Below, piece by piece: positions 1 through 64,000 of a DNA stretch of 64,000 nucleotides (position 1 is its first letter; every line of letters begins with the position of its first letter). Origin of the DNA: Bacteroidota bacterium (GTDB taxonomy: Bacteria > Bacteroidota > Bacteroidia > 2-12-FULL-35-15). The notes under the pieces are model-generated. The model had not been told where the DNA came from and made no database searches. It worked only from the letters and a program-made list of their open reading frames with translations. The stretch spans positions 434,001 through 498,000 of the forward strand of contig CANNHN010000001.1 of assembly GCA_947504725.1 (NCBI GenBank), in the 5' to 3' direction. The position numbers and the translations under genes are program-made.

Positions 1-1215
1 TTTTGAATTAAACGATTTATCTGCATTCGCAATTGCAGCTTTGTATTTATCATCTAAATCTTTGTTTGCTTTTTCTTTCGCTAAAATGTCAGCAAGTATT
101 TTATCTATCTCCGCAATTTTATCTTTTGGATATTTTTCTGCTGGCTTCAAGGCTGATGCTTCTGAATATGAAGCTTTCGCACTCTCATATGTTTTACCGC
201 CAAATGCTGCATCTGCTTTTTGAATTGCAGATTTATATTTTGATTCTAGCTCTGCTCCTTTAGCTAAATCTGCTTGAATTTTAGCAATTTCATCTAGCTT
301 ACCTTTAGGGTAAACTTCTGCTGCTTTCAACTTTAAAGCATCTGTATAAGAAACTTTTGCTGCATCATAATTTTTAGCTGTAAATGCGGCATCTGCTTTT
401 GCGATTGCTGCTTTATAATCTGCTTCTAAACCCGCATTCTTGGCAGCATCAGCAATCAGCTTTTCAATTTCAACTATCTTACCTTTTGGATAAGCCTCGC
501 CTGGCTTAATACTCAGTGCATCTGTATAAGCTGCACGTGCAGTTGTATAATCTTTTTTTCCAAATGCTGCATCTCCTTTTATGATGGCTGCTTCGTACTT
601 ACTAGCTGCTGCACTTTCTAGCGCTGTTTTGTTTTTAGCCTCTTCATCGGCTTTCTTTATTGCTTCCTGCTCTACCTGATTCAATTTAGCAAGCTCATCT
701 TGCATAGATTGTGAATAAGCTTTGTCAAAATCAACTTCTTTTATTTTTTCATCGTAATAAAATTTAGCAATAGGCTGACTCAATATCTGATTGATTTGAG
801 CTACTACACTTGGATCCTTAGGCATTTCAAAAATACTTACTTCAATATCTTGACCCCCAAAATCTTCCTTAGCACGGTCATCTGGTATTCCTTTAAAATT
901 GAAATAGAACTTTTTAGTTATACAACCTGCCTTAGTTACTGTCAGTGTATATTCTGAACCTAAATCCATTTTAACATCAAAGCGACCACTAGTATTAGTT
1001 ACCAGTTGAGAAACCTGTGAAGAACCTTTGAATAAAGTAACAACAGCGCCTTCTGTTTTTTTTCTGCTCTTTTTTACTGTTCCTTTTACACTATATGAAT
1101 TCGTTTGACCACTTGCTGTCTCAGCTGTAAATGTCAAAAACACAAACAAAAACAGGAATCCAAGGAGAAATTTCACTGACTGATTTGATGCTTTATTTAA
1201 AGGAGTAAAAATCAT
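1..1215 (-). CDS. secreted carboxypeptidase-regulatory-like domain protein with tandem helical repeats (3' end cut off)
   Basis: The frame stays open from an ATG at 1215 to the window edge, giving 405 residues without a stop, so the C-terminus is missing. It starts with a long signal peptide ending near ETASGQ, followed by a roughly 85-residue beta-sandwich of the carboxypeptidase regulatory type (SVKGTV ... SGRFDV). From about residue 200 there are about four tandem repeats of 55-60 residues of the form YKAAIAKADAAF-x-KNYDAAKxSY, resembling a TPR-like helical pair. A full-length paralogue lies at 37696-39510 with the same N-terminus and the same repeat unit. Probably an envelope or periplasmic structural protein; the function is unknown. 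The domain reading is firm, the role is not. Confidence 0.85.
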   Translation of the reverse strand, partial: MIFTPLNKASNQSVKFLLGFLFLFVFLTFTAETASGQTNSYSVKGTVKKSRKKTEGAVVTLFKGSSQVSQLVTNTSGRFDVKMDLGSEYTLTVTKAGCITKKFYFNFKGIPDDRAKEDFGGQDIEVSIFEMPKDPSVVAQINQILSQPIAKFYYDEKIKEVDFDKAYSQSMQDELAKLNQVEQEAIKKADEEAKNKTALESAAASKYEAAIIKGDAAFGKKDYTTARAAYTDALSIKPGEAYPKGKIVEIEKLIADAAKNAGLEADYKAAIAKADAAFTAKNYDAAKVSYTDALKLKAAEVYPKGKLDEIAKIQADLAKGAELESKYKSAIQKADAAFGGKTYESAKASYSEASALKPAEKYPKDKIAEIDKILADILAKEKANKDLDDKYKAAIANADKSFNSK

Positions 1216-1371
1216 ATTTAATGCTTAATTATCAATTACTTATACCACACAACTCATGTAATTCGCAAATATCGTAAAAAATGGTCAAAAAATCACAAAA
1301 AACAGTCAATTACTTTGCCACAAAATTTCAACTATAAATTAGCCCTATTTTTTCTATTTATTTAGGAACTT

Positions 1372-1400
1372 TTGTTTTAAAATAAAATTTCTTACATTTA
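1372..1400 (+). promoter_or_regulatory. Bacteroidota-type promoter of the FAD oxidoreductase gene
   Basis: TTG at 1372-1374, an 18-base spacer and TACATTTA at 1393-1400, one base from the TAnnTTTG consensus of the Bacteroidota primary sigma factor. It lies 30 bases before the ATG at 1430. Confidence 0.5.
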
Positions 1401-1429
1401 TAAAAATAGCCTTTAAATACAAGCATTCA

Positions 1430-2563
1430 ATGAGCTTAAGTTACTGGGAAAAAACAATCTATTTTAATGATATCGATGTTGCAATTATCGGGAGCGGAAT
1501 TGTGGGATTAAATGCTGCTTTAAATCTTAAGAAAAAACATACAGATTTGAAGATTGTTGTGCTTGAAAGAGGCATGCTCCCTTCTGGGGCAAGTTCTAAA
1601 AATGCTGGTTTTGCATGCTTTGGTAGCGCTAGTGAATTGTTGAGCGACTTAAATAACACTTCCGAAAACGAGACTTTTTCATTGGTTGAAAAACGTTGGA
1701 AAGGATTGCTAAGACTAAGAAAAAATTTAGGAGACAAGGCAATTGATTTTCATAACTGGGGTGGATACGAAGTGTTTGATACAAAAAAAAAGTATGCTTT
1801 GTGTGAATCAAAAATCGACTACTTAAATAAACATACTTTTCCTATTATCGGTAAAAAAAATGTATATCAAAATGCTGATAATAAAATCAAAACTTTTGGC
1901 TTTAAGAACGTTAAACACATGATTGTGAACACAGCCGAAGCACAAATTGATACAGGAAAAATGATGCGTGCATTAATTGATAAAGTTAGAAAACTGGGTG
2001 TTGAAGTAATAAACGGCTTTGAAGTAAAAAGCTTGGTGGATGATGGCAAAATGGTTACAATTACAGCAGGACATAAGGAAACGATTAAATGTAAAAGGGT
2101 AATTATTGCAACCAATGGTTTTGCAAAACAACTATTGCCAACCTATCAAGTTGAACCCGCTCGAGCTCAAGTTTTAATTACAAATCCAATTAAAAATTTA
2201 AAACTAAAAGGCACTTTTCATTTCGATAATGGTTACTATTATTTCAGAAATATAAACAACCGAGTTTTATTCGGAGGCGGAAGAAATTTAGATTTAATAA
2301 CTGAAGAAACGACAGAGTTTGGACTAACACAATTGGTGCAAAATAAATTAGAAAACTTACTAAGCAACATGATTCTTCCAAACACAAAACATACAATTGA
2401 TATGCGTTGGAGCGGAATTATGGGTGTTGGTCCACAAAAGAAAAGCATCATCAGAGCAACCAGCAACAATATTTTTTGTGCTGTAAGAATGGGCGGAATG
2501 GGCGTTGCAATTGGAAGTTTAGTTGGTGAAGAAGTTGCAATGATGGTTGAAGAAAGTTTATAA
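1430..2563 (+). CDS. FAD-dependent oxidoreductase of the DAO (glycine/D-amino-acid oxidase) family
   Basis: A 377-residue protein with a Rossmann dinucleotide motif GSGIVG at residues 21-26 after a short hydrophobic beta strand, then an acidic end to the second strand (VVLERG), and a C-terminal flavin-binding segment with RWSGIMG and MGGMGVAIGS, the usual order of the DAO superfamily. No signal peptide is seen, so it is cytoplasmic. Members oxidise amines or amino acids with FAD; the substrate cannot be told from the sequence. It stands alone, convergent with the large sensor phosphatase gene. A promoter-like sequence is present just upstream. Confidence 0.85.
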   Translation: MSLSYWEKTIYFNDIDVAIIGSGIVGLNAALNLKKKHTDLKIVVLERGMLPSGASSKNAGFACFGSASELLSDLNNTSENETFSLVEKRWKGLLRLRKNLGDKAIDFHNWGGYEVFDTKKKYALCESKIDYLNKHTFPIIGKKNVYQNADNKIKTFGFKNVKHMIVNTAEAQIDTGKMMRALIDKVRKLGVEVINGFEVKSLVDDGKMVTITAGHKETIKCKRVIIATNGFAKQLLPTYQVEPARAQVLITNPIKNLKLKGTFHFDNGYYYFRNINNRVLFGGGRNLDLITEETTEFGLTQLVQNKLENLLSNMILPNTKHTIDMRWSGIMGVGPQKKSIIRATSNNIFCAVRMGGMGVAIGSLVGEEVAMMVEESL

Positions 2564-2586
2564 TTTTAAATTCTTTTCATTAGAAT

Positions 2587-5500
2587 TTAAATTCTAACCC
2601 CTATTACTAATATATCATCCACCTGCTCGACATTTCCTTTCCACTGCTCAATCACCGTATTAAGTAACACTTTTTGTTCTGACATCGTATTATTCTGTAT
2701 TGATAAAAGCAATTCTTGAAAACGCTTCGACATGAATTTCTTTCCTTTTTCTCCGCCAAACTGATCTACAAAACCGTCCGTAAACATATAAAGAGCATCA
2801 CCTTTTTCCAAAGAAAGCGTATTGTTTAAAAACACTTTTTTATCATCATCTAATTGCATTCCACCAATTGCAAACTTAGTTGCACCTACTTCTTTTAGTT
2901 CTCCATTTCTTATTAAAAACAAAGGTCGATGCGCACCAGCATATTGCAAATTCATGCCTTCAATTCTAATTAAAGCTATATCCATTCCATCATGGGTTTC
3001 ATTGTCGTGTTGATTTTGTTTTAAAGCCAATCGCACACCCTCATTTAATGAGTTTAAAATTTTTGCAGGTTCATGTATTTTTTTCTCATAAACAATTTCA
3101 TTCAATAATGAATTCCCAATCATACTCATAAATGCTCCAGGAACACCTTGTCCAGTGCAATCTACACAAGCTAGGATATGCTTATTGTCAACTGTAGCAA
3201 ACCAATAAAAATCACCACTTACTATATCTCTTGGCTTGAATAAAATAAATGATTCGGGAAGGGATTTACTTATTTCGACATCTAAAGGTAAAATTGCCTT
3301 TTGAATTCTTTTTGCATAATTAATACTATCCGTAATATCTCTGTTCTTTTGTTCAACCAAAACATTTTTATTCTCAATTTCAACATAAGCTACATGCAAC
3401 TCATCTTTTTGTTTTTCAATTTTTGCTGTTCGCTCTACTACTTTTCCTTCAAGAATTTTATTTTCTTTTGCTAATTTTTTTGTCTGCCATTTTGTATACA
3501 TGAATGAACTCAAAATCAAAACAACAATACATAAAATATAAAACCAAGTGGTTCTCCAAAATGGAGGTTCAATAACAAAACAAAAACTGGTGACACCTCT
3601 TTTTTCCCATACCCCATCATTATTACAAGCTATTACCTGAAAGGTGTAATCGCCTGGAGGCAGACCAGAATAAGTGACATCGTTTTTATCAGTTGGTGGA
3701 CTCCAATCTTTATCAGCACCAACCAACATGTATTTGTAACGAACATTTTCTGGAGCAGTAGTATTTATTCCAACAAAATTAAAAGTCAAGTGATTGTTTG
3801 TATAACTTAAAACTAAATTTTCAGGGATCCCTGTTAAATAATTAATCGAGTCGGTAATTTTTGTCCAATCTGTTTTTTCAAAAAACAATTTCACATCTGT
3901 AATATAAGTTGGAGGAGTTTTAGTATTTATTTCATCGTATGCAGGATTATATTTTGTCATACCTTTTTTTGTTCCAAACCAAATATTCCCTTCTTCATCG
4001 CAGTAAGATGAATTACGCGTACATTCAATCCCAACAAAACCTTCAGAAGCTCCATAAAATCTACCATTCAATCTATTTAACCCTTTGCTTGTTGCAACAA
4101 AAAGTTCATTAAATTTATCCAAAGTTAAACCTACTACTCCATCATCGCTCAGTCCCTCTTTTGAAGAAATTGTTTTAAATTTTTTACCATCAAATTCACA
4201 AACTCCGCCACCAAAAGTACCTATCCACATATTTTTGCGACCTTGTAGAATACTAATTACATTATTATTTGGTAAGCCTTGTTCTTTTTTATAAACCTTA
4301 AATATTTTCCCATCGTAAATATTTAATCCACCATCCCAAGTTCCAACACATATTTCCCCAATATTATTTTTTAAAACGGTATAGATATATGGACTACTCA
4401 AACCGTCTTCAGCAGAATAGTTTTTAAATTCCTTACCATCAAAACAAGATAATCCACCAGACCAAGAAGCTGCCCAAACATTCTCATTTTCACACATAAC
4501 AACAGTTACAGGCATAGAAGTAAGTCCATCAACTTTAGTAAATTTTTTCAACTTTCCATTACTATAGGATGACAATCCAGAAGCATCTCCAAGCCACAAC
4601 ACCCCTTTGTTGTCGAGTGCGATTGCATACGCTCCGAAATTTTCTAATTGTTTATCATAAATTTGAATTCCATCTTTTGGGTTATATTTATAAATTCCTT
4701 TTGATGCGTTTATTATCAATCCGCCTTTCCCATCATCAATTACTTGAGAAATAACCTCACTCACAAAACCATCTTTTTGTGTGAAATGAATAAATCGTTC
4801 GCCTTGAAACATTGCAACACCAAAGCCCCAAGAGCTTGCCCATACATTTCCTTCTCTATCTTTTGTTAAGGTTAAAATTATGTCACCAGGCAAACCATTT
4901 TTAGAACTTATTTTTGTGAAAGTATTTTTTGCTTTGTTGTATTTCACGATGCCATTGTTAGTGGTAGAGAACCATAAATTTCCTTCCCCATCATCCATCA
5001 TCATATAATTCAACCCTTTGTCGATGTATTCAGAAAAAGTGGAAGAAAAAACAAAACCTCCATCTTTCCTTCTAGAAAGTTTTGTCATTCCTTTAAAAGT
5101 AGAAAACCAAATATTTCCTTCTGCATCTTCGTTCGTACACATTAATGTATGGTAACTCAACCCATCCTTTTCAGTAAATTGTTTTACGTTTCCTTTCTTA
5201 ACTTCTGATTCGAAATAATACACCCCGTTTTCCCAAACAGAAACCCAGATAACTCCTTTACTATCTTCGAAAATGGACATAATAGGAACTTCCGGAAATC
5301 CATCTGCCTCCTTATAATGTTTTACTTTTTTACCATCATAACTATAAACACCATTATCAGCACCAAACCAAATTACCCCTGATTTGCTTTGAATAATGGT
5401 ATAAATTTTTTCATTTATTTTAGTAGTGCTATCTTTTAAGATGCTAAACTTTTTTCCGTCAAACTTACAAACCCCTGCGCCCATTGTTCCTAACCACAAA

Positions 5501-5781
5501 TTGCCTTTATTATCCTCAATCATTGGACGAATAATATTGTTGGGCAAGCCTTCTTTCTCGGTATAATTTATAAAATTTTTTCCATCAAATTTACTTAATC
5601 CACCACCATACGTAGCGAACCACATGTAGCCTTTAGAATCTTGTAAAATAGTGGAAACCTGCGAATGTGCTAATCCATCCTGAACATTGTATTGTCGGAA
5701 ATTATATTGCTGAGCAACACTAGTATGAGAGTTTGCAATAAAAAAAAGAAAGAGGAAAAATATTTTGTTTCTTATGTTCAT
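2587..5781 (-). CDS. two-component-regulator-propeller sensor with SpoIIE/PP2C phosphatase output
   Basis: A 1064-residue membrane sensor. After a signal peptide (residues 1-24) come about a dozen blades of the regulator-propeller type (repeats such as DxxGNLWxGT and FDGKxF, residues 25-620), then a Y_Y_Y Ig-like domain (about 630-735), one membrane helix (about 740-762), a coiled coil, and a cytoplasmic PP2C/SpoIIE-type serine phosphatase (about 810-1064) with GDFYWF, CTGQGVPGAFMS and the metal-binding aspartates of DGMDIA and DDILVIG. Hybrid propeller proteins usually end in a histidine kinase; here the output is a phosphatase, a common Bacteroidota variant with coiled-coil ITDSINYAKRIQ. 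The partner (an anti-anti-sigma factor is typical) is not in the window. Confidence 0.93.
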   Translation of the reverse strand: MNIRNKIFFLFLFFIANSHTSVAQQYNFRQYNVQDGLAHSQVSTILQDSKGYMWFATYGGGLSKFDGKNFINYTEKEGLPNNIIRPMIEDNKGNLWLGTMGAGVCKFDGKKFSILKDSTTKINEKIYTIIQSKSGVIWFGADNGVYSYDGKKVKHYKEADGFPEVPIMSIFEDSKGVIWVSVWENGVYYFESEVKKGNVKQFTEKDGLSYHTLMCTNEDAEGNIWFSTFKGMTKLSRRKDGGFVFSSTFSEYIDKGLNYMMMDDGEGNLWFSTTNNGIVKYNKAKNTFTKISSKNGLPGDIILTLTKDREGNVWASSWGFGVAMFQGERFIHFTQKDGFVSEVISQVIDDGKGGLIINASKGIYKYNPKDGIQIYDKQLENFGAYAIALDNKGVLWLGDASGLSSYSNGKLKKFTKVDGLTSMPVTVVMCENENVWAASWSGGLSCFDGKEFKNYSAEDGLSSPYIYTVLKNNIGEICVGTWDGGLNIYDGKIFKVYKKEQGLPNNNVISILQGRKNMWIGTFGGGVCEFDGKKFKTISSKEGLSDDGVVGLTLDKFNELFVATSKGLNRLNGRFYGASEGFVGIECTRNSSYCDEEGNIWFGTKKGMTKYNPAYDEINTKTPPTYITDVKLFFEKTDWTKITDSINYLTGIPENLVLSYTNNHLTFNFVGINTTAPENVRYKYMLVGADKDWSPPTDKNDVTYSGLPPGDYTFQVIACNNDGVWEKRGVTSFCFVIEPPFWRTTWFYILCIVVLILSSFMYTKWQTKKLAKENKILEGKVVERTAKIEKQKDELHVAYVEIENKNVLVEQKNRDITDSINYAKRIQKAILPLDVEISKSLPESFILFKPRDIVSGDFYWFATVDNKHILACVDCTGQGVPGAFMSMIGNSLLNEIVYEKKIHEPAKILNSLNEGVRLALKQNQHDNETHDGMDIALIRIEGMNLQYAGAHRPLFLIRNGELKEVGATKFAIGGMQLDDDKKVFLNNTLSLEKGDALYMFTDGFVDQFGGEKGKKFMSKRFQELLLSIQNNTMSEQKVLLNTVIEQWKGNVEQVDDILVIGVRI

Positions 5782-5873
5782 TCATCGTAAAAATAGAACA
5801 ATTTGATTTAAAAATGCAACTATAGAATTTCTCGATATTTTTTTGTAAGTTTGCTTAACTACTATATGACGGA

Positions 5874-8402
5874 ATGAAACACTTTGTCAAACTACTATTC
5901 TTAACTACATTTTTGTTTTTTTCATTTAGCAAAAATGGAACCTCACAAACATTTTTAAATGGCGATTTTGAGATTACTACTGCTGGTGTTGATCAAATCA
6001 ATTTAGGGAATGCAGCATTCAATGGCTTTATGTCGAATACGATTGCATTTGGCTCTTTTGGCGACATGGATATTATTTCATCAGCAACATATTGTGGCTT
6101 AGCACAAAACAATTTATGGTATGTTGCTTTCACTGGATCAGGAACAGATGCAATTACAATGGGATTATCTGCTCCACTTGCAGTAGGAACAAGTTATACG
6201 ATTTCATATTGGGACAGAGGTTGTTTTGGAACATTTGCAACCACTTCACCTGCAGTAGAAATTGGAGTAAGCACTGTAGCTGGAGCATTCGGAACACCCG
6301 TATTTCTTGCTCCGCTTCCTACAAATGGCGTTTGGGTTAACCGGACATTTACATTTGTTGCACCAGTTGCTGGAGCATTTATTACTGTGCAACTTCCTGC
6401 AGGAGGTTTAGGCGATTGGACACAAGTGGATAATTTCACATTTGTTACAACTACTTTAACTCCTCCTGTTACGAATTTCAGTACTTCTGACAACAACATT
6501 TGTGAAACAGATTGCATTTCATTTACGGATTTAAGTACGAACACTCCTACTAGCTGGAGCTGGACTTTTACAGGAGGAACACCATCCACATCTACTGCAC
6601 AAAATCCAAGCTCTATTTGTTATGCAACGGCTGGAACATATGCCGTTACACTAAGCTCAACAAATGCATCGGGAGCAGATACTCTTACTCAAACAAGTTA
6701 CATTACTGTTAATCCTATTGATGTAGCTGCATTTAATTTCACTCCTTCTTCTTTTTGCCAAAGTGGAACAAATCCAACTCCAGCAATAACAGGAACTACA
6801 GGAGGAACATTTACTTCTACTGCTGGATTGTCAATTAATGCAACAACAGGAACAATTAATTTAATTGCTAGCACTCCTGGAACATATACAGTAACATACA
6901 CAACATCTGGTGTCTGTCCAGCTACCGCTACAGCATCCATTACTATTACAACAACAGCCTTAGCTACATTTAGTTACGCTGGACCATATTGTCAAAATGC
7001 TACAGATCCATCACCTACATTAGGCGCTGGAGCCGCAGCTGGTACATTTACATCAACTGCTGGATTAACTATTAATGCAACTACAGGTATTGTCGATTTA
7101 AGTGCAAGTACTCCGGGAACATATACCGTTACGAATGACATCGCTGCTTCAGGAACTTGTCCTGCTGCAACAGCAACAGCAACTATAACAATAAATGCAA
7201 TTCCTGTTCCACTGATAACTGGAAACTCACCAATTTGTTCTGGGTCTTCGAGTATACTAACAGCTAGTGGTGGAACGAGTTTCGTTTGGAATACAGGACC
7301 AACAACAACGAGTATAACGGTTAGTCCAATAGTTACAACTTCTTATACCGTTACAGCTAATAATGCAGGTTGTACCGCAACAACAACTATTACGATTGTT
7401 GTAAATCCTCCCACAACAACGTTAGCAAATTCTACTATCTGTCAAGGTTCAACCTTCACACTTCCTTCAGGAACAATTGTTTCGACAGCTGGAGTTTACG
7501 CTGATACATTAAGTACAATCACAGGATGTGATAGTGTTATTAATACAACATTAACAGTTAATCCTCCACCAACAGGAACAATCGCAGCAACTATTTGTCA
7601 GGGTAGTACATATACACTTCCTTCAGGAACAATTATAACAACCGCTGGAACTTATAACAATACAGTTACTACTTCAGGAGGTTGTGATAGTATTATTGCA
7701 ACAACCTTAACCGTTACACCACCACCAGTAGGAATCTTACTTGATACAATTTGTGCTGGACAAAGTTATACGCTACCATCTGGAACTGTAGTTGGAAATC
7801 CTGGAACGTATAGCGATACAATAAGCACTTCTGGAGGATGTGATAGTATTGTTACAACAAATTTAACCGTAAACACAGCTACTGTTTCCGCAGGACTAGA
7901 CATTATTATTGATTACGGAAGTAGCACTGTATTAACTGCATCTGGAGGAATAACATATTCTTGGTCGCCTGCTTCTGGATTAAGTAGCACAAACACTGCT
8001 AGCACAACAGCATCTCCTTTATCAACTACAAGTTACACCGTTACATCTACAAATGCAAACGGATGCAGTGCATCAGATGTTGTAATTGTATTTGTTGAAC
8101 TTCCTCCTTGCGAGGGTTCTTCTGTTGATTTGAAAACATTAATTCCAAATGCATTTTCTCCAAACGAAGATGGGATAAATGATCAATTATGTATTCCTGA
8201 AAATCCTTGTATAATCAAACTCACTTTATTTATTTATGATAGATGGGGAGAAAAGGTTCACGAAGGCAATCTTGATCAATGCTGGGATGGTGGCTTTAAA
8301 GGAAAGAAATTAGACTCCGCTGTATTTGCATATTATTTTACTGTAACATTTATAGATGGTACAAAAGGAGAAGGAAAAGGTAATATTTCATTAATTAAAT
8401 AA
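5874..8402 (+). CDS. T9SS type B (gliding-motility C-terminal domain) secreted repeat protein with PKD domain
   Basis: An 842-residue Ser/Thr/Gly-rich extracellular protein. It has a signal peptide (1-24), a carbohydrate-binding-like N-terminal beta domain (25-190), a PKD domain (about 200-285), two related Ig-like repeats (each with GTFTSTAGL and STPGTYTV), then three tandem repeats of about 70 residues with ICQGSTYTLPSGT and GGCDSI, and finally a CHU_C / gliding-motility-associated domain (IPNAFSPNEDGIND ... YDRWGEKV) at about 770-842. That tail is the type B sorting signal of the type IX secretion system. It is followed after 4 bases by a PorP/SprF gene, the usual partner for surface anchoring. 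Probably an adhesin-like surface protein. Confidence 0.93.
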   Translation: MKHFVKLLFLTTFLFFSFSKNGTSQTFLNGDFEITTAGVDQINLGNAAFNGFMSNTIAFGSFGDMDIISSATYCGLAQNNLWYVAFTGSGTDAITMGLSAPLAVGTSYTISYWDRGCFGTFATTSPAVEIGVSTVAGAFGTPVFLAPLPTNGVWVNRTFTFVAPVAGAFITVQLPAGGLGDWTQVDNFTFVTTTLTPPVTNFSTSDNNICETDCISFTDLSTNTPTSWSWTFTGGTPSTSTAQNPSSICYATAGTYAVTLSSTNASGADTLTQTSYITVNPIDVAAFNFTPSSFCQSGTNPTPAITGTTGGTFTSTAGLSINATTGTINLIASTPGTYTVTYTTSGVCPATATASITITTTALATFSYAGPYCQNATDPSPTLGAGAAAGTFTSTAGLTINATTGIVDLSASTPGTYTVTNDIAASGTCPAATATATITINAIPVPLITGNSPICSGSSSILTASGGTSFVWNTGPTTTSITVSPIVTTSYTVTANNAGCTATTTITIVVNPPTTTLANSTICQGSTFTLPSGTIVSTAGVYADTLSTITGCDSVINTTLTVNPPPTGTIAATICQGSTYTLPSGTIITTAGTYNNTVTTSGGCDSIIATTLTVTPPPVGILLDTICAGQSYTLPSGTVVGNPGTYSDTISTSGGCDSIVTTNLTVNTATVSAGLDIIIDYGSSTVLTASGGITYSWSPASGLSSTNTASTTASPLSTTSYTVTSTNANGCSASDVVIVFVELPPCEGSSVDLKTLIPNAFSPNEDGINDQLCIPENPCIIKLTLFIYDRWGEKVHEGNLDQCWDGGFKGKKLDSAVFAYYFTVTFIDGTKGEGKGNISLIK

Positions 8403-8406
8403 TGTA

Positions 8407-9486
8407 ATGAAAAAGTATTTATTTTATTCTTTCGTCACTTTAATCTTTAATTCTGCAGTTGCACAGGATACTCATTTCTCACAATACGATCATTCTCCAC
8501 TAACTATTAATCCAGCTTTAACGGCAGTAGACAAAAACTTACAAGTTGTTCTTCATCATAAAGATCAATGGAAGTCATTGAATGGATATAGAACTGATGA
8601 ATTGTCGTTCGAAATGCGATTTGATCCTACCAGTTGGATAAAAATTAAAAATCGTACAGCATTGTACAAGAAAAAAACACAAAAAGGATTTGCATTTGGC
8701 TTAAGCGTATTCGCTGATAAAGCGGGAGATGGTAGCATGCAAAAACTTTGTGGAACATTTACTTTGGCTTATCATTTAATGCTCGATCCCAACAATAGAA
8801 TTTCTGCTGGACTATTGACATCAGCAAAACAACGAAGTTTAAACCCAAGTGGATTGAGATACAACAGTCAATATAATTATATTGGAGCTTACGACCCATC
8901 AATGCCATCGGGTGAAATATACAAATCAAATAGTTTGACTTACACCGATTATTCTGCTGGAATCTGTTACAGCTTTGGCGAAGAAAACAAATACATGGAG
9001 TCTAATGATAATAAATCATTAAAAATGGGCTTCTCTCTTGATCACCTTTCTCGTCCTGAACAAGCATATATTTCAACTATTAAAGCAAAAGGATATATGA
9101 AGTATACCTTGCATGCACAAACATTACTAGGCATAAAAAATTCATCTTATAGCGTTGGTGCATCTGTCATTTCTATGTTTCAAGGTCCACAAAACGAAGT
9201 AACAATGGGAATGCTTTTAAAATACCGAATGAAAGAAGAATCCAAGTACACAGGAATAAAAAAAGGAATGGCTGTATCCTTGGGTTGTTTTTATAGATTC
9301 AGAGATGCTGTGATTCCATATCTACAATATGAATTAGCAAGATATGCAATTGGAATTAGTTATGATGTAAATCTATCTGGATTAAAAAAAGCAACAACAG
9401 GAAGAGGCGGATTAGAAGTAACACTTCGTTTCTTTAATCCTGTTCCTTATTTATTTCAAAAGAAAGTACGAGCAAGCTTCAGCTAG
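8407..9486 (+). CDS. PorP/SprF family type IX secretion outer-membrane protein
   Basis: A 359-residue protein with a signal peptide (MKKYLFYSFVTLIFNSAVAQ) and the hallmark DTHFSQYDHSPLTINPA at residues 21-37, which begins the PorP/SprF barrel family. The rest is an outer-membrane beta barrel. In Flavobacteria SprF is needed to put its neighbour SprB on the cell surface, and in many Bacteroidota PorP-like genes follow a type B cargo gene, as here with a 4-base gap. By inference this protein anchors or exports the preceding cargo. Its TAG stop overlaps the TAG stop of the convergent gene within the palindrome CTAG. Confidence 0.92.
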   Translation: MKKYLFYSFVTLIFNSAVAQDTHFSQYDHSPLTINPALTAVDKNLQVVLHHKDQWKSLNGYRTDELSFEMRFDPTSWIKIKNRTALYKKKTQKGFAFGLSVFADKAGDGSMQKLCGTFTLAYHLMLDPNNRISAGLLTSAKQRSLNPSGLRYNSQYNYIGAYDPSMPSGEIYKSNSLTYTDYSAGICYSFGEENKYMESNDNKSLKMGFSLDHLSRPEQAYISTIKAKGYMKYTLHAQTLLGIKNSSYSVGASVISMFQGPQNEVTMGMLLKYRMKEESKYTGIKKGMAVSLGCFYRFRDAVIPYLQYELARYAIGISYDVNLSGLKKATTGRGGLEVTLRFFNPVPYLFQKKVRASFS

Positions 9487-10193
9487 TTTGGAATCAAATC
9501 ACAAAACCAAAATCCATTTGTAGAATTTGAATTCCCATTCGAGTTTTTAATTTCCAACGGCTTGTAAATTTTTTCGCCAACTGAAAAAGGTATTGGTAAT
9601 TTAAATATTGGTCCAGCATAGCAAAACGTATGGAACTCTCCATTCTCACCACAAGAATCAACGTTTTCCGGAAGTGATTTAATAAATCTCGAATCAATCT
9701 CCACTCCTACTTTATCTTCCTTTAAATACAAATCATTCACGCAACAAGTAATTGTTTTAAAACCCAAAGAAAGAAATTCATTTATCAATGCTGAAGTGTT
9801 TTGTTTCCACAAGGGGAATTCTGCTTTCAATCCTACTTTCGATAAATTATTTTCGCGATAGCTTCTTAAGTCTTCTAAAAATATATCTCCGAAAATCACG
9901 TTCGTTACGCCTTTTGATTTGTATTCCAGAAGTAACACTTCCATTTCCTTTTCATATTCAGTATTTGTGCCTTCACTTACATACATTTTTTTCAAAGGCA
10001 AACCAATTGATGTTGCTTGTAAATCAAGCAACTCTTCACGAACGCCATGCATCGAAACACGTTTAAAAGTTGCATTGACAGTGGTTAACAAACAAACAAT
10101 ATCAAATTTATCGTCCAATAATACTTTATATAATGCCAGAGCGGAGTCTTTTCCTCCGCTCCAGCAAAATATGGCTTGTTCTTTTTGAGACAT
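9483..10193 (-). CDS. PP-loop ATPase, diphthine-ammonia-ligase (Dph6/MJ0570) family
   Basis: A 236-residue protein with the PP-loop SGGKDSALALYK at residues 12-23 and the family motif GEFHTFCYAGP near residues 186-196. Archaeal and eukaryotic relatives (Dph6) amidate diphthine, but bacteria lack diphthamide, so the bacterial protein must use another substrate. The start ATG overlaps the TAA stop of the upstream TonB receptor gene by one base (TAATG), so the two are translationally coupled and both lie under the cobalamin riboswitch. This context suggests a role in using or remodelling corrinoids, for instance ATP-dependent amidation; that is inference only. Confidence 0.87.
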   Translation of the reverse strand: MSQKEQAIFCWSGGKDSALALYKVLLDDKFDIVCLLTTVNATFKRVSMHGVREELLDLQATSIGLPLKKMYVSEGTNTEYEKEMEVLLLEYKSKGVTNVIFGDIFLEDLRSYRENNLSKVGLKAEFPLWKQNTSALINEFLSLGFKTITCCVNDLYLKEDKVGVEIDSRFIKSLPENVDSCGENGEFHTFCYAGPIFKLPIPFSVGEKIYKPLEIKNSNGNSNSTNGFWFCDLIPN

Positions 10194-12397
10194 TATAAAG
10201 TATAACGTAATGTTAAATAAAATCCTCGACCACGAGTGGAAAATCCATTAATTTCAAAATACTTTTTATCTAATACATTCTCGACTCTTACATTAGCCGA
10301 TAATCCTTTGTAAATAGCAACGCGTAAGGATATGTCCCAAAGCGTATATTGTTCAACAGCTAGCGTTCCAAGAGCACCATAAGGTCCAAAAGTTGGTTCA
10401 TAATAAACATCCGCTCTAGATCCAACATATCGAACATCTGTGCGAATTGAAACTTCCTTTATTGGAGAATAAGTTAAAGAAAGATTAGCTGTGCTTGGTC
10501 TGCGCGACAATCCCAATGTCTCCACTTCTTTTGATGTAATAAAGGCACCATTGCCATAAATCTGAATATGGTTTCCTTGTGTTTGAGCTGTATCAACATC
10601 ACTTGGGCGGTAGTTAATTTTGCCGGTAACCAAACTCACATTAGCTGAAACACTCAACTTTTCAGACATTTTTGAGTTTATTCCCAATTCAACACCTTGC
10701 GTTGTCATTGTGCCCAAATTAATATACGTATCACCTCTATAATCGTCTCTCGACCAATTTTGTCCTAATGTATCCAGTCCAATATTTTTATCCCATAAAT
10801 AAACATATTCAATTACATTTTTAACTACTGTATGGTAAAATGCTGCAGAAAGAGTTGTGTTGTTTATTTTTTGTTTGTATCCAACTTCAACTGTTTGTGA
10901 ACGTTCGGGATCTAACTTTTTATTCCCTCGTGTTAAACCAGTCGTGTATTGAGTATCCCACGTTTTATAATCTGTTGCATCATATAGTTGATACAACGAT
11001 GGAGCGTTAAATCCGCTAGCTACTGTTGCATAAAGCAATCCTCCTTCCAACACTTTTATGGATGGATTGATTTCATACGTCAAATTTGTACCAAATAAAT
11101 TGTGATTACTCATTCTAAATCCTCCAGAAATTGAAAATGCTTTTATCTTTTCAGAAATAAGTTCACCTCCTATGTCGGCATGTAAAAAAATGTTTGCAAG
11201 GGTTGATTTAGGATTAACGGAATCTGTAGACGTTTTTAACTCAACATAATCCGGAGGAAATCCCCAAGAATTGTAATAAAGGTAACTTGTATTTGCCTTC
11301 ATCTGTTCGCCATACATACCGCCTCCTACAACTAAGTTAAAGCCCTTAACAGCATAATTAGCTTGCAATTCATTACTAATCACTTTCCCTTCATATATTC
11401 CTTTGTTATAGGTTCTGTCAAAATTCCCTGCAGCATCTATAACAGATGAATCATCAATGGCAATACGTTTCATTGTAGACAAACCTCCGATAAAACTAAA
11501 GTTAAGTTTATCATTAAATTTATAAGCAGCACCATACGTCATTAAGCTCCTCTTGAAATCAATTGTGTAATTATCGTCATCCTTATACGCTGTCTTATCA
11601 ATATCAGTGAGCTGTTGGGTTTGTTTGTATGAAGCATAAACATCTAATTTCTTGTTTTGAAATCCTGCTTTACCCACCCAATCTAGTTTCGAAAAATCAT
11701 CACTTTTGTCAGAATGTTTATAGACAGATGCAACAGTAACCGTATCATTTGTAGCATTCTGTCCTTTTACATTTGCATTTGACACCTCAGCAGCAATGTA
11801 AAAGCCATTTTTTAGTGCATAATTCACATATAAATTTTCAGCAAGTTGCTGCGTGTTTTTTCCGAAACTACCTCCTGTTACAGAGGCATCTAAAGACAAA
11901 CCAGGTTTTGTGGCTTTTTTGGTGATGATGTTTACGACACCGCCAATGGCTGCAGAACCATAAAGCGTACTGTGAGATCCTCTCACAATTTCTATCTTTT
12001 CAATATTTGCTAAAGAAAGTTCAGCTACATCAATAGAATTATTAATTGCTGACGGATCAGTAATTCTAACACCATCGATTAATATAACAGTTTGATTACT
12101 ATTCGCTCCTCTGGTAAAAATACTAGACGTCATTCCCGGATTTTGTCCGGCACCCACAACATACATTCCTTCTTGTTGCGAAAGAAGTTCGGCAATGGAA
12201 TTTGCTCCCGACTTTTTTATATCATCGGAGGTAACCACCGTGATGCTTCGACCTACATCATTGATGTTTTTTTCACTTCTAGTGGCGGATACCACAACTT
12301 CATTTAATTGTTTGTTTTTTAATGAATCCTGTGCGGATAAATTTAACGCTAGAAACATTAAAGCGCTGGTTAATTGAAAGATTTTCTCCTTTTTCAT
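10193..12397 (-). CDS. btuB: TonB-dependent outer-membrane receptor for cobalamin (BtuB-like)
   Basis: A 734-residue receptor: signal peptide (1-23), TonB box region (NEVVVSATR at about 32-40), plug domain (about 45-155, with IRDPSA-type RITDPSAI and RGSHSTLYGSAAIGG), and a 22-strand type barrel ending in the aromatic-rich strand GRGFYLTLRYTL. The sequence is BtuB/CirA-like, and the 5' leader carries a clear cobalamin riboswitch, so the ligand is very probably vitamin B12 or another corrinoid. No carboxypeptidase-like N-terminal domain is present, so it is not SusC-like. The downstream PP-loop gene is coupled by overlapping stop and start codons. No BtuFCD transporter is in the window. Confidence 0.93.
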   Translation of the reverse strand: MKKEKIFQLTSALMFLALNLSAQDSLKNKQLNEVVVSATRSEKNINDVGRSITVVTSDDIKKSGANSIAELLSQQEGMYVVGAGQNPGMTSSIFTRGANSNQTVILIDGVRITDPSAINNSIDVAELSLANIEKIEIVRGSHSTLYGSAAIGGVVNIITKKATKPGLSLDASVTGGSFGKNTQQLAENLYVNYALKNGFYIAAEVSNANVKGQNATNDTVTVASVYKHSDKSDDFSKLDWVGKAGFQNKKLDVYASYKQTQQLTDIDKTAYKDDDNYTIDFKRSLMTYGAAYKFNDKLNFSFIGGLSTMKRIAIDDSSVIDAAGNFDRTYNKGIYEGKVISNELQANYAVKGFNLVVGGGMYGEQMKANTSYLYYNSWGFPPDYVELKTSTDSVNPKSTLANIFLHADIGGELISEKIKAFSISGGFRMSNHNLFGTNLTYEINPSIKVLEGGLLYATVASGFNAPSLYQLYDATDYKTWDTQYTTGLTRGNKKLDPERSQTVEVGYKQKINNTTLSAAFYHTVVKNVIEYVYLWDKNIGLDTLGQNWSRDDYRGDTYINLGTMTTQGVELGINSKMSEKLSVSANVSLVTGKINYRPSDVDTAQTQGNHIQIYGNGAFITSKEVETLGLSRRPSTANLSLTYSPIKEVSIRTDVRYVGSRADVYYEPTFGPYGALGTLAVEQYTLWDISLRVAIYKGLSANVRVENVLDKKYFEINGFSTRGRGFYLTLRYTL

Positions 12398-12507
12398 TTT
12401 TAATTTTTTTAAATGATTAATAAAAGGAGTAAAAAGGGAACGGATAGGATTATAGTAGAAAATCGAATTCCATTCTTAGCTCTTTACCCGAAAGCATTGA
12501 ATTTGTG

Positions 12508-12675
12508 CAAATGGCAGGTCTTCTGACTTGTTCTATTTAACGCCTTCCCATCCGAAGACAGTGGCATGAATGTTAAAACACTATTGCTAGTGAGAACTTA
12601 CAGCATCGGGAAATGTCCAGGATTTACACCTGATTCCCTTTTAATCTTGATTGTTGACAATCAAAAACCATAAAG
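12508..12675 (-). ncRNA. cobalamin (B12) riboswitch
   Basis: Read on the minus strand, the leader holds the conserved core of the AdoCbl-type riboswitch in order: GGGAATCAGGTGTAAATCC near 12640, ATGCTGTAAG, the B12 box GCCACTG (complement at 12559-12565), GGGAAGGC, and the 3' AGTCAGAAGACCTGCC (complement at 12513-12528). It ends about 110 bases before the receptor ATG. Binding of cobalamin is expected to switch the receptor and the PP-loop gene off. The outer borders of P1 are approximate. Confidence 0.96.
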
Positions 12676-12680
12676 CGGTG

Positions 12681-12709
12681 CAAATGTAAATAAATATTCC
12701 ATTTTACAA
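12681..12709 (-). promoter_or_regulatory. promoter of the riboswitch-receptor operon
   Basis: On the minus strand TTG (complement 12707-12709), 18 bases, then TACATTTG (complement 12681-12688), a full match to the TAnnTTTG box. Transcription would start a few bases before the riboswitch. Confidence 0.7.
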
Positions 12710-12743
12710 GAATTTGAAATTACATTTGCATCAACTAAAAAAA

Positions 12744-13274
12744 ATGGACCACAACTTTATATATATCGCTTACAATAAACCAGCAGGAATTGTATGTACA
12801 ACAGAGAAAATTGAAGGCAATATCATTGATGCCATCAAGCACAAAGAAAACATTCTCCCTATTGGGCGATTAGACAAAGACTCTGAAGGACTTATTTTAC
12901 TGACAAACAATGGAGCCATTATCAACAAAATCATTCATCCCGATTTTGAACATGAGAAGGAATATGTGGTCACGTTAAATTTACCTTTACGAAATCAGTT
13001 TTTAAAAGACATGGCACAAGGAGTAACTATTGGAGACGAGAAAACAAAACCATGCAAAATAAAAGCAGAGCCAAATACAAAAAGAGTTTTTAGGATAGTG
13101 CTCAAACAAGGCTTAAACAGACAAATACGAAGAATGTGTAATGTATTTCACTATCAAGTAATAAAGTTGCAGAGAGTGCGAATTATGAATATTAAATTAG
13201 GGAAGTTAAAAGTTGGTGAGTGGAGAGCATTAACAGAAGAAGAAGTATATGATTTATTTTTACAATTAGGTTAA
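12744..13274 (+). CDS. 23S rRNA/tRNA pseudouridine synthase, RluE/RluF family
   Basis: A 176-residue enzyme with the RsuA-type catalytic motif GRLDKDSEGL, catalytic aspartate D44, the KPAGIV segment at 12-17, and the RNA-binding GLNRQIRRMC near residue 130. It turns a uridine of ribosomal RNA (or tRNA) into pseudouridine. There is no S4 domain, so it is the short RluE/RluF-like form. I chose the ATG at 12744 rather than an in-frame TTG at 12714, because a TACATTTG promoter box lies at 12721-12728, which would put the 5' end of the RNA downstream of the TTG. It ends just before a strong terminator and is divergent from the B12 operon. Confidence 0.9.
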   Translation: MDHNFIYIAYNKPAGIVCTTEKIEGNIIDAIKHKENILPIGRLDKDSEGLILLTNNGAIINKIIHPDFEHEKEYVVTLNLPLRNQFLKDMAQGVTIGDEKTKPCKIKAEPNTKRVFRIVLKQGLNRQIRRMCNVFHYQVIKLQRVRIMNIKLGKLKVGEWRALTEEEVYDLFLQLG

Positions 13275-13279
13275 TAAAA

Positions 13280-13304
13280 AAACCCACGCTAAAAGCGTGG
13301 GTTT
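13280..13304. terminator. bidirectional intrinsic terminator
   Basis: Perfect 9-bp stem ACCCACGCT / AGCGTGGGT (13282-13290 and 13294-13302) with an AAA loop, preceded by an A run and followed by a T run. It serves the pseudouridine synthase gene on the plus strand and the outer-membrane protein gene on the minus strand. Confidence 0.93.
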
Positions 13305-13327
13305 TTTTATATTATAATTTCAACTTA

Positions 13328-14263
13328 CTAGAAATGCAAAGTAAGTCTTAATGAAGCAGTTCCTGTGTTTGAACCTTTGAAACCAAAAATGTTACCTTGG
13401 TTTAAATCAGTATCAAATCCAAATTTAGAAGAACCAGAAGTTTCTGTTTCTGTTTCACCAACAGTGTTTGTTGTACCAATAACTTGTTGATATTCTTGAG
13501 TTGATTTACCTTTACCTGACATTTGGTAACCAATTCCCCAACCATATTCAGCACCAATTGCCATTTTAGGGAAGATGAAATACTCAGCACCAATAAAACC
13601 ACGAACACCTAATCCGAAAGTCATTCCACTTTTAGATGAAACAGCACGAGAAGCAGTACCAGCAGCACCTAATACAGCACCTGTTGTAGTATTCCAAGTA
13701 GTTGAAGTTGGAGTTGTAGTAGTACCAGTACCATTAAGAGGTGACATTGTGTTACCATACTCCATTTTATTAGATGACATAGAGATCCAAATCATCGCAT
13801 CAGCACCGTAGTAACCTTGCAAACGAGTTTTTCCTCTTCTCATCTCTTTACCAACACCAATACCGATGTTAGTATTTCTCATTTTAAATTTATCCTCAAC
13901 CATTGCAGGAGCATCAAATGTTGCTGTTGTTGGAGGAATAGCTGCGTTATCAACAACCATGTTTTTGTAAGTTTGGTTAGTGAAACCTAAACGTACTAAT
14001 ACTCTGTACGCATTTTTTTCATCGATGAATTTTTTTCCGATGATAGTTTGGTTTCCATTTAACCAATTTACTCCTGGAGCAGCGTTAGCTGCTGTTCCGT
14101 TAAATGCATTACCTACAAATGAAAATATAGGAGCCCCATCTAAAGAGATAGCCCAATCTTCTGCCTCTGGCAAAATTGGTTCACCTTTTTTTGAAGTTAA
14201 ATCTTGCGCGAAAGCACCTGTTACGCCAAGTGCTAAAGCAATCACTAGTACTGATTTTTTCAT
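13328..14263 (-). CDS. outer-membrane beta-barrel protein
   Basis: A 311-residue protein with a clean signal peptide (MKKSVLVIALALGVTGAFAQ) and alternating amphipathic strands typical of a small beta barrel, ending in an aromatic residue (TASLRLTLHF), the outer-membrane sorting signal. Between strands are Thr/Asn/Gly-rich loops (for example around residues 170-190). It resembles unnamed Bacteroidota outer-membrane proteins of the OmpW/OmpL-like size class; no ligand can be named. It is monocistronic, with a consensus promoter upstream and a terminator downstream, which suggests strong expression. Confidence 0.8.
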   Translation of the reverse strand: MKKSVLVIALALGVTGAFAQDLTSKKGEPILPEAEDWAISLDGAPIFSFVGNAFNGTAANAAPGVNWLNGNQTIIGKKFIDEKNAYRVLVRLGFTNQTYKNMVVDNAAIPPTTATFDAPAMVEDKFKMRNTNIGIGVGKEMRRGKTRLQGYYGADAMIWISMSSNKMEYGNTMSPLNGTGTTTTPTSTTWNTTTGAVLGAAGTASRAVSSKSGMTFGLGVRGFIGAEYFIFPKMAIGAEYGWGIGYQMSGKGKSTQEYQQVIGTTNTVGETETETSGSSKFGFDTDLNQGNIFGFKGSNTGTASLRLTLHF

Positions 14264-14323
14264 AGTTTTTTGTTGTTTAGTTTAAATTAAATTTTTAATA
14301 ATCAATTTTAAAATTCAGTGATA

Positions 14324-14353
14324 CAAAGGTAAACATTAATTTCAATTCACCAA
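14324..14353 (-). promoter_or_regulatory. promoter of the outer-membrane protein gene
   Basis: On the minus strand TTG (complement 14351-14353), 19 bases, then TACCTTTG (complement 14324-14331), a full match to the Bacteroidota -33/-7 pattern, with a leader of about 60 bases. Confidence 0.75.
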
Positions 14354-14398
14354 CTTATTAACAATATGATTGTTTTTAACACCTAATTGTTAATAACC

Positions 14399-15049
14399 TC
14401 AATCGCCCCACTCCTTATCTTCCAATAGCGGAACAAACTTAAACTCCCCATATTCAACCTTTTCAAAGCTTTTTGGACCTGTTTTCTTCAAAAAAGTCAT
14501 TATTTGCACTTTATCTCCTAAAGGAATCACCAAAATCCCTCCAACTTTCAATTGCTCTAACAAGGCATCTGGAATAATTGGAGCTCCTGCTGTGATAATA
14601 ATTTTGTCGAACGGAGCAAAAATGGGTAATCCCTTATATCCATCTCCATAAAAGAACTTAGGATTATAACCAATGGTAGGCAAAAATGTTTTGGTTAAAT
14701 CAAAAAGAGCCTTTTGTCGCTCTATAGTGTATACTTTAACCCCCATTTCTAATAAAACACTGGTTTGGTATCCCGAACCCGTTCCTATTTCCAACACCTT
14801 CTCCCCTTTTTTTAAATCCAATAGTTCGGTTTGAAAGGCAACAGTATGCGGGCGAGAAATGGTTTGTCCAGATCCAATTGGAAATGCGATGTCTTCATAT
14901 GCTCGTTCTATAAAAGAACTATTCAGGAACAAATGACGTGGAACGGCTTCAATTGCCTTTAACACCTCGGCATCTTCAATTCCTTTTTCTCTTAAAAGAG
15001 CTGCCAATTGTCTTCGCAATCCTTTATGCCTGTATGTATCGTTTGTCAT
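14399..15049 (-). CDS. pcm: protein-L-isoaspartate O-methyltransferase
   Basis: A 216-residue SAM-dependent methyltransferase. It shows the family-specific IGSGQTISRPHTVAFQTELL (residues about 57-76), the SAM-binding VLEIGTGSGYQTSVL (about 85-99) and the later GDGYKGLP and IITAGAP segments, all typical of PCMT. It methylates abnormal isoaspartyl residues to start their repair in the cytoplasm. Length agrees with the family. It is divergent from the Gfo/Idh/MocA gene and not clearly in an operon. Confidence 0.95.
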   Translation of the reverse strand: MTNDTYRHKGLRRQLAALLREKGIEDAEVLKAIEAVPRHLFLNSSFIERAYEDIAFPIGSGQTISRPHTVAFQTELLDLKKGEKVLEIGTGSGYQTSVLLEMGVKVYTIERQKALFDLTKTFLPTIGYNPKFFYGDGYKGLPIFAPFDKIIITAGAPIIPDALLEQLKVGGILVIPLGDKVQIMTFLKKTGPKSFEKVEYGEFKFVPLLEDKEWGD

Positions 15050-15156
15050 AGTAATATATAGGACACGAAATTAACAATTGTATACTTATAATTAAAAGTA
15101 ATTTTTCAAGAAACGATTGTGGAAAAAAGTATTTTTGTCACAAATCACTGAATTAT

Positions 15157-16152
15157 ATGATAAAAATAGGCGTTTTAGGAGCAGGTCACTTAGGTAAAAT
15201 ACATATCCGTCTTCTTAAAGAGATAGATAAATATGAGCTTGTTGGTTTTTACGATGCCGATCCTGAAGCAGCTAAAGAAGTTGAAAAAGAATTTGGTGTA
15301 AAAGCATTTAGCTCAATTGAAAGCTTGATTGAGCTTGTTGATGCAGTAGACATTGTGACTCCAACAATTACACATTATGATTGTGCCTCCAAAGCCATCA
15401 AAAACTCGAAACATATTTTTATTGAAAAGCCTGTTACAAATACAATTGAAGAAGCAAAAAGCTTAAAAGGCTTATCAAAAGAAGCGAATGTGCATGTTCA
15501 GGTTGGTCACGTTGAAAGATTTAACCCCGCTTTTATTGCTGCACGTGATTATTGCTCCAATCCAATGTTTATTGAAACGCACCGTTTAGCTCAATTTAAC
15601 CCAAGAGGAACAGATGTTTCGGTGGTTTTGGATTTAATGATTCACGATATTGACATTATTTTGAGTGTAGTAAAATCCAATATCAAACGTATTAGTGCAA
15701 GTGGTGTGGCTGTTGTGAGTGAGAGTCCGGATATCGCAAATGCACGAATAGAGTTTGATAATGGATGTGTAGCTAACTTAACGTCAAGTAGGATTTCCAT
15801 GAAAAACATGCGCAAGTCCCGCTTTTTTCAAAAAGATGCCTATATTTCGGTTGATTTTCTAGACAAAAAGGTAGATGTGATACGTTTAAACAATGTAGAA
15901 GGAGAAATAGACCCATTAGCAGTGACAATTGATTTAGGCCATGGCAAAGGATCAAAACAAATTTACTTCGAAAATCCAACAATTTTACCAACTAACGCAA
16001 TAAAGATGGAGCTTGAAGCGTTTGCTGATTCAATAATCAGCAACACAACTCCATTAGTTAGTATTGATGATGGTTACAAAGCGCTAGATGTAGCTTATAA
16101 AATAATCGAAAAAATGAAGCTAACATCTAATACCAATGTTAATGACAATTAG
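15157..16152 (+). CDS. Gfo/Idh/MocA family NAD(P)-dependent oxidoreductase
   Basis: A 331-residue protein with an N-terminal Rossmann fold (GVLGAGHLG at residues 5-13) and the family's catalytic EKP at residues 90-92, followed by the alpha/beta C-terminal domain (VGHVERFNPA and DLMIHDIDIIL). Relatives oxidise or reduce sugars and related compounds, and in gram-negative bacteria some act on UDP-sugars. The substrate is not visible. A TATTTTTG -7 box lies at 15130-15137. The next genes encode a lipoprotein and a sugar transferase, so a role in surface polysaccharide is possible but unproven. Confidence 0.88.
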   Translation: MIKIGVLGAGHLGKIHIRLLKEIDKYELVGFYDADPEAAKEVEKEFGVKAFSSIESLIELVDAVDIVTPTITHYDCASKAIKNSKHIFIEKPVTNTIEEAKSLKGLSKEANVHVQVGHVERFNPAFIAARDYCSNPMFIETHRLAQFNPRGTDVSVVLDLMIHDIDIILSVVKSNIKRISASGVAVVSESPDIANARIEFDNGCVANLTSSRISMKNMRKSRFFQKDAYISVDFLDKKVDVIRLNNVEGEIDPLAVTIDLGHGKGSKQIYFENPTILPTNAIKMELEAFADSIISNTTPLVSIDDGYKALDVAYKIIEKMKLTSNTNVNDN

Positions 16153-16295
16153 TTTAAAAAACTATTGGCATTTTTACATTGGCTTATGCCGATGCTATTT
16201 ATGTTTATAACGATGAAGTGTAAACTAAATTGTACTATTACATAAATGCTTTCGGTATAATTTTGCTGATGAACAAGGACTTTCAAACAATTAAA

Positions 16296-17162
16296 ATGAA
16301 TACTTTTCACAAATTTTTTATTTCTTTCGCAGTTTTTTCAACTGTTTTATTTAGTTCATGTGAACTTTATAATCCAGCAGAACCTACTCCTGCTTATATT
16401 CATATTCAAAATTTCACACTTACCACAAATGCATTGCAAGGGAGTAATTCTCATAAAATAACTGATGCTTGGGTATACGTAGATGATCAAATTATTGGAT
16501 GCTTCGAACTGCCTGTTACTTTTCCTGTAATTTCGGAAGGATCCCACAAAGTGAAAATAGTTCCTGGAATTAAAGTAAACGGAATTGCAGCGAATCGAGC
16601 TCAATATCCCTTTTACACAAGCTTTGAACAAGTTGTTGATTTTCAAGTTGGTAAGACAATTACTTTAAGTCCTAATGTAACTTACAAATCGAGTGCTACG
16701 TTTGAATTTATGTGTGATTTTGAAACGGTTGGTTTGACAATTGACACAACAAATTATTCTGATTCTGCATTACAAATTCTTTCGTTACCCGACCCTAATG
16801 TTTTTGAAGGCAGCAAGTCTGCAATTGGATATACCGACCCCACTCGATTTCGATTTGAATGCGCTACTATAGATGCATTTGAACTTCCAAAAGGTGGCTC
16901 ACCTGTTTTTCTTGAGTTTAATTATAAATGCAACTTCGTTTTGGTAGTTAGCGTTATTGCTCAAGGCACATCGTCTATTCAGCAATTTCCAGCATTGTAC
17001 CTTAATCCAACTAATGGCTGGAACAAAGCCTACGTTTATTTAACGCCTACCGTTAGCGGTGCTTTCTCTGCTGATGATTACAAAATTGTATGGGGCATGA
17101 GTAATACAATTGGCCAAGATAGCGCAGCTATTTTACTTGATAACATTAAACTTATTCATTAA
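16296..17162 (+). CDS. lipoprotein of unknown function
   Basis: The ATG at 16296 gives a 288-residue protein with a lipoprotein signal (MNTFHKFFISFAVFSTVLFSSC; the last cysteine, residue 22, is the lipidation site). Another in-frame ATG at 16269 and a TTG at 16230 lie upstream; I prefer 16296 because it gives a normal-length signal. The mature part has two beta-rich regions: one with HKITDAWVYVDDQIIGCFELP, like a PEGA-type or DUF-like sandwich, and a C-terminal domain (about 140-288) that looks like a jelly roll. No enzyme motifs. Likely faces the periplasm or the cell surface. It precedes the sugar transferase gene by 34 bases and may be cotranscribed. Confidence 0.75.
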   Translation: MNTFHKFFISFAVFSTVLFSSCELYNPAEPTPAYIHIQNFTLTTNALQGSNSHKITDAWVYVDDQIIGCFELPVTFPVISEGSHKVKIVPGIKVNGIAANRAQYPFYTSFEQVVDFQVGKTITLSPNVTYKSSATFEFMCDFETVGLTIDTTNYSDSALQILSLPDPNVFEGSKSAIGYTDPTRFRFECATIDAFELPKGGSPVFLEFNYKCNFVLVVSVIAQGTSSIQQFPALYLNPTNGWNKAYVYLTPTVSGAFSADDYKIVWGMSNTIGQDSAAILLDNIKLIH

Positions 17163-17196
17163 AGAGTACTGAAGAGGAATACTAAAGAGAAGTTGT

Positions 17197-18618
17197 ATGA
17201 ATAAAAAGCTACAAGTATTAAAATACCTTATTGCCGATATTTCAGCTGCCATGCTTGCCTGGGCGCTTTTTTTTACTTTTCGAAAAATTTATATTGAAAC
17301 TGCAAAATTTGGAAAGCCCGTTCCTTTAGTTTACGATGAACAATATTATTGGGGATTACTTTTTATTCCATTCTTTTGGGTTTTAATGTACTATCTTACA
17401 GGGACTTACAAAGACGTTTATAGGAAATCTCGATTAAAAGAAATCGGACAAACATTTTTGCTTTCTATGATCGGTGTTTTGATCATCTTTTTTGCACTTT
17501 TATTAGATGATGAAATTGTTTCTTATAAAAATTATTACCAAAGCATCATCACACTTTTCCTTTTACACTTTGGCTTTACTGCTTTCTTTAGAGTCGTTCT
17601 TTCAAGTATAACAAATTACCGCATCCATAGCAGGGTTATCGGATTTAATACACTTTTGGTTGGTAGCAATGAGAATGCCTTGAAGCTTTTCAATGAGATG
17701 CAAAGCCAGTCAAAATCATCAGGGTATAAATTTATCGGTTTCGTACATATTGATAACAAAAACGGATTCTCTCAAGAACTAAAAAAGACTTTGCCTCACC
17801 TTGGTGAACTATCTGATTTAAAGAGAATTATAACTGATTTTAAGATTGAAGAAGTGATCATCGCTATCGAATCATTTGAACATGAGAATATCGGTAAGAT
17901 AGTGAACGAATTAGATTATCGCGGTCTCATCATTAAGGTGATCCCAGACATGTATGATATTCTTTCCGGTTCCGTAAAAATGACCTCTATTTTTGGCGCA
18001 CCCTTGATTGAAATTTCCCGTGAAATTATGCCTACGTGGGAGCAATCCTTGAAACGGATTATGGATATCACCATTTCGTTGATTGTATTAACACTTTTCA
18101 GCTGGGTTTACATCATTGTGGCTATTGCGGTAAAACTCTCTTCTAAAGGCCCTATTTTTTATAGCCACGAACGAATCGGATGGCATGGTAAACCTTTCTT
18201 TATTCACAAGTTCCGCTCCATGTATACGGATGCAGAAAAAGCAGGTCCGGCACTTTCAAGTAAACTAGACCCTCGAATTACTCCGCTCGGTCGTTTTCTT
18301 AGAAAAGTACGCTTGGATGAAATTCCGCAGTTCTACAACGTTGTAATTGGTGAAATGAGCATTGTTGGTCCACGCCCAGAGCGCCAATTCTTTATTGACC
18401 AAATTGTACTTCAGGCACCGCACTACAAACATTTGCACAAAGTCCGACCAGGTATTACTTCGTGGGGACAAGTAAAATATGGTTATGCCGAAAATGTGGA
18501 TGAAATGATACAACGTTTAAAGTACGATATCATTTATATTGAAAATATGTCTCTGGCAGTAGATTTAAAGATTTTGATTTACACTGCTCTGATTGTTATA
18601 CAAGGGCGCGGGAAGTAA
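17197..18618 (+). CDS. polyprenyl-phosphate sugar phosphotransferase (exopolysaccharide initiating transferase)
   Basis: A 473-residue membrane protein: four to five predicted helices in the first 130 residues, a central Rossmann-like CoA-binding-like domain (about 150-265), another helix (about 290-310), and a C-terminal bacterial sugar-transferase domain with FIHKFRSMY, DPRITPLGRFLRKVRLDEIPQ and GEMSIVGPRPE. It is of the WbaP/WcaJ type, which transfers a sugar-1-phosphate from a nucleotide sugar to undecaprenyl phosphate, the first step of capsule, O-antigen or exopolysaccharide synthesis. No other polysaccharide genes follow, so it is an isolated member. Confidence 0.93.
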   Translation: MNKKLQVLKYLIADISAAMLAWALFFTFRKIYIETAKFGKPVPLVYDEQYYWGLLFIPFFWVLMYYLTGTYKDVYRKSRLKEIGQTFLLSMIGVLIIFFALLLDDEIVSYKNYYQSIITLFLLHFGFTAFFRVVLSSITNYRIHSRVIGFNTLLVGSNENALKLFNEMQSQSKSSGYKFIGFVHIDNKNGFSQELKKTLPHLGELSDLKRIITDFKIEEVIIAIESFEHENIGKIVNELDYRGLIIKVIPDMYDILSGSVKMTSIFGAPLIEISREIMPTWEQSLKRIMDITISLIVLTLFSWVYIIVAIAVKLSSKGPIFYSHERIGWHGKPFFIHKFRSMYTDAEKAGPALSSKLDPRITPLGRFLRKVRLDEIPQFYNVVIGEMSIVGPRPERQFFIDQIVLQAPHYKHLHKVRPGITSWGQVKYGYAENVDEMIQRLKYDIIYIENMSLAVDLKILIYTALIVIQGRGK

Positions 18619-18695
18619 GTTCAAAGTTTAAAAGTTCAAAGTTTAAAGTTGGGCTTTGTTTTAACTTTAAACTTTATAACTTTGAACTTTAAACT
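18618..18695. repeat. inverted word-array repeat (AGTTCAAAGTTTAAAG type), copy 1
   Basis: The left arm 18618-18650 is built from words AGTTCAAAG / AGTTTAAAG, and the right arm 18663-18695 is the reverse complement of a permuted set of the same words; the two arms are 33 bases each with a 12-base centre. A related array occurs at 37057-37167. Confidence 0.8.
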
Positions 18696-18702
18696 AAAAA
18701 AC

Positions 18703-19605
18703 ATGAAAAACATCGCAGTAATTGGATCAGGAACAATGGGCAACGGAATTGCTCATACATTTGCACAATATGGCTACAATGTAGCATTGATTGATATTTC
18801 ACAACCTGCTTTGGATAAAGCAATGGCAACTATCGCTAAAAATTTAGATAGAATTGTTGCTAAAGGAACCATCACAGAAGCTGACAAAGCAAATACTTTA
18901 AAAAACATCACCACCTTCACTGTTATGGCGGATGGCGTTAAGTCTGCAGATTTAGTAGTGGAAGCGGCTACCGAAAATGTAGAAATCAAATTAAATATCT
19001 TCAGAGAATTAGATAAAGTTTGTCCGCCAAATACGATTTTAGCTAGTAACACGTCTTCCATTTCCATTACAAAGATTGGTGCCGTTACAAAACGCGCTGA
19101 CAAAGTTATTGGAATGCATTTTATGAATCCTGTTCCTGTTATGAAGTTGGTTGAGGTGATTAGAGGCTACTCTACTTCTGATGCAGTTACTTCTTTGATA
19201 ATGGAAACATCTAAGAAATTAAATAAAGTTCCAACCGAAGTAAATGATTATCCTGGCTTTGTTGCCAACAAAATATTAATGCCAATGATCAATGAAGCGA
19301 TTATCACACTTCATGAAGGAACAGCAGGTGTTGAAGAAATTGATACCGTTATGAAATTAGGAATGGCACATCCAATGGGTCCGTTACAGCTAGCTGATTT
19401 TATTGGATTAGATGTTTGTCTTTCTATTTTAAAAGTATTGCAAGATGGTTACGGTAATCCGAAATATGCTCCTTGTCCGTTATTAGTAAATATGGTAACA
19501 GCAGGACATTTAGGAGTCAAATCCGGACAAGGTTTTTATTCTTGGGGACATGGCACAAAAGATTTAATTGTTGCCGATGGATTTAAGAAAAAGGAAATGG
19601 CGTAA
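18703..19605 (+). CDS. 3-hydroxybutyryl-CoA / 3-hydroxyacyl-CoA dehydrogenase
   Basis: A 300-residue single-function enzyme. The NAD-binding GSGTMG is at residues 8-13, SNTSSISI at about 117-124, and the catalytic His at 139 (GMHFMNPVPVMKLVE), with the C-terminal dimerisation domain (VNDYPGFVANKILMPMINEA). It oxidises 3-hydroxyacyl-CoA with NAD or runs in reverse. The frame is open 54 bases upstream through a repeat, but the ATG at 18703 begins directly with the Rossmann fold and is chosen. A hairpin with a T run follows. Possibly in fatty-acid oxidation or butyrate-type metabolism. Confidence 0.94.
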   Translation: MKNIAVIGSGTMGNGIAHTFAQYGYNVALIDISQPALDKAMATIAKNLDRIVAKGTITEADKANTLKNITTFTVMADGVKSADLVVEAATENVEIKLNIFRELDKVCPPNTILASNTSSISITKIGAVTKRADKVIGMHFMNPVPVMKLVEVIRGYSTSDAVTSLIMETSKKLNKVPTEVNDYPGFVANKILMPMINEAIITLHEGTAGVEEIDTVMKLGMAHPMGPLQLADFIGLDVCLSILKVLQDGYGNPKYAPCPLLVNMVTAGHLGVKSGQGFYSWGHGTKDLIVADGFKKKEMA

Positions 19606-19638
19606 CGGTTGTTGATTATTAGTTGATAGTTATTAGTA

Positions 19639-19670
19639 TAAAAGAGTTTCGGTTTCGGAGCTCTTTTTTA
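19639..19670 (+). terminator. probable intrinsic terminator
   Basis: AAAGAG and CTCTTT pair around TTTCGGTTTCGGAG (with an inner TTC/GGA pairing) and are followed by a T run, 35 bases after the dehydrogenase stop. Confidence 0.6.
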
Positions 19671-19724
19671 TTTCACAAAAAAAACTAAAATAAAAATTAG
19701 AGGTTATTAAGTAAATAGATTTAT

Positions 19725-19745
19725 CCGCTTCGGTCGAAATGACAA
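19725..19745. repeat. CCGCT-CGAAATGACA dispersed repeat, copy 1 (degenerate)
   Basis: CCGCTTCGGTCGAAATGACAA resembles the better copy at 47427-47451 (ACTCCGCTCGAAATGACA). It lies just after the stop of the convergent DUF4294 gene. Only one arm is recognisable. Confidence 0.5.
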
Positions 19746-19753
19746 CTAATGGG

Positions 19754-20371
19754 TTAAAACTGCCCGTCCTCAATCATCCTGATCGCCATTTCAATATTCT
19801 TTTCATCACCATCAGCATCGTAATCGGCTTTTAGACTAGAGTTGAATACAAGTGCAACACCTTGCCACATAGCTGCAGAAAAGGAACCTCTCAAACATTT
19901 TACAACATCGTAAGTTGTTTTTCCAGTTTCTCTATCAATTAGTTTTATTAAAAGTCGCCCTTGTGTTACAGATAAATTTTTTAATTCATCACCAAACTCA
20001 GCTTTCAATTGTTTTTCAGCCTCCTTTGTAAACGCTTTTTTTCCTCTTTCAGAAGGAATCGTTGCTAATACTCTATCGTATTCTTTCAGCTTAAGAGAAG
20101 CTAAAATGGCATAAGGATAAACTTTTTTGACATTATATTTTAATCTATCCCAAGCCGCTTTTTGTTTGTAGTTTTTAAACGTTCTATCGGCTGTACAAGT
20201 CACAACAGCTAGTTTTCCATAAGGGATAGTATCACCTTGATAATATACCGTTTCAACCCATATTCCTTTCATTTCTGGAACCGCAGGTTTTGGATTAGAG
20301 GGAACTTGAGCCATTCCTGAAAAGGAAATGACTAATGAAGATAAGAATGCTATAACGATTCTTGGTGCCAT
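19754..20371 (-). CDS. DUF4294 domain protein
   Basis: A 205-residue protein with a signal peptide (residues 1-22, ending in GMAQ). The mature part matches the DUF4294 pattern of Bacteroidota: WDRLKYNVKKVYPYA near residue 75, then a helical region and the motif VTQGRLLIKLIDRETGKTTYD, then LRGSFSAAMWQG. Widespread in the phylum and usually single-copy; the function is not known. It is probably periplasmic. It shares the minus strand with accC but the 170-base gap holds repeats, so a common transcript is uncertain. Confidence 0.85.
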   Translation of the reverse strand: MAPRIVIAFLSSLVISFSGMAQVPSNPKPAVPEMKGIWVETVYYQGDTIPYGKLAVVTCTADRTFKNYKQKAAWDRLKYNVKKVYPYAILASLKLKEYDRVLATIPSERGKKAFTKEAEKQLKAEFGDELKNLSVTQGRLLIKLIDRETGKTTYDVVKCLRGSFSAAMWQGVALVFNSSLKADYDADGDEKNIEMAIRMIEDGQF

Positions 20372-20443
20372 TGGGCTGGTATTTACTCTTATAACGAGTT
20401 AGTTAGGTAAAAGTTGCTTGTAAAATGTAAATATTTGTTAACT

Positions 20444-20540
20444 CCTCCCCCTGCCCCCTCGGAGAGGGGGATAGTCTCCGTTAAAATGTCTTTCTTTGCG
20501 ACCTCTGCGATGAGCTTGCGTCTCTGTGTTCTCTGCGGTT
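20444..20540. repeat. two dispersed intergenic repeats (GC-rich hairpin and CTCTGCGGTTAAA type)
   Basis: 20454-20470 forms a perfect 7-bp hairpin CCCCCTC-GGA-GAGGGGG within CTCCCCCTG...GGGGGATAG, a G/C-rich island in AT-rich DNA. It is followed at 20478-20540 by CCGTTAAAA ... CTTTGCGACCTCTGCG ... CTCTGTGTTCTCTGCGGTTAAA, where the TTAAA-bearing ends face each other. A similar GGG/CCC hairpin is at 54943-54960. Confidence 0.6.
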
Positions 20541-20543
20541 AAA

Positions 20544-22019
20544 CTATCTGTTAGTCTTCCATTTTGAAACGCTCTTCCCTTCTTCTGGCTTTTGAGTTGC
20601 AACCTTTGCTGTACTCATCAACTTTGCTCCAAACAATGCTGCAACAATGGCTTCGTCTTCTTTTGTTTCAGAAAGCATTTCAGGTGAATAATGATGTTTG
20701 ATAAAATGTGTATCAAAGTTCCCTGATGTAAATGCTTTGTGTTTCAATACAAATTTACAAAAACTAAGGGTTGTTTCAACACCAGTAATCTGATAATCGT
20801 CAATTGCACGAATCATACGGTTGATTGCCTCTTCCCTATCTTTTCCAAACGTTACCAATTTTGCAATCATTGGATCGTAATAAATTGGAATGTCCATTCC
20901 TTCTTCAAAACCATCGTCTACACGCACTCCTAAACCTTGTGGACGTTTATACGTTACTAATTTTCCGATATCTGGTAAAAAGTTGTTGGTTGGATCTTCA
21001 GCATACACACGCACTTCCACACTATGTCCTGTGATTTTTAAATCTTCTTGTTTGAATGATAATTTTTCTCCTCTCGCTACTTTGATTTGCTCTTTTACCA
21101 AATCCAATCCTGTAATCATTTCTGTAACGGGATGTTCTACTTGCAAACGAGTGTTCATTTCTAGGAAATAGAAGTTTTTATTTTCATCCAATAAAAACTC
21201 AACTGTTCCTGCTCCTACATAATCACATGCTTTACCAACGTTCACAGCACATTCGCCCATTGCTTTACGAATTTCGGGAGTCAACACTGAGGATGGTGCT
21301 TCTTCAATCACTTTCTGGTGGCGTCTTTGGATAGAACATTCACGTTCGAACAAATACACAATGTTTCCATGCGTATCACCTAAAATTTGAATTTCGATAT
21401 GACGAGGACCAGCAACATATTTTTCAATAAAAACAGAACCATCACCAAAAGCAGAAGTAGCTTCGCTCACAGCCAACTTCATTTGTTCTTCAAACTCTTC
21501 AACATTTTCAACAATACGCATTCCTTTTCCACCACCACCAGCACTTGCTTTCACTAACAAAGGGAAACCAGTTGCGATGGCAACTTTTTTTCCTTCTTCA
21601 ATACTTGTAATAGCTCCATCAGAACCAGGAACCATTGGGATTTTATATTTTTTTACAGCCGCTTTCGCTGATAACTTATCACCCATCATATTCATGGCTT
21701 CAGGAGAAGGCCCGATAAAAATGATTCCCGCCTTTTTAACTTTTGCTGCAAAGTCGGCATTCTCGGAAAGGAAACCATAACCAGGATGAATTCCTTCAAC
21801 GTTTAGTTGTTTACAAACTTCAATAATCTTATCACCCAACAAGTACGATTGGTTAGAAGGTGGTGGTCCGATACACACTGCTTCATCCGCATATTTCACA
21901 AAAGGCGCGTTTCTATCCGCTTCCGAATAGATGGCAACGGTTTGAATACCCATTTCACGGCAGGAACGCATTACACGCAATGCAATTTCTCCTCTATTAG
22001 CAACTAAAATTTTGTTCAT
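20544..22019 (-). CDS. accC: biotin carboxylase subunit of acetyl-/propionyl-CoA carboxylase
   Basis: A 491-residue ATP-grasp enzyme: pre-ATP-grasp domain (MNKILVANRGEIALRVMRSC), glycine-rich ATP loop KASAGGGGKGMR (about residues 160-171), the GDGSVFIEKY and EMNTRLQVEHPVTE segments with the catalytic residues, and the biotin-carboxylase C-terminal domain (AEDPTNNFLP). It carboxylates biotin on its carrier protein. Longer than E. coli AccC (about 449), with an extra C-terminal tail of charged residues as seen in Bacteroidota propionyl/acetyl-CoA carboxylases. No biotin carrier (accB) gene is beside it; accD is at 61484. Confidence 0.94.
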   Translation of the reverse strand: MNKILVANRGEIALRVMRSCREMGIQTVAIYSEADRNAPFVKYADEAVCIGPPPSNQSYLLGDKIIEVCKQLNVEGIHPGYGFLSENADFAAKVKKAGIIFIGPSPEAMNMMGDKLSAKAAVKKYKIPMVPGSDGAITSIEEGKKVAIATGFPLLVKASAGGGGKGMRIVENVEEFEEQMKLAVSEATSAFGDGSVFIEKYVAGPRHIEIQILGDTHGNIVYLFERECSIQRRHQKVIEEAPSSVLTPEIRKAMGECAVNVGKACDYVGAGTVEFLLDENKNFYFLEMNTRLQVEHPVTEMITGLDLVKEQIKVARGEKLSFKQEDLKITGHSVEVRVYAEDPTNNFLPDIGKLVTYKRPQGLGVRVDDGFEEGMDIPIYYDPMIAKLVTFGKDREEAINRMIRAIDDYQITGVETTLSFCKFVLKHKAFTSGNFDTHFIKHHYSPEMLSETKEDEAIVAALFGAKLMSTAKVATQKPEEGKSVSKWKTNR

Positions 22020-22182
22020 AAAATGTTGATTAATAAATGTATGCTTTCCCTTTCAAAAAAATATATTTGTGAAAGGCCAATGGCTTCTTTTTGAAGCTGT
22101 ACAAACCTAATAAAAAAAGTTTTTATTGCGCATGAATATTTGAACGCAATATGAACAAAATATCATCCCTAAATAAACGATT

Positions 22183-24591
22183 ATGCTTAAAAAATCTACA
22201 TTTTTTTTATTTATCACTATCGCAACTATAAGTGGTTTCGCTCAAAAGAAAGGGGCTGCTCCTTCTTCTGCTTCAAATTTCGATACAAAAGCTGCTGAAA
22301 TCGCTTTAGTAAAAGCACTTAACAAAGTTCGACTTGAGAACAAGCTCGACACCATTGAATATCATCCTATTTTGGCTCAAGCAGCAAAAATACAAAGTGA
22401 TGATATGGCAAAAAATGGCAAAGCACAACTTGAAAATAGCAAGGGGAAATACAAAACGACCTCAAAACGACTAATTGCGGTTGGCGGAACAAATAAAGCA
22501 CAAGAATTGGTATTAGGAACTAGCATTGTTAAAGGAAAGGCTTCTATGTCTGCTCAGGAACTTGCTGATGCTGCTTTTTATAAATGGCGAGTAGGAAAAC
22601 AAAACCAAGCAGTTATCAAAAATGCTGAGTTTGTATACGCTAGTCCTTCGATAACCATTGACGCATCAGGTAAAAAAGCATACATCTCAATCGTTTTTGG
22701 AAGTTTCAACTCTTTTAATACTGGAGCCGATAAGAAAAAAGAATTGGCTGTTCCTTATACTTCAAAAACGAAGAAATTAAAAGTTCCAGAAGACAGAAGT
22801 TGCAATGCTTGCAAAAAATTTAAAGATTGGGATGGGTTAGCTGCAGGATTATATGTTGAGAATAACAAAATCTACATCAAGTATGCGAACCTAAAAGCCT
22901 TGTCTAAATTCATTCGTAAATCAGGTGATGGACTTGCTGTGGATATTGTTCAGCGAGCTCAATACGATAATCCAGAATACAACATTGTCGATAACAATTT
23001 AATTTCGAAAGGTGTGCTTTTGAAAACGGTTACGATGAGCAAACTTTACAGCAAAAACAGAGTTAAATCAGTAAAAAAAGGAAATAGAGTTATTAAAGCA
23101 ACGAAATTGGATGTGATGCTAGGTGAACTTCCAAAAAAAATAACGGGTCCGTACGAAATGAATTTAATGATTGTACAAGATGGGAAATTGTGCAAAGTTA
23201 TTATGCCATCTAAAATTGAACAAGGAGATCAAGAATCAAATTCACCTTTGAGTATGTTGTTGATGCCGGATAGTGCTGCTTATTTCAAACCACCATTCGA
23301 ACCAAAATCAGAATCTACACTTTTAACGTTTACTGTTCCTTTTGAAAAAAACAAATCGGATTACAAAGAAACCGATATGGAACCGTTTTTAACTGCTTTG
23401 CAAGAGCCTGACTTCTTGATTGAGGGTTTGTATATCACAGCTTACTCTTCTATTGAAGGCGATGCTAAATCAAATGAGAAATTACAAAAGAAACGTGCAG
23501 AAAGTATTGTGAAAGCATTGTCGAAAATGCAAAAAGCAGGAGTTGTTACAAATGTAAAAACAACAGATTCTTGGAACCTTTTCCAAATGGAAGCTGAAGA
23601 TGGGAAATACGATTACTTGGCTAAAATGACAAAGGAAAAAGCTATTTCGGAAATTAATGGAAAGGGCTTATCAGCTGAATTGGAGCCAATTTTAAGCAAA
23701 GAACGTTTCGCACAAATTATAATGGATGTAACTTACGATATCACAGGGAATAAAGAAGAAAAATTTTCCGTTAGTAAGTTTAATCAGGCGATGAAAAAAA
23801 ATGATTTGAAGCAATGCTTGAAAATTCAATATTACATTGGAAAACAAATGCGTAATCAAAAATATTCTGCTGAAGCTCCAACAAAAATGAACATTCCGTT
23901 TGAAGCAAAAAACTCAGGATTACTAAACAATAATGTAGTATTGCGTTACATGTACAACAACAATGTGGCGACAGATGAAGATTACGAGGAAATGAAAAAA
24001 CTTGCAACATTAGATCCTGCAAACAACTATATTGTCTTTAATAACATCTTTTGTTCTGTCATGCTTGATAGCACAATTGGAGACACCAAAAAACAAAACG
24101 AGATGCAAAAACGCATTGATGCAATGTATAAAACGGATGTTCCAAAAAAATATGTGGATGCTTTAAATATTGAATGGCAATTCAGAATCATTGAAGCAAT
24201 GGATTCGGCTGAAAACAGTGAGTTAGTAACACAAGCTTGTATCGAAAAAATTAAACAGTTTTATAACATCAAAGAATCATCTTGGCAAAACAATTTAAAA
24301 TTGGCCTATGTATTTGCTCGTTTCAAAGATTATAAGTTTGCAGCTAGTTTATTATCGCCATTTATTGCAACCGAATCAGTTAATGAAAATGTGTTGTTTG
24401 CTTACGCTTCTATCTGTGCTAAGATGCCTGAGTTATATCAATCAAGAACATTCGTATTAGCATTGCAAAAAGCAGAAGAAAAAAACCATGATAGATATTG
24501 TAAATTATTTGGCGCTCCAAATATGACATTCCAGGTATTTGACAATCCAATGGTAAAATCCGATTATAAAAAAGCCGCATGCAGCAAGTAG
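22183..24591 (+). CDS. secreted CAP-domain protein with OmpA-like region
   Basis: An 802-residue exported protein (signal peptide MLKKSTFFLFITIATISGFAQ). A CAP/SCP-PR1 domain covers about residues 35-180 (EIALVKALNKVRLENKLDTIEYHP), then a beta-rich section with CNACKKFKDWDG near 206-217, then an OmpA-like segment near 380-450 (LTFTVPFEKNKSDY ... KLQKKRAESIVKAL), and a helical C-terminal half that may carry TPR-like repeats. The three-part layout suggests a cell-wall or envelope protein, but I do not recognise a defined role. Its last 13 bases overlap the next gene. Confidence 0.8.
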   Translation: MLKKSTFFLFITIATISGFAQKKGAAPSSASNFDTKAAEIALVKALNKVRLENKLDTIEYHPILAQAAKIQSDDMAKNGKAQLENSKGKYKTTSKRLIAVGGTNKAQELVLGTSIVKGKASMSAQELADAAFYKWRVGKQNQAVIKNAEFVYASPSITIDASGKKAYISIVFGSFNSFNTGADKKKELAVPYTSKTKKLKVPEDRSCNACKKFKDWDGLAAGLYVENNKIYIKYANLKALSKFIRKSGDGLAVDIVQRAQYDNPEYNIVDNNLISKGVLLKTVTMSKLYSKNRVKSVKKGNRVIKATKLDVMLGELPKKITGPYEMNLMIVQDGKLCKVIMPSKIEQGDQESNSPLSMLLMPDSAAYFKPPFEPKSESTLLTFTVPFEKNKSDYKETDMEPFLTALQEPDFLIEGLYITAYSSIEGDAKSNEKLQKKRAESIVKALSKMQKAGVVTNVKTTDSWNLFQMEAEDGKYDYLAKMTKEKAISEINGKGLSAELEPILSKERFAQIIMDVTYDITGNKEEKFSVSKFNQAMKKNDLKQCLKIQYYIGKQMRNQKYSAEAPTKMNIPFEAKNSGLLNNNVVLRYMYNNNVATDEDYEEMKKLATLDPANNYIVFNNIFCSVMLDSTIGDTKKQNEMQKRIDAMYKTDVPKKYVDALNIEWQFRIIEAMDSAENSELVTQACIEKIKQFYNIKESSWQNNLKLAYVFARFKDYKFAASLLSPFIATESVNENVLFAYASICAKMPELYQSRTFVLALQKAEEKNHDRYCKLFGAPNMTFQVFDNPMVKSDYKKAACSK

Positions 24592-24818
24592 AGAATCAAC
24601 CAGATTCTCAATTGTTGTTACAATTAGTAACAATGAAAATGCCTTTTGGTAGGTACAAGAATACTACGCTGTGTGATTTGCCCGTTTCCTATTTAGAATG
24701 GTTTCAAAGGAAAGGTTTTCCAGATGGGAAATTGGGTATTCTATTACAAACGATATATGAAATAAAGTTAAATGGTTTGGAAGGTTTATTGAAACCGTTA
24801 AAGAAACTTAGTCGATAA
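24579..24818 (+). CDS. DUF3820 family small protein
   Basis: A 79-residue protein with the DUF3820 signature MPFGRYKNTTLCDLPVSYLEWFQRKGFP at residues 20-46, here MPFGRYKN and LPVSYLEW, and a GKLG turn. The family is a putative quorum-sensing-regulated virulence factor type of unknown function, with a single-domain fold. The start ATG lies 13 bases inside the preceding gene in another frame, so the two are probably translated from one mRNA. It has no signal peptide. Confidence 0.85.
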   Translation: MQQVENQPDSQLLLQLVTMKMPFGRYKNTTLCDLPVSYLEWFQRKGFPDGKLGILLQTIYEIKLNGLEGLLKPLKKLSR

Positions 24819-24822
24819 CGTT

Positions 24823-24904
24823 ATACCGTGCACGACACGGTATCTGCCAATTAATTAGCTGTAATCGAACATTAAAGAGATCCTGTATCGTAGCACGGGA
24901 TGAC
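24823..24904. repeat. ORF-less derivative of the GIY-YIG palindromic element
   Basis: Two hairpin arms remain with no gene between them. The left arm 24823-24853 (ATACCGTG-CACGA-CACGGTAT then CTGCCAATTA) matches the reverse complement of the right end of the element at 39541-39943, including the CTGCCAATTA tail. The right arm 24878-24904 matches the 27-bp repeat there with 3 changes. In the left arm both halves of the stem differ from the parent in a paired way (C to A, G to T). Confidence 0.8.
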
Positions 24905-24945
24905 GATTCTAATATTGTTTGTCAAAAAAATAGTAAATTTACACT

Positions 24946-25857
24946 ATGAATAAATTCACAAAAATATTCTTACTCCTACTTTCTTTTAATTCATCTGTAT
25001 TATTCGCACAAGAAACAACAGAAGGTGAACCAACTGTTGAAAATGGAAAACAAAGATCTTTCAAGTTAGGAATTTATGTAGGCTCATACTTTGCTAATAA
25101 ATATACTGCTGGAGCATATGATGGTTACGGATTTGACCTTGATGGCAAAAGAATTACCACTTTTGAAAAGAGCATGATGTATGAGAAGATTGTAAACCAA
25201 TATGGAGGAGGATATGGTCAACTCGACCAGATTGCAGTTGCATTAGGAGTTGCCACAACAGCTGATTGGTCGTTCACGAAAGACGACATGCCTACAAACA
25301 TGAGATACACACCAGCATTTTTATTTGGATTACAATGTCGCTATTCAGTTGATAAAAAAAATGCAATTTCCCTAAATTTAAATGCAGCAAAATTAAGATT
25401 ATCCGGTAATTTCACAATGACCACTCGCCCACCAACAGGTTCAACACAAATAAATAATAGTATTCAAACATTCGGAATAAGAGGAGGCGAACAACGATTA
25501 ATGATACAAATTGGCTATAATCGAATTTTGGGAAACAATGAAAAAGGAAATTTATTTGTTGAGGGTGGAATTAATATGACTTACTCGCAATTTGATAAAA
25601 ATGAAATATTAATCAATAATTTATTAATCGACTTAACTGAATTTTATGATTACCAAGGTGTGCAAGCTGGCTATGCAAGAAACCCGAGAGGAATGGGATT
25701 TGGAGCCTATGCAGGTCTAGGAGTCAACATTACGATGAGTGAAAAATTTACAATACAATTAATTTACAGCCCTTCTTATGAAGGAATAAAAATAGGAGAC
25801 AATCCAAAATTGAAATGGCAACATTCAATAGGTCTTCGTGCTTATTATAATTTTTAA
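24946..25857 (+). CDS. outer-membrane beta-barrel protein
   Basis: A 303-residue protein with a signal peptide (MNKFTKIFLLLLSFNSSVLFAQ) and an alternating-strand pattern, ending with the aromatic residue of SIGLRAYYNF, as expected for an outer-membrane barrel. Internal strands such as GFGAYAGLGVNITMSEKFTIQLIYS support this. No specific family is recognised. Its stop codon overlaps that of the convergent gene in the palindrome TTAA. Confidence 0.75.
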   Translation: MNKFTKIFLLLLSFNSSVLFAQETTEGEPTVENGKQRSFKLGIYVGSYFANKYTAGAYDGYGFDLDGKRITTFEKSMMYEKIVNQYGGGYGQLDQIAVALGVATTADWSFTKDDMPTNMRYTPAFLFGLQCRYSVDKKNAISLNLNAAKLRLSGNFTMTTRPPTGSTQINNSIQTFGIRGGEQRLMIQIGYNRILGNNEKGNLFVEGGINMTYSQFDKNEILINNLLIDLTEFYDYQGVQAGYARNPRGMGFGAYAGLGVNITMSEKFTIQLIYSPSYEGIKIGDNPKLKWQHSIGLRAYYNF

Positions 25858-26606
25858 AGTTTCGCTAAATATTTTTTAGACTTCACTTTAAAAAACTCAT
25901 CTTCAATCAAAAAATCCTTTCTGGAAGGAAATTTAACAGCTAATTCAAAATATATTTTCGCCAATTTCTTCTTATTATTTTCGAACAAAGCTTCGGCATA
26001 ATAAAAATTAGCACCGACATCTGTAGGGAAATATTTTAGAACTTTTTTCATAACAGTTTCTGCTCTATCCTTATTAGGCCAAGTCATTATTATAGGAATA
26101 TATGGTGTTTTGTAATTTAATCCTGCATCAAATTTCCATCCTCCACCATTATTATACATCGAATCTGTTTCAATCAGCATTTTAGTATGATATAATAATT
26201 GAGGCATTACCTTATCGTCAACACTCTTCATTATTCCATTTATTTCTGCAGATAAAGCAATTGCGGAAGTAAGTTCAAATCGAATTTTTCCATCTTTTGG
26301 GAATTTTTTTACCAAATCATTCCCAAGTACAATTGTTTTAGAATATGCCTTTAACTTATCAGAATCACTTATAAATACAAAGCGACCTTTAAAATTATAG
26401 CATTGTAAACAATACCCACCAGATACTTGTAGTTGTTTGTTTTGTTTAACGTATGATTCAAAAACAACAATCGCTTTATCTACGTTAATTGCATTTGCTT
26501 GCAAACCTTTCGCATTTTCTGAACGGGCAATAAAATAATTAACACCCGTCTGTAAATCGTCAGGAATAAACAAAAAAGAATAAAATATGATAACTAATTT
26601 ATACAT
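25854..26606 (-). CDS. TPR-like exported protein, tandem paralogue B
   Basis: A 250-residue protein with a short signal-like N-terminus (MYKLVIIFYSFLFIPDD) and a helical body with TPR-like spacing (IKIFE/IVVFESY, GANFYYAEALFENNKKKLAKIYFELAVKFPSRKDF). It is clearly homologous to the neighbour at 26617-27375 (shared INVDKAI, YKTPYIPxxxTWP, YYAEAL, AKIYF, SRK), so the pair is a tandem duplication. A small CXXC (CLQC) occurs in this copy near residue 70 and not in the other. Function unknown; probably periplasmic. Confidence 0.7.
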   Translation of the reverse strand: MYKLVIIFYSFLFIPDDLQTGVNYFIARSENAKGLQANAINVDKAIVVFESYVKQNKQLQVSGGYCLQCYNFKGRFVFISDSDKLKAYSKTIVLGNDLVKKFPKDGKIRFELTSAIALSAEINGIMKSVDDKVMPQLLYHTKMLIETDSMYNNGGGWKFDAGLNYKTPYIPIIMTWPNKDRAETVMKKVLKYFPTDVGANFYYAEALFENNKKKLAKIYFELAVKFPSRKDFLIEDEFFKVKSKKYLAKL

Positions 26607-26616
26607 CCATGTATTT

Positions 26617-27375
26617 TTAATGCCAGCTCGCTAAATGTTTTTTTGCTTTTTCTTTTTGATTTTCATCTTCAAGATAAAATTCTTTACGTGAAGTAAACTT
26701 AGCTACCAACTGAAAATAAATTTTAGCATTCACCTTATCACCACTTTCTAATAATGCTTCAGCATAATAATAATTGTTCGAAATATCAGCTGGGTAGTAC
26801 CTTAAAGCTTTTTGAAGTAAATCATTGGCTGTATTATTACTTGGCCAAGTTAAAACTAACGGGATGTAAGGTGTTTTGTAGTGTAAGATAGACAACACCT
26901 TCCAACCAGCGCAACAACGGTACATCGAATCTGTTTGAATTAGCATATGGGAATGAAACAACATTTGGCTCACAACACCACTTTCTGCACTCTTAAGTGC
27001 TCCGTTCATTTCTGCCAACAAACCAATTGATGTAATTAACTCAAAGCGAATATATGCACTTTGAGGAAATTCTTTTATCAATGCATTTCCTATGTCGACT
27101 GCTTTTTTATATACATTTTTCCTATCTACTTCTTTAGTAAATACAAATTGCCCTTTAAAATTAAGTGAAGCAAGGTAATAATAACCCGCTTTTTCTTTAT
27201 TCTGTTGATCAGATAATTCGCCTTCAAAAATCTTAATGGCTTTATCAATATTAAATGTATTTGCCTGCAAACCTATTGCGTTTTCAGCACGCGCATTGAA
27301 GTACTCGATTCCAGATTGAAGATTATTATCTGGAGTTAAATAGAAGGAAAATAGTATTACAAAAAAATTGATCAT
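26617..27375 (-). CDS. TPR-like exported protein, tandem paralogue A
   Basis: A 252-residue protein that is the upstream partner of 25854-26606 in the same direction, 10 bases apart, so both are cotranscribed. It has the same layout: an N-terminal signal-like helix (MINFFVILFSFYLTPD), the ARAENAIGLQANTFNIDKAIKIFE helix, then the Tyr/Lys-rich block HYKTPYIPLVLTWPSN, and the tail YYYAEALLESGDKVNAKIYFQL. A pair of cysteines (CC) is near residue 155. Not a family I can name. Confidence 0.7.
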   Translation of the reverse strand: MINFFVILFSFYLTPDNNLQSGIEYFNARAENAIGLQANTFNIDKAIKIFEGELSDQQNKEKAGYYYLASLNFKGQFVFTKEVDRKNVYKKAVDIGNALIKEFPQSAYIRFELITSIGLLAEMNGALKSAESGVVSQMLFHSHMLIQTDSMYRCCAGWKVLSILHYKTPYIPLVLTWPSNNTANDLLQKALRYYPADISNNYYYAEALLESGDKVNAKIYFQLVAKFTSRKEFYLEDENQKEKAKKHLASWH

Positions 27376-27417
27376 AAAAAAACATTGGACATTGAACGTA
27401 CTAACATTGAACTAAAT

Positions 27418-28419
27418 TTAGTAAAACTGTTTCGCCCATTGGCGGTATTTTCCTATCGGTCCGTCACCTTTTGCCAATGCTGGGTGATCCATATAAACTT
27501 TATTTTCCCAAATTTTAAAATCCTGTCCAACATCATGAGCATAACCTGTAAAAGCTTTATTCAACAATATATTTGTCAATATTTTTTTAGGTAGCAAAGA
27601 AAGCAAAGGGTGAATTTTTGAAGGCTTGAATTTTCGATTTACACTCATCCCAATTTTAAGATTGATAGTGTTCTCGTCAATAGGCATTGGAAAAACATAT
27701 TGACGGGTTTTTAACTCCATCTCTGGCAAATCTACTTCCACAAAAGAATAACCCAAACCATGTACATGAATCTTTATCTCTGCTTTGATACCATGTGTCC
27801 CCTTTCCTATAAATCCTTCCGGAGCACGGTTAAATCCATAACTAGCATTTAAATAGGCGCCATCATCGTTCAACTCTTTAAGTGTAGTAATGTTGCTGTA
27901 TTTGTGTACAACCGAAAAATGCCCAACATCAACACTATTCTCTGTCGTTTCTTGGGGATGTGATTTTAATATAAAATCTGCTGTTTTTATTTCTGTCCAG
28001 TCATCATCATTCGTAACCGGCACATCCCACAATGGAAGAAGTTGAAGTTCGTGGTGCCAATATAAAATAAATCCATTTTTTTCTTGGATGGTATACGTTT
28101 TCAAAACAGCTTTTGGTGGCGGTTTTGTACCGTATCCTGTTTTAGTACAAGTTCCTTTTGTATCAAAACAAAAATAGTGAAACGGACAAACTATGGTTTC
28201 GCCCTCAACATGTCCGCCATGAGCTAAATGTCCACCTAAGTGCGGACAATATGCATCCACAAGACAAGCTTCACCACTTTCTGTTCTAAACAAAACAAGT
28301 TCTTTACCTGCAATCTTTTTATTGATTACCTGTTTTGGAAGTAAATTTTCCGAATTTTCAATTACGTACCAACTATTCGGATAAGGAAATAATTTAGTTG
28401 GCGTAGGCATTTGTTCCAT
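27418..28419 (-). CDS. Rieske [2Fe-2S] oxygenase-like protein (KshA/cholesterol-desaturase class)
   Basis: A 333-residue protein (ATG at 28419; a GTG two codons upstream is less likely). The Rieske cluster ligands are C58-P-H60 and C78-P-F-H81, with the loop between them of normal length. The C-terminal domain shows the mononuclear-iron motif SVDVGHFSVVH (D/N-x2-H-x4-H). This is the architecture of Rieske oxygenase large subunits such as KshA and DAF-36-like sterol desaturases. No ferredoxin or reductase partner gene is adjacent, and the substrate is unknown. It follows the minus-strand TauE gene. Confidence 0.86.
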   Translation of the reverse strand: MEQMPTPTKLFPYPNSWYVIENSENLLPKQVINKKIAGKELVLFRTESGEACLVDAYCPHLGGHLAHGGHVEGETIVCPFHYFCFDTKGTCTKTGYGTKPPPKAVLKTYTIQEKNGFILYWHHELQLLPLWDVPVTNDDDWTEIKTADFILKSHPQETTENSVDVGHFSVVHKYSNITTLKELNDDGAYLNASYGFNRAPEGFIGKGTHGIKAEIKIHVHGLGYSFVEVDLPEMELKTRQYVFPMPIDENTINLKIGMSVNRKFKPSKIHPLLSLLPKKILTNILLNKAFTGYAHDVGQDFKIWENKVYMDHPALAKGDGPIGKYRQWAKQFY

Positions 28420-28467
28420 AAACACTTATTTTAAAAAGAAAGCTAAAATAAGGAATTTACGGCATTA

Positions 28468-29196
28468 TTAATTAATAATTTGTTTTATAAACATAGCGAT
28501 GCCTACCAGTAGTATTAATGAAAGTACGATATACTTAAATTGAGATTGAGAGAAACGATTTAATATTTTCTTGCCAATAAAAGTTCCAACAATACTAACC
28601 ACAAATAAAATTGGAACTAAATACATATCGTGTTTGTGCATAAAGCCATTGGAAAAATACACTACACTTCTACTTAAATCAATTCCTAAATCAATAATGG
28701 CAGACGTAGCAACAAAAACCTCCTTTTCAAGATTGAAGGCTGACAACGTCAACCCTCTAATTGCTCCGCCAGTTCCCAACAAACCAGCTGTTATTCCCGA
28801 CAAGGCTCCTCCACTTATAGAATTAACAAATGTAGGTTTAAGTATGAAATTCTTAAAGACAAGAAGTAATATACTAATTGATATAAGAAATATGGAAAGG
28901 GCTAGTGATAAATAGGTATTATCAACAAATCGACTCAAAAAAGCGCCTAGAATGACAAATAAAACCGCAGGAATACCTATTTGAATAATTAGTCTTTTAT
29001 CAAAACCTTTCCTGAAAAGTGAAATTTTAGCTATGTTACTCGAAAGATGAAATAATGCTGTTATGCCCAATACAGAATCAAAATCAAAAAAGAAACTAGC
29101 AATAGGAACAAAAAAGAGAGAAGATCCAAATCCCCCGACTGTTCCTAACACTTCGGCTAACAAAGCTAATAATACAAAGTAAATTAATAATTCCAA
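28468..29196 (-). CDS. TauE/SafE family sulfite/sulfonate exporter-like membrane protein
   Basis: A 242-residue protein with seven or eight hydrophobic segments and the TauE/SafE glycine-rich turns (LGTVGGFGSSLFFVPI near residue 17 and SGGALSGITAGLLGTGGAIRG near 130). It belongs to the TauE/SafE (DUF81) permeases, thought to export sulfite or organosulfonates. The start codon is TTG at 29196: an in-frame TAA stands directly before it, and no ATG occurs before the first helix. A TAGTTTTG -7 box lies upstream (complement 29237-29244), so it may have its own promoter behind the small-protein gene. Confidence 0.87.
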   Translation of the reverse strand: MELLIYFVLLALLAEVLGTVGGFGSSLFFVPIASFFFDFDSVLGITALFHLSSNIAKISLFRKGFDKRLIIQIGIPAVLFVILGAFLSRFVDNTYLSLALSIFLISISILLLVFKNFILKPTFVNSISGGALSGITAGLLGTGGAIRGLTLSAFNLEKEVFVATSAIIDLGIDLSRSVVYFSNGFMHKHDMYLVPILFVVSIVGTFIGKKILNRFSQSQFKYIVLSLILLVGIAMFIKQIIN

Positions 29197-29266
29197 TTAA
29201 TAATAGTTATGTAGTTTTTTATATATAAAACTCATTCAAAACTACACTTTCTAATTGAGAAAAATC

Positions 29267-29638
29267 TCATGAAACTAATTTACTTAATGCTTCACCCTGA
29301 CTATTTTGTTCAGCAAGCGTCCAACTATCAGTAACCGTAGTTTCAAGCCAAACGCTTCCTGATTTTCTGAAAACTTGAACACCTAACCCATATTCAACTA
29401 AGAATATTTGTTCTAAACTTTGAACCGTCATTAATGGCTGAATAGTAATTTCACCAACACTGTGAACTTTACGACATTCAGCCAATGATTTCGAATTCGA
29501 CTTCAACATTTTTTTCGAAAAATCGCAATTAAATTGTTTTGGCATTGAAAAGAATTCAAGTTTTAAATATGGGAAAACTGAATTAAATTCTTTTTGAATT
29601 GAAGATATTACTCTTGTATCATTTATAGCTATGTTCAT
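29267..29638 (-). CDS. small stress-island protein, family member 1
   Basis: A 123-residue soluble protein that I cannot name. It is homologous to the product of 34800-35216, with both sharing an N-terminal FPxLKLEFF segment (about residues 23-31) and a C-terminal QVFRKSGxxWLxT-TDxWTLAEQN-x2-GE block, which is the family hallmark. Both genes sit in the stress island beside universal stress protein genes. It follows a small membrane protein gene by one base between stop and start, so the two form an operon. Confidence 0.75.
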   Translation of the reverse strand: MNIAINDTRVISSIQKEFNSVFPYLKLEFFSMPKQFNCDFSKKMLKSNSKSLAECRKVHSVGEITIQPLMTVQSLEQIFLVEYGLGVQVFRKSGSVWLETTVTDSWTLAEQNSQGEALSKLVS

Positions 29639-29639
29639 T

Positions 29640-29957
29640 TTAAAAAATGATTACAAGAAGATCCAATAAAATTGCCAATGATGAACCAATGATGATTGCT
29701 CTCATCGGAGCTACTGCTAAAATTAAAGCCAAACTAATAGTAGATGGGAATGCAACTGCTGCAAGCTTTACCCAACTATCCATTATTCCTGCTGCTGCTG
29801 CAACTCCTCCAATTATACCTAATAGTAACAATATTACTGGACTAACCCCAAAGCGGTTTACTTCCATTTTATTCCAAAATGCTAAATTTGAATTTTCAGT
29901 CGTTGTAGTTTGACTTGCAGAAAAGTTTGCGTGAGTTGATTTTAATGTAGTTTCCAT
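29640..29957 (-). CDS. small three-helix membrane protein
   Basis: A 105-residue protein with a polar Ser/Thr-rich N-terminus (residues 1-35) and three hydrophobic helices at about 38-58, 60-82 and 85-105. No homologue is recognised. It is the first gene of the small-protein operon and has a promoter with a TAGTTTTG box (complement 30005-30012) and a CRP/FNR-type site upstream at 30036-30047. No signal peptide is seen. The tight spacing with the following gene suggests a joint function, perhaps envelope stress, but this is inference. Confidence 0.72.
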   Translation of the reverse strand: METTLKSTHANFSASQTTTTENSNLAFWNKMEVNRFGVSPVILLLLGIIGGVAAAAGIMDSWVKLAAVAFPSTISLALILAVAPMRAIIIGSSLAILLDLLVIIF

Positions 29958-30004
29958 GATTTTATTAGTTTAAGTTATTTTTTTTATTTCTAATATTTAT
30001 GATA

Positions 30005-30012
30005 CAAAACTA
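30005..30012 (-). promoter_or_regulatory. -7 box of the small-protein operon (minus strand)
   Basis: TAGTTTTG on the minus strand, an exact TAnnTTTG. I see no TTG at the normal -33 position, which fits a promoter that needs the activator site centred 29.5 bases upstream of its first base. Confidence 0.6.
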
Positions 30013-30034
30013 CATCACTACTACCTTCTATAAA

Positions 30035-30048
30035 ATGAGTGGCATCAT
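30035..30048. promoter_or_regulatory. CRP/FNR-type operator, site 1
   Basis: ATGA-GTGGCA-TCAT: a TGA-N6-TCA palindrome, the core spacing of the CRP/FNR family. Its centre is 29.5 bases from the first base of the TAGTTTTG box for the minus-strand operon, close to the usual -41 position relative to a start near 30000. Confidence 0.6.
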
Positions 30049-30056
30049 ATGATAAT

Positions 30057-30070
30057 ATGATATTAATCAG
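30057..30070. promoter_or_regulatory. possible CRP/FNR-type operator, site 2
   Basis: ATGA-TATTAA-TCAG, a TGA-N6-TCA core between the divergent genes at 29957 and 30121. It overlaps a larger AT-rich palindrome ATCATAT-GATA-ATATGAT at 30045-30062. The -7 box of the transporter gene (TATCTTTA, 30106-30113) also lacks a -33 TTG. Confidence 0.4.
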
Positions 30071-30120
30071 TTTGTATAAAAAGGATAAGAACCAAACAGG
30101 ATACGTATCTTTACAAAGAA

Positions 30121-30990
30121 ATGTCGAATGAACAAAAAGCCATAAATGCAACTTATTTTAGCATAATCGGAAATGCCATCTTATCTATAATTAAATGGCT
30201 TACTGGTTATTTTGGAAATTCCTATGCGCTTATAGCGGATGCGATTGAATCAACAACAGATATTTTTTCTTCAATATTGGTTTTATTTGGAATTAAATAT
30301 TCGAATAGACCTGCAGATAAAAATCATCCATATGGGCATGGAAGAATTGAACCATTAATTACATTCCTAGTAGTTGCTTTTTTGGTAACATCAGCTTCCA
30401 TCATCGCACATGATAGTATTCAAAATATTGGAACTCCTCACGAACTACCAAAGCCCTATACATTAATCGTTTTAGGAGTCATTATCATCTGGAAAGAAAT
30501 ATCCTATAGAATTGTTTTAACAAAAAGTAAAGAAACAAATAGCTCCTCATTAAAAGCAGATGCTTGGCACCACAGAAGTGATGCCATTACTTCATTGGCA
30601 GCATTTATAGGAATTTCAATTGCACTATTTCTAGGGAAAGGATATGAGTCGGCAGATGACTGGGCGGCACTTTTAGCTTCTGGCTTTATTTTTTATAATA
30701 GCTATTTAATTTTCCGTCCAGCTCTTGGAGAAATAATGGATGAGCACCAACACGATGAACTATTGAATTCTATAAAAATCATATCAAAAAATGTTGCCGG
30801 TGTAATTGATATCGAAAAATGTTATGCAAGAAAAATTGGGATGAAATTTTATATTGATTTACACCTAACTGTAGACGGGGAGATTTCAGTAAAAGAAGGG
30901 CATGCTATTTCACATGCTTTAAAAGATTATTTAAAAAACAAAATGCCTGAAATTGCTGACATCCTTGTTCATATTGAACCCAACCAATAG
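30121..30990 (+). CDS. cation diffusion facilitator family transporter
   Basis: A 289-residue protein with six predicted helices, the CDF motifs ADAIESTTD (helix II) and AWHHRSDAITS (helix V), and a cytoplasmic C-terminal domain from about residue 205 to 285 (DIEKCYARKIGMKFYIDLHLTVDG) like the ferredoxin-like metal-sensing domain of ZitB/FieF. It exports divalent metal ions such as Zn or Fe against protons. Its gene is divergent from the small-protein operon, with a CRP/FNR-like site between. It is convergent with the REC-CRP regulator gene. Confidence 0.93.
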   Translation: MSNEQKAINATYFSIIGNAILSIIKWLTGYFGNSYALIADAIESTTDIFSSILVLFGIKYSNRPADKNHPYGHGRIEPLITFLVVAFLVTSASIIAHDSIQNIGTPHELPKPYTLIVLGVIIIWKEISYRIVLTKSKETNSSSLKADAWHHRSDAITSLAAFIGISIALFLGKGYESADDWAALLASGFIFYNSYLIFRPALGEIMDEHQHDELLNSIKIISKNVAGVIDIEKCYARKIGMKFYIDLHLTVDGEISVKEGHAISHALKDYLKNKMPEIADILVHIEPNQ

Positions 30991-30995
30991 AACTA

Positions 30996-32060
30996 TTAGT
31001 TCCGCATTTTAACTAGTTTATTATAATTTAAAATTGTGATTTTCCCACCTGAAATTTCAATGTATTTTTCATCCTTAAAATCACTCAGTGTTCGAATTAC
31101 TGTTTCTGTGGCAGTTCCAACTATATTTGCCAAATCCTCACGAGAAACATTCATACTAAAAATTTGCTCGTCATCTTTTTTGTACTTATCGGAAAGCTTA
31201 ACAAGTGCTTCAGCTACTCGCTTTCTAACTGAATTGTACGCAAGCTTTACCAACTGTTTTTCATTTTCGCGTAAATCATTTGACAGAATTTCAATAAATC
31301 TGCGTGACACTTCAGCATTCTTATAAATCAGAGAAAAGAAATCTTCCTTCGGAATTACAAACACTTCAGATTCTTCCAGAGCTGCTGCTGAACTGGTATA
31401 CGCTTCTTCTTGCAACAATGATAAATATCCAAAAAAGTCCCCCTCTTTATGCAATTCAGTGATTAGTTCTTTACCCAATTCGTTAGTTTGATAAATTTTC
31501 ACTTTCCCTTTACTCACAAAAAAAATGCTTTTAGGATAATTACCTTCTTTATATATTTCATCTTTCTTCTTATAAATTCGAACATCTCTTTCTTCCGAAA
31601 GCTTCTTCAATGAATCAATACCTTTTGCCTCATTGATAAAATCATTTATACCTTCAATATTTTTAGAAAACTCTTTCTTTAATATATCATTTTTTCTTAA
31701 TCTACTTTCAATAGCATTCATAAGCTCAACATCATCAAACGGCTTTGTCAAATAGTCATCTGCCCCCATTTCCATACCTTTTCTAAAATCACTTCGCTCT
31801 GCCTTGGCTGTCAGAAATATAAATGGAATACTAGCCGTTTCTTCATTTTTCGACAAAAGATGAAGTGTTCCGTGCCCATCCAACACAGGCATCATAATAT
31901 CGCAAATAATCAAATCTGGCTTTTCCTTTTGCGCCAACTCAACCCCTTCTTTTCCATTTTTAGCAGTAATAACATTATAATTTGCAAACGAAAGAATCTC
32001 AGCTGTATTTTCACGTACATCAATATTGTCTTCAATCAAAAGTATTTTTTTCTTTTCCAT
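30996..32060 (-). CDS. response regulator fused to a CRP/FNR transcription factor
   Basis: A 354-residue protein. Residues 1-125 are a receiver domain with D11, phospho-acceptor D54 and K104-type lysine in the LTKPFDD segment. After a linker comes a cyclic-nucleotide-binding-like beta-roll (about 155-265, KKDEIYKEGNYPKSIFFVSKGKVKIYQTNELG) and a winged HTH of the Crp type (about 295-340, SREDLANIVGTATETVIRTLSDF). No FNR-type cysteine cluster is present, so it should be governed by phosphorylation. It is cotranscribed with the adjacent histidine kinase, which ends 10 bases before its start. It probably binds the TGA-N6-TCA sites nearby. Confidence 0.93.
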   Translation of the reverse strand: MEKKKILLIEDNIDVRENTAEILSFANYNVITAKNGKEGVELAQKEKPDLIICDIMMPVLDGHGTLHLLSKNEETASIPFIFLTAKAERSDFRKGMEMGADDYLTKPFDDVELMNAIESRLRKNDILKKEFSKNIEGINDFINEAKGIDSLKKLSEERDVRIYKKKDEIYKEGNYPKSIFFVSKGKVKIYQTNELGKELITELHKEGDFFGYLSLLQEEAYTSSAAALEESEVFVIPKEDFFSLIYKNAEVSRRFIEILSNDLRENEKQLVKLAYNSVRKRVAEALVKLSDKYKKDDEQIFSMNVSREDLANIVGTATETVIRTLSDFKDEKYIEISGGKITILNYNKLVKMRN

Positions 32061-32070
32061 AATTATTTAC

Positions 32071-33279
32071 TTATATGTTCGATAATATTATTTTAAATGT
32101 AGTTCCTTTATTTTCCTCGCTTTCAATAAAAACGGAACCGTTCATCAATTCTGCATATTTAGCAACGATACTCAAACCCAAACCTGTACCTTGAATATGT
32201 GTTGCATTGTGTCCCCTAAAAAAACGCTCAAATAAATGTTTTTGATCTTCTTTGGATATTCCAATCCCCGAATCTTTTACAGAAATCTGAATCGAATCGA
32301 CAGAAACATTACAAGCAATCACAATTTCACCTCCTGATGGTGAAAACTTAATCGCATTTGAAATCAAATTAAACATTACATTTCTCAATAATTTTTTATC
32401 AATTAATACAACTTCTTCCCCTTCATAAACCTCCATCAATTGCTGCATTTCGGACGACATTGATCTCATTTCTGAAACAATCTCACTTAAAAACAGTTTG
32501 AGATTAATTTCCTCTGGCATATTATCTATCTTCCCTTCCTCCAGCTTACTGAGTGATAAAAAGTCATTCAAAATATCTGTCAAATTATTAATCGAATTCT
32601 TTATTTTACCAACATGCTTAACTTGATTAACTTTATCATTTTGCTCTCCATATTTTGTAACCAAAGACAATGAAGACATCATTGTTGTTAATGGAGTTCT
32701 AAATTCATGTGAAGCCATCGCTACAAACCTCGACTTCAATTCATTTAACTCTTTTTCTTTTTCAAGCGCATTATTCAAGTCTTTTTTTGTCTTCTCTAAT
32801 TCATTAATTGCTTCTTCTAAAATTAGCGTTCGACTCTTTACTTGTTTCTCAAGCTCAAACGAATAGTTCTTTAACTTTTCCTCTGCCGATCTTCTTGCAG
32901 TAATATCTATAATAAATGCTATCACAAATTTCCCGTTTGTAGTAGTATAAGGACTTAAACTTATTTGAATAGGAAACTCCGTACCATCCTTTTTCAGACC
33001 AAATAGTTGCATTTCTGCACCCATAGAACGAGCATGCGGATTTTTATTAAATGAATCACGATGGCTGGTATGTTTATCTGATAATCTTTGAGGTACCAAA
33101 ACCTCTATTTTTTTACCAAGCAATTCATCTTTATCATATCCAAAAAGGCTTTCTGAACTTGGATTACATCGCGTAATTTCGCCATTCTCATTTGCAACGA
33201 TTATTCCTTCCGTAGCAAAGAGAAAAAGTGCATCAATTCCTTCTTTGTCTTGCATTATATTTATTTCATCAGTTTGCAT
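32071..33279 (-). CDS. PAS-domain sensor histidine kinase
   Basis: A 402-residue cytoplasmic kinase with no membrane helix. An N-terminal PAS domain of the FixL-like type (about residues 10-130, with HTSHRDSF and KKDGTEFPIQISLSPY) is followed by a coiled coil, a DHp helix with the phospho-acceptor H191 in SHEFRTP, and a catalytic domain with N box (NLISNAIKFSPSGG), G1 (DSGIGIS), F box and G2 (GTGLGLSIV). It is the upstream gene of the REC-CRP regulator and so its probable partner. Its promoter has a CRP/FNR-type site, which suggests autoregulation. Confidence 0.94.
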   Translation of the reverse strand: MQTDEINIMQDKEGIDALFLFATEGIIVANENGEITRCNPSSESLFGYDKDELLGKKIEVLVPQRLSDKHTSHRDSFNKNPHARSMGAEMQLFGLKKDGTEFPIQISLSPYTTTNGKFVIAFIIDITARRSAEEKLKNYSFELEKQVKSRTLILEEAINELEKTKKDLNNALEKEKELNELKSRFVAMASHEFRTPLTTMMSSLSLVTKYGEQNDKVNQVKHVGKIKNSINNLTDILNDFLSLSKLEEGKIDNMPEEINLKLFLSEIVSEMRSMSSEMQQLMEVYEGEEVVLIDKKLLRNVMFNLISNAIKFSPSGGEIVIACNVSVDSIQISVKDSGIGISKEDQKHLFERFFRGHNATHIQGTGLGLSIVAKYAELMNGSVFIESEENKGTTFKIILSNI

Positions 33280-33304
33280 ACGAAATTACGGATTTTGCCG
33301 AAAA

Positions 33305-33312
33305 CAAATATA
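33305..33312 (-). promoter_or_regulatory. -7 box of the kinase-regulator operon (minus strand)
   Basis: TATATTTG on the minus strand, an exact TAnnTTTG. Its first base is 29.5 bases from the centre of the palindrome at 33333-33350, the same spacing as at the other promoter (30005-30048). No -33 TTG is seen. Confidence 0.6.
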
Positions 33313-33332
33313 AAATATACTCGTAATAGAAA

Positions 33333-33350
33333 ATATGACAAATATCATAT
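33333..33350. promoter_or_regulatory. CRP/FNR-type operator between the kinase and stress-protein operons
   Basis: A perfect 18-bp palindrome ATATGA-CAAATA-TCATAT containing TGA-N6-TCA. It lies between the divergent kinase operon and the operon that starts at 33423, so it may serve both. On the minus side it has the spacing expected for class II activation. Confidence 0.65.
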
Positions 33351-33422
33351 TCACAAATAAGCAATATCATTTGATTCAGCTAATAACAATGGGATATTTG
33401 GTATATAAATTCAAAACCGAAA

Positions 33423-33830
33423 ATGATGACACCAGAACAGAACCTACACAATGCCATTGGACAACTTGCTTATGCAATTGCTAAAGCAGATGGGGCAATT
33501 CAAAAAGAAGAAACAAAAAAGTTTCATGCTATCGTTGAAGCCGAACTTCGATGCAAAGATTATGATTTTGATGTGTCAGATATCATATTTCAAGTTTTAG
33601 AAAAGGATAAATTTATTGATAGCAATACAGCATACGATTGGGCTATGAAAGAAATAAAACTCAATAGTCATTATTTAAGCCCATCACTTAAAGAAACATT
33701 CATAAAAGTTATAGAAAAGGTTGCAAAAGCCTTTCCTCCAGTAACAGCTGAAGAACAAAAATTAGTCGAACGTTTCAAAATGGACATTGCACCTATTCAT
33801 GGTGACCCAGTTTATTATAACAAAAAATAA
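33423..33830 (+). CDS. TerB-like small helical protein
   Basis: A 135-residue all-helical protein. The beginning (LHNAIGQLAYAIAKADGAIQKEETKKF) matches the first helices of the TerB/tellurite-resistance-like fold, with acidic turns after. The C-terminus ends IHGDPVYYNKK. It leads an operon with two universal stress proteins and a small-protein family member, and the site at 33333-33350 lies 73 bases before its start. TerB-like proteins are linked to stress and metal sensing in general; no precise function can be stated. Confidence 0.7.
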   Translation: MMTPEQNLHNAIGQLAYAIAKADGAIQKEETKKFHAIVEAELRCKDYDFDVSDIIFQVLEKDKFIDSNTAYDWAMKEIKLNSHYLSPSLKETFIKVIEKVAKAFPPVTAEEQKLVERFKMDIAPIHGDPVYYNKK

Positions 33831-33834
33831 AAAA

Positions 33835-34764
33835 ATGAAAGAATCATCTTCAATTTTCTTAGCTACGGACTATTCAGAGCAAGTTTCAAGTGCCGAGCGT
33901 TATGCTTTTGAGTTTGCTAAAGAGACGAACTCTTTAATAACTGTAATTCATGTTTTTGATTTACCATTTAATATGCCATCGGATGCAAACGCATATGTAA
34001 AAGAAACTGAAAGAGTCAGGAAATTTGAAATGCAAAAATTAAAACTTCATTGCGAAGTAATAATGCACTCATTAGGCATCAAAGTAAATGAAGTTAACTG
34101 GGAATGTCTGGTATTAGAAGGTTCGATCGCAAAAGAGATATCAAAAGAAGTAGAAAGCTCTCAACCAGATTTGATAGTAATAGGAACGCATAAAACAAAA
34201 GGATCTATTTCATTTTTTGAAAATAGTCACTCATGGGAAATCATCAACAAAACGAATATTCCTATTTTATCAGTACCAAAAGATTATCTAATTAAAGAAA
34301 TTAATAAAATTGTATTCGCAACTGAATTCAGAGAAGGAGAAATTTCCGGTTTAAAATACCTCGTTGACTTTGCCAGAAAATTCAACTCGGAAGTTATTGC
34401 ATTGCATATTAACAACCAGAGTTCATCAAGCGAATTAGAAAAAATTAATTTTCAAGAATTCAAAACAGATATTTTAGATTATATAAACTACGATAAACTT
34501 AGTTTTCAGGTAATCCATGCTGATAATATTGTTGGAGGAATAAATGACTATTGCATCACGAATCAAGTGGATTGGCTAGCGATGGCTCATTCAAAACCAG
34601 CATTATTAAAAAGATTATTTCAGTCAAAAAAAAGTGTAACAAAGGAAATGATTTTACATTGTGAAATTCCGCTATTGTCACTTCCCGACTATTTTCCAGG
34701 AAATAAAAAAGAAATAGATTCTACTTATAAATCAACACTTTTCAAAGACAATGTAAACGACTAA
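33835..34764 (+). CDS. tandem universal stress protein
   Basis: A 309-residue protein with two UspA domains (about residues 5-150 and 160-300). The ATG at 33835 is chosen over an in-frame upstream TTG because it follows the preceding stop by 4 bases and begins the first beta strand (IFLATDYSEQ). The G-x2-G-x9-G-S/T nucleotide motif is degenerate in the first domain (GTHKTKGSISFFEN), so ATP binding is doubtful here. It is the second gene of the stress operon. Usp proteins help survival under starvation or oxygen limitation by means that are mostly unknown. Confidence 0.88.
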   Translation: MKESSSIFLATDYSEQVSSAERYAFEFAKETNSLITVIHVFDLPFNMPSDANAYVKETERVRKFEMQKLKLHCEVIMHSLGIKVNEVNWECLVLEGSIAKEISKEVESSQPDLIVIGTHKTKGSISFFENSHSWEIINKTNIPILSVPKDYLIKEINKIVFATEFREGEISGLKYLVDFARKFNSEVIALHINNQSSSSELEKINFQEFKTDILDYINYDKLSFQVIHADNIVGGINDYCITNQVDWLAMAHSKPALLKRLFQSKKSVTKEMILHCEIPLLSLPDYFPGNKKEIDSTYKSTLFKDNVND

Positions 34765-34799
34765 TAGACTATACGTCTTCTAATTTTAAATTTATAACA

Positions 34800-35216
34800 A
34801 TGGAAATTAATATCGATGACAACACTACAATTGCTGAAATTCAAACTGAATTTAACAAACATTTTCCATTTTTAAAGCTCGAGTTTTTCGAATACAATCC
34901 ACTTGAAAAAATGGTTTTCACAAGAGACAACCTAATTATTGACACGAAGCAAGTCTTAAGAAAGATCAGGCACATTCATATTCCTGGTCATATCAATTTA
35001 AACGGACATATAAAAGTAAGCAGTTTTGAAAATAATTTCAGAGAAAACTTTGGTTTAAATATTCAGGTTTTTAGAAAATCTGGTAACGCCTGGTTACAAA
35101 CTACTTCTACTGATAATTGGACATTGGCTGAACAGAATAAAAAAGGCGAAGAGATGAATACACCTATTAACAAAGCGACCTCCAGTGATTTCGAAGAATA
35201 CAATGAAATGAGATAA
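34800..35216 (+). CDS. small stress-island protein, family member 2
   Basis: A 138-residue soluble protein homologous to 29267-29638 (shared LKLEFF, GLNIQVFRKSGNAWLQT, TDNWTLAEQN and KGE). It lies between two universal stress protein genes in the same direction, so it belongs to that operon. A longer charged tail follows the conserved end. The family is not one I can name, and its repeated association with universal stress proteins suggests a role in the same response. Confidence 0.75.
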   Translation: MEINIDDNTTIAEIQTEFNKHFPFLKLEFFEYNPLEKMVFTRDNLIIDTKQVLRKIRHIHIPGHINLNGHIKVSSFENNFRENFGLNIQVFRKSGNAWLQTTSTDNWTLAEQNKKGEEMNTPINKATSSDFEEYNEMR

Positions 35217-35239
35217 TCCAATTGCAAAAAACAGATCCA

Positions 35240-36082
35240 ATGAAAACAATTTTAGTCCCAACTGATTTTTCGGATGCTGCAACAAATGCAGCTGAATATG
35301 CAGTAAGTCTTGCAAAAGAAATCAATGCAAAAATCACCTTGTTACATGTATATCATGTTCCTATACCGAGCACTGAATCACCAATAATGGTGATCACTAA
35401 TGATGAAATGCAAAAAAACAATGAAAAAGCATTAAAAAAACTGGCTTCTCATCTTAAAGGAAATACAAAAGTTGAAATTACATACAAAGCTGTTATGGGA
35501 ATGGCTGTTGAAGAGATATCAGAAGAGGAAAAAACAGCCAATTTAATTGTAATGGGTATGAAAGGTGCCGGTAAATTAAGTGAAATTGTTTTGGGAAGTA
35601 TCGCAACTGCTACGTTACGAAACGCAAAAATTCCAACGTTAATTATTCCAGCTCATACAAAATTTAGAGTTCCAAAAAGAATCGTGTTTGCTTGCGATTA
35701 CAGTGCAAAAAATGATTACAACACGATTGAGCCTTTAAAAGAGCTTGTCCAAAAATTCAACTCAAAACTATTTATTTTAAATGTAAAAAGCAATAAAGAC
35801 ATCATTTCTGAAGATGAAGCTGGTGCTAGTTTACGTTTAGAAAACAAACTAAATGATACGAATCACATCTATCACTGTTCCGAAAATGAAAATTTAATTG
35901 ATGGAATAAACGAATTCGCAGAAAATAAAAAAGCTGAAATGATTGTTACAATACCACATCGTCATAACTTATTAGAGCGTTTATTTCACAAGAGTATAAG
36001 CAAGGAAATTGCATTTCACACACACGTACCTTTGCTTACTTTGCCTGATAATCACAAATCATTGCCAGCCTATTTTTTATAG
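35240..36082 (+). CDS. tandem universal stress protein
   Basis: A 280-residue protein with two UspA domains; the ATG at 35240 is chosen over an in-frame TTG at 35222 because it starts directly with KTILVPTDFSD. The first domain keeps the ATP-binding signature G-x2-G-x9-G-S (GMKGAGKLSEIVLGS), so it probably binds ATP. The second domain (about residues 150-278) does not. Fourth gene of the stress operon and convergent with the DUF58 gene, without a visible terminator between them. Confidence 0.9.
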   Translation: MKTILVPTDFSDAATNAAEYAVSLAKEINAKITLLHVYHVPIPSTESPIMVITNDEMQKNNEKALKKLASHLKGNTKVEITYKAVMGMAVEEISEEEKTANLIVMGMKGAGKLSEIVLGSIATATLRNAKIPTLIIPAHTKFRVPKRIVFACDYSAKNDYNTIEPLKELVQKFNSKLFILNVKSNKDIISEDEAGASLRLENKLNDTNHIYHCSENENLIDGINEFAENKKAEMIVTIPHRHNLLERLFHKSISKEIAFHTHVPLLTLPDNHKSLPAYFL

Positions 36083-36112
36083 AAGAATACTATTTGGGAT
36101 TATAAAAAGGTA

Positions 36113-37042
36113 CTACATCATTCGTGTTCTTTTCACCAAATAAGGCATCAACACTTGATCAAAACCTAAATTGATATCGGCTTCAACAAATTCAATTTTG
36201 TATTGGCCACACTTTAACATCAATTCTTTTTTATACTCAGCCATCTGAGTGAGATAGGAGTCTTTTATTTCATTAGGATGCAATTTAACTTCTTCTCCTG
36301 TCTCCATATCCACAAAACGATACGGACGATTATCAAAATCAAACTCCATTTCCTTTTGTTTGTCGACCACATGAAACAAAATTACTTCATGCTTTTTATG
36401 TTTCAAATGTTGCAAGGCAGAAAACAATTCATCTGAATTAGCTTGAGAATCCATCATATCACTAAAAATCATAACTAGTGAACGTTTGTGAATCCCTTCA
36501 GCTATTTCGTGCAACGCATTTATTGCAGACGTTTTTTTATGAATTTTCACATCATGTGGTTGAATTCTTTTCTCCAATTCGTGATACAACATTTTATGAT
36601 GCAGTGAGCTTGATTTTGCGGGAGTGTGAATTTCAACAGTTTCTGAAAAAATGCTTAAACCAACAGCATCGCGCTGGCGCTTTAATAATTCGATCATCGC
36701 AGCAGCGCAGTGAACTGAGAATGTAATTTTATTTTGGATAACTTCTTTTCCGTCAGGAATAGGAAAATACATGGAAGAAGAATCATCAATAATTAACTGA
36801 CAACGTAAATTGGTTTCTTCTTCGTAACGTTTTATAAAAAGTTTGTCAGTCCGACCGTATAATTTCCAATCGATGTGCTTAGTAGATTCTCCTTTGTTGT
36901 ACAAGCGATGTTCAGCAAACTCAACACTAAAACCATGGAAAGGACTTTTATGCAAACCAGTAATAAAACCTTCAACCACCTGTTTGGCGATTAACTCGAG
37001 ATGAGTGAATTGACGGATTTGTTGTTGGTCTATTGAGTTCAA
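36113..37042 (-). CDS. DUF58 / von Willebrand A domain protein
   Basis: A 309-residue soluble protein with the DUF58 core (EFAEHRLYNKGESTKHIDWKLYGRTDKLFIKRYEEE at about 41-76) and a vWA fold carrying the MIDAS motif D86-x-S88-x-S90. The start codon is TTG at 37042: an in-frame TAA lies four codons before it and the next Met is residue 91, inside the MIDAS motif. DUF58 proteins usually work with a MoxR AAA ATPase, but no moxR gene is nearby. It is downstream of trxA across a repeat array. Confidence 0.87.
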   Translation of the reverse strand: MNSIDQQQIRQFTHLELIAKQVVEGFITGLHKSPFHGFSVEFAEHRLYNKGESTKHIDWKLYGRTDKLFIKRYEEETNLRCQLIIDDSSSMYFPIPDGKEVIQNKITFSVHCAAAMIELLKRQRDAVGLSIFSETVEIHTPAKSSSLHHKMLYHELEKRIQPHDVKIHKKTSAINALHEIAEGIHKRSLVMIFSDMMDSQANSDELFSALQHLKHKKHEVILFHVVDKQKEMEFDFDNRPYRFVDMETGEEVKLHPNEIKDSYLTQMAEYKKELMLKCGQYKIEFVEADINLGFDQVLMPYLVKRTRMM

Positions 37043-37056
37043 AGTTGAAAAAAATT

Positions 37057-37167
37057 AGTTCGAAATTTAAAGTTTGAAAGTTTAAAGTTTTATTCTAATC
37101 ATAAAAAGCAAACAGTAGGCTCTCACCTACTGCTAACTTTGAACTTTAAACTTTTTAACTTTGGACT
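37057..37167. repeat. inverted word-array repeat (AAAGTTTGAAAGTTTAAAG type) with inner hairpin, copy 2
   Basis: The left arm 37057-37090 and right arm 37135-37167 hold inverted words such as AAGTTTAAAG and CTTTAAACTT. The centre has a perfect hairpin CAGTAGG-CTCTCA-CCTACTG at 37113-37132. It spans the trxA stop codon and fills the gap to the DUF58 gene. Confidence 0.75.
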
Positions 37168-37483
37168 ACAGTAATGCTTTCAATTTTGCGTCCAAAACCG
37201 ATTTTGGAACTGCACCTACTTGTTTGTCAACTACCTCACCACCTTTAAAGAAAAGGATTGTTGGGATATTACGAATACCAAACATTGCAGAAATATTTGC
37301 GTTGTTGTCAACATTTACTTTTCCTACTACGGCAGTATCAGCGTAGTCTTTTGATAACTCTTCAACTACCGGTCCTACCATACGGCATGGTCCACACCAT
37401 TCTGCCCAAAAATCTAATAATACTGGTTTTGTTGATTTTGCTACTAACTCATCAAAGTTAGCGTCTGTGATTTCTAATGCCAT
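37166..37483 (-). CDS. trxA: thioredoxin
   Basis: A 105-residue thioredoxin with the active site W29-C30-G31-P32-C33, D24 of the buried acid, and the cis-proline segment FGIRNIPTILFFKGGE. It reduces disulfides in cytoplasmic proteins with thioredoxin reductase, which is not in the window. A promoter is visible upstream: TTG (complement 37562-37564), 20 bases, TATCTTTA (complement 37534-37541). The stop codon lies inside a word-array repeat. Confidence 0.97.
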   Translation of the reverse strand: MALEITDANFDELVAKSTKPVLLDFWAEWCGPCRMVGPVVEELSKDYADTAVVGKVNVDNNANISAMFGIRNIPTILFFKGGEVVDKQVGAVPKSVLDAKLKALL

Positions 37484-37533
37484 CTTATTTAATTATTTAT
37501 ATTGATTGATACTTTTGTTGTTCAATTTCACCC

Positions 37534-37564
37534 TAAAGATAAAATTGTATTTCTATATAGACAA
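37534..37564 (-). promoter_or_regulatory. trxA promoter
   Basis: On the minus strand TTG, 20 bases, TATCTTTA: one base from the TAnnTTTG consensus, about 50 bases before the trxA ATG. Confidence 0.55.
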
Positions 37565-37603
37565 ACGATTTGCCAATTTGTTTTTAATGCCATGTTGTCA
37601 TTT

Positions 37604-37633
37604 TTGTTAATTTATCTAAAAAAGCTATCTTTA
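37604..37633 (+). promoter_or_regulatory. promoter of the secreted Ala/Lys/Glu-rich protein gene
   Basis: TTG at 37604-37606, 19 bases, TATCTTTA at 37626-37633, about 62 bases before the ATG at 37696. The same box sequence occurs in the divergent trxA promoter. Confidence 0.6.
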
Positions 37634-37695
37634 GGGAATAAACAAAGCATCCTTTCGTTAAATTTACGTTTAGAAAGAAAGAACAGACACATTCT

Positions 37696-39510
37696 ATGAC
37701 AATTACTCCAATTTACAAGCTCTATATACTTGCAATTTCCGCCATTTTCTGTTTACTATTTACCTCCAATTCCTTTGCTCAAGCTAGGATTGAAGGCACG
37801 GTCACTCATAATGGCAAGCCACTTTCAGGGGCTGATGTTTTAATAATTAATAGTGCTGGAGTTGAAAAAGCATTTACTACTAATTCGGCTGGAGCATATA
37901 GTTTCAACTTCCCCCCTAACGAAGAATATGATATTGCAATTTCAAAAGTGGGTTTTACTGAATTTCAGATTATTTATTCAACAATGGGCTTAACTGGAGA
38001 TGAAGCAAAAAAATTCAAAAGTTTATCTAAACCAGTAAGTGAGCTATTTGAACTACCTTCTGACCAAAGTACGATTTCAAAATTGAATGCAATTCTCAGT
38101 AAACCTTTATTAAGCTATTACTTCAATTCTGAAGAAAAAATTATGGATTCAGATGAAATTTTAGAGCAATCGTTATCAGAAAGTTTATCAAAAGTTGCAA
38201 AATTAGTAGGCACACAATCTTCTACTATTGAATCGAATTATAAAAACGCTGTAGCAAAAGGTGATGCTGCTATGCTTTCAAAAAATTACGAAGTCGCTAA
38301 AGGTGCATACAATGAAGCTATATCAGCCAAACCAAACGAGCAATATCCAAAAAGCAAACTTGTTGAAATTGATAAATTGATTGGAGATGCTGAAGCTAAA
38401 GGCAAAGCAGATGCTGCTGAAAAAGAACGCTTAGCAAAAGAAAAAGAATTGGCTGCTTTAGCTGCTAAAGAAAAAGCGGAGAAAGACAAAGCACTAGCAG
38501 ATGCTGCTGCTAAAGAAAAAGCAGAAAAAGACAAAGCGCTTGCTGCTGCTAACGCTTCAAAAGCAGCTGCGGACCAAGTAGAAAAAGACCGATTAGCAAA
38601 AGAAAAAGCAGATGCAGCAAAAGCATTGGCTGCTGCAGCTGAAGCGGATCGTTTAGCTAAAGAGAAAGAAAAGACGGATGCATTAGCTAAAGCAAAATCC
38701 GAACAAGATAAAGCTGCGACTGAACAAGCGGCTAAACTAGCTGCCGAGCAAGCAGAGAAAGATAAAGTAGCAAAAGAAAAAGCGGCTGCAACGAAAGCAC
38801 TGGCAGATGCCGCTGAAGCAGATCGTTTAGCTAAAGAGAAAGAAAAGTCAGATGCATTGGCAAAAGCGAAAGCCGAACAAGATAAAGTTGCGGCTGATCA
38901 AGCGGCTAAACTTGTTGCCGAACAAGCTGAAAAAGACAGAATAGCAAAAGAAAAAGCATTAGCTGAAAAAGCTTTAGCTGATAAAGCAGAAACAGATCGT
39001 TTAGCAAAAGAAAAAGAAAAAATGGATGCGATTGCAAAAGCAAAAGCCGATACTGACAAAGCGGCTGCTGAATTAGCAGAAAAAGACAGGATTGCGAAAG
39101 AAGCAGAAGTAAAAGCATTACAAGCGAAATATCTTACGTCTATTGCAAAAGGTGACTCTTGTGTAAAAGTTAAAAACTACGAGTTAGCAAAATCTTCTTA
39201 TCTAAATGCGGCATCTTTAAAACCAAAAGAAGAAACACCTGCTGCTAAAATCAAAGAAGTGGATGCATTAATTGAAAAAGAAAAACAATCTCAATACACC
39301 AACGAGCTAGCAAAAAAATATCCTCAAGGTGTTACAGAAGAAATATCGAAAGAAGGAAATGCAAAAATCACTAAACGAATTGTTGTAAAAGGCAACACCG
39401 GTGATTTGTACATTAAGAAAGAAACCAGTTTCGGAGCAGTGTATTATTTTAAAAATGAAGCCACCATTACGGAGGCGGAGTTTGTGAAGAATACAGAAGG
39501 GAAGAAATAA
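37696..39510 (+). CDS. secreted carboxypeptidase-regulatory-like protein with long Ala/Lys/Glu helix
   Basis: A 604-residue exported protein (signal peptide ending SNSFAQ). Residues 32-110 form the same regulatory-like beta domain as in the gene at 1-1215. One repeat unit follows (YKNAVAKGDAAMLSKNYEVAKGAYNEAI, about 176-215), then a 240-residue Ala/Lys/Glu-rich segment with words KEKADAAK, AEADRLAKEK and DKVA repeated imperfectly, expected to be a long single helix or coiled coil like TolA, and then a second repeat unit (YLTSIAKGDSCVKVKNYELAKSSYLNA). It may span the periplasm. Function unknown. Confidence 0.85.
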   Translation: MTITPIYKLYILAISAIFCLLFTSNSFAQARIEGTVTHNGKPLSGADVLIINSAGVEKAFTTNSAGAYSFNFPPNEEYDIAISKVGFTEFQIIYSTMGLTGDEAKKFKSLSKPVSELFELPSDQSTISKLNAILSKPLLSYYFNSEEKIMDSDEILEQSLSESLSKVAKLVGTQSSTIESNYKNAVAKGDAAMLSKNYEVAKGAYNEAISAKPNEQYPKSKLVEIDKLIGDAEAKGKADAAEKERLAKEKELAALAAKEKAEKDKALADAAAKEKAEKDKALAAANASKAAADQVEKDRLAKEKADAAKALAAAAEADRLAKEKEKTDALAKAKSEQDKAATEQAAKLAAEQAEKDKVAKEKAAATKALADAAEADRLAKEKEKSDALAKAKAEQDKVAADQAAKLVAEQAEKDRIAKEKALAEKALADKAETDRLAKEKEKMDAIAKAKADTDKAAAELAEKDRIAKEAEVKALQAKYLTSIAKGDSCVKVKNYELAKSSYLNAASLKPKEETPAAKIKEVDALIEKEKQSQYTNELAKKYPQGVTEEISKEGNAKITKRIVVKGNTGDLYIKKETSFGAVYYFKNEATITEAEFVKNTEGKK

Positions 39511-39540
39511 GATTTCGTTTCATGAATGCCCTTCCAAAAC

Positions 39541-39943
39541 GTCATCCCGTGCCACGACACGGGATCTCATTGTCGCTACTTCTCTGTTATTTCAAACGAC
39601 CAGTCTACTGCCAAATCTAGCATTTCCAAATTCATAGTTTTCACCAGTTCAATCTTCCACTCTCTCTTCCATTCTTTCAATTGCTTTTCTCGTTGTATAG
39701 CGTCAGTGATTCTATCGAATACTTCGTAATACAAAAGTTCAGAGACATTGTACTTCTTGGTAAAGCCAGAGCTAATTCCACTTTTATGTTCGGCCACCCT
39801 TCTCTCCAAATCATTCGAGATACCTATGTACAAAACTGTTCTGTTTTTGTTCGACAGAATGTAAACATAGGCATTGTTAAGATTCATATTGTATTAAGAT
39901 TGGATTCCTAATTGGCAGATCCCGTGTCGTGGCACGGGATGAC
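39541..39943. mobile_element. palindrome-flanked GIY-YIG element
   Basis: Perfect 27-bp inverted repeats at 39541-39567 and 39917-39943 enclose a single gene. Each repeat is itself a hairpin: ATCCCGTG-(6-base loop)-CACGGGAT (39544-39565 and 39919-39940). Outside the arms the DNA shows no similar repeats. A gene-less copy lies at 24823-24904. No target-site duplication is evident. This looks like a small element that could move with the help of its nuclease or of a nuclease in trans; mobility is inferred. Confidence 0.7.
39576..39887 (-). CDS. GIY-YIG endonuclease domain protein
   Basis: A 103-residue single-domain nuclease: YVYIL (residues 7-11) and YIGIS (20-24) form the GIY-YIG strands, the catalytic Arg is in DLERRVAEH, and the conserved Glu of the C-terminal half is in AIQREKQLKEW. 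It resembles the small stand-alone UPF0213/Slx1-like GIY-YIG proteins that occur in many copies in Bacteroidota. It is intact and lies 9 and 30 bases from the two 27-bp inverted repeats, so it is the natural candidate to act on those hairpins. Confidence 0.92.
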   Translation of the reverse strand: MNLNNAYVYILSNKNRTVLYIGISNDLERRVAEHKSGISSGFTKKYNVSELLYYEVFDRITDAIQREKQLKEWKREWKIELVKTMNLEMLDLAVDWSFEITEK

Positions 39944-39988
39944 GGTTACGAAAAGGATTTTTCTCCGATAATGACAATAATTTTGATA

Positions 39989-42900
39989 TTAATTCAACTT
40001 ATACTCCAACCCATTCTCCTTCAATAAATCCAGCAAATCGTTATTCGGATTTACTTTTATTTTTTTGGAAGGCATTACCACAGAAATGTTTTCTTCAGCA
40101 TCAAAAATTCTGAACTGTAAAGTACAATTACGGTTTTCAACTACACTATTTTTTTCAATAATGTCGTTCATCTTATTCATAAACTCATCGTTCAACTCTT
40201 TCAAAGAAACATTCACCGTTAAACTTCTTGCCATTTTATCACGCAACTCTGATAACAATTGAATGTTACTTACTTTGTATTCGAAGTTTCCTGAATTACG
40301 AAAGCGCTCCGAAATTTTCCCTTTCACAAAAAGAAACAATCCCGTTACCATGTATTGTTTGAACTTCACATAATCTTCTCCAAAAAAAGCCATTTCTGAC
40401 GATTCGTTGTAATCTTCTATTGTTATCTTCCCCCAAGGATTTCCGGTTTTTGTTACACCATTGTGAACGTTGGTAACAATACCACCTAGTGTTAAATCTT
40501 TGTTTTTATTTTCTTCTATTTTTTTAATGTCTGCTAACGAATGCGGACAGAAATTATCCATTTCCAATTTGTACGTATCCAACGGATGTCCGGAAATAAA
40601 GAATCCAACAACATCTTTTTCATTTTTCAATTGCTCTAAATTACTCCAAGCTTCACATACTGGAATTTTCGGTTCGGGCATATCAATCGCTGAATCTTCA
40701 CCAAACAAAGACACTTGAGCAGAATTTTCGCCATCCTGATGCGAACTTCCATAACGAATTACTTTCTCTAAGAAATTCCCATTGTCGTTTCCTTCCACAT
40801 GAAAATAAGTTGCACGGTGAATTCCGAATGAATCTAAACCGCCTGCATTGGCTAAACTTTCAAATGTTTTTTTATTTGCAGCACGTAAATTAATTCTTCG
40901 CACAAAATCAAATACAGATTTGTAAGGACCATTTGCATTTCTTTCTTCAACGATCGAAATTACAGCTGCTTCCCCTACTCCTTTTACTGCACCCATGCCA
41001 AAACGTATTTGCCCGCTTTTATTCACCGCAAACGCATAAGCACTTTCATTCACATCTGGTCCGAGAACAGGAACACCCATTCTGCGACACTCATCCATGA
41101 AGAAAGTAATTTTATCAATATTGCTTAAGTTGTGTGTTAAGACTGACGACATGTATTCGCCCGGATAATGTGCTTTTAAATATGCTGTTTGAAATGCAAC
41201 AAGCGCGTAACATGTAGAGTGCGATTTATTGAAGGCATATTGTGCAAACTTTTCCCAATCCACCCATATCTTTTCTAGTTTATCAGCTGGCAAACCTTTT
41301 TCGGTTGCGCCATCCATAAACTTACTCTTCATTTTATTTAAAGTGTAAATATCTTTTTTACCCATTGCTTTACGCAAAACATCGGCATCACCTTTTGAGA
41401 AGCCCGCCAATTTTTGCGACAACAACATTACCTGCTCTTGGTAAACAGTAATACCATACGTATCTGCAAGGTATTCTTCCATTTCTGGCAAATCGTAAGC
41501 GATGGTTTCTCTACCATGTTTACGCGCAATAAAGTTCGGGATGTATTCAATTGGACCTGGGCGATACAAAGCGTTCATCGCAATCAAATCCGCAAACTTA
41601 TCAGGCTTAAGATTAATCAAATGTTTTTGCATTCCGGCACTTTCAAACTGGAATGTTCCGTTGGTATCTCCGTGTTGATAAAGCTCTAATGTTTTTAAAT
41701 CATCTAATGGAATTTCATCAATGTTGATTGAAACACCATGATTTTCTTTTATTAGTTTTAATGCATCACGAATAATCGTTAATGTTTTTAAACCCAAGAA
41801 GTCCATCTTAATTACACCAGCATCTTCAATTACTCGTCCATCATATTGTGTAATCAATAAAGTAGATTCTTTAGAAGTAGAAACAGGAATCAAATCTGTT
41901 AAATCCATCGGAGCGATAATGATTCCCGCAGCGTGAATACCTGTACCACGTACAGAGCCTTCCAGAATTAAAGCTTCTTTCAAAACTTTTGCTTGCATAT
42001 CATTACCAGCCAAAATCGCTCGTAATTTTTTTACATCTTCTAAATCTTCTTTTGTAAGACCTTCCTTTTCTTCAAGACTCGCTTCACCTGTCATTGGTGC
42101 TCTTAACACACGTTTCAATTCAATTCCTGGTTTATCAGGGACCATTTTAGCAAGCATGTTTGATTCTTGTAAAGGCAAATCCAACACACGTGCAACATCT
42201 TTGATACTCATCTTAGCAGCCATTGTACCATACGTTACAATTTGTGCTACTTGATTTTTTCCGTATTTATCTACAACATAATCAATTACTTTTTGACGAC
42301 CTTCATCATCAAAATCTGTATCAATATCGGGCATTGATTTACGATCGGGATTTAAGAAACGCTCAAATAGTAAATTGTATTTGATAGGATCGATGTTGGT
42401 AATACCAATACAAAAAGCAACAGCAGAACCAGCAGCTGAACCACGGCCAGGACCAATCAATACTCCAATATCTCTTCCTGCTTTAATGAAATCGGCTACA
42501 ATTAAGAAGTAACCAGCAAATCCCATTGTTTTAATCGTAAACAATTCGAAATTCAATCGTTCTTCTACTTCAGGAGTAATATCGATGTAACGATTTTTTG
42601 CTCCCATGTATGTGATGTGATGCAAATAATCATCTTGTGTAGCAAAACCTTCCGGTATAACATAATTCGGAAGCATGATATCTTGCTTCAACTTGAGCGG
42701 CATTATCTTATCTACAATATCGTTTGTGTTATCAATTGCTTCAGGTAAATCTGAAAACAATTGCGTCATCTCTGCAGTTGTTTTAAAATAAAACTGATCG
42801 TTATAAAATGCAAAACGTTTTCCTTTGAATGAGTTGGAATCATCATCACCAAAATCCTTCATTGTAGGAGTACTTTGCTTTTCACCCGTATTTATACACA

Positions 42901-43585
42901 ATAAAATATCATGTGCATTTGAATCCTGTTGATCTACATAATGCGAATCGTTGGATGCAATAATTTTTACATTGTATTTTTTCGACCAGCGAACAAGTAC
43001 TTCGTTTACCTTGTCTTGTTCAGGAATACCGTGTCGTTGCAACTCAATGTAATAATCTTCACCAAAAATATCATACCACCATTTGAATTCTTTTTCGGCT
43101 TCGTCTTCACCTAACTTCATAATTGCTTTTGGAACAGAAGCGCCCAAGCAACAAGTAGTAGCAATTAATCCTTCGTGGTATTGTAAAATCAATTCCTTAT
43201 CGATGCGCGGATATTTTCCGTACAAGCCTTCCATGTAGCCTAAAGAACAAAGCTTCACAAGATTTTTATATCCTTGGGGATTTTTCGCTAAAAACAATTG
43301 ATGATAACGAATGTCTTTATCTTCTTTTGTAAATTGGCGTTTGTGACGATTCTCAACAACATAAAATTCACAACCTACAATCGGTTTTATTTTATTCGGA
43401 TTTTCAGGAGTATTGTGTTTGCCAGCTTCTGCAACAAATTTAAAAACACCAAACATGTTTCCATGATCGGTGATTGCCAATGCACGCATATTGTCATTGA
43501 CTGCTTTTTTATACATTGTTGAAATGTCGGCAGCACCATCAAGCAGTGAAAATTGAGTATGTACGTGTAAGTGTGAGAAATTCAT
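39989..43585 (-). CDS. dnaE: DNA polymerase III alpha subunit
   Basis: A 1198-residue replicative polymerase. The N-terminal PHP domain starts HLHVHTQFSLLDGA, the polymerase active-site aspartates are in PDIDTDF near residues 418-424 with a third in the later palm, followed by the thumb, the fingers (GPIEYIPNFIARKHG, MVLSQKLAGF-type), a helix-hairpin-helix region, and a C-terminal OB fold (KNKDLTLGGIVTNVH, ITIEDYNESSEMAFFGED). It is the DnaE1 type used for chromosome replication. Length fits the family (about 1,160-1,200 in Bacteroidota). No neighbouring replication gene is seen. Confidence 0.97.
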   Translation of the reverse strand: MNFSHLHVHTQFSLLDGAADISTMYKKAVNDNMRALAITDHGNMFGVFKFVAEAGKHNTPENPNKIKPIVGCEFYVVENRHKRQFTKEDKDIRYHQLFLAKNPQGYKNLVKLCSLGYMEGLYGKYPRIDKELILQYHEGLIATTCCLGASVPKAIMKLGEDEAEKEFKWWYDIFGEDYYIELQRHGIPEQDKVNEVLVRWSKKYNVKIIASNDSHYVDQQDSNAHDILLCINTGEKQSTPTMKDFGDDDSNSFKGKRFAFYNDQFYFKTTAEMTQLFSDLPEAIDNTNDIVDKIMPLKLKQDIMLPNYVIPEGFATQDDYLHHITYMGAKNRYIDITPEVEERLNFELFTIKTMGFAGYFLIVADFIKAGRDIGVLIGPGRGSAAGSAVAFCIGITNIDPIKYNLLFERFLNPDRKSMPDIDTDFDDEGRQKVIDYVVDKYGKNQVAQIVTYGTMAAKMSIKDVARVLDLPLQESNMLAKMVPDKPGIELKRVLRAPMTGEASLEEKEGLTKEDLEDVKKLRAILAGNDMQAKVLKEALILEGSVRGTGIHAAGIIIAPMDLTDLIPVSTSKESTLLITQYDGRVIEDAGVIKMDFLGLKTLTIIRDALKLIKENHGVSINIDEIPLDDLKTLELYQHGDTNGTFQFESAGMQKHLINLKPDKFADLIAMNALYRPGPIEYIPNFIARKHGRETIAYDLPEMEEYLADTYGITVYQEQVMLLSQKLAGFSKGDADVLRKAMGKKDIYTLNKMKSKFMDGATEKGLPADKLEKIWVDWEKFAQYAFNKSHSTCYALVAFQTAYLKAHYPGEYMSSVLTHNLSNIDKITFFMDECRRMGVPVLGPDVNESAYAFAVNKSGQIRFGMGAVKGVGEAAVISIVEERNANGPYKSVFDFVRRINLRAANKKTFESLANAGGLDSFGIHRATYFHVEGNDNGNFLEKVIRYGSSHQDGENSAQVSLFGEDSAIDMPEPKIPVCEAWSNLEQLKNEKDVVGFFISGHPLDTYKLEMDNFCPHSLADIKKIEENKNKDLTLGGIVTNVHNGVTKTGNPWGKITIEDYNESSEMAFFGEDYVKFKQYMVTGLFLFVKGKISERFRNSGNFEYKVSNIQLLSELRDKMARSLTVNVSLKELNDEFMNKMNDIIEKNSVVENRNCTLQFRIFDAEENISVVMPSKKIKVNPNNDLLDLLKENGLEYKLN

Positions 43586-43690
43586 TGCAATCCAGTTCGT
43601 TAAATCGGATTGTAAATTTACTCAATTAAAGAGTAATTTTTGAGTGGTGTTGATAAGATTGGAAAAGATGTGAAAACTAAAATTTTACAC

Positions 43691-43749
43691 GAAACGTTAG
43701 TTCAATTCGTTCTTATTTTGTCCTCCGTTGAAAGAACTCCTAACGTTTC
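43691..43749. repeat. inverted repeat / cruciform between dnaE and the T9SS cargo gene
   Basis: Perfect 10-bp arms GAAACGTTAG (43691-43700) and CTAACGTTTC (43740-43749), with TTC/GAA extension inside. It is 11 bases after the stop of the T9SS gene, so it may act as its terminator, although no T run follows. Confidence 0.6.
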
Positions 43750-43759
43750 AAGAAGTCTA

Positions 43760-45469
43760 TTAATTTTCCTTAATCACTTTCAAAACAACTGACTCGCCAT
43801 CTTTAGAAATCAAATGAACAAAATAAATTCCGTTCGCTTGTTCGATAGCAATATCAGCTCTATCCGTTGATTGATATCTTTTTGTTTGAATTGTTTGTCC
43901 TACAACATTGTGAATCTGTATCGTTAAATCTTCATACACTTTTCCAAATTCTATGGTAACATTTCCGTTGGATGGATTCGGATAAAATCGAACATTTTCA
44001 AAATCATCACTTTCTGAAATACCTACAGTATTATAGATACATGCACTTGGAATTTTTGCTACGTAAATTTCTTTTTTTCCGGTAGATGTAATATTTGTAG
44101 TTCCAAAAGAAGCGGTCAATTCATAATAACCAGTAGTAAAAATATTACAATTGTCATCCACAGCAATTCCATTACCTCTATCTTCAATTGAACCACCAGC
44201 TTGAATTGCCCATTGCCATTTACCAGCAGTATCAATTGCTGCAACATAAATTTGAACACTATCCGCAGAATTCCACAATGTATCTGCCGCTCCAAAACTA
44301 GCATCACCTCTAAATTGTCCAGTTACAAAAAGTAAATCTTGTTTGTTAGCTGCTATCCTATTTCCTCTGTCAGAACCAGCATTAGAACCCGCCTTTTTAG
44401 CCCATACCCATGATCCTTCTTTGGTAATTTTGGCAACAAAAATATCTCTACCACTTGGGCCACCATTGTTGTTAACAGTATCTGGACCAAACACAACTTT
44501 ATCTCTAAACTCACCAGTTACATAAACATCTTGTTCAATATCAATCGCAAGGGAATTTCCTCTATCATCAAGTAATCCACCAACAGTTTTTAGCCACAAT
44601 TGATTCCCGCTACTATCGAATTTCAAAACAAAAATATCTCTACCGCCAAAACTAGTTGCTGAAATTGGTCCGAAAGGTTTAGTTCCCTTGAATCCACCTG
44701 TAAGATATACATTTCCCGTAGTGTCAATCGCAATTCTATTATCTCTTTCACCATCAGTAGCTCCAAATGTTTTCACCCATTGAAATACTCCAGCAGGAGA
44801 AAGTTTAGCAACAAAACCCAAAGAATCCAAAGTAGGATTTGGAACAGTGATAGTTCCAAACATTGCAGGATTTGAATATTTTCCTATTAATCCTGTCAAG
44901 TAAATATTTCCAAGTTTATCTGTTACTAAATCATAACCATGGTCGTCATAAGTTCCACCGGCACCAATTAGCCACTGACATGTTCCATTCAAATCAAATT
45001 TTCCTATAAAAATATTATCTCCACCACTAGGAAAACTTGCTCCTACACAAGACCCAAAATCTGTATAACCCCAACAAGTTCCAGTAACATATACAAAATC
45101 ATTTACTTTATCTACACAAAGTCCAAGAGCTCGTTCGTCCCATCCTCCCATTGCAGCTCTCACCCATTGCCAGTTTCCAAGACTATCAATTTTTGCAACG
45201 TAGCCTTCTTTACCAAAATCTTGTGGAGGATTAATTATACCAAAACTAGGATCCGAAGAAGAAGTTCCACTATTATAATAACCGCATATATATGAATTAC
45301 CATATTTATCAATATCTATATCCAAAGCTTTATCAGAACCATCGCCACCAGCAGTTGCAATCCAGTCCCATGCTTGCGAGTGTGATTGTAAAGAAATAAG
45401 AACAAACAAACATAGAAATACTGTTCGTGAAATAGCTTGTATAGAAGAGGAGAAGTAATTTTTAATCAT
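43760..45469 (-). CDS. T9SS type A secreted protein with SBBP beta-propeller repeats
   Basis: A 569-residue protein with a signal peptide (about 1-33), eight or nine repeats of about 50 residues of the SBBP type (each like DxxGNVYLTGxF and FVLKFDSSGNQLW), and a C-terminal type A sorting domain (RFYPNPSNGNVTIEF ... VVGQTIQTKRY ... GIYFVHLISKDGESVVLKVIK). The tail directs export by the type IX secretion system and attachment to the surface. The propeller could bind proteins or carbohydrates; the ligand is unknown. This is the second T9SS cargo of the window. Confidence 0.93.
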   Translation of the reverse strand: MIKNYFSSSIQAISRTVFLCLFVLISLQSHSQAWDWIATAGGDGSDKALDIDIDKYGNSYICGYYNSGTSSSDPSFGIINPPQDFGKEGYVAKIDSLGNWQWVRAAMGGWDERALGLCVDKVNDFVYVTGTCWGYTDFGSCVGASFPSGGDNIFIGKFDLNGTCQWLIGAGGTYDDHGYDLVTDKLGNIYLTGLIGKYSNPAMFGTITVPNPTLDSLGFVAKLSPAGVFQWVKTFGATDGERDNRIAIDTTGNVYLTGGFKGTKPFGPISATSFGGRDIFVLKFDSSGNQLWLKTVGGLLDDRGNSLAIDIEQDVYVTGEFRDKVVFGPDTVNNNGGPSGRDIFVAKITKEGSWVWAKKAGSNAGSDRGNRIAANKQDLLFVTGQFRGDASFGAADTLWNSADSVQIYVAAIDTAGKWQWAIQAGGSIEDRGNGIAVDDNCNIFTTGYYELTASFGTTNITSTGKKEIYVAKIPSACIYNTVGISESDDFENVRFYPNPSNGNVTIEFGKVYEDLTIQIHNVVGQTIQTKRYQSTDRADIAIEQANGIYFVHLISKDGESVVLKVIKEN

Positions 45470-45531
45470 AGCGCAAAATTTATTGAGTTTAGTATCCTAT
45501 CAAATTTAACAATTAAATAACATATAAACAA

Positions 45532-45562
45532 AAAACCTCTTTGATTTCTCAAAGAGGTTTTT
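45532..45562. terminator. bidirectional intrinsic terminator
   Basis: Perfect 11-bp stem AACCTCTTTGA / TCAAAGAGGTT (45534-45544 and 45549-45559) with a TTTC loop, flanked by A and T runs. It ends the universal stress protein gene on the minus strand. Confidence 0.93.
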
Positions 45563-45595
45563 TGTTTAGCCTTAATTCCTGATCCTTTATAATTC

Positions 45596-46417
45596 TTAAT
45601 AAGGATTAAACACTGTCGTATCTTTTCTTTCCATTGGTCGGAAACTTAAAACTGGAATATCACTTTCATTAATGATACGCTGAGCTACAGTTCCGATAAA
45701 AAATTCTTTCATACTTAACTCCGCTTTTGTCATAATCAAGATCAAATCTGCTTCTACTTCATGACCATAATCCATAACCATTTGAGGAATATCTGAACCA
45801 CGTAACGTTTTAATAGTACAACGCACTTCTTGATCTTTAATATATTTCCAAACTTGATTTGAGTAAGAGATTAATTTATTTTCTGCTTCTTCATCCTTTT
45901 GAGTAAGAATTGATATCACTCTGATATCAGCATTAAATATTTTTGCTAATTCAATAGCTTTATTTACTTTTTCGCGGGTTTCTTTCGTTAAATCTAATGG
46001 CAATAAGATTGTTTTACAACCATCACGGTGAACTTTTCCACGAATTGTAATAACAGGGTGTTTCGACTCACGAACCATTTTAAACGCATTCTTTCCGATA
46101 ATTTTCCCTAAAGTTATTTTAGACGACAATCCAATCATTACAAATAAAGGGTTGATCACGTCAGCAACTTTATTGATTTCTTCATACACATTGCCTTTAC
46201 GAACCATTGCTTCCACTGGTTGACCAGATTTAGTAGATGCTTCTTTCGCTAATGCATCTAATTGTTTTTGAACTAAAGGAGGATTTCCTTCATCAACGCT
46301 CAATAAAACGATTTTAGAGTTGGTTAATCTAGCAAGATTGTAAGTTTGACCAAGGGCAATAATTGTTTGTTCAGTAGAATCAATAGGTACTAAAATGGAA
46401 TTTCCGGGTGCAGACAT
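45596..46417 (-). CDS. tandem universal stress protein
   Basis: A 273-residue protein with two UspA domains; the ATG at 46417 (MSAPGNSILVPIDSTEQ) is chosen over an in-frame TTG at 46447. The first domain lacks the ATP-binding glycines (GLSSKITLGKIIG), and the second has an equally unusual TKAELSMKEFFIGTVAQ. A TACTTTTG -7 box (complement 46445-46452) lies upstream, but no clear CRP/FNR-type site is at the spacing seen in the stress island, so its control may be different. It ends before a strong terminator and stands alone. Confidence 0.9.
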   Translation of the reverse strand: MSAPGNSILVPIDSTEQTIIALGQTYNLARLTNSKIVLLSVDEGNPPLVQKQLDALAKEASTKSGQPVEAMVRKGNVYEEINKVADVINPLFVMIGLSSKITLGKIIGKNAFKMVRESKHPVITIRGKVHRDGCKTILLPLDLTKETREKVNKAIELAKIFNADIRVISILTQKDEEAENKLISYSNQVWKYIKDQEVRCTIKTLRGSDIPQMVMDYGHEVEADLILIMTKAELSMKEFFIGTVAQRIINESDIPVLSFRPMERKDTTVFNPY

Positions 46418-46563
46418 GGTATGATTTATTATTAATTTAGTTTGCAAAAGTACACAATTTCTCGTCAGAATGAAATTTTAACCCTAAAATTATGGTTTTC
46501 ATCAGCGTTTTTTGATAATCAATAGAATGGAAACGAGCATATTGCACACAAATCAAAAAAAAA

Positions 46564-46699
46564 TTAAACACATAGACACATAGAAAAATAAGGAGCTAAA
46601 GCTCTACATAGAGACACATATACTCTATGTCCGAAGCTTGCTTCGGCTATCCAAATAAGCAGACTCTAACCCTATAAAAACTATGTGTCTATGTGTTAA
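46564..46699. repeat. ~135-bp structured element (CACATAG family), copy 1
   Basis: Ends TTAAACACATAGACACATAG (46564-46583) and CTATGTGTCTATGTGTTAA (46681-46699) are inverted with one extra base. Inside are GAGCT-AAA-GCTC and the perfect hairpin CCGAAGC-TT-GCTTCGG (46631-46646). Two further copies occur at 47484-47616 and 57316-57449. Confidence 0.85.
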
Positions 46700-46754
46700 A
46701 ACCTTTTGAGAGTGTTATATTTGAAGCCGAAAAGCCAAAAAAGTGTGTTATTTG

Positions 46755-46786
46755 TTTGCCAATTGAAAGAAAAGTATGTACTTTCG
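46755..46786 (+). promoter_or_regulatory. rpsP promoter
   Basis: TTTG at 46755-46758, 20 bases, TACTTTCG at 46779-46786 (one base off TAnnTTTG). It is placed between the structured element and the rpsP start. Confidence 0.6.
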
Positions 46787-46835
46787 CCTTCCCAAAAATA
46801 GGTTTGGGAATTATTCATTAAAAAAAACTTAAACA

Positions 46836-47393
46836 ATGCCAGCAAAAATTAGATTACAAAGACATGGTAAAAAGGCTGCGGCTTATTTCCATATTGTAAT
46901 TGCGGATGGTCGTGCACCTCGAGACGGAAAGTTTATTGAGAAAATTGGTACGTACAACCCAACTACAAATCCAGCAACTATTAACCTTGATAATGCAAAA
47001 GCATTAGAGTGGTTAAACAAAGGTGCTCAACCAACAGATACATGTCGCGCTATCCTTTCATACAAAGGTGTAATGTACATGAACCACCTAATGGGTGGAA
47101 TTGCAAAAGGTGCATTAACGCAAGAACAAGCGGATGCAAAATATGCAAAATGGATTGCAGAAAAAGATTCGAAGGTTACAGGTAAAGTTGACAAATTAGC
47201 TAACGCTAAAAAAGATGCTTACAAAAACCGTATGGCTGCTGAATCAACTGCTAAAGATTCAAAAGCTGCAAAAATTGTAGCAAAAAACACACCTCCTGTT
47301 GTTGAAGAAGCAGCTCCAGTTGTTGAAGAAGCAACACCAGTTGCTGAAGTGACTTCAACTCCAGAAGCAGAAACACCTCAAGCAGAAGCATAA
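46836..47393 (+). CDS. rpsP: 30S ribosomal protein S16
   Basis: A 185-residue protein; residues 1-80 are the S16 core (MPAKIRLQRHGKKAAAYFHIVIADGRAPRDGKFIEKIGTYNP). A long Lys/Ala-rich helix and an acidic Pro/Val/Glu/Ala tail (VVEEAAPVVEEATPVAEV) follow, as is usual in Bacteroidota. It assembles into the small subunit. rimM follows two genes later, a common grouping. It is bracketed by two copies of the ~135-bp structured element, one upstream at 46564-46699 and one downstream at 47484-47616. Confidence 0.97.
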   Translation: MPAKIRLQRHGKKAAAYFHIVIADGRAPRDGKFIEKIGTYNPTTNPATINLDNAKALEWLNKGAQPTDTCRAILSYKGVMYMNHLMGGIAKGALTQEQADAKYAKWIAEKDSKVTGKVDKLANAKKDAYKNRMAAESTAKDSKAAKIVAKNTPPVVEEAAPVVEEATPVAEVTSTPEAETPQAEA

Positions 47394-47416
47394 TTTTGAA
47401 CTATTAAATTATTTAA

Positions 47417-47463
47417 AAGTCCCTTGTTTCTCGACTCCGCTCGAAATGACAAGGGGCTTTTTT
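47417..47463 (+). terminator. rpsP terminator containing the CCGCTCGAAATGACA repeat
   Basis: CCCTTGT (47421-47427) pairs with ACAAGGG (47449-47455), followed by GCTTTTTTT. The loop is the 25-base dispersed repeat TTTCTCGACTCCGCTCGAAA plus TGACA (47427-47451). Confidence 0.75.
47427..47451. repeat. CTCCGCTCGAAATGACA dispersed repeat, copy 2
   Basis: TTTCTCGACTCCGCTCGAAA followed by TGACA. Related sequences are at 19725-19745 and, in the CCCTT...AGGGTGACG form, inside a coding sequence at 56743-56767. Confidence 0.65.
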
Positions 47464-47483
47464 GTTCCTTTTAGTTAAGAAAA

Positions 47484-47616
47484 TTTAAACACATAGAAAC
47501 ATAGAAAAAAGAGAAGCTAAAGCTTTATATAGTATCTCATAGCTCTATGTGCGAAACTTGTTTCGCCTATCAACACACAAAGAAATACACAAAAAATCTA
47601 TGTGTCTATGTGTTAA
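47484..47616. repeat. ~135-bp structured element (CACATAG family), copy 2
   Basis: Ends at 47484-47504 (TTTAAACACATAGAAACATAG) and 47598-47616 (CTATGTGTCTATGTGTTAA). The inner hairpin is GCGAAAC-TT-GTTTCGC (47551-47566), differing from copy 1 in paired positions. It lies between rpsP and the DinB-family gene. Confidence 0.85.
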
Positions 47617-47658
47617 AAATATACACAGCATAAGTATCATTAGAATCTGATTCACCAA

Positions 47659-48183
47659 ATGAGCGACAAAAACACTTATCCAATCGGAAAATTTGAATAC
47701 GGTAAAACCTATTCTGCTAATGAAACACAAGCGCATATCAAAATCATTGAAGCGCTGCCTGCTTTGTTAAACTCAGTTGCAAAACAACTCACTCCTACTC
47801 TTTTGAAAAAAAGTTACCGTGAAGGCGGCTGGAATGCGCAACAAATTATTCATCACATAGCTGATAGCCATTCCAACGGATTGATTCGAGTTAAATTAGC
47901 CTTAACAGAGAACAATCCAGTTATTAAACCATACAATCAAGATGCTTGGGCGATGTTGGCTGATGTTGAAAACACTCCTATTGAAGTTTCATTAAAAATG
48001 ACAGAAGCCATACATACAAAATGGACTGCTATCTTAAAATCGATGAACGAAATAGATTTTTCAAAAACATATACACACCCCGAATACAACAAAGAATTCC
48101 AATTGGATGAATTTATTGCATTATATGCCTGGCATGGTGATCATCATTGCGGACAATTAAAAGTGATATTGAATAATGGATAA
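47659..48183 (+). CDS. YfiT/BstA-type DinB-family thiol transferase or metal hydrolase
   Basis: A 174-residue four-helix-bundle protein of the DinB/YfiT superfamily. The metal-binding histidines are in IIHHIADSHSNG (near residues 70-81) and WHGDHHCGQL (near 158-167). Relatives are bacillithiol S-transferases and metal-dependent hydrolases; which one applies here is not clear, though Bacteroidota are reported to use other thiols or bacillithiol in part. Its last 8 bases overlap rimM, so they are coupled. Confidence 0.85.
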   Translation: MSDKNTYPIGKFEYGKTYSANETQAHIKIIEALPALLNSVAKQLTPTLLKKSYREGGWNAQQIIHHIADSHSNGLIRVKLALTENNPVIKPYNQDAWAMLADVENTPIEVSLKMTEAIHTKWTAILKSMNEIDFSKTYTHPEYNKEFQLDEFIALYAWHGDHHCGQLKVILNNG

Positions 48184-48745
48184 AAAAGATTGTTTTAATT
48201 TAGGATACATTGCCAAAAGAGTTGGTAACCATGGGGAATTAGGTTTCGTGCTAGATGTGGATGATGGAAACCGATATAAAAAGCTAGAATCTGTTTTTAT
48301 TGAACTCAACAATTCACTTGTTCCCTTTTTTATAAAAAAAATTCAAATAAAAGGAGCTAATGCAACAGTATCTTTGGAAGGCATTGACTCAATTTCGCGA
48401 GCAGAAGATTTATTAAAAAAATCATTGTACTTACCATTAACTGCTTTACCACCACTTAAAGGGAAAAAATTTTATTTACACGAACTAGCTGGGTTTATGG
48501 CAACTGATAAAAGTTTTGGAGAAATTGGTCTTATTACAGAAGTTTTAGACTTTCCTCATCAAACCATTTTACAAATCCGTCATGGCGAAAACGATATTTT
48601 AATTCCTGCAAAAGAAGAATTCATTATTTCTATCAATCGAGATGGTAAAATCATTGAGCTTAATGCTCCTGAAGGATTAATTGATATTTACATTACTAAA
48701 AAAGAAACGGACGAGTCGGAAAAAGAGACAGACGACAGCGAGTAA
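48176..48745 (+). CDS. rimM: ribosome maturation factor RimM
   Basis: A 189-residue protein with the N-terminal RimM beta barrel (LGYIAKRVGNHGELGFVLDVDDG) and the C-terminal PRC-like barrel (FYLHELAGFMATDKSFGEIG). It helps assemble the 30S head and binds ribosomal protein S19. The tail is acidic (KETDESEKETDDSE). The start overlaps the preceding DinB-family gene by 8 bases. It lies in the rpsP-rimM neighbourhood common in bacteria, with the usual trmD and rplS not in this position. Confidence 0.95.
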   Translation: MDKKDCFNLGYIAKRVGNHGELGFVLDVDDGNRYKKLESVFIELNNSLVPFFIKKIQIKGANATVSLEGIDSISRAEDLLKKSLYLPLTALPPLKGKKFYLHELAGFMATDKSFGEIGLITEVLDFPHQTILQIRHGENDILIPAKEEFIISINRDGKIIELNAPEGLIDIYITKKETDESEKETDDSE

Positions 48746-48750
48746 GGGAT

Positions 48751-48850
48751 GATGGAAGATGGAAGAGGAAAGAGGAAAGAGGGATGAGGGCAGATGTAAA
48801 GTGTCGAAGATATAACATCTACCATTTAACATCATACATTTTCCATCTCC
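48751..48850. repeat. inverted word-array repeat (GATGGAAGA / TCCATC type)
   Basis: The left half has GGAAGATGGAAGAGGAAAGAGG words and the right half has ACATCTACCATTTAACATC and TTTTCCATCTCC, which are permuted reverse complements. It lies between rimM and the methyltransferase gene. Confidence 0.6.
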
Positions 48851-48935
48851 AACCTATTGTTTTTCCAAAAAATAGTTTAATTTTATATATAGTAAAAGTA
48901 AACGTTGAGTTAATCAAAATGTTTTCTACTCTTTT

Positions 48936-49649
48936 ATGCCGAATCAAACATTCGCTTTTAAACAGTTTAAAATAGTACAAGATAAGTGCGCTATGAAAGT
49001 AGGCACTGATGCTGTTTTATTAGGCTCTTGGGTGAATGCTTCCAATGCAAAAACCATTTTAGATATCGGTACTGGTACAGGAATTATCGCCATGATGCTT
49101 GCTCAAAAATCGTCTGCCCGTATTGATGCTATCGATATCGACTTAAATGCATTTATACAAGCAACAGAAAATGTAAACGATTGCAACTGGAAAGAAAGAA
49201 TAGACATTCATCATATTTCACTTCAACAGTTTGCAAAAGAAAGCGATCATAAATATGATTTGATTGTAAGCAATCCTCCTTATTTTGTTGATTCTTCAAA
49301 AGCTTCAGAAGAATCACGCACAAATGCTCGTCACACCGATCAACTTCCTTTTAAAGATTTACTGGATGGTGTTTTACAATTATTAAATCCGAACGGAAAA
49401 TTTTATGTGATTTTACCTACTAAAGAAAGTGAGCTTTTTAGAGAACATGCGGAAAAGCACAAACTATTTTTAACAAAAGTCACCAAAGTGATTACTAGAA
49501 CAGACAAACCCGAGAAACGTTTGCTCATGCGTTTTGAATTTATTCAACGTGCTTTTTCAGAAGATTCAATCACCATCGAAAAAGATGAAAGACATTCCTA
49601 CACGGATGAATATAAAGAGTTGACAAAGGATTATTATTTAGCGTTTTAA
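48936..49649 (+). CDS. tRNA1(Val) (adenine-37 N6)-methyltransferase family protein
   Basis: A 237-residue SAM-dependent methyltransferase with the SAM motif LDIGTGTGIIAMMLAQ and the amino-methylase NPPYF in SNPPYFVDSSKA (about residues 110-121). It resembles E. coli TrmN6/YfiC, which methylates A37 of tRNA1(Val), although some relatives act elsewhere. The C-terminal half (LLMRFEFIQRAF) matches the family. Its stop overlaps that of the convergent saccharopine-dehydrogenase-like gene in TTAA. Confidence 0.9.
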   Translation: MPNQTFAFKQFKIVQDKCAMKVGTDAVLLGSWVNASNAKTILDIGTGTGIIAMMLAQKSSARIDAIDIDLNAFIQATENVNDCNWKERIDIHHISLQQFAKESDHKYDLIVSNPPYFVDSSKASEESRTNARHTDQLPFKDLLDGVLQLLNPNGKFYVILPTKESELFREHAEKHKLFLTKVTKVITRTDKPEKRLLMRFEFIQRAFSEDSITIEKDERHSYTDEYKELTKDYYLAF

Positions 49650-50971
49650 CTCTCCTTCTCCACAAACTTCACTCCCAACGTTTCCAATTCAGCCAATACA
49701 GGTTCGTAAATTTCTTTAGTAGTTGGAATTATCACTCCTCTTGCTTTTATTTTTCCTTGCAGAATAAGTTTTGCTGAAATGGCTAATGGCAAACCCACTG
49801 TCTTCGCCATTGCAGTGTAAGTTTGGTCTTCGCCTTTTACAACCAAAGAAGAAGTAATATTTTTAGTTTGCCCGTTCAACAAATATTCAAATTCATGTTG
49901 CATCACAATCATGTCTTTGTCATTTTCTTTCAGCAACCATTTTTCTTCCAATAAATCTTGTAAAATTTGTGCAGGAGTAGCATCTTTGAAACGAATTTTT
50001 CTGTCGGACAAAACTTCCAACCACTCTATCTTACTAAGCGTTTCAGCATCCATTTCATTTCCCATAAAAGCAACTAACTTTTCTTTAACCGATTGTTTTC
50101 CAATTGGAAGAAACGCTTCAATTAATTGTTTGTATGTTAAAGAATCAGATGCCTCAATTTTATATGAATCATCTGTCAATCCCAACTTCACGAATACATT
50201 CCAAGCTTTGCAATAACCCGGCATACGCAATGTTCCGCGTAACATGGTTGGGATTTTTTCTAAATTATAAATTTTACGATAAGATAACGAATCACGATTT
50301 GCATAGGCTTCAAATTTTCCATAACCCTCCATTTCAACTGGACATATTTGAGTAAACAATCGGTTATAAGGAATGTATTTATATTGACCATCTTCAATAA
50401 ACTGAGCAGTTCCTTGTCCGGCCAAAACTACATTGCGTGGATTCCAAGAAAACTTATAACCCCATGGATTGTCATTATATTCGGGAGCAACCAAGCCACC
50501 ACAAAAAGATTGAAAGGAAGTTAATTCGCCTCCCTGTTCATGAATATGGTCAATCACTTTCATTGCAGAAGCGTGATCAATACCCGGATCCAGGCCAATT
50601 TCGTTCATTAAAATAATTCCAGCAGCTTTTGCTTCTGCATCCAACTCTTTCATTTCTTTAGAAACATAAGACGCTGTTGCTAAATGTTTTTTGAATTTCA
50701 CGCAATCCTTTGCAACATTCAAATGCATAAATGCGGGAAGCATTGAGATGACAATATCTGCTTTTTTTATTTCTTCTTCTCTTTGTTTATCATTGTTAAT
50801 ATCAAATTGAATGGCTCTCGCATTTGCATGTCCAGCCGTTTTTTGTTTTACAATATCCAACGAAACATCACCTATAGTAACTGACCAGTTCTCTTTAACT
50901 GAATGAGTTAATAGGTAATTAATGAGTGAGGATGCTGAGCGACCTGCACCAATGACGAAAATATTTTGCAT
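49646..50971 (-). CDS. saccharopine dehydrogenase (Lys9-like) family oxidoreductase
   Basis: A 441-residue protein; ATG at 50971 is chosen over an upstream in-frame ATG at 51007 because it begins the Rossmann fold (NIFVIGAGRSASSLI). It carries NEIGLDPGIDHASAMKVID and GGLVAPEYNDNPWGYKFSWNPRNV, hallmarks of the saccharopine dehydrogenase family. Eukaryotic Lys9 makes saccharopine; bacterial relatives include carboxynorspermidine and homospermidine-type enzymes. The substrate here is open. The gene stands alone, and its stop shares a palindromic TTAA with its convergent neighbour. Confidence 0.9.
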   Translation of the reverse strand: MQNIFVIGAGRSASSLINYLLTHSVKENWSVTIGDVSLDIVKQKTAGHANARAIQFDINNDKQREEEIKKADIVISMLPAFMHLNVAKDCVKFKKHLATASYVSKEMKELDAEAKAAGIILMNEIGLDPGIDHASAMKVIDHIHEQGGELTSFQSFCGGLVAPEYNDNPWGYKFSWNPRNVVLAGQGTAQFIEDGQYKYIPYNRLFTQICPVEMEGYGKFEAYANRDSLSYRKIYNLEKIPTMLRGTLRMPGYCKAWNVFVKLGLTDDSYKIEASDSLTYKQLIEAFLPIGKQSVKEKLVAFMGNEMDAETLSKIEWLEVLSDRKIRFKDATPAQILQDLLEEKWLLKENDKDMIVMQHEFEYLLNGQTKNITSSLVVKGEDQTYTAMAKTVGLPLAISAKLILQGKIKARGVIIPTTKEIYEPVLAELETLGVKFVEKES

Positions 50972-51070
50972 AAATAATTGGAATTTAATGCGAAGATAGC
51001 AATTCAAACAAATAGTTTATTATGAAAATGATTCCATTTTTTTGACTAAGTTTTTACTTACCTTTGGAGC

Positions 51071-51478
51071 ATGCAAAAACGTTTTTTAGTATTTAGTGGA
51101 TTTTCGGGAGCTATCGGAGTTGCTTTAGGAGCAATGGCTGCACATTTTTTAAAATCGAAACTGGAAACTGGCTTAATAACCGAAACGAATCTACAAGCTT
51201 TTGAAACGGCTGCAAAGTACCAACTCTATCACAGTTTAGCACTTTTCGCAATTGCCATTTTTGTAGATAAATTTGACAGTAAATTAATAGCCAAAGCAGG
51301 CTATTGTTTTATGGCTGGAATTGTACTTTTCTCAGGCTCTCTATATCTTTTAACTACTTCTAAATTAATGGGCTTAGGCGATATGCGCTGGTTGGGTCCA
51401 ATTACTCCAATCGGAGGCGTTTTCTTTATCGTTGGATGGTTACTGATTGCATTTGCAGGTATGAAGAAAAACAAATAA
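51071..51478 (+). CDS. DUF423 family membrane protein
   Basis: A 135-residue protein with four predicted helices. The N-terminal segment (FLVFSGFSGAIGVALGAMAAHFLK) and the end (GGVFFIVGWLLIAFAGMKK) match DUF423 (YgdD-like) membrane proteins. Function unknown. The M32 peptidase gene follows 25 bases later in the same direction. Confidence 0.9.
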   Translation: MQKRFLVFSGFSGAIGVALGAMAAHFLKSKLETGLITETNLQAFETAAKYQLYHSLALFAIAIFVDKFDSKLIAKAGYCFMAGIVLFSGSLYLLTTSKLMGLGDMRWLGPITPIGGVFFIVGWLLIAFAGMKKNK

Positions 51479-51502
51479 TATTCTTAACGAATAAATTTTA
51501 AA

Positions 51503-52993
51503 ATGACGAATTACTCTAAATACAGAGGGATGATGCGGAAAATAGCAGACATCCAATATGCTTCAGCTGTTTTAAACTGGGATCAAGAAACGTATATGCC
51601 TCCGAAAGGTGCTACTTTTCGTGCTCAACAACTATCAACTTTAGCTGGAATTGGTCATGAATTGTCTACTTCCAAAGAACTTGGTGAACTTTTAAATACT
51701 CTTTCTTCGGACGCTTCTCTTTCAGAAAAAGAAAAAAGGAATATTAAGCAATCGTTGAAAAATTATAATGACAACTTAAAATACACAACTGAATTTGTTC
51801 AAGAACTGAGTAAAACAATTTCAGAAACCTTCCAGGCATGGCAAAAAGCAAAAGAAGTAAACAATTTTGCATTGTATGCTCCGCATTTGGAAAAACTAGT
51901 AGAATTAAAAAGACAAGAATGTAAATTTTTAGGAACATTTGCTCATCCATACGATGCATTGTTGAATCAATACGAACCGGGAGCAAAAACGGCCGACCTA
52001 GAAACACTTTTTACTGATGTAAGGAACCAACTTGTGACTTTCGTAAAGAAAATCGCTGCAAAGCCTCAAAACACCGATAACTTTATGTTTTTGCAATTTG
52101 ATAAGACAAAGCAATGGGAGTTAGGATTGGATTTACTAAAACAAATGGGTTATGATTTTGATGCAGGACGTCAAGATGCCTCTTCTCATCCGTTCACAAC
52201 TAATTTCAGTTCAGAAGATGTTAGAGTAACAACTCGTATTAACGAAACAGATTTAAACGAAATGATTTGGAGCTGTATTCACGAAGGTGGACATGCTTTG
52301 TATGAACAAGGATTGCCCTCAGAAGAATATGGCTTACCGTCTGGAGAATATGTTTCATTGGGAATTCATGAATCACAATCACGACTTTGGGAAAACAACG
52401 TGGGCAGAAGCTTAGCTTATTGGAAAGGAAATTTTTCTAAATTACAAACAGCTTTTCCTGAAAATTTAAAATCTATAAATTTTGAAGATTTTTACAAAGC
52501 AATGAACATTGTAAAGCCTTCATTAATTAGAACTTCTGCGGATGAATTGACTTATCATTTTCATGTATTGATTCGTTTTGAAATTGAAAAGGCTTTGATT
52601 GAAGGAACTATAGAAGTAAAAGATTTGCCAAACTATTGGAATGCCAAGTACAAAGAGTATTTGGGATTGGATGTTCCAAGCGATTCGAAAGGGGTTTTGC
52701 AAGATATTCATTGGAGTCACGGAAGTTTTGGATATTTCCCTACCTACTCACTTGGCAGTTTTTATGCTGCACAATTTTTCAACCAAGCTAAAAAAGAAAT
52801 AACAGACTTAGAATTCGAAATTGAAAAAGGTAATTCCAAACCACTACTCGATTGGCTAAGGGGGAATGTCCATCAATATGGCAAATTCTATTCAGCGGAA
52901 GAATTATGTATTAAAATTACTGGTGAAAAGCTGAATTTCAAGTACTTCATGGACTACGCAACAAAAAAATACACACAATTGTATAATTTGTAA
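51503..52993 (+). CDS. M32 family metallocarboxypeptidase
   Basis: A 496-residue cytoplasmic peptidase with the zinc motif HEGGH at residues 260-264, the third zinc ligand Glu in IHESQSRLWEN about 28 residues later, and the DXRXT-type substrate segment as DVRVTTRIN (about 248-256). All belong to the M32 (Taq carboxypeptidase) family, which removes C-terminal residues from peptides. Length is normal. It is probably cotranscribed with the DUF423 gene. Confidence 0.94.
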   Translation: MTNYSKYRGMMRKIADIQYASAVLNWDQETYMPPKGATFRAQQLSTLAGIGHELSTSKELGELLNTLSSDASLSEKEKRNIKQSLKNYNDNLKYTTEFVQELSKTISETFQAWQKAKEVNNFALYAPHLEKLVELKRQECKFLGTFAHPYDALLNQYEPGAKTADLETLFTDVRNQLVTFVKKIAAKPQNTDNFMFLQFDKTKQWELGLDLLKQMGYDFDAGRQDASSHPFTTNFSSEDVRVTTRINETDLNEMIWSCIHEGGHALYEQGLPSEEYGLPSGEYVSLGIHESQSRLWENNVGRSLAYWKGNFSKLQTAFPENLKSINFEDFYKAMNIVKPSLIRTSADELTYHFHVLIRFEIEKALIEGTIEVKDLPNYWNAKYKEYLGLDVPSDSKGVLQDIHWSHGSFGYFPTYSLGSFYAAQFFNQAKKEITDLEFEIEKGNSKPLLDWLRGNVHQYGKFYSAEELCIKITGEKLNFKYFMDYATKKYTQLYNL

Positions 52994-53226
52994 ACTGCCT
53001 TAGAATACATTCTATTTATCGAATATTTATCAACACTTCTTATTCACAATTCGATTCACATAATCAATATAACTAATTGATTATTAATATTTTAATATCT
53101 TAAAGTAAAATATATTTTAAAAGTTAAAAACTATATTTTAGTCGAAAAAATGGCTATTCATCGCCTAAGTTTACTACTTTTGTGCTTTCATTTTTACAAA
53201 AACCATAAACACTAAAAAATCTAGAA

Positions 53227-54840
53227 ATGAACGAATTTGGAATAAAGGGTAAGAATTCAAGTATCGCTAGTTTAGGACTTGAGAACGTATCAGCAGCTTA
53301 TTGGAATTTGAATCCTGCAGAATTAGTAGAAGAAACAATTGTGCGAGGAGAAGGAATGCTTACCGATTCTGGAGCATTAGCAGTAGACACAGGAGAGTTT
53401 ACTGGAAGATCACCAAAAGATAAATTTATTGTAGAAGACTCAATAACCAAAGACACAATTTGGTGGGGCGATGTAAATTTTAAATTTGATGCTACTAAAT
53501 TTGACGCACTTTACAACAGAGTTTGTGCATACTTAGGAGGCAAAGAAGTTTACGTTCGCGACTCTTATGCATGTGCTGATCCGAAATACCGCTTAAACAT
53601 TCGCGTGGTGACTGAGTATCCTTGGTCGAACCTTTTCGCAAACAACTTATTCTTGCGCCCAACTCATGATGAAATCATGAACTTTGAGGCTGAGTGGACA
53701 ATCATTTGTGCACCAGGATTCAGAGCAAACCCTGCCATTGACGGAACGCGTCAACACAACTTCACTATTTTAAACATGACTAAGAAGGTTATTTTAATTG
53801 GTGGTTCAGGATATACAGGCGAAATCAAAAAAGGAATTTTCTCATTATTAAATTATATTTTACCTCACGAAAAAGGAGTTTTATCAATGCATTGCTCTGC
53901 AAACATTGGTAAAGATGGCGATACAGCTATCTTCTTTGGTTTGTCTGGAACAGGGAAAACAACTTTATCAGCAGATCCAAACCGAGGTTTGATTGGTGAT
54001 GATGAGCATGGCTGGAGCAACGAAGGCGTATTCAACTTCGAAGGTGGATGTTATGCTAAATGTGTGGATTTGACAAAAGAGAAAGAGCCTGAAATTTTCG
54101 GAGCTGTTAAATTTGGTGCTTTGTTAGAAAACATCGAATACTACGAAAACACATCTTCTGTTGACTTTTCGAACATTTCAAAAACTGAAAACACACGTGT
54201 TGGGTATCCAATCAACTTCATTCATAATGCAGTTGAACCTTCTGTAGGAAATGTTCCAAAAAATATTTTCTTCTTAACATGCGATGCTTATGGTGTGTTG
54301 CCTCCAATTTCTAAATTGACTACTGGACAAGCAATGTATCACTTCATTTCAGGGTACACAGCAAAAGTTGCTGGAACAGAGATGGGAATTACGGAGCCAA
54401 CTTTAACATTCTCTGCATGTTTCGGAAAAGTATTCTTGCCTTTACACCCAACAAAATACGCTGAATTATTAGGAAAGAAATTAACCGAAAACAAAGTAAA
54501 CGTTTGGTTAATCAACACTGGTTGGTCAGGCGGTGCATTCGGTGTTGGTAGCCGTATGAAATTATCGTACACACGTGCGATGATCACTGCAGCATTAACT
54601 GGCAAATTAGACAGCATCAAATTTGAAACACTTCCTGTATTTGGATTACAAATGCCAACAGAGTGTCCAGATGTTCCTGCAGATATCTTAAACCCTCGTA
54701 AAACATGGGCTGACAAAGATGCTTACGATGCTACTGCAAATAAATTAGCAGCATCATTCAATAAAAACTTTGAGCAATACGCAAGTGCTGCAAACGAAGA
54801 AATTTTAGCAGCAGCTCCTAAATCACTTGTAAAAGCTTAA
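53227..54840 (+). CDS. pckA: phosphoenolpyruvate carboxykinase (ATP)
   Basis: A 537-residue enzyme with GLSGTGKTTLSADP (kinase-1a P-loop, residues 238-251), the DDEHGWSN metal-binding loop and RMKLSYTR. It converts oxaloacetate and ATP to phosphoenolpyruvate and CO2 for gluconeogenesis. Length agrees with bacterial PckA (about 530-540). It has a 230-base upstream gap without genes that includes TACTTTTG at 53175-53182 as a possible -7 box. It ends just before a strong terminator. Confidence 0.97.
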   Translation: MNEFGIKGKNSSIASLGLENVSAAYWNLNPAELVEETIVRGEGMLTDSGALAVDTGEFTGRSPKDKFIVEDSITKDTIWWGDVNFKFDATKFDALYNRVCAYLGGKEVYVRDSYACADPKYRLNIRVVTEYPWSNLFANNLFLRPTHDEIMNFEAEWTIICAPGFRANPAIDGTRQHNFTILNMTKKVILIGGSGYTGEIKKGIFSLLNYILPHEKGVLSMHCSANIGKDGDTAIFFGLSGTGKTTLSADPNRGLIGDDEHGWSNEGVFNFEGGCYAKCVDLTKEKEPEIFGAVKFGALLENIEYYENTSSVDFSNISKTENTRVGYPINFIHNAVEPSVGNVPKNIFFLTCDAYGVLPPISKLTTGQAMYHFISGYTAKVAGTEMGITEPTLTFSACFGKVFLPLHPTKYAELLGKKLTENKVNVWLINTGWSGGAFGVGSRMKLSYTRAMITAALTGKLDSIKFETLPVFGLQMPTECPDVPADILNPRKTWADKDAYDATANKLAASFNKNFEQYASAANEEILAAAPKSLVKA

Positions 54841-54870
54841 GATTTTATACTCCATTAAATTATTTATAAA

Positions 54871-54897
54871 AAAGCCCTTCCGAAATGGAAGGGCTTT
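54871..54897 (+). terminator. pckA intrinsic terminator
   Basis: Perfect 11-bp stem AAAGCCCTTCC / GGAAGGGCTTT (54871-54881 and 54887-54897), loop GAAAT, flanked by A and T runs. Confidence 0.94.
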
Positions 54898-54942
54898 TTT
54901 ATTTACTTCCAGCGATATTGATGAATTTAACTCAAATCAATT

Positions 54943-54972
54943 CCCTCTTTGAAAAGAGGGCTAGGGAGATTG
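54943..54972. repeat. CCCTCTTT hairpin repeat upstream of rsmE
   Basis: Perfect stem CCCTCTTT-GA-AAAGAGGG (54943-54960) followed by CTAGGGAGATTG. It is similar to the CCCCCTC hairpin at 20454-20470. The rsmE frame is open through it, but I place the gene start downstream. Confidence 0.65.
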
Positions 54973-55025
54973 AAGCAAATGATTATAACGTAGATTTATT
55001 TACATTTGCAAAACCAAACCCCATT

Positions 55026-55736
55026 ATGCACCTATTCTACACACCTGATATCAACTCTAACACCTACACCCTCAACGAAGAGGAAAGCAAGCACTGTGTT
55101 CGTGTGTTACGTTTAAACGAGGGCGATAAAATTCAATTGATTGATGGTGTTGGCGGATTTTACGATGCAGAGATAACAGATAACAATCCAAAACGTTGCT
55201 CCGTAAAAATAATTGAACATAAAAAGGAAGTTGGAAAACGCAACTGGCAATTGCACATTGCTATTGCTCCAACTAAAAACATGGACCGACTAGAATGGTT
55301 TGTAGAAAAAGCAACAGAGATGGGAATTGATGAAGTATCACTAATTGATTGCAAAAACTCCGAACGAACAATTGTAAAGATCGATCGTATCCAAAAAGTG
55401 GCTATTTCAGCCATTAAACAAAGTTTAAAAGCATATCTTCCTAAAATTAATGAAGTGGCTGACTTTAAAAAGTTCATCGCTTCAGCGAAAGATTTTAAGG
55501 GTGAGAAATTCATTGCTCATTGCCAGAAAACAGGATTGCCTCATATTAAATCTCAATACACATCTAAACAAAACGCATTGGTTCTTATCGGACCCGAAGG
55601 TGATTTCACTATTGAAGAAGTAAAATTCGCTTTGGATAACGGTTTTAAAGAAATTAGTTTAGGAGAAAGTAGATTGAGAACTGAAACGGCTGCGTTGTAT
55701 GCTTGTGCCACTATAAACATCTTAAACAATGACTAA
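55026..55736 (+). CDS. rsmE: 16S rRNA (uracil-1498 N3)-methyltransferase
   Basis: A 236-residue SPOUT-fold enzyme. The N-terminal PUA-like domain starts MHLFYTPDI and has EESKHCVRVLR, and the knotted SAM site is LIGPEGDFTIEEV with GESRLRTETAALYA near the end. The frame opens 141 bases earlier, but that part runs through a hairpin repeat and is unlike RsmE, so ATG 55026 is chosen. It methylates U1498 of 16S rRNA. It overlaps the next gene by 8 bases. Confidence 0.95.
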   Translation: MHLFYTPDINSNTYTLNEEESKHCVRVLRLNEGDKIQLIDGVGGFYDAEITDNNPKRCSVKIIEHKKEVGKRNWQLHIAIAPTKNMDRLEWFVEKATEMGIDEVSLIDCKNSERTIVKIDRIQKVAISAIKQSLKAYLPKINEVADFKKFIASAKDFKGEKFIAHCQKTGLPHIKSQYTSKQNALVLIGPEGDFTIEEVKFALDNGFKEISLGESRLRTETAALYACATINILNND

Positions 55737-56553
55737 CTATCCATTTTTCAAAAAACTGATTCATTCGTTTTACTCAAAAGAACTTTACGCATTTGTAGGA
55801 AGACAGAATACTAGTGGAATAGGAATAAAATATTTATTTTTTCTTCTTTGTATTTTTTGGATTCCGGAAATGGTAAAACTGCACGTTAGCATCAGTGACT
55901 CTATAAAAAATGAACTTCCGGTCTTCCTAGAAAAATTCCCTGTAATAACCATCAAAAATGGAGTTACCTCTATTGACAAACCTTCTCCATATATTATAAA
56001 AGATGATGAAACAGGGAATGATCTAATGATTTTTGACATGTCTGGTGAAAACACTTCACTGGAGAATACCGAAGCTCAGCTATTGCTGACAGCTTCAACA
56101 TTTATATACAGAAAGAGTGCAATGGAAACCAGAGAATACGACCTTTCTAATATAAATGACTTTAGCTTAACGCATGAAAAAATCAGGTCATGGGCCGAAA
56201 TAGGAAATTATATTTCGATACTCCTTTATCTTTTAATCATCCCATGCGCACTTTTATATCGGATGTTTCTAGTCTTAATCTATTCTTTGGTTGGATTAAT
56301 TATTCAGGCGATTCTACAAACAAAATATTCTTTCGGAAAAATTTACCATTTAGCTGTGATTGCTATAACACCTGCTTTCGTTGCTGATAAACTGTTAGGC
56401 TATTTCGATATAGACTTCTTCGGGTGGTCTTTATTGTGTTTTATGATTTCAATAGGATATCTTTTCTTTGCATTAAAATCAAATAAAGATGCCGACCAAT
56501 TATCTTCTTCTGAATTCGGAACAAATGATGGAAGTAGCAATAGCAGCATTTAA
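55729..56553 (+). CDS. DUF1189-like integral membrane protein
   Basis: A 274-residue membrane protein with an N-terminal helix (about 28-46), an extracytoplasmic beta-rich loop of about 110 residues (FPVITIKNGVTSIDKPSPYIIKDDETG), and four further helices from about 165 to 255. The layout fits DUF1189, a family of unknown function. It is translationally coupled to rsmE, and its last 54 bases overlap the end of the convergent methyltransferase gene. Confidence 0.72.
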   Translation: MTNYPFFKKLIHSFYSKELYAFVGRQNTSGIGIKYLFFLLCIFWIPEMVKLHVSISDSIKNELPVFLEKFPVITIKNGVTSIDKPSPYIIKDDETGNDLMIFDMSGENTSLENTEAQLLLTASTFIYRKSAMETREYDLSNINDFSLTHEKIRSWAEIGNYISILLYLLIIPCALLYRMFLVLIYSLVGLIIQAILQTKYSFGKIYHLAVIAITPAFVADKLLGYFDIDFFGWSLLCFMISIGYLFFALKSNKDADQLSSSEFGTNDGSSNSSI

Positions 56554-57288
56554 AGATTCCGCCTCTCCTCCACCCGATTTATAATGTGAGAATGATGGAA
56601 TACTTATTTTATCAGTAATTAAATTTTGAACTTCCTCGGAAATCCCACGCGACTCATTCCCAATAACAATAAGCCCTTCCGAAGATAGCTTTTCTGTGTA
56701 AATATTTTTTCCTTCCAACAAAGCTCCATATATTTTTGGCTTCCCTTCGACTCCGCTCAGGGTGACGCCCGTCCTTTGCTGCTTAAGGAAGTCAATAAGA
56801 TTTATATAATGCACTTTTATACGAGCAATAGAACCCATCGTTGCCTGAACAACTTTCGGATTAAACGCATCCACTGTTTCGGAGCTGCACACAATGTTTT
56901 CTATTCCAAACCAATCTGCAATTCGGATAATCGTTCCTAAATTTCCTGGATCTTTAATATCATCCAACACCAATGTTAACTTACCTTTCAAAGATTCGCT
57001 ATCTAAAAAATAGTTGGGAGTTTCACAAACAGCTAATACTTCATTTGCTTTTGTTAACGAAGAAATGCGTTCCAATTCATTTTCTTTTATTTCAAATCGC
57101 TCAACTGTAGAAGGAATTACATTGTTTCTTAAAAAATCGGACGTTGCATACACTTGCTTTACAACAATAGAAGAATTCAATAATTCAGGCACAATTTTCG
57201 CTCCTTCAGCTATGAACAACTGATGCTCTTCTCTGTATTTTTTTTGCTTTAAAGAGTTGATGAAACTGATTTGGCTTTTTGATAACAT
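56500..57288 (-). CDS. TrmH/SpoU-type RNA 2'-O-methyltransferase
   Basis: A 262-residue SPOUT methyltransferase with an N-terminal substrate-binding domain (SFINSLKQKKYREEHQLFIAEG) and the three SpoU motifs: LDDIKDPGNLGTIIRIADWFG, VIGNESRGISEEV and IPSFSHYKSGGGEAESLNAAIATSI. The ATG at 57288 is chosen; 29 upstream codons in frame come from repeat DNA. The 25-base repeat at 56743-56767 lies inside the coding sequence and adds TGVTLSGVEGKP in frame. The C-terminus overlaps the convergent gene by 54 bases. Confidence 0.92.
   Translation of the reverse strand: MLSKSQISFINSLKQKKYREEHQLFIAEGAKIVPELLNSSIVVKQVYATSDFLRNNVIPSTVERFEIKENELERISSLTKANEVLAVCETPNYFLDSESLKGKLTLVLDDIKDPGNLGTIIRIADWFGIENIVCSSETVDAFNPKVVQATMGSIARIKVHYINLIDFLKQQRTGVTLSGVEGKPKIYGALLEGKNIYTEKLSSEGLIVIGNESRGISEEVQNLITDKISIPSFSHYKSGGGEAESLNAAIATSIICSEFRRR
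56743..56767. repeat. CCGCTCAGGGTGACG dispersed repeat, copy 3, inside a coding sequence
   Basis: CCCTTCGACTCCGCTCAGGG followed by TGACG; on the coding strand it reads in frame as GVTLSGVEG. The other copies (19725-19745, 47427-47451) are intergenic. Confidence 0.7.
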
Positions 57289-57315
57289 AATGTTTGGTAC
57301 TACTAAGTTTAAAAT

Positions 57316-57449
57316 TTTAAACACATAGGCACATAGTTTTAAAAAATAAAAAAATAAATTCCATAGATGAAGCAAGCTTCATTCACATAGAGCTATGTGC
57401 TTCTATATAAAGCTTAAGCTTCTTCTTTTTCTATGTGTCTATGTGTTAA
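57316..57449. repeat. ~135-bp structured element (CACATAG family), copy 3, inverted
   Basis: Ends at 57316-57336 and 57431-57449 (CTATGTGTCTATGTGTTAA). The inner hairpin ATGAAGC-AA-GCTTCAT (57367-57382) has an AA loop, the complement of the TT loops in copies 1 and 2, so this copy is in the opposite orientation. Confidence 0.85.
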
Positions 57450-57526
57450 AAAAATGCGAATCACTATTGTTAACCACAAATGTAGTAATTTAGTAGCCTG
57501 AGTACAGTACAATTTTATCATTGAGC

Positions 57527-60034
57527 GTGAGCAACCATACTACTTATAATAAGTTCATCATTATTGGGTTAATTCCCTTGCTATTGTTCGCGTGCCGACC
57601 AGCACGCAAACTTCAGCAAGGCGAATACTTGCTCCAAAAAAATCATATTGTTGATAAAGACACCAAAGTAGATAAAAGCGAAATTGAAGCTTATATCAAA
57701 CAAAAACCCAATCGTAAAATTTTATTAATCTTCCGCTTTCACCTTTGGCTACACAATTTGGCGAATGAAAATCGGATTAAACGGAAACGAATTCTTCACG
57801 ATAAAAAAATGGAGAGTAGAAATGAAAGAAGAATTGCGAAAGGAAAAAAATCTAAAACTTACGATCGTCAATTGTTTGGTGAATGGCTTTTAAATGTTAG
57901 TGAAGCACCTATTGTTTATGACTCCTTAGTTTCCAAAAAATCCGCAAAACAAATTAAATTATTTCTTGACAACAAAGGATATTTCATCAGTTCCGTCAGT
58001 GATTCGGTTGTTCATTGGAGAAGAAGAAATCGTGCAAGTGTTTATTATACTATCAAAGCAGAAAAGCCTTATCTCATCAACAAAGTGGAATACAAAATTC
58101 CGGATGAACTATTAAAATATTATGTTATTTCCGATTCGGCTAATTGTCTTTTAAAACCAAGCAACAATTACGATGTAGATGTGATGCAAAAAGAACGTGA
58201 ACGCATTTCGAGTGAATTAAGTAACAACGGTTATTACCTATTTACCAAGGATTATGTCTATTACGAAATTGATAGTACAATCGAAAATAACAGAGTAAAT
58301 ATCACTTTGGGTATAAAAAACTACGCCTACAAATATTCTGATTACTCTGATTCCATTATGGAAAAGCCACACCAACGCTTTTACATCAAAAATATTTATA
58401 TCCAACCCGACTTTGTATCAAAGAAAATGGATTACATTCAAAAAGATACGATTAGAATAGAATCAGGAACAGGTAAAGAAATTGCAGACTCAGTAAAAGG
58501 AAAAGACGTTGATTATTATATTTTACACACACAGGATTTGAAATTTAAAACAAGAGTTTTATTGGGTTGTGTGTTTTTAAGAAAGGGAGAACTCTACCAA
58601 TTGCAGAATGTGGATGATACATACAAGCGACTTTCGGAATTAAAGTCATTTAAAACGATTAGCATTTATTTTAAACCAGTTGGTGGCGACTTTCTTGATT
58701 GCCACATTCAATTGAGTCCTATTCCAAAACAATCGTTCACTCTCGAAACAGAAGGAACCAATACAGGAAACGGGAATTTAGGAATTTCTGGAAGTATCGT
58801 TTATCAAAATAGAAACCTATTAAAAGGCGCTGAAGTATTCGAATTAAGGCTAAAAGGCGGTATAGAAGCACAAAAAACTGCAAATAGTAATTCGGCAAAC
58901 TTAAATCCTGCTTCACAATTTAACACCATTGAACTTGGTCCCGAATTAAACATATACATTCCACGTTTCGTAATTCCATTTAAAATAAAGGCTTCCAAAC
59001 GATCAAACCCTAAAACAATTTTCACTACTTCTTTTAATTTTCAACAACGCCCAGACTACACAAGGTATATATACAACATGTCCTATTCTTATACTTGGAA
59101 AGAAACCGCAAAAAAACGCCATACAATAAGTCCAATCGTCATCAACTTTGTGAAAGTAGAGTTGCAAAGTAATTTTTTGGATAACATTAACGACTTGTAT
59201 TTGATTAATAGCTTTACGGATCACATGGCAACAAGCACTCGCTATTCGTTTACATACAACGAACAAAATATTAAAAAGGAAGAAAACTTTTCTTTCTTCA
59301 GAGCGAATGGCGAATCATCTGGAAATATTTTAAGAGGAATTTATAGTTTAGCAAACGTAATAAAAGAAAACACTTTTGTTCAAAACGACAAAGGAAGTTA
59401 TACTGTTTACGATGTAGCTTACTCTCAATATTTACGCGTAGATGGTGATTTTAGATATTATTTTAATTCGAATGAAATCAACAAAGTTGTATTGCGACTA
59501 GCAGCTGGTATAGGAAAACCTTTAGCAAACTTTAAAGCTTTGCCTTTTGAGCGCAGTTTTTTTAGTGGAGGAGCCAATGGAATTCGAGCATGGCAAGCCA
59601 GAACATTAGGACCAGGTTCTTACAATGATGGAGAAGAAATTTCATTTGGGCAAATTGGAGATGGACAAATTGAAGCCAATGTAGAATACCGTTTCAAAAT
59701 GTTTAAAATGCTGAATGGTGCTATATTTATTGATGCAGGAAACACTTGGCTACAGAAAAAAGATGTTGGTCGTCCAGGCGGAGACTTTCAATTCGATCGC
59801 TTTACAAAAGAAATAGCAATAGGTTCGGGAGTTGGGGTAAGAGCAGATTTTGGTTTTTTTATTATCCGCTTTGATACAGGGGTAAAAATACGAGATCCAA
59901 AATTTCTTGAGGAAAAAAGATGGGTAGTTGAAAATCTATTCGATGCAGAATGGAAAAGAGTTTACCGATTAGAACATAGCAATCGAAAATACGACTTCTT
60001 TACTTTCAATTTAGGGATTGGATATCCATTCTAA
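57527..60034 (+). CDS. tamL: TamL-like Omp85 outer-membrane lipoprotein
   Basis: An 835-residue protein of the BamA/TamA superfamily. The N-terminus is a lipoprotein signal ending LLLFAC (Cys 23 with the GTG start at 57527), followed by RPARKLQQGEYLLQKN, as in the lipidated TamA variant TamL of Bacteroidota. POTRA-like domains occupy about 25-420 and an Omp85 barrel the rest (FSGGANGIRAWQARTLGPG, GAIFIDAGNTW). No ATG precedes the lipobox; a TTG at 57521 is the alternative start. TamL is thought to act with TamB in outer-membrane assembly; tamB is not in the window. Confidence 0.88.
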   Translation: MSNHTTYNKFIIIGLIPLLLFACRPARKLQQGEYLLQKNHIVDKDTKVDKSEIEAYIKQKPNRKILLIFRFHLWLHNLANENRIKRKRILHDKKMESRNERRIAKGKKSKTYDRQLFGEWLLNVSEAPIVYDSLVSKKSAKQIKLFLDNKGYFISSVSDSVVHWRRRNRASVYYTIKAEKPYLINKVEYKIPDELLKYYVISDSANCLLKPSNNYDVDVMQKERERISSELSNNGYYLFTKDYVYYEIDSTIENNRVNITLGIKNYAYKYSDYSDSIMEKPHQRFYIKNIYIQPDFVSKKMDYIQKDTIRIESGTGKEIADSVKGKDVDYYILHTQDLKFKTRVLLGCVFLRKGELYQLQNVDDTYKRLSELKSFKTISIYFKPVGGDFLDCHIQLSPIPKQSFTLETEGTNTGNGNLGISGSIVYQNRNLLKGAEVFELRLKGGIEAQKTANSNSANLNPASQFNTIELGPELNIYIPRFVIPFKIKASKRSNPKTIFTTSFNFQQRPDYTRYIYNMSYSYTWKETAKKRHTISPIVINFVKVELQSNFLDNINDLYLINSFTDHMATSTRYSFTYNEQNIKKEENFSFFRANGESSGNILRGIYSLANVIKENTFVQNDKGSYTVYDVAYSQYLRVDGDFRYYFNSNEINKVVLRLAAGIGKPLANFKALPFERSFFSGGANGIRAWQARTLGPGSYNDGEEISFGQIGDGQIEANVEYRFKMFKMLNGAIFIDAGNTWLQKKDVGRPGGDFQFDRFTKEIAIGSGVGVRADFGFFIIRFDTGVKIRDPKFLEEKRWVVENLFDAEWKRVYRLEHSNRKYDFFTFNLGIGYPF

Positions 60035-60335
60035 TTTTCTTTGCTCCTTCGGAAATAGCCCTTAAAAGCTAGGTGTAATAGGAACGCAGATTTTTTTATG
60101 ATTTTCATGATAAAAAATGATTTTTCTCTAGATGTTTTTAGGATTTTAAAATGATTTTTTTTTGGCTTAGCCAAAAACCTGAATATCAGCACAAATAGGG
60201 TTTCTAAATTTTCATTTTATTCAATTCGTAAAATTTCTTAGCTTTGCCTTCCTAAAAATTCAGTTATCTGATAATGGTTAATTTGGAAACAACCTTATAA
60301 CTTTATTACCATATAACTTTATAACTATAAAAAAG
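60035..60335. other. gene-free interval upstream of the aldolase gene
   Basis: The first part (60090-60180) is T-rich with repeated ATGATTTT words. A possible -7 box TAGCTTTG is at 60239-60246, and the last 60 bases contain TTATAACTTTA words in tandem. No RNA gene is seen. Confidence 0.6.
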
Positions 60336-61391
60336 ATGGCATCTAAAAAAATTGAAGAGTTATTGGGCGCTAATGCTAGCCTACTAAGTCACACTTGTAA
60401 AACCATTTCAAAAGAGAATATTCATTTACCGGGTTGCGATTTTGTAGATCGTATCTTCCAACAAACCAACCGCAGTCCACAAGTATTGCGCAGTTTGCAA
60501 CAATTGTATGGAACAGGAAGATTAGCCAATACAGGCTATATGAGTATTTTACCAGTTGATCAAGGGATTGAACACAGTGCTGGTGCTTCATTTGCTCCAA
60601 ATCCAATCTATTTTGATTCAGAAAACATTGTAAAACTTGCTATTGAAGGTGGATGCAACGCTGTTGCTTCAACTTATGGAGTTTTGGCTTCTGTATCTCG
60701 CAAATACGCACATAAAATTCCATTCATAGTAAAAATTAATCACAACGAATTTTTAACCTACCCAAATAAATTTGACCAAATAATGTTTGGAACGGTTGAA
60801 GAAGCCTGGAACATGGGGGCTGTAGCCGTTGGTGCCACTATTTATTTTGGCTCACCTGAATCATCTCGTCAAATTGTAGAAGTAGCACAAGCCTTTGCAA
60901 GAGCTCACGAATTAGGAATGGCAACGGTTTTATGGTGCTATACTCGTAACAATGGATTTAAAAAAGATGGAGTTGATTACCACACTGCAACCGATTTATC
61001 TTCTCAAGCGAATCATTTAGGAGTAACAATACAAGCAGATATTATCAAACAAAAATTATCCGATAAAAATGGTGGATACACTGCTGTAAATTTTGGCAAA
61101 ACACATCCAAAAGTGTATTCCGAATTAACTACTGACAATCCAATTGATTTATGTCGTTACCAAGTTGCAAATTGCTACATGGGAAGAATGGGATTAATTA
61201 ATTCAGGCGGAGAATCAAAAGGCGCTTCAGACTTAGCCGAAGCAGTTACTACAGCAGTTATTAATAAACGTGCAGGCGGACAAGGTTTAATATCTGGTAG
61301 AAAAGCATTCCAAAAACCTGTGAAAGAAGGTGTGGAATTGTTGAATACTATTCAAGATGTTTATTTAGATAAGACTATTACAATTGCATAA
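60336..61391 (+). CDS. fbaB: class I fructose-bisphosphate aldolase
   Basis: A 351-residue TIM-barrel protein of the FbaB/DhnA family. It shows [19 protein letters not shown] (about residues 65-84), [13 protein letters not shown] with the barrel lysine, and the end [14 protein letters not shown] with the phosphate-binding glycines. It forms a Schiff base and splits fructose-1,6-bisphosphate; in this family it may work in gluconeogenesis. pckA nearby also points to gluconeogenesis, though they are not an operon. A word-array repeat lies directly downstream. Confidence 0.92.
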
Positions 61392-61392
61392 A

Positions 61393-61476
61393 AAGTAGCA
61401 GGCAGCAAGTATCAGGTATCAAGACCTTTTACGAAATACATTTTGAACTGCTACCTGATACTTGATACTTAATACT
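61393..61476. repeat. inverted word-array repeat (AAGTATCAGGTA type)
   Basis: The left arm 61393-61424 and the right arm 61445-61476 share the words AAGTATCAGGTA in inverted order, with GTAGCAG in the left arm and CTGCTAC in the right. It fills the gap between the aldolase gene and accD. Confidence 0.7.
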
Positions 61477-61483
61477 AAAAAAG

Positions 61484-62335
61484 ATGAGTTGGTTTAAACG
61501 TAAAAAAGAAGGTATTTCAACATCAACTAAGGAGAAAAAAGAAACTCCTGAAGGTTTGTGGTATAAATGTCCTTCTTGCAAAAAGATAACAAACACTACT
61601 GAACATGAGTTAAATCTTTATGTTTGTCAGGGTGAAGATTGTCAATATCACGAAAAATTAGGTTCTGCAGAATATTTCAAAATCATTTTCGATAACAATG
61701 AATTTGTAGAATTGAATGAAAATCTTACAGCTGGTGACCCATTAGAATTTGTGGATACAAAAAAATATGAAGATAGATTGATTGATTCTGCTAAAAAAAC
61801 AGGTTTAAAAGACGCTTTGAGAACAGGACACGGAAAAGTAGAAGGAGAAGATTTGGTGATTGCGTGCATGGATTTCAGTTTTATTGGTGGTTCGATGGGA
61901 TCGGTAGTAGGTGAAAAAATTGCTAGAGCTTGTGATTATTGCATCGAAAAACGTATTCCATTAATGATTATCTCCAAATCGGGCGGTGCTCGCATGATGG
62001 AAGCAGCTTTCTCTTTAATGCAAATGGCAAAAACGTCAGCTAAACTTTCATTAATGTCGGAAGCAAAAGTACCTTATATCTCTTTCCTAACTGACCCGAC
62101 AACGGGCGGAGTTACTGCATCGTATGCGATGTTGGGCGACTTAAACATAGCTGAGCCTGGCGCTTTGATTGGATTTGCTGGTCCGCGTGTAGTAAAAGAA
62201 ACTATTGGAAAAGACTTACCTAAAGGCTTCCAAACCTCTGAATTTGTTTTGGAACATGGCTTTTTGGATAAAATCGTGAATCGTAAGGAATTGAAGCCTA
62301 AATTGGCTCAATTGCTTAGAATGTTTAAGAATTAA
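61484..62335 (+). CDS. accD: acetyl-CoA carboxylase carboxyltransferase beta subunit
   Basis: A 283-residue protein with the crotonase-fold carboxyltransferase core ([54 protein letters not shown]). The N-terminal zinc ribbon keeps four cysteines, C29-x2-C32 and C48-x4-C53; the second pair spacing is unusual. It transfers CO2 from carboxybiotin to acetyl-CoA with AccA, which is not in the window. The start ATG fits the family N-terminus ([11 protein letters not shown]). Confidence 0.95.
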
Positions 62336-62344
62336 AGAAAATTA

Positions 62345-62374
62345 TTGCGGATTTAAAAAGATTAATTATCTTTG
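62345..62374 (+). promoter_or_regulatory. rpsO promoter
   Basis: TTG at 62345-62347, 19 bases, TATCTTTG at 62367-62374, a full match to the Bacteroidota -33/-7 consensus. Confidence 0.8.
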
Positions 62375-62409
62375 CAGTCCTTAAAAATAAAAACAAAAAG
62401 ACGAATACA

Positions 62410-62679
62410 ATGTATTTAACAGCAGAAATTAAAAAAGACATTTTCAAAAAGTTCGGAAAATCAGAAAAAGACACTGGATCTTCTGAAGGACAAATCGCTT
62501 TATTCTCATTTAGAATTGACCATTTGACTGAGCATTTGAAAAAAAATAAAAAAGATTTTGGAACTCAAAAATCTCTTATCGCATTAGTTGCTAGCAGACG
62601 TAGTTTATTAGATTACGTAAAAGAAAACGATATCGAAAGATACCGTGCTATCGTTAAGAAACTTGATCTAAGAAAATAA
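62410..62679 (+). CDS. rpsO: 30S ribosomal protein S15
   Basis: An 89-residue protein with the usual S15 length and motifs (DTGSSEGQIALFSFRIDHLTEHLKKNKKDF, LIALVASRRSLLDYV). It binds 16S rRNA early in 30S assembly. rpsO before pnp is the classic bacterial order; in E. coli S15 also represses its own translation. Confidence 0.98.
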   Translation: MYLTAEIKKDIFKKFGKSEKDTGSSEGQIALFSFRIDHLTEHLKKNKKDFGTQKSLIALVASRRSLLDYVKENDIERYRAIVKKLDLRK

Positions 62680-62710
62680 GTTTGATATTCTTAAGATAAC
62701 CTTTACAAAG

Positions 62711-62739
62711 GCATTCTACTTTACAGTAGAATGCTTTTT
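62711..62739 (+). terminator. rpsO terminator
   Basis: Perfect 10-bp stem GCATTCTACT / AGTAGAATGC (62711-62720 and 62725-62734), loop TTAC, then TTTTT. It may only partly stop transcription into pnp. Confidence 0.9.
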
Positions 62740-62817
62740 GTGTATATACGCAAAAGGAATTTTTTATAATAAAATAATAGGTAGGTAAAGAAAACAATAA
62801 ATTAAAAACAAAAAAAC

Positions 62818-64000
62818 ATGTCACAAATTGGAATTACACACACGTTCGCACTAGCTGATGGACGTGAAATCACACTCGAAACAGGAAAATTAGCAAAACA
62901 AGCAGACGGATCTGTAGTAGTAAAAATGGGCAACACGATGTTGCTTGCAACAATCGTATCTAACAAAGATGCAAAAGAAGGAACAGACTTTTTACCATTG
63001 TCTGTTGATTATCAAGAAAAATTCGCGGCTGCAGGCCGTTTCCCAGGAGGTTTTTTTAAACGTGAAGCAAGAATATCGGATTATGAAGTTTTAATTTGCC
63101 GCTTGGTAGATAGAGCTTTACGCCCACTTTTCCCTTCCGATTATCACTCTGATACACAAGTATTGATCTCTTTAATTTCTGGCGATAAAAACACAATGCC
63201 TGATGCATTGGCTTGTTTAGCAGCTTCTGCAGCTATTTCTGTTTCTGACATTCCGTTTGACGGACCAGTTTCTGAAGTACGTGTTGCAAAAGTGGATGGC
63301 AAATTAATGATCAACCCATCTGTTGAAGATAATGCAAAATCAACGTTAGATATGATTATCGCTGCTTCTGCAAAAGACATCATGATGGTGGAAGGTGAAA
63401 TGAATGAGATTTCTGAAGCAGAAATGTTGGAAGCAATTAAATTCGGTCACGAAGCAATCAAATTACAAATCAATGCGATTAAGGAATTGGTTGCTAAAGT
63501 TGAAGCTATAAAAGGTAAAATTGTTAAACGTGAATACAATCATGAAACAAATGATGCTGAGTTAGAAACTCGCGTTCACAAAGCACTTTACGATAAAGCA
63601 TACGCTGTAGCTAAATCTCAAAACCCAAATAAAAAAGAACGTGGCGCTGCTTTCAAGGCTGTTGTAAATGAGTTTATTGATGGTTTAACAGAAGAAGAAA
63701 AAGCAACAACAAATATTTCTTTGGTAAAAAAATATTATCACGATGTTGAATACGATGCAGTACGTAGATTCGTATTAGATGAAAGAGCTCGTTTAGATGG
63801 TCGTAAAACTGACCAAATCCGCCCTATCTGGAGCGAAATTGGGTACTTACCTTCTGCTCATGGTTCTGCTGTTTTCACACGTGGTGAAACTCAATCGTTG
63901 ACTACTGTTACATTGGGAACTAAATTAGATTTACAATCTCAGGATAGAGCTTTGTTTCAAGGACAAAACAATTTCATGCTACATTACAACTTTCCTGCAT
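62818..64000 (+). CDS. pnp: polyribonucleotide nucleotidyltransferase (3' end cut off)
   Basis: Starts at ATG 62818 ([47 protein letters not shown]) and stays open to the window end, 394 residues of about 700-750. The first RNase PH-like domain contains [26 protein letters not shown], the alpha-helical middle follows, and the second RNase PH domain begins near [17 protein letters not shown]. PNPase degrades RNA from the 3' end using phosphate. It is downstream of rpsO, as in most bacteria; the KH and S1 domains are beyond the window. Confidence 0.97.

Follow-up and report, generated by a model that had tools for sequence, protein, structure and literature searches.

A cobalamin riboswitch operon of Bacteroidota coupling a BtuB-like receptor to a DUF71-B12 PP-loop ATPase with a possible role in corrinoid repair

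The riboswitch-led operon

The window, meaning the whole 64-kb stretch of DNA analyzed, carries on its minus strand an operon that runs from a promoter box through a cobalamin riboswitch and a BtuB-like receptor to an ATPase of family PF01902:

12681-12688, minus strand: Bacteroidota-type candidate -7 promoter box TACATTTG, lying on the 5' boundary of the riboswitch
12496-12687, minus strand: cobalamin riboswitch aptamer RF00174 (model positions 1-189, 93.3 bits)
12398-12495, minus strand: leader from the aptamer to the start codon, with a weak predicted hairpin over the start codon
10193-12397, minus strand: BtuB-like TonB-dependent receptor of 734 aa, with Pfam plug and barrel
9483-10193, minus strand: DUF71-B12 PP-loop ATPase (PF01902) of 236 aa, with S12-G-G-K-D16, H49, and G182-ENGEFH-T189

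The cobalamin riboswitch that an earlier note had recognized at this locus was recovered with RF00174 over the full length of the model (1-189 of 189), far above the gathering score (31.5 bits; E = 6.7e-22). It is the sole Rfam match within the 64 kb, and a whole-genome search found no second cobalamin riboswitch and no second DUF71 gene. The promoter claimed in the same note corresponds to the TACATTTG box beginning at 12688 on the minus strand; matches to the Bacteroidota -7 consensus, TAnnTTTG, turn up across the 64-kb window at a density of 0.82 per kb on each strand, so the box alone is modest evidence. The hairpin predicted at the start codon (z = -1.47, with equally good folds in 20 of 200 shuffles) is a weak candidate for the expression platform. 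Plug (PF07715, 5.1e-25) and barrel (PF00593, 1.1e-32) domains agree with the receptor assignment of the earlier note, but the best NCBIfam model, TonB-B12, scores 181.1 bits, under its cut-off of 599.7, so the label BtuB-like rests on homology together with the riboswitch. The receptor stop codon TAA and the ATG of the ATPase overlap by one base (TAATG at base 10193), as the earlier note had described, and the Dph6-family membership that it gave to the ATPase is reflected in a PF01902 match of 124.4 bits (gathering score 23.2; E = 6.4e-36).

A DUF71-B12 protein distinct from Dph6

On its sequence, the window ATPase is a member of an already known subgroup, DUF71-B12, which was defined among Dph6 relatives by de Crecy-Lagard et al. 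in 2012 (PMC3541065) and in which the motif ENGEF/YH replaces EGGE/DxE. The protein carries this signature as GENGEFH at residues 182-188, in common with 114 of 114 relatives in our tree, and retains the ATP-site residues S12, G13, G14, K15, D16, H49, and T189; both the PP-loop SGGKDS (S12-D16) and the N-type ATP pyrophosphatase fold are present, and the riboswitch and BtuB-like receptor adjoin the gene. The available text on the subgroup (PMC3541065) describes the same motif, PP-loop, and link to B12 uptake and the same lack of a diphthamide context. The predicted model (pLDDT 93.4) aligned by VIA-align with the archaeal N-type ATP pyrophosphatases PH1257/PF0828 (Z of 25.8 to 2d13 and 25.2 to 3rk1); argininosuccinate, GMP, and nitrile synthetases followed with far lower scores. 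Several of these synthetases adenylate a carboxyl or carbonyl oxygen.

The likeness to Dph6, the diphthine-ammonia ligase (2d13, 3rjz, 3rk0, 3rk1; Z 23-26 over ~200 residues), extends to the ATP-site residues and to E183 and E186, whereas the catalytic E188 of Dph6 is H188 in the window protein, with histidine in 30 of 30 aligned sequences. In pairwise alignment, five of the eight EF-2 interface residues are changed (S44, Y45, Y103, Q104, and A149) and E78, E183, and E186 are kept, and the NCBIfam Dph6 model TIGR03679 scores 88.3 bits against a cut-off of 197.3. A diphthamide enzyme is thus ruled out by H188, the altered EF-2 interface, and the score under the TIGR03679 cut-off, in agreement with the earlier view of the ATPase as a Dph6 relative without a diphthamide role, and the name "diphthine--ammonia ligase" is misleading for such bacterial DUF71-B12 proteins. 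Because the change from E188 to H188 alters a residue thought to be catalytic in Dph6, the reaction may also be other than amidation.

Association of DUF71 with B12 genes across Bacteroidota

In one drawing of 148 Bacteroidota genomes, DUF71 was present above cut-off in 38 genomes from 16 family groups (40 genes); these counts leave out a 39th genome (G139), with a sub-cut-off PF01902 match only, and a third, sub-cut-off match in G083. At least 145 of the 148 genomes have a B12 riboswitch, and yet DUF71 is absent above cut-off from 110, indicating that the enzyme is optional. The pairing with B12 riboswitches noted earlier at this single locus recurs across the phylum: RF00174 lies within ~6 kb of 15 of the 40 DUF71 genes, against ~0.2 expected by chance (from a rough figure of 1.6 riboswitches per 3.7 Mb), and in 12 of these 15 cases the gene follows the riboswitch in the same orientation. 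By comparison, none of 33 PduO genes in DUF71 genomes was near RF00174 among the riboswitch matches listed, a comparison that covered 33 of the 37 PduO-bearing DUF71 genomes. Riboswitches near 39 DUF71 loci were re-scanned with Rfam, and genome-wide counts are those among the matches listed.

Gene orders at these loci include riboswitch-BtuB-DUF6580-BtuF-SIR2-DUF71 and CobU-DUF71-CobT-CobS-CobC (loci L086, L093, L162, L074, L075, and L096), and some genomes pair DUF71 with BluB-CobT, CobU, CobS, and CobC. The BtuG/BtuH loci of Bacteroides (PMC6143338, PMC8941943) are likewise riboswitch-led btuB loci with accessory genes; their accessory proteins are surface B12 binders, unlike a PP-loop ATPase, and the available texts of both papers contain no PP-loop or diphthamide terms.

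The neighborhood survey was extended to 120 DUF71 loci, 80 of them named and representing the best 80 of at least 582, with a bias to Flavobacterium and Chryseobacterium. Loci were scored as linked from sequence clusters and riboswitch matches within 5-7 kb; the 80 named loci were scanned not with Rfam but with an nhmmer profile built from 15 riboswitches, which gave 0 matches in shuffled sequence. No recognized B12 gene or riboswitch was found in the fetched 5-7-kb flanks of 83 of the 120 loci, and at least 37 were linked, spread across many lineages; the latter count is a lower bound because flanks are shorter at contig ends (e.g. L125, L145, L153) and scoring relied on clusters. The tree holds 114 rows, since no clustered DUF71 ORF was called at L067, L071, L076, L081, L082, and L134, all of which still count among the 120 neighborhoods. 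Of its 77 unlinked rows, 39 form one clade of Flavobacterium, Chryseobacterium, Hymenobacter, Algoriphagus, and their kin in which none is linked, and a further 11 belong to a Tenacibaculum/Aquimarina/Sinomicrobium clade. The labels of metagenome-assembled genomes fall outside Bacteroidota at L088, L092, L134, L151, and L152, possibly through transfer or contamination.

The tie to corrinoid loci therefore stands only in part, and the unlinked majority, which includes loci from the best 80 of at least 582, together with the 39-row clade, would suit a substrate that is not a corrinoid; the gene would then simply be switched on together with B12 uptake, perhaps to serve a task that B12 shortage alters. 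We regard this as unlikely: the linked state recurs in many lineages, well-supported branches force at least seven changes between linked and unlinked, DUF71 is interleaved with CobU and CobT or stands first after the riboswitch (L053, L160), and a B12 link of DUF71 in other phyla and archaea is given in the available text of PMC3541065. The window ATPase very probably belongs to B12 uptake or salvage. The corrinoid role put forward in the earlier note holds as far as the tie to B12 uptake is concerned, given the riboswitch and receptor in one operon; its salvage idea is not new, B12 salvage having been predicted for DUF71-B12 in 2012 (PMC3541065). In the text of that paper, the terms riboswitch and btuB occur 0 times each. 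A later source (PMC5041015) lists DUF71-B12 as function unknown, B12 salvage.

Cobamide gene content and the possible reaction

None of the 38 DUF71 genomes has CbiB, CbiZ, or CobQ above cut-off; CobU is absent from 33 and CobS from 32, and PduO or CobA is present in all 38, ruling out replacement of an adenosyltransferase. In the genome of the window, CbiB (PF03186), CbiZ, CobU, CobS, and full-length CobQ were not detected, and a PduO adenosyltransferase is encoded at G000:C3:2279-2770. Because 25 of the 28 CbiB genomes in the sample belong to one family group (f16), the 38 DUF71 genomes do not count as 38 independent tests of the lack of overlap with CbiB. It is safer to say that CbiB is missing from the DUF71 genomes of 16 family groups. 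CbiB was also absent from 19 of 20 further DUF71 genomes with linked loci in the named set (best 80 of at least 582), the exception being Lutibacter agarilyticus; this check took in 20 of the 22 B12-linked named loci, leaving out L149 and L160. With CbiB and, in most cases, CobS missing, cobyric acid, the product of CbiZ, would be a dead end in most DUF71 genomes, which points to an intact imported corrinoid as the likely substrate. An intact cobamide is, on balance, the substrate that we favor.

PP-loop enzymes normally make bonds at the expense of ATP, and this usual chemistry already speaks against an amidohydrolase. Such an enzyme was the mechanism proposed in 2012, in which DUF71-B12 would replace CbiZ in hydrolyzing Ado-pseudo-B12 at its aminopropanol amide, and the cobyric acid released would be rebuilt to B12 by CbiB and the nucleotide-loop enzymes. 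According to the available text of PMC3541065, 75 of 102 DUF71-B12 genes adjoin B12 transporters and 18 of 102 adjoin cbiB, and DUF71-B12 is anti-correlated with CbiZ in bacteria. Our sample agrees in so far as CbiZ and DUF71 never share a genome (38 DUF71 genomes, 5 CbiZ genomes, overlap 0), and both are tied to corrinoid salvage. On the other hand, CbiZ, the suggested functional equivalent, is of another Pfam family (PF01955) and needs downstream CbiB, which is missing from the sampled DUF71 genomes, that of the window included (no PF03186 match). The underlying pattern, that CbiB genomes have CbiZ or DUF71-B12, does not hold in the 148 genomes, since both are missing from 23 of the 28 CbiB genomes; the co-distribution on which the available text of PMC3541065 bases the mechanism thus fails in Bacteroidota. 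The genome counts make the 2012 hypothesis quite improbable for this phylum.

Two further reactions would depend on the nucleotide-loop enzymes. DUF71 might replace CbiB as a ligase joining aminopropanol (or its phosphate) to cobyric acid and so feed CobU-CobT-CobS-CobC, as would suit the loci with that gene order in genomes without CbiB and the amide-forming chemistry of PP-loop enzymes; however, its product would be useless to the many genomes that lack CobS or CobU, including that of the window, and the proximity of DUF71-B12 to cbiB in part of the 2012 set (PMC3541065, available text) also argues against it, so that we hold it to be highly unlikely. Remodeling of the kind carried out by CbiR, in which the nucleotide loop would be cut to give cobinamide or its phosphate and the lower ligand refitted, has its appeal where DUF71 accompanies BluB-CobT, CobU, CobS, and CobC. 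The available text on CbiR of Akkermansia (PMC7733943) documents remodeling without CbiZ and describes a gene that likewise once stood without a role among B12 salvage genes, but CbiR is of another superfamily (AP endonuclease 2) and its partners are nucleotide-loop enzymes of the same genome. Refitting would be impossible in the 32 genomes without CobS and a hydrolase role would be odd for a PP-loop ATPase, making this reading very unlikely. ATP-dependent handling of corrinoids without amide chemistry, be it keeping them in the cytoplasm, freeing them from the transporter, or readying them for adenosylation, agrees with the operon neighbors BtuB, BtuF, and DUF6580 and with the occurrence of DUF71 in genomes with uptake and PduO only. 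It too appears rather improbable, since an adenosyltransferase role is superfluous beside PduO or CobA and the conserved PP-loop active site would be needless in a mere carrier.

We tentatively suggest that DUF71-B12 may be an ATP-dependent repair ligase re-amidating hydrolyzed corrin side chains of imported cobamides, a reading that we consider possible but doubtful; amidation would plausibly fit the chemistry of the DUF71 family, and the absence of CobQ, which goes with that of CbiB, lends repair no support by itself. When B12 is scarce, the riboswitch would permit joint production of receptor and ATPase, and the receptor would bring in intact cobamides. The ATPase would adenylate a carboxylate on the imported corrinoid by AMP transfer with release of pyrophosphate, and ammonia would then displace AMP, restoring side-chain amides hydrolyzed in the environment, after which the repaired cobamide would be adenosylated by PduO. 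Such chemistry would be of the Dph6 type, shifted from diphthine to a corrinoid. As a whole, this mechanism of co-induced uptake and amide repair of imported corrinoids falls a little short of an even chance in our estimation. Among the records listed by a literature search, none described an enzyme of this kind repairing deamidated corrinoids, and to our knowledge no B12 repair enzyme of such a type is known. Together, these data narrow the substrate of DUF71-B12 to a cobamide, whether intact or damaged, of the kind that bacteria relying on uptake alone encounter, and leave a short list of candidates. If repair is indeed its role, organisms without any corrin-building step could use weathered B12.

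A riboswitch operon with a DUF71-B12 gene

The earlier note had described an operon in which a cobalamin riboswitch precedes a BtuB-like receptor gene overlapping by one base a Dph6-family ATPase gene, here called DUF71 (PF01902); this operon is real and was rightly read.

Features of the operon and its convergent neighbour
start 12688, minus: TACATTTG box (sequence match)
12687..12496, minus: cobalamin riboswitch RF00174, full length, 93.3 bits
about 98 bases from aptamer to receptor start, minus: leader
12397..10193, minus: TonB-dependent receptor, 734 aa
10193..9483, minus: DUF71 protein, 236 aa (PF01902, 6.4e-36)
8407-9486, convergent to DUF71: PorP/SprF-type gene

The DUF71 start lies inside the receptor stop codon (TAATG), the 3' end of the gene overlaps the convergent PorP/SprF-type gene by four bases, and the divergent upstream neighbour of the operon encodes an RNA pseudouridine synthase. 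Across the whole genome (3.40 Mb, 99.6% complete), PF01902 and RF00174 each match once. By its position the B12 riboswitch controls the operon, and through it B12 would shut expression of both genes. The short gap that separates riboswitch and pseudouridine synthase gene has TACATTTG on either strand (12688, minus; 12721, plus), arranged as for two divergent promoters, and CUCCUUUU and AAAAGGAG (12380-12430, minus) could pair around the receptor start codon, with weak energy support, as a possible expression platform.

The encoded protein belongs to DUF71-B12 and has an intact ATP site. Its GENGEFH motif is the subgroup signature given by de Crecy-Lagard and co-workers (PMC3541065), the motif histidine is present in 114 of 114 relatives in our tree, and the protein scores below the NCBIfam Dph6 cut-off (88.3 against 197.3 bits). 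PF0828 and PH1257 were the closest solved structures by sequence search, and VIA-align of the AlphaFold model (pLDDT 93.4) gave Z scores of 25.8 to 2d13 and 25.2 to 3rk1, followed at about 10 and lower by argininosuccinate synthases, nitrile synthetase, QueC and GMP synthases. When aligned to PF0828 and compared at the Dph6 residues listed in PMC3541065, the protein keeps those surrounding ATP (S12, G13, G14, K15, D16, H48/H49, T189), whereas E188 of Dph6 is replaced by H188 and five residues belonging to the proposed EF-2 interface (S44, Y45, Y103, Q104, A149) differ. The H188 change could equally mean a reaction other than amidation. Two short, divergent DUF71 proteins (L083:5825-6445 in G080 and L071:5556-6209 in G127; 206 and 218 aa), with the motifs MGENGEFH and CGESGEYH and no recognised B12 genes found nearby, possibly form a further subgroup.

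Linkage to B12 genes across Bacteroidota

Among 148 Bacteroidota genomes, PF01902 matched in 39 and exceeded the cut-off in 38, which carry 40 genes. At 15 of these genes an RF00174 match falls within about 6 kb, against a rough chance expectation of 0.2; as to how often the gene follows B12 riboswitches, a check proposed in the earlier note, 12 of the genes have the riboswitch upstream in the same orientation, one (G102) has it convergent and two (G056, G083) have it downstream. By comparison, among the riboswitch matches listed, none was within 6 kb of any of 33 PduO genes from the same genomes. An nhmmer profile found the riboswitch at 19 of 80 named relatives (the best 80 of at least 582) and gave no match in shuffled sequence. 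Counting any recognised B12 gene or riboswitch, at least 37 of the 120 loci show linkage, as against 83 that do not, so that by count the gene is mostly away from corrinoid loci, which the earlier note would have taken as refutation, but by lineage it is not. Linkage requires 15 changes on the tree, at least seven on well-supported branches (about 31 in shuffles), and linked members are absent from a 39-row clade and from an 11-row Tenacibaculum/Aquimarina/Sinomicrobium clade; linkage is thus widespread in lineages, not in numbers. The unlinked clades could mean that the substrate lies outside B12 metabolism.

Layouts of linked loci
riboswitch-BtuB-DUF71: L052, L060, L070, window
riboswitch-BtuB-DUF6580-BtuF-SIR2-DUF71: L063, L068
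riboswitch-DUF71-BtuF-BtuC-BtuD: L053
CobU-DUF71-CobT-CobS-CobC: L074, L075, L086, L093, L162; also L096, plus BtuB, DUF6580 and SIR2
riboswitch-BtuB-DUF5074-T9SS-sorted protein-DUF71: L085

The DUF71 protein of L085 is the nearest relative of the window protein (78% identity), and both loci have the convergent PorP/SprF neighbour. Several neighbours recur. A SIR2-family gene (PF02146; L063:5006-5701, also L064, L065, L068, L096, L141 and L154) stands beside or near DUF71 where Sphingobacteriaceae and their relatives have B12-riboswitch operons; the Salmonella sirtuin CobB first became known as a stand-in for CobT. DUF6580 (PF20221; about 195 aa; cluster K12, with L049:7290-7877 and 12 further loci), repeatedly placed between BtuB and BtuF, CobU or DUF71, is a candidate B12 transport component. 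In Flavobacterium-type cobU-DUF71-cobT-cobS-cobC clusters, a BluB-like nitroreductase domain is fused to CobT (L074:6228-7913, read directly; L075:6633-8309, by equal sequence cluster and length). DUF5074 (PF16819), directly 3' of BtuB in riboswitch operons (L085:3368-4447, L099:5846-6916; cluster K36), is possibly a BtuG-like surface binder.

Corrinoid genes of DUF71 hosts and the candidate reaction

The B12-salvage reading of the operon is already predicted in print. PMC3541065 predicts a B12-salvage role for bacterial DUF71, with 75 of 102 genes adjoining genes for B12 transporters and 18 of 102 adjoining cbiB. Because DUF71 and CbiZ are anti-correlated in bacteria, it proposes that DUF71 cleaves Ado-pseudo-B12 to cobyric acid or serves another pseudo-B12 salvage route; PMC5041015 lists the DUF71-B12 group under function unknown, B12 salvage. 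Literature searches found no later experimental work on DUF71-B12. The salvage role put forward in the earlier note therefore agrees with the 2012 prediction as an independent rediscovery, and is not new.

Across the 148 genomes, CbiB occurs in 28, CbiZ in 5, CobS in 41 and CobA in 49, with CobU (36), CobQ (30) and PduO (111) over cut-off. The 38 DUF71 genomes, spanning 16 family groups, include none with CbiB, CbiZ or CobQ over cut-off, five with CobU and six with CobS, and all have PduO or CobA. The overlaps do not amount to independent tests, since one family group supplies 25 of the 28 CbiB genomes; 23 of the 28 have neither CbiZ nor DUF71. CbiB is also absent from 19 of another 20 named genomes whose DUF71 gene is B12-linked, the exception being Lutibacter agarilyticus. 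The window's genome has PduO, and CbiB, CbiZ, full-length CobQ, CobU, CobS and CobA were not found in it. What DUF71 hosts have in common is that they must import finished or near-finished corrinoids.

The CbiZ-like hydrolysis proposed in 2012 is unlikely in Bacteroidota, because making cobyric acid would be pointless in DUF71 genomes, none of which (0 of 38) has CbiB. A remodelling cut or a substitute for CbiB would likewise be pointless in the 32 DUF71 genomes without CobS. We favour, as a guess, repair of hydrolysed corrin side chains, in which DUF71 would adenylate a carboxylate of the imported corrinoid and then amidate it, since this requires only an intact corrin and PduO, agrees with the way Dph6 forms an amide, and would benefit both uptake-only hosts and CobU/CobT/CobS cobinamide salvagers. 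What is new here is the evidence against a CbiZ-like mechanism in Bacteroidota and a narrower choice of candidate substrates for DUF71.

Follow-up and report, generated by a model that had tools for sequence, protein, structure and literature searches.

Short, gene-less, intergenic repeats whose ends are common to a gene-bearing relative in the genome are known from the MITEs of classical DDE insertion sequences. REPIN/RAYT systems consist of intergenic hairpin elements that co-evolve with a nuclease gene. In the Bacteroidetes, subclass 2.6 RAYT genes have atypical structures on their flanks, and copies of these are found in other parts of the genome (PMC6006769). The 23S rRNA intervening sequences (S23p, PF05635) are elements of ~430 nt that have inverted ends and encode a single small protein. 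That of Coxiella is described as selfish, 428 nt long, with a 28-bp terminal stem, a four-helix-bundle gene and excision by RNase III (PMC4990558).

The repeats analyzed here lie in a window of 64,000 nt, the whole stretch of Bacteroidota DNA under study. They share with the DDE MITEs all of the properties listed above, but their partner is a PD-(D/E)XK-fold protein, GxxExxY, and not a DDE transposase, and they differ further in tandem-iteron ends, a conserved internal hairpin core and the lack of a detected target duplication. Unlike REPIN/RAYT systems, their partner has the PD-(D/E)XK fold and no HUH Y1 gene was detected in their own genome, and unlike the 23S rRNA intervening sequences they lie outside rRNA, with an unrelated protein and motif. 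We consider it moderately probable that the window repeats are MITE-like derivatives of GxxExxY elements, with GxxExxY as the mobilizing enzyme that binds and cuts the ends. Membership of the window repeats in a GxxExxY-linked mobile element family is likely, while the enzymatic role of GxxExxY on the element ends is close to an even call.

Folded intergenic repeats in the window and the genome

The three copies named in the original prediction are real, with positions correct to within 1 nt (Table 1). All three have the same 20-bp inverted ends, as had been noticed, and the AGCT-type hairpins are present as well. Six occurrences of the 20-nt end motif were counted in the window, compared with an expectation of 0.00 for shuffled sequence. 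As single strands, the copies have folding energies far below those of shuffled sequences (z −8.5, −5.0 and −5.7), and at the gathering score none of them matches an Rfam RNA family. The sole Rfam match in the window is a cobalamin riboswitch (RF00174, 12496-12687, minus strand, 93 bits), away from the copies. A different repeat family is seen at 39525-39959, where 43-nt inverted repeats of the GTCATCCCGTGCCACGACACGGGATCT type stand 349 nt apart.

Table 1. Positions of the repeat copies and their parts in the window
Feature	Position	Strand	Context
Copy 1, gene-less element	46564..46700	+	between universal-stress-type gene (-) and rpsP (+)
Copy 1, left inverted end TTAAACACATAGACACATAG	46564..46583	+	
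Copy 1, AGCT-type hairpin GGAGCTAAAGCTCT	46592..46605	+	occupies the spot of AAAAATAAATTTTT in most other copies
Copy 1, covarying hairpin CCGAAGC-TT-GCTTCGG	46631..46646	+	
Copy 1, right inverted end CTATGTGTCTATGTGTTAAA	46681..46700	+	
Copy 2	47485..47617	+	between rpsP (+) and DinB-like gene (+)
Copy 2, covarying hairpin GCGAAAC-TT-GTTTCGC	47551..47566	+	
Copy 3, inverted	57317..57450	-	between RNA methyltransferase-like gene (-) and outer-membrane-type gene (+)
Copy 3, covarying hairpin ATGAAGC-TT-GCTTCAT	57367..57382	-	
Single end of another GxxExxY class, ATAGGAACGCAGAT...ATGATTTTCATGATAAAAAA	60077..60121	+	among companions of other end classes

A genome-wide search was run on the 3.4 Mb of the organism's own genome (43 contigs), with up to three mismatches allowed in the end motif. 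It returned 44 end motifs, from which 23 paired elements of 131-488 bp were assembled, and one single end stands beside these pairs (C13:30417); the original count of three copies was thus too low. All but one of the paired elements are gene-less (22 of 23, 131-249 bp), and all 23 are intergenic, in tandem (12), divergent (7) and convergent (4) gaps; the 3' ends of genes are not favored. Short iterons in inverted pairs (CACATAG A CACATAG) make up the ends. Between them, many copies have a core that consists, in order, of CATAG, AAAAATAAATTTTT, an ACATAGA...TCTATGT pair that encloses a variable loop, an xTGAAGC-TT-GCTTCAx hairpin and CTATG, with spacers between core and ends that differ from copy to copy. 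The window copies form a subtype in which the AGCT hairpin stands in place of AAAAATAAATTTTT. Some copies carry just a long perfect palindrome, and one element of a relative (L213) consists of the two ends alone, 62 bp in all.

Pairing in the inner hairpin was evaluated over 48 copies and 2000 shuffles. Watson-Crick pairing was kept in 41 of 48 copies at stem position 6 (three pair types, 27.3 expected) and in 33 of 48 at position 7 (four pair types, 13.3 expected), and no shuffle equaled the observed pairing at either position (0/2000 each); in the 19 copies of the own genome the corresponding values were 17 and 16. In the hairpin, both outer pairs of the stem vary while remaining paired, and the GAAGC part is nearly invariant. 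The original prediction had described a covarying inner stem under selection as a folded molecule, and had held that an absence of further copies, or stems varying without pairing, would argue against it. The opposite was found, with many copies and retained pairing, and the covariation supports conserved folding.

Conserved folding could also act at the level of RNA, with the ends forming an RNA stem that is cut by RNase III, as in the 23S rRNA intervening sequences, and with selection on the transcript. The Coxiella element offers a precedent, and in the tandem gaps of the own genome about 9 of the 11 elements with a defined direction point along transcription, which hints weakly at an RNA-level effect or at a bias. 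Against this, about half of the elements lie in divergent or convergent gaps, G-T pairs in the stem are not clearly commoner than A-C mismatches, and the dispersal of the elements would go unexplained, so that we regard an RNA-level origin as improbable. Of the roles suggested in the original prediction, an RNA-processing site is not supported by the placement of the elements, which lie in all three gap types and do not favor gene 3' ends, while the MITE option stands on the inverted ends, the intergenic dispersal, presence and absence at orthologous sites, the absence of coding capacity and the existence of a gene-bearing relative.

A gene-bearing copy and its predicted nuclease

The longest element (C4:251130-251617, 488 bp) holds an intact GxxExxY gene between the same ends as the window copies. 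Its product belongs to the GxxExxY family by profile score, with matches to TIGR04256 (E 1.5e-38, 131.8 bits against a curated cut-off of 35) and PF13366 (E 5.4e-37, 127.2 bits against 22). GxxExxY proteins have ~135 residues, and the structure model, which is confident (pLDDT 96), has a PD-(D/E)XK fold. The nearest solved fold is the Cas4 protein SSO0001 (4ic1; Foldseek E 1.2e-3, Z 9.4), with BamHI (Z 7.5) and Hjc (Z 6.4) among the restriction enzymes and Hjc-type resolvases that come next at lower scores. In an alignment of 27 proteins E31, D71, E81 and K83 are invariant, and both the fold and the D71, E81-x-K83 signature of PD-(D/E)XK enzymes are present; GxxExxY is therefore likely a nuclease, as predicted from the alignment and the model. 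A Q..Y-like stretch is a further resemblance to Cas4/RecB-type nucleases. Unlike these, GxxExxY is small, has an invariant GxxExxY helix and is encoded between inverted repeats, and none of the invariant or nearly invariant columns of its alignment holds a cysteine, in contrast to the conserved Fe-S cysteines of Cas4. No match to GxxExxY was found in phage records; eight were found in plasmid records, which were used only for the Bacteroides site described below.

The interior of the gene can be recognized in the small copies through matches of 28-35 nt, the best of which scores 48.1 bits over 28 nt, compared with 26.3 for the best shuffled match. Many small copies hold two pieces of the GxxExxY gene, and in every copy that carries both (23/23) the two blocks follow the order of the gene. 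The window copies are without the longest of these gene-derived blocks, AAAAATAAATTTTT, and are tied to the gene mainly by their ends, the CATAG/CTATG boxes and the GAAGC hairpin.

Among related genes, the fewest synonymous differences fall around HRKINFLTE and SSVFEAQLL, the same two pieces of the gene, where the share of identical codons reaches 0.88 and 0.81 against ~0.55 elsewhere. In a larger gene set the first segment (HRKINFLTE) is still the peak (permutation 0.02), though the signal is modest. We read these segments as putative sites in the DNA, overlapping the coding sequence, that the gene-less copies retain, and the preferred codons of AT-rich genomes could account for part of the low synonymous change. 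The same internal block was not found in the other GxxExxY classes: in the CACTAAG set the peak of low synonymous change falls at the 5' end, where coverage of the alignment is poor, and in the CGCAGAG set the signal is not significant. At one locus of a relative (L063, G028:C126), a palindromic insertion splits a GxxExxY gene; it sits in the loop of the GAAGC hairpin inside that gene.

Iteron ends and their resident genes

All five GxxExxY genes of the own genome are bracketed by inverted iteron repeats of the CACnnAG type, each with an end pair of its own sequence. Gene-less companions of 69-253 bp were found there for three of the other four end classes, and each end class tested pairs with one resident GxxExxY gene. 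The single end at the right of the window belongs with these companions, and no partner end for it was found in the window. Within the genus, GxxExxY is present in 36 of 36 genomes and significant inverted repeats flank 27 of 34 loci tested, while control rpsP loci are mostly without them. The pattern extends across phyla, where inverted repeats occur at 49 of 63 GxxExxY loci named by organism, compared with 3 of 55 displaced control windows; the 49 come from Bacteroidota, Ignavibacteria, Acidobacteria, Planctomycetes, Verrucomicrobia, Chloroflexi, several Proteobacteria and one methanogenic archaeon. Examples of the iterons include ACCACAGAGACACAGAG, ACCACTAAGGCACTAAG and AACCACATAGAAACATAG.

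Over the tree of 71 proteins, of which 67 have an iteron class that recurs, the class changes 16 times, compared with 39.0 times when labels are shuffled (minimum 34). Correlation of ends and protein is partly expected because gene and ends are physically linked. That both ends match each other as well as the protein nevertheless suggests that the protein recognizes them.

The main rival explanation accepts that the elements are mobile and makes GxxExxY a passenger, such as a defense or maintenance nuclease, with the ends recognized by an unlinked enzyme. A precedent exists in the Rpn proteins, nucleases formerly called transposases and later reported to act in toxin-antitoxin phage defense (PMC10327210). 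Further, the PF05635 four-helix-bundle genes of the genus also lie between iteron-type inverted repeats, at 27 of 29 loci (L119-L148), with end motifs unlike those of GxxExxY (for example GAGATTTGAGAT, AGTATCAGGTATC or TTAGTTGTTAG); two unrelated proteins therefore share one element plan. The elements, however, have space for one gene only, each tested end class matches one resident GxxExxY gene, and protein and ends change together over a large tree, as an unlinked enzyme would not predict. On balance, a passenger role is unlikely, although it carries more weight than the other alternatives.

The four-helix-bundle elements were themselves considered as members of the same family and rejected on their different iteron motif and unrelated protein. 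Inverted repeats of AAGTTCAAAGTTT, AAAGTTTGAAAG and AGTATCAGGTATC iterons occur in the window at 18617-18695, 37069-37162 and 61394-61476; they resemble four-helix-bundle ends and are probably gene-less copies of such elements.

The hairpins, the intergenic placement and the lack of a detected target duplication would also suit REP-type elements that depend on a Y1 HUH transposase (RAYT/TnpA-REP), for which the subclass 2.6 genes of the Bacteroidetes are a precedent. The own genome has no match to PF01797 at E 1e-5 despite its 23 elements, and a HUH/RAYT partner was rejected on this ground. In three relatives, nine Y1 loci are without CTATGTG ends within the stretch compared, and REP-type elements are accordingly a very improbable explanation.

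Insertion sites and a proposed route of movement

Presence and absence of the elements can be followed at orthologous sites. Copy 1 occupies the orthologous place in two relatives, G035 (L090) and G016 (L092), and no recognizable element was found at its site in G003, G006, G025 and G007. Copy 2 is absent from its place in the relatives compared and was seen only in the own genome. The flanks of copy 3 are continuous without an element in G003 and G007, and in G035 element-type sequence is found at these flanks. A search with joined flanks turned up orthologous sites without an element, for several of the elements, in G003, G016, G006 and G007; the sites are old and their flanks have diverged.

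A further junction is available in Bacteroides, where the gap after radA is just 1-9 nt in several species (the empty sister species), and in others a GxxExxY element begins at the radA stop or one base beyond (loci L299-L353). Two GxxExxY lineages, 53-58% identical and with CACAGAG or CACAGAT ends, fill this junction, which means either that insertion at a preferred site took place more than once or that one element has replaced another. The search for target duplications that the original prediction had called for found none, either in flank statistics for 60 copies or at the radA junction, and none was seen at the empty sites of the four relatives, where the flanks are too diverged for exactness.

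Under the mechanism proposed here, a full-length element would carry GxxExxY as its single gene, and the PD-(D/E)XK-fold product would bind the hairpin core together with its own iteron ends and cut those ends, perhaps while they are folded as a hairpin or cruciform. The copying or joining would presumably be finished by replication or repair enzymes of the host, transfer would go into AT-rich intergenic gaps with no obvious target duplication, and gene-less copies that retain ends and core could be moved in trans. Recognition and cutting of the ends by GxxExxY are suggested because the ends are matched to the protein and the protein has a nuclease fold. It should be noted that no PD-(D/E)XK protein is known to join strands by itself, which counts against this explanation.

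Annotated GxxExxY genes occur in many phyla, and a genome often has several of them; the literature searched does not state their function. Searches for the family (PF13366/TIGR04256) and for the repeat sequences yielded no description, and with subscription papers and preprints partly outside their coverage a prior description is possible. What this analysis adds is the association of GxxExxY with matched iteron ends, the searched literature being silent on mobility or ends. A broader view, which we advance tentatively and at somewhat less than even chances, is that GxxExxY elements form a widespread class of mobile DNA whose sole protein is a small Cas4-like nuclease, with iteron ends matched to that protein, MITEs of their own, no target duplication and no DDE, HUH, serine or tyrosine recombinase.

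The link to matched ends and gene-less companions gives the GxxExxY family a testable role and accounts for a large set of unnamed intergenic repeats. It may also lead to a chemistry of transposition that relies on a Cas4-like nuclease, and the occurrence of the same architecture in many bacterial phyla and one archaeon suggests that a family of mobile DNA has been overlooked.
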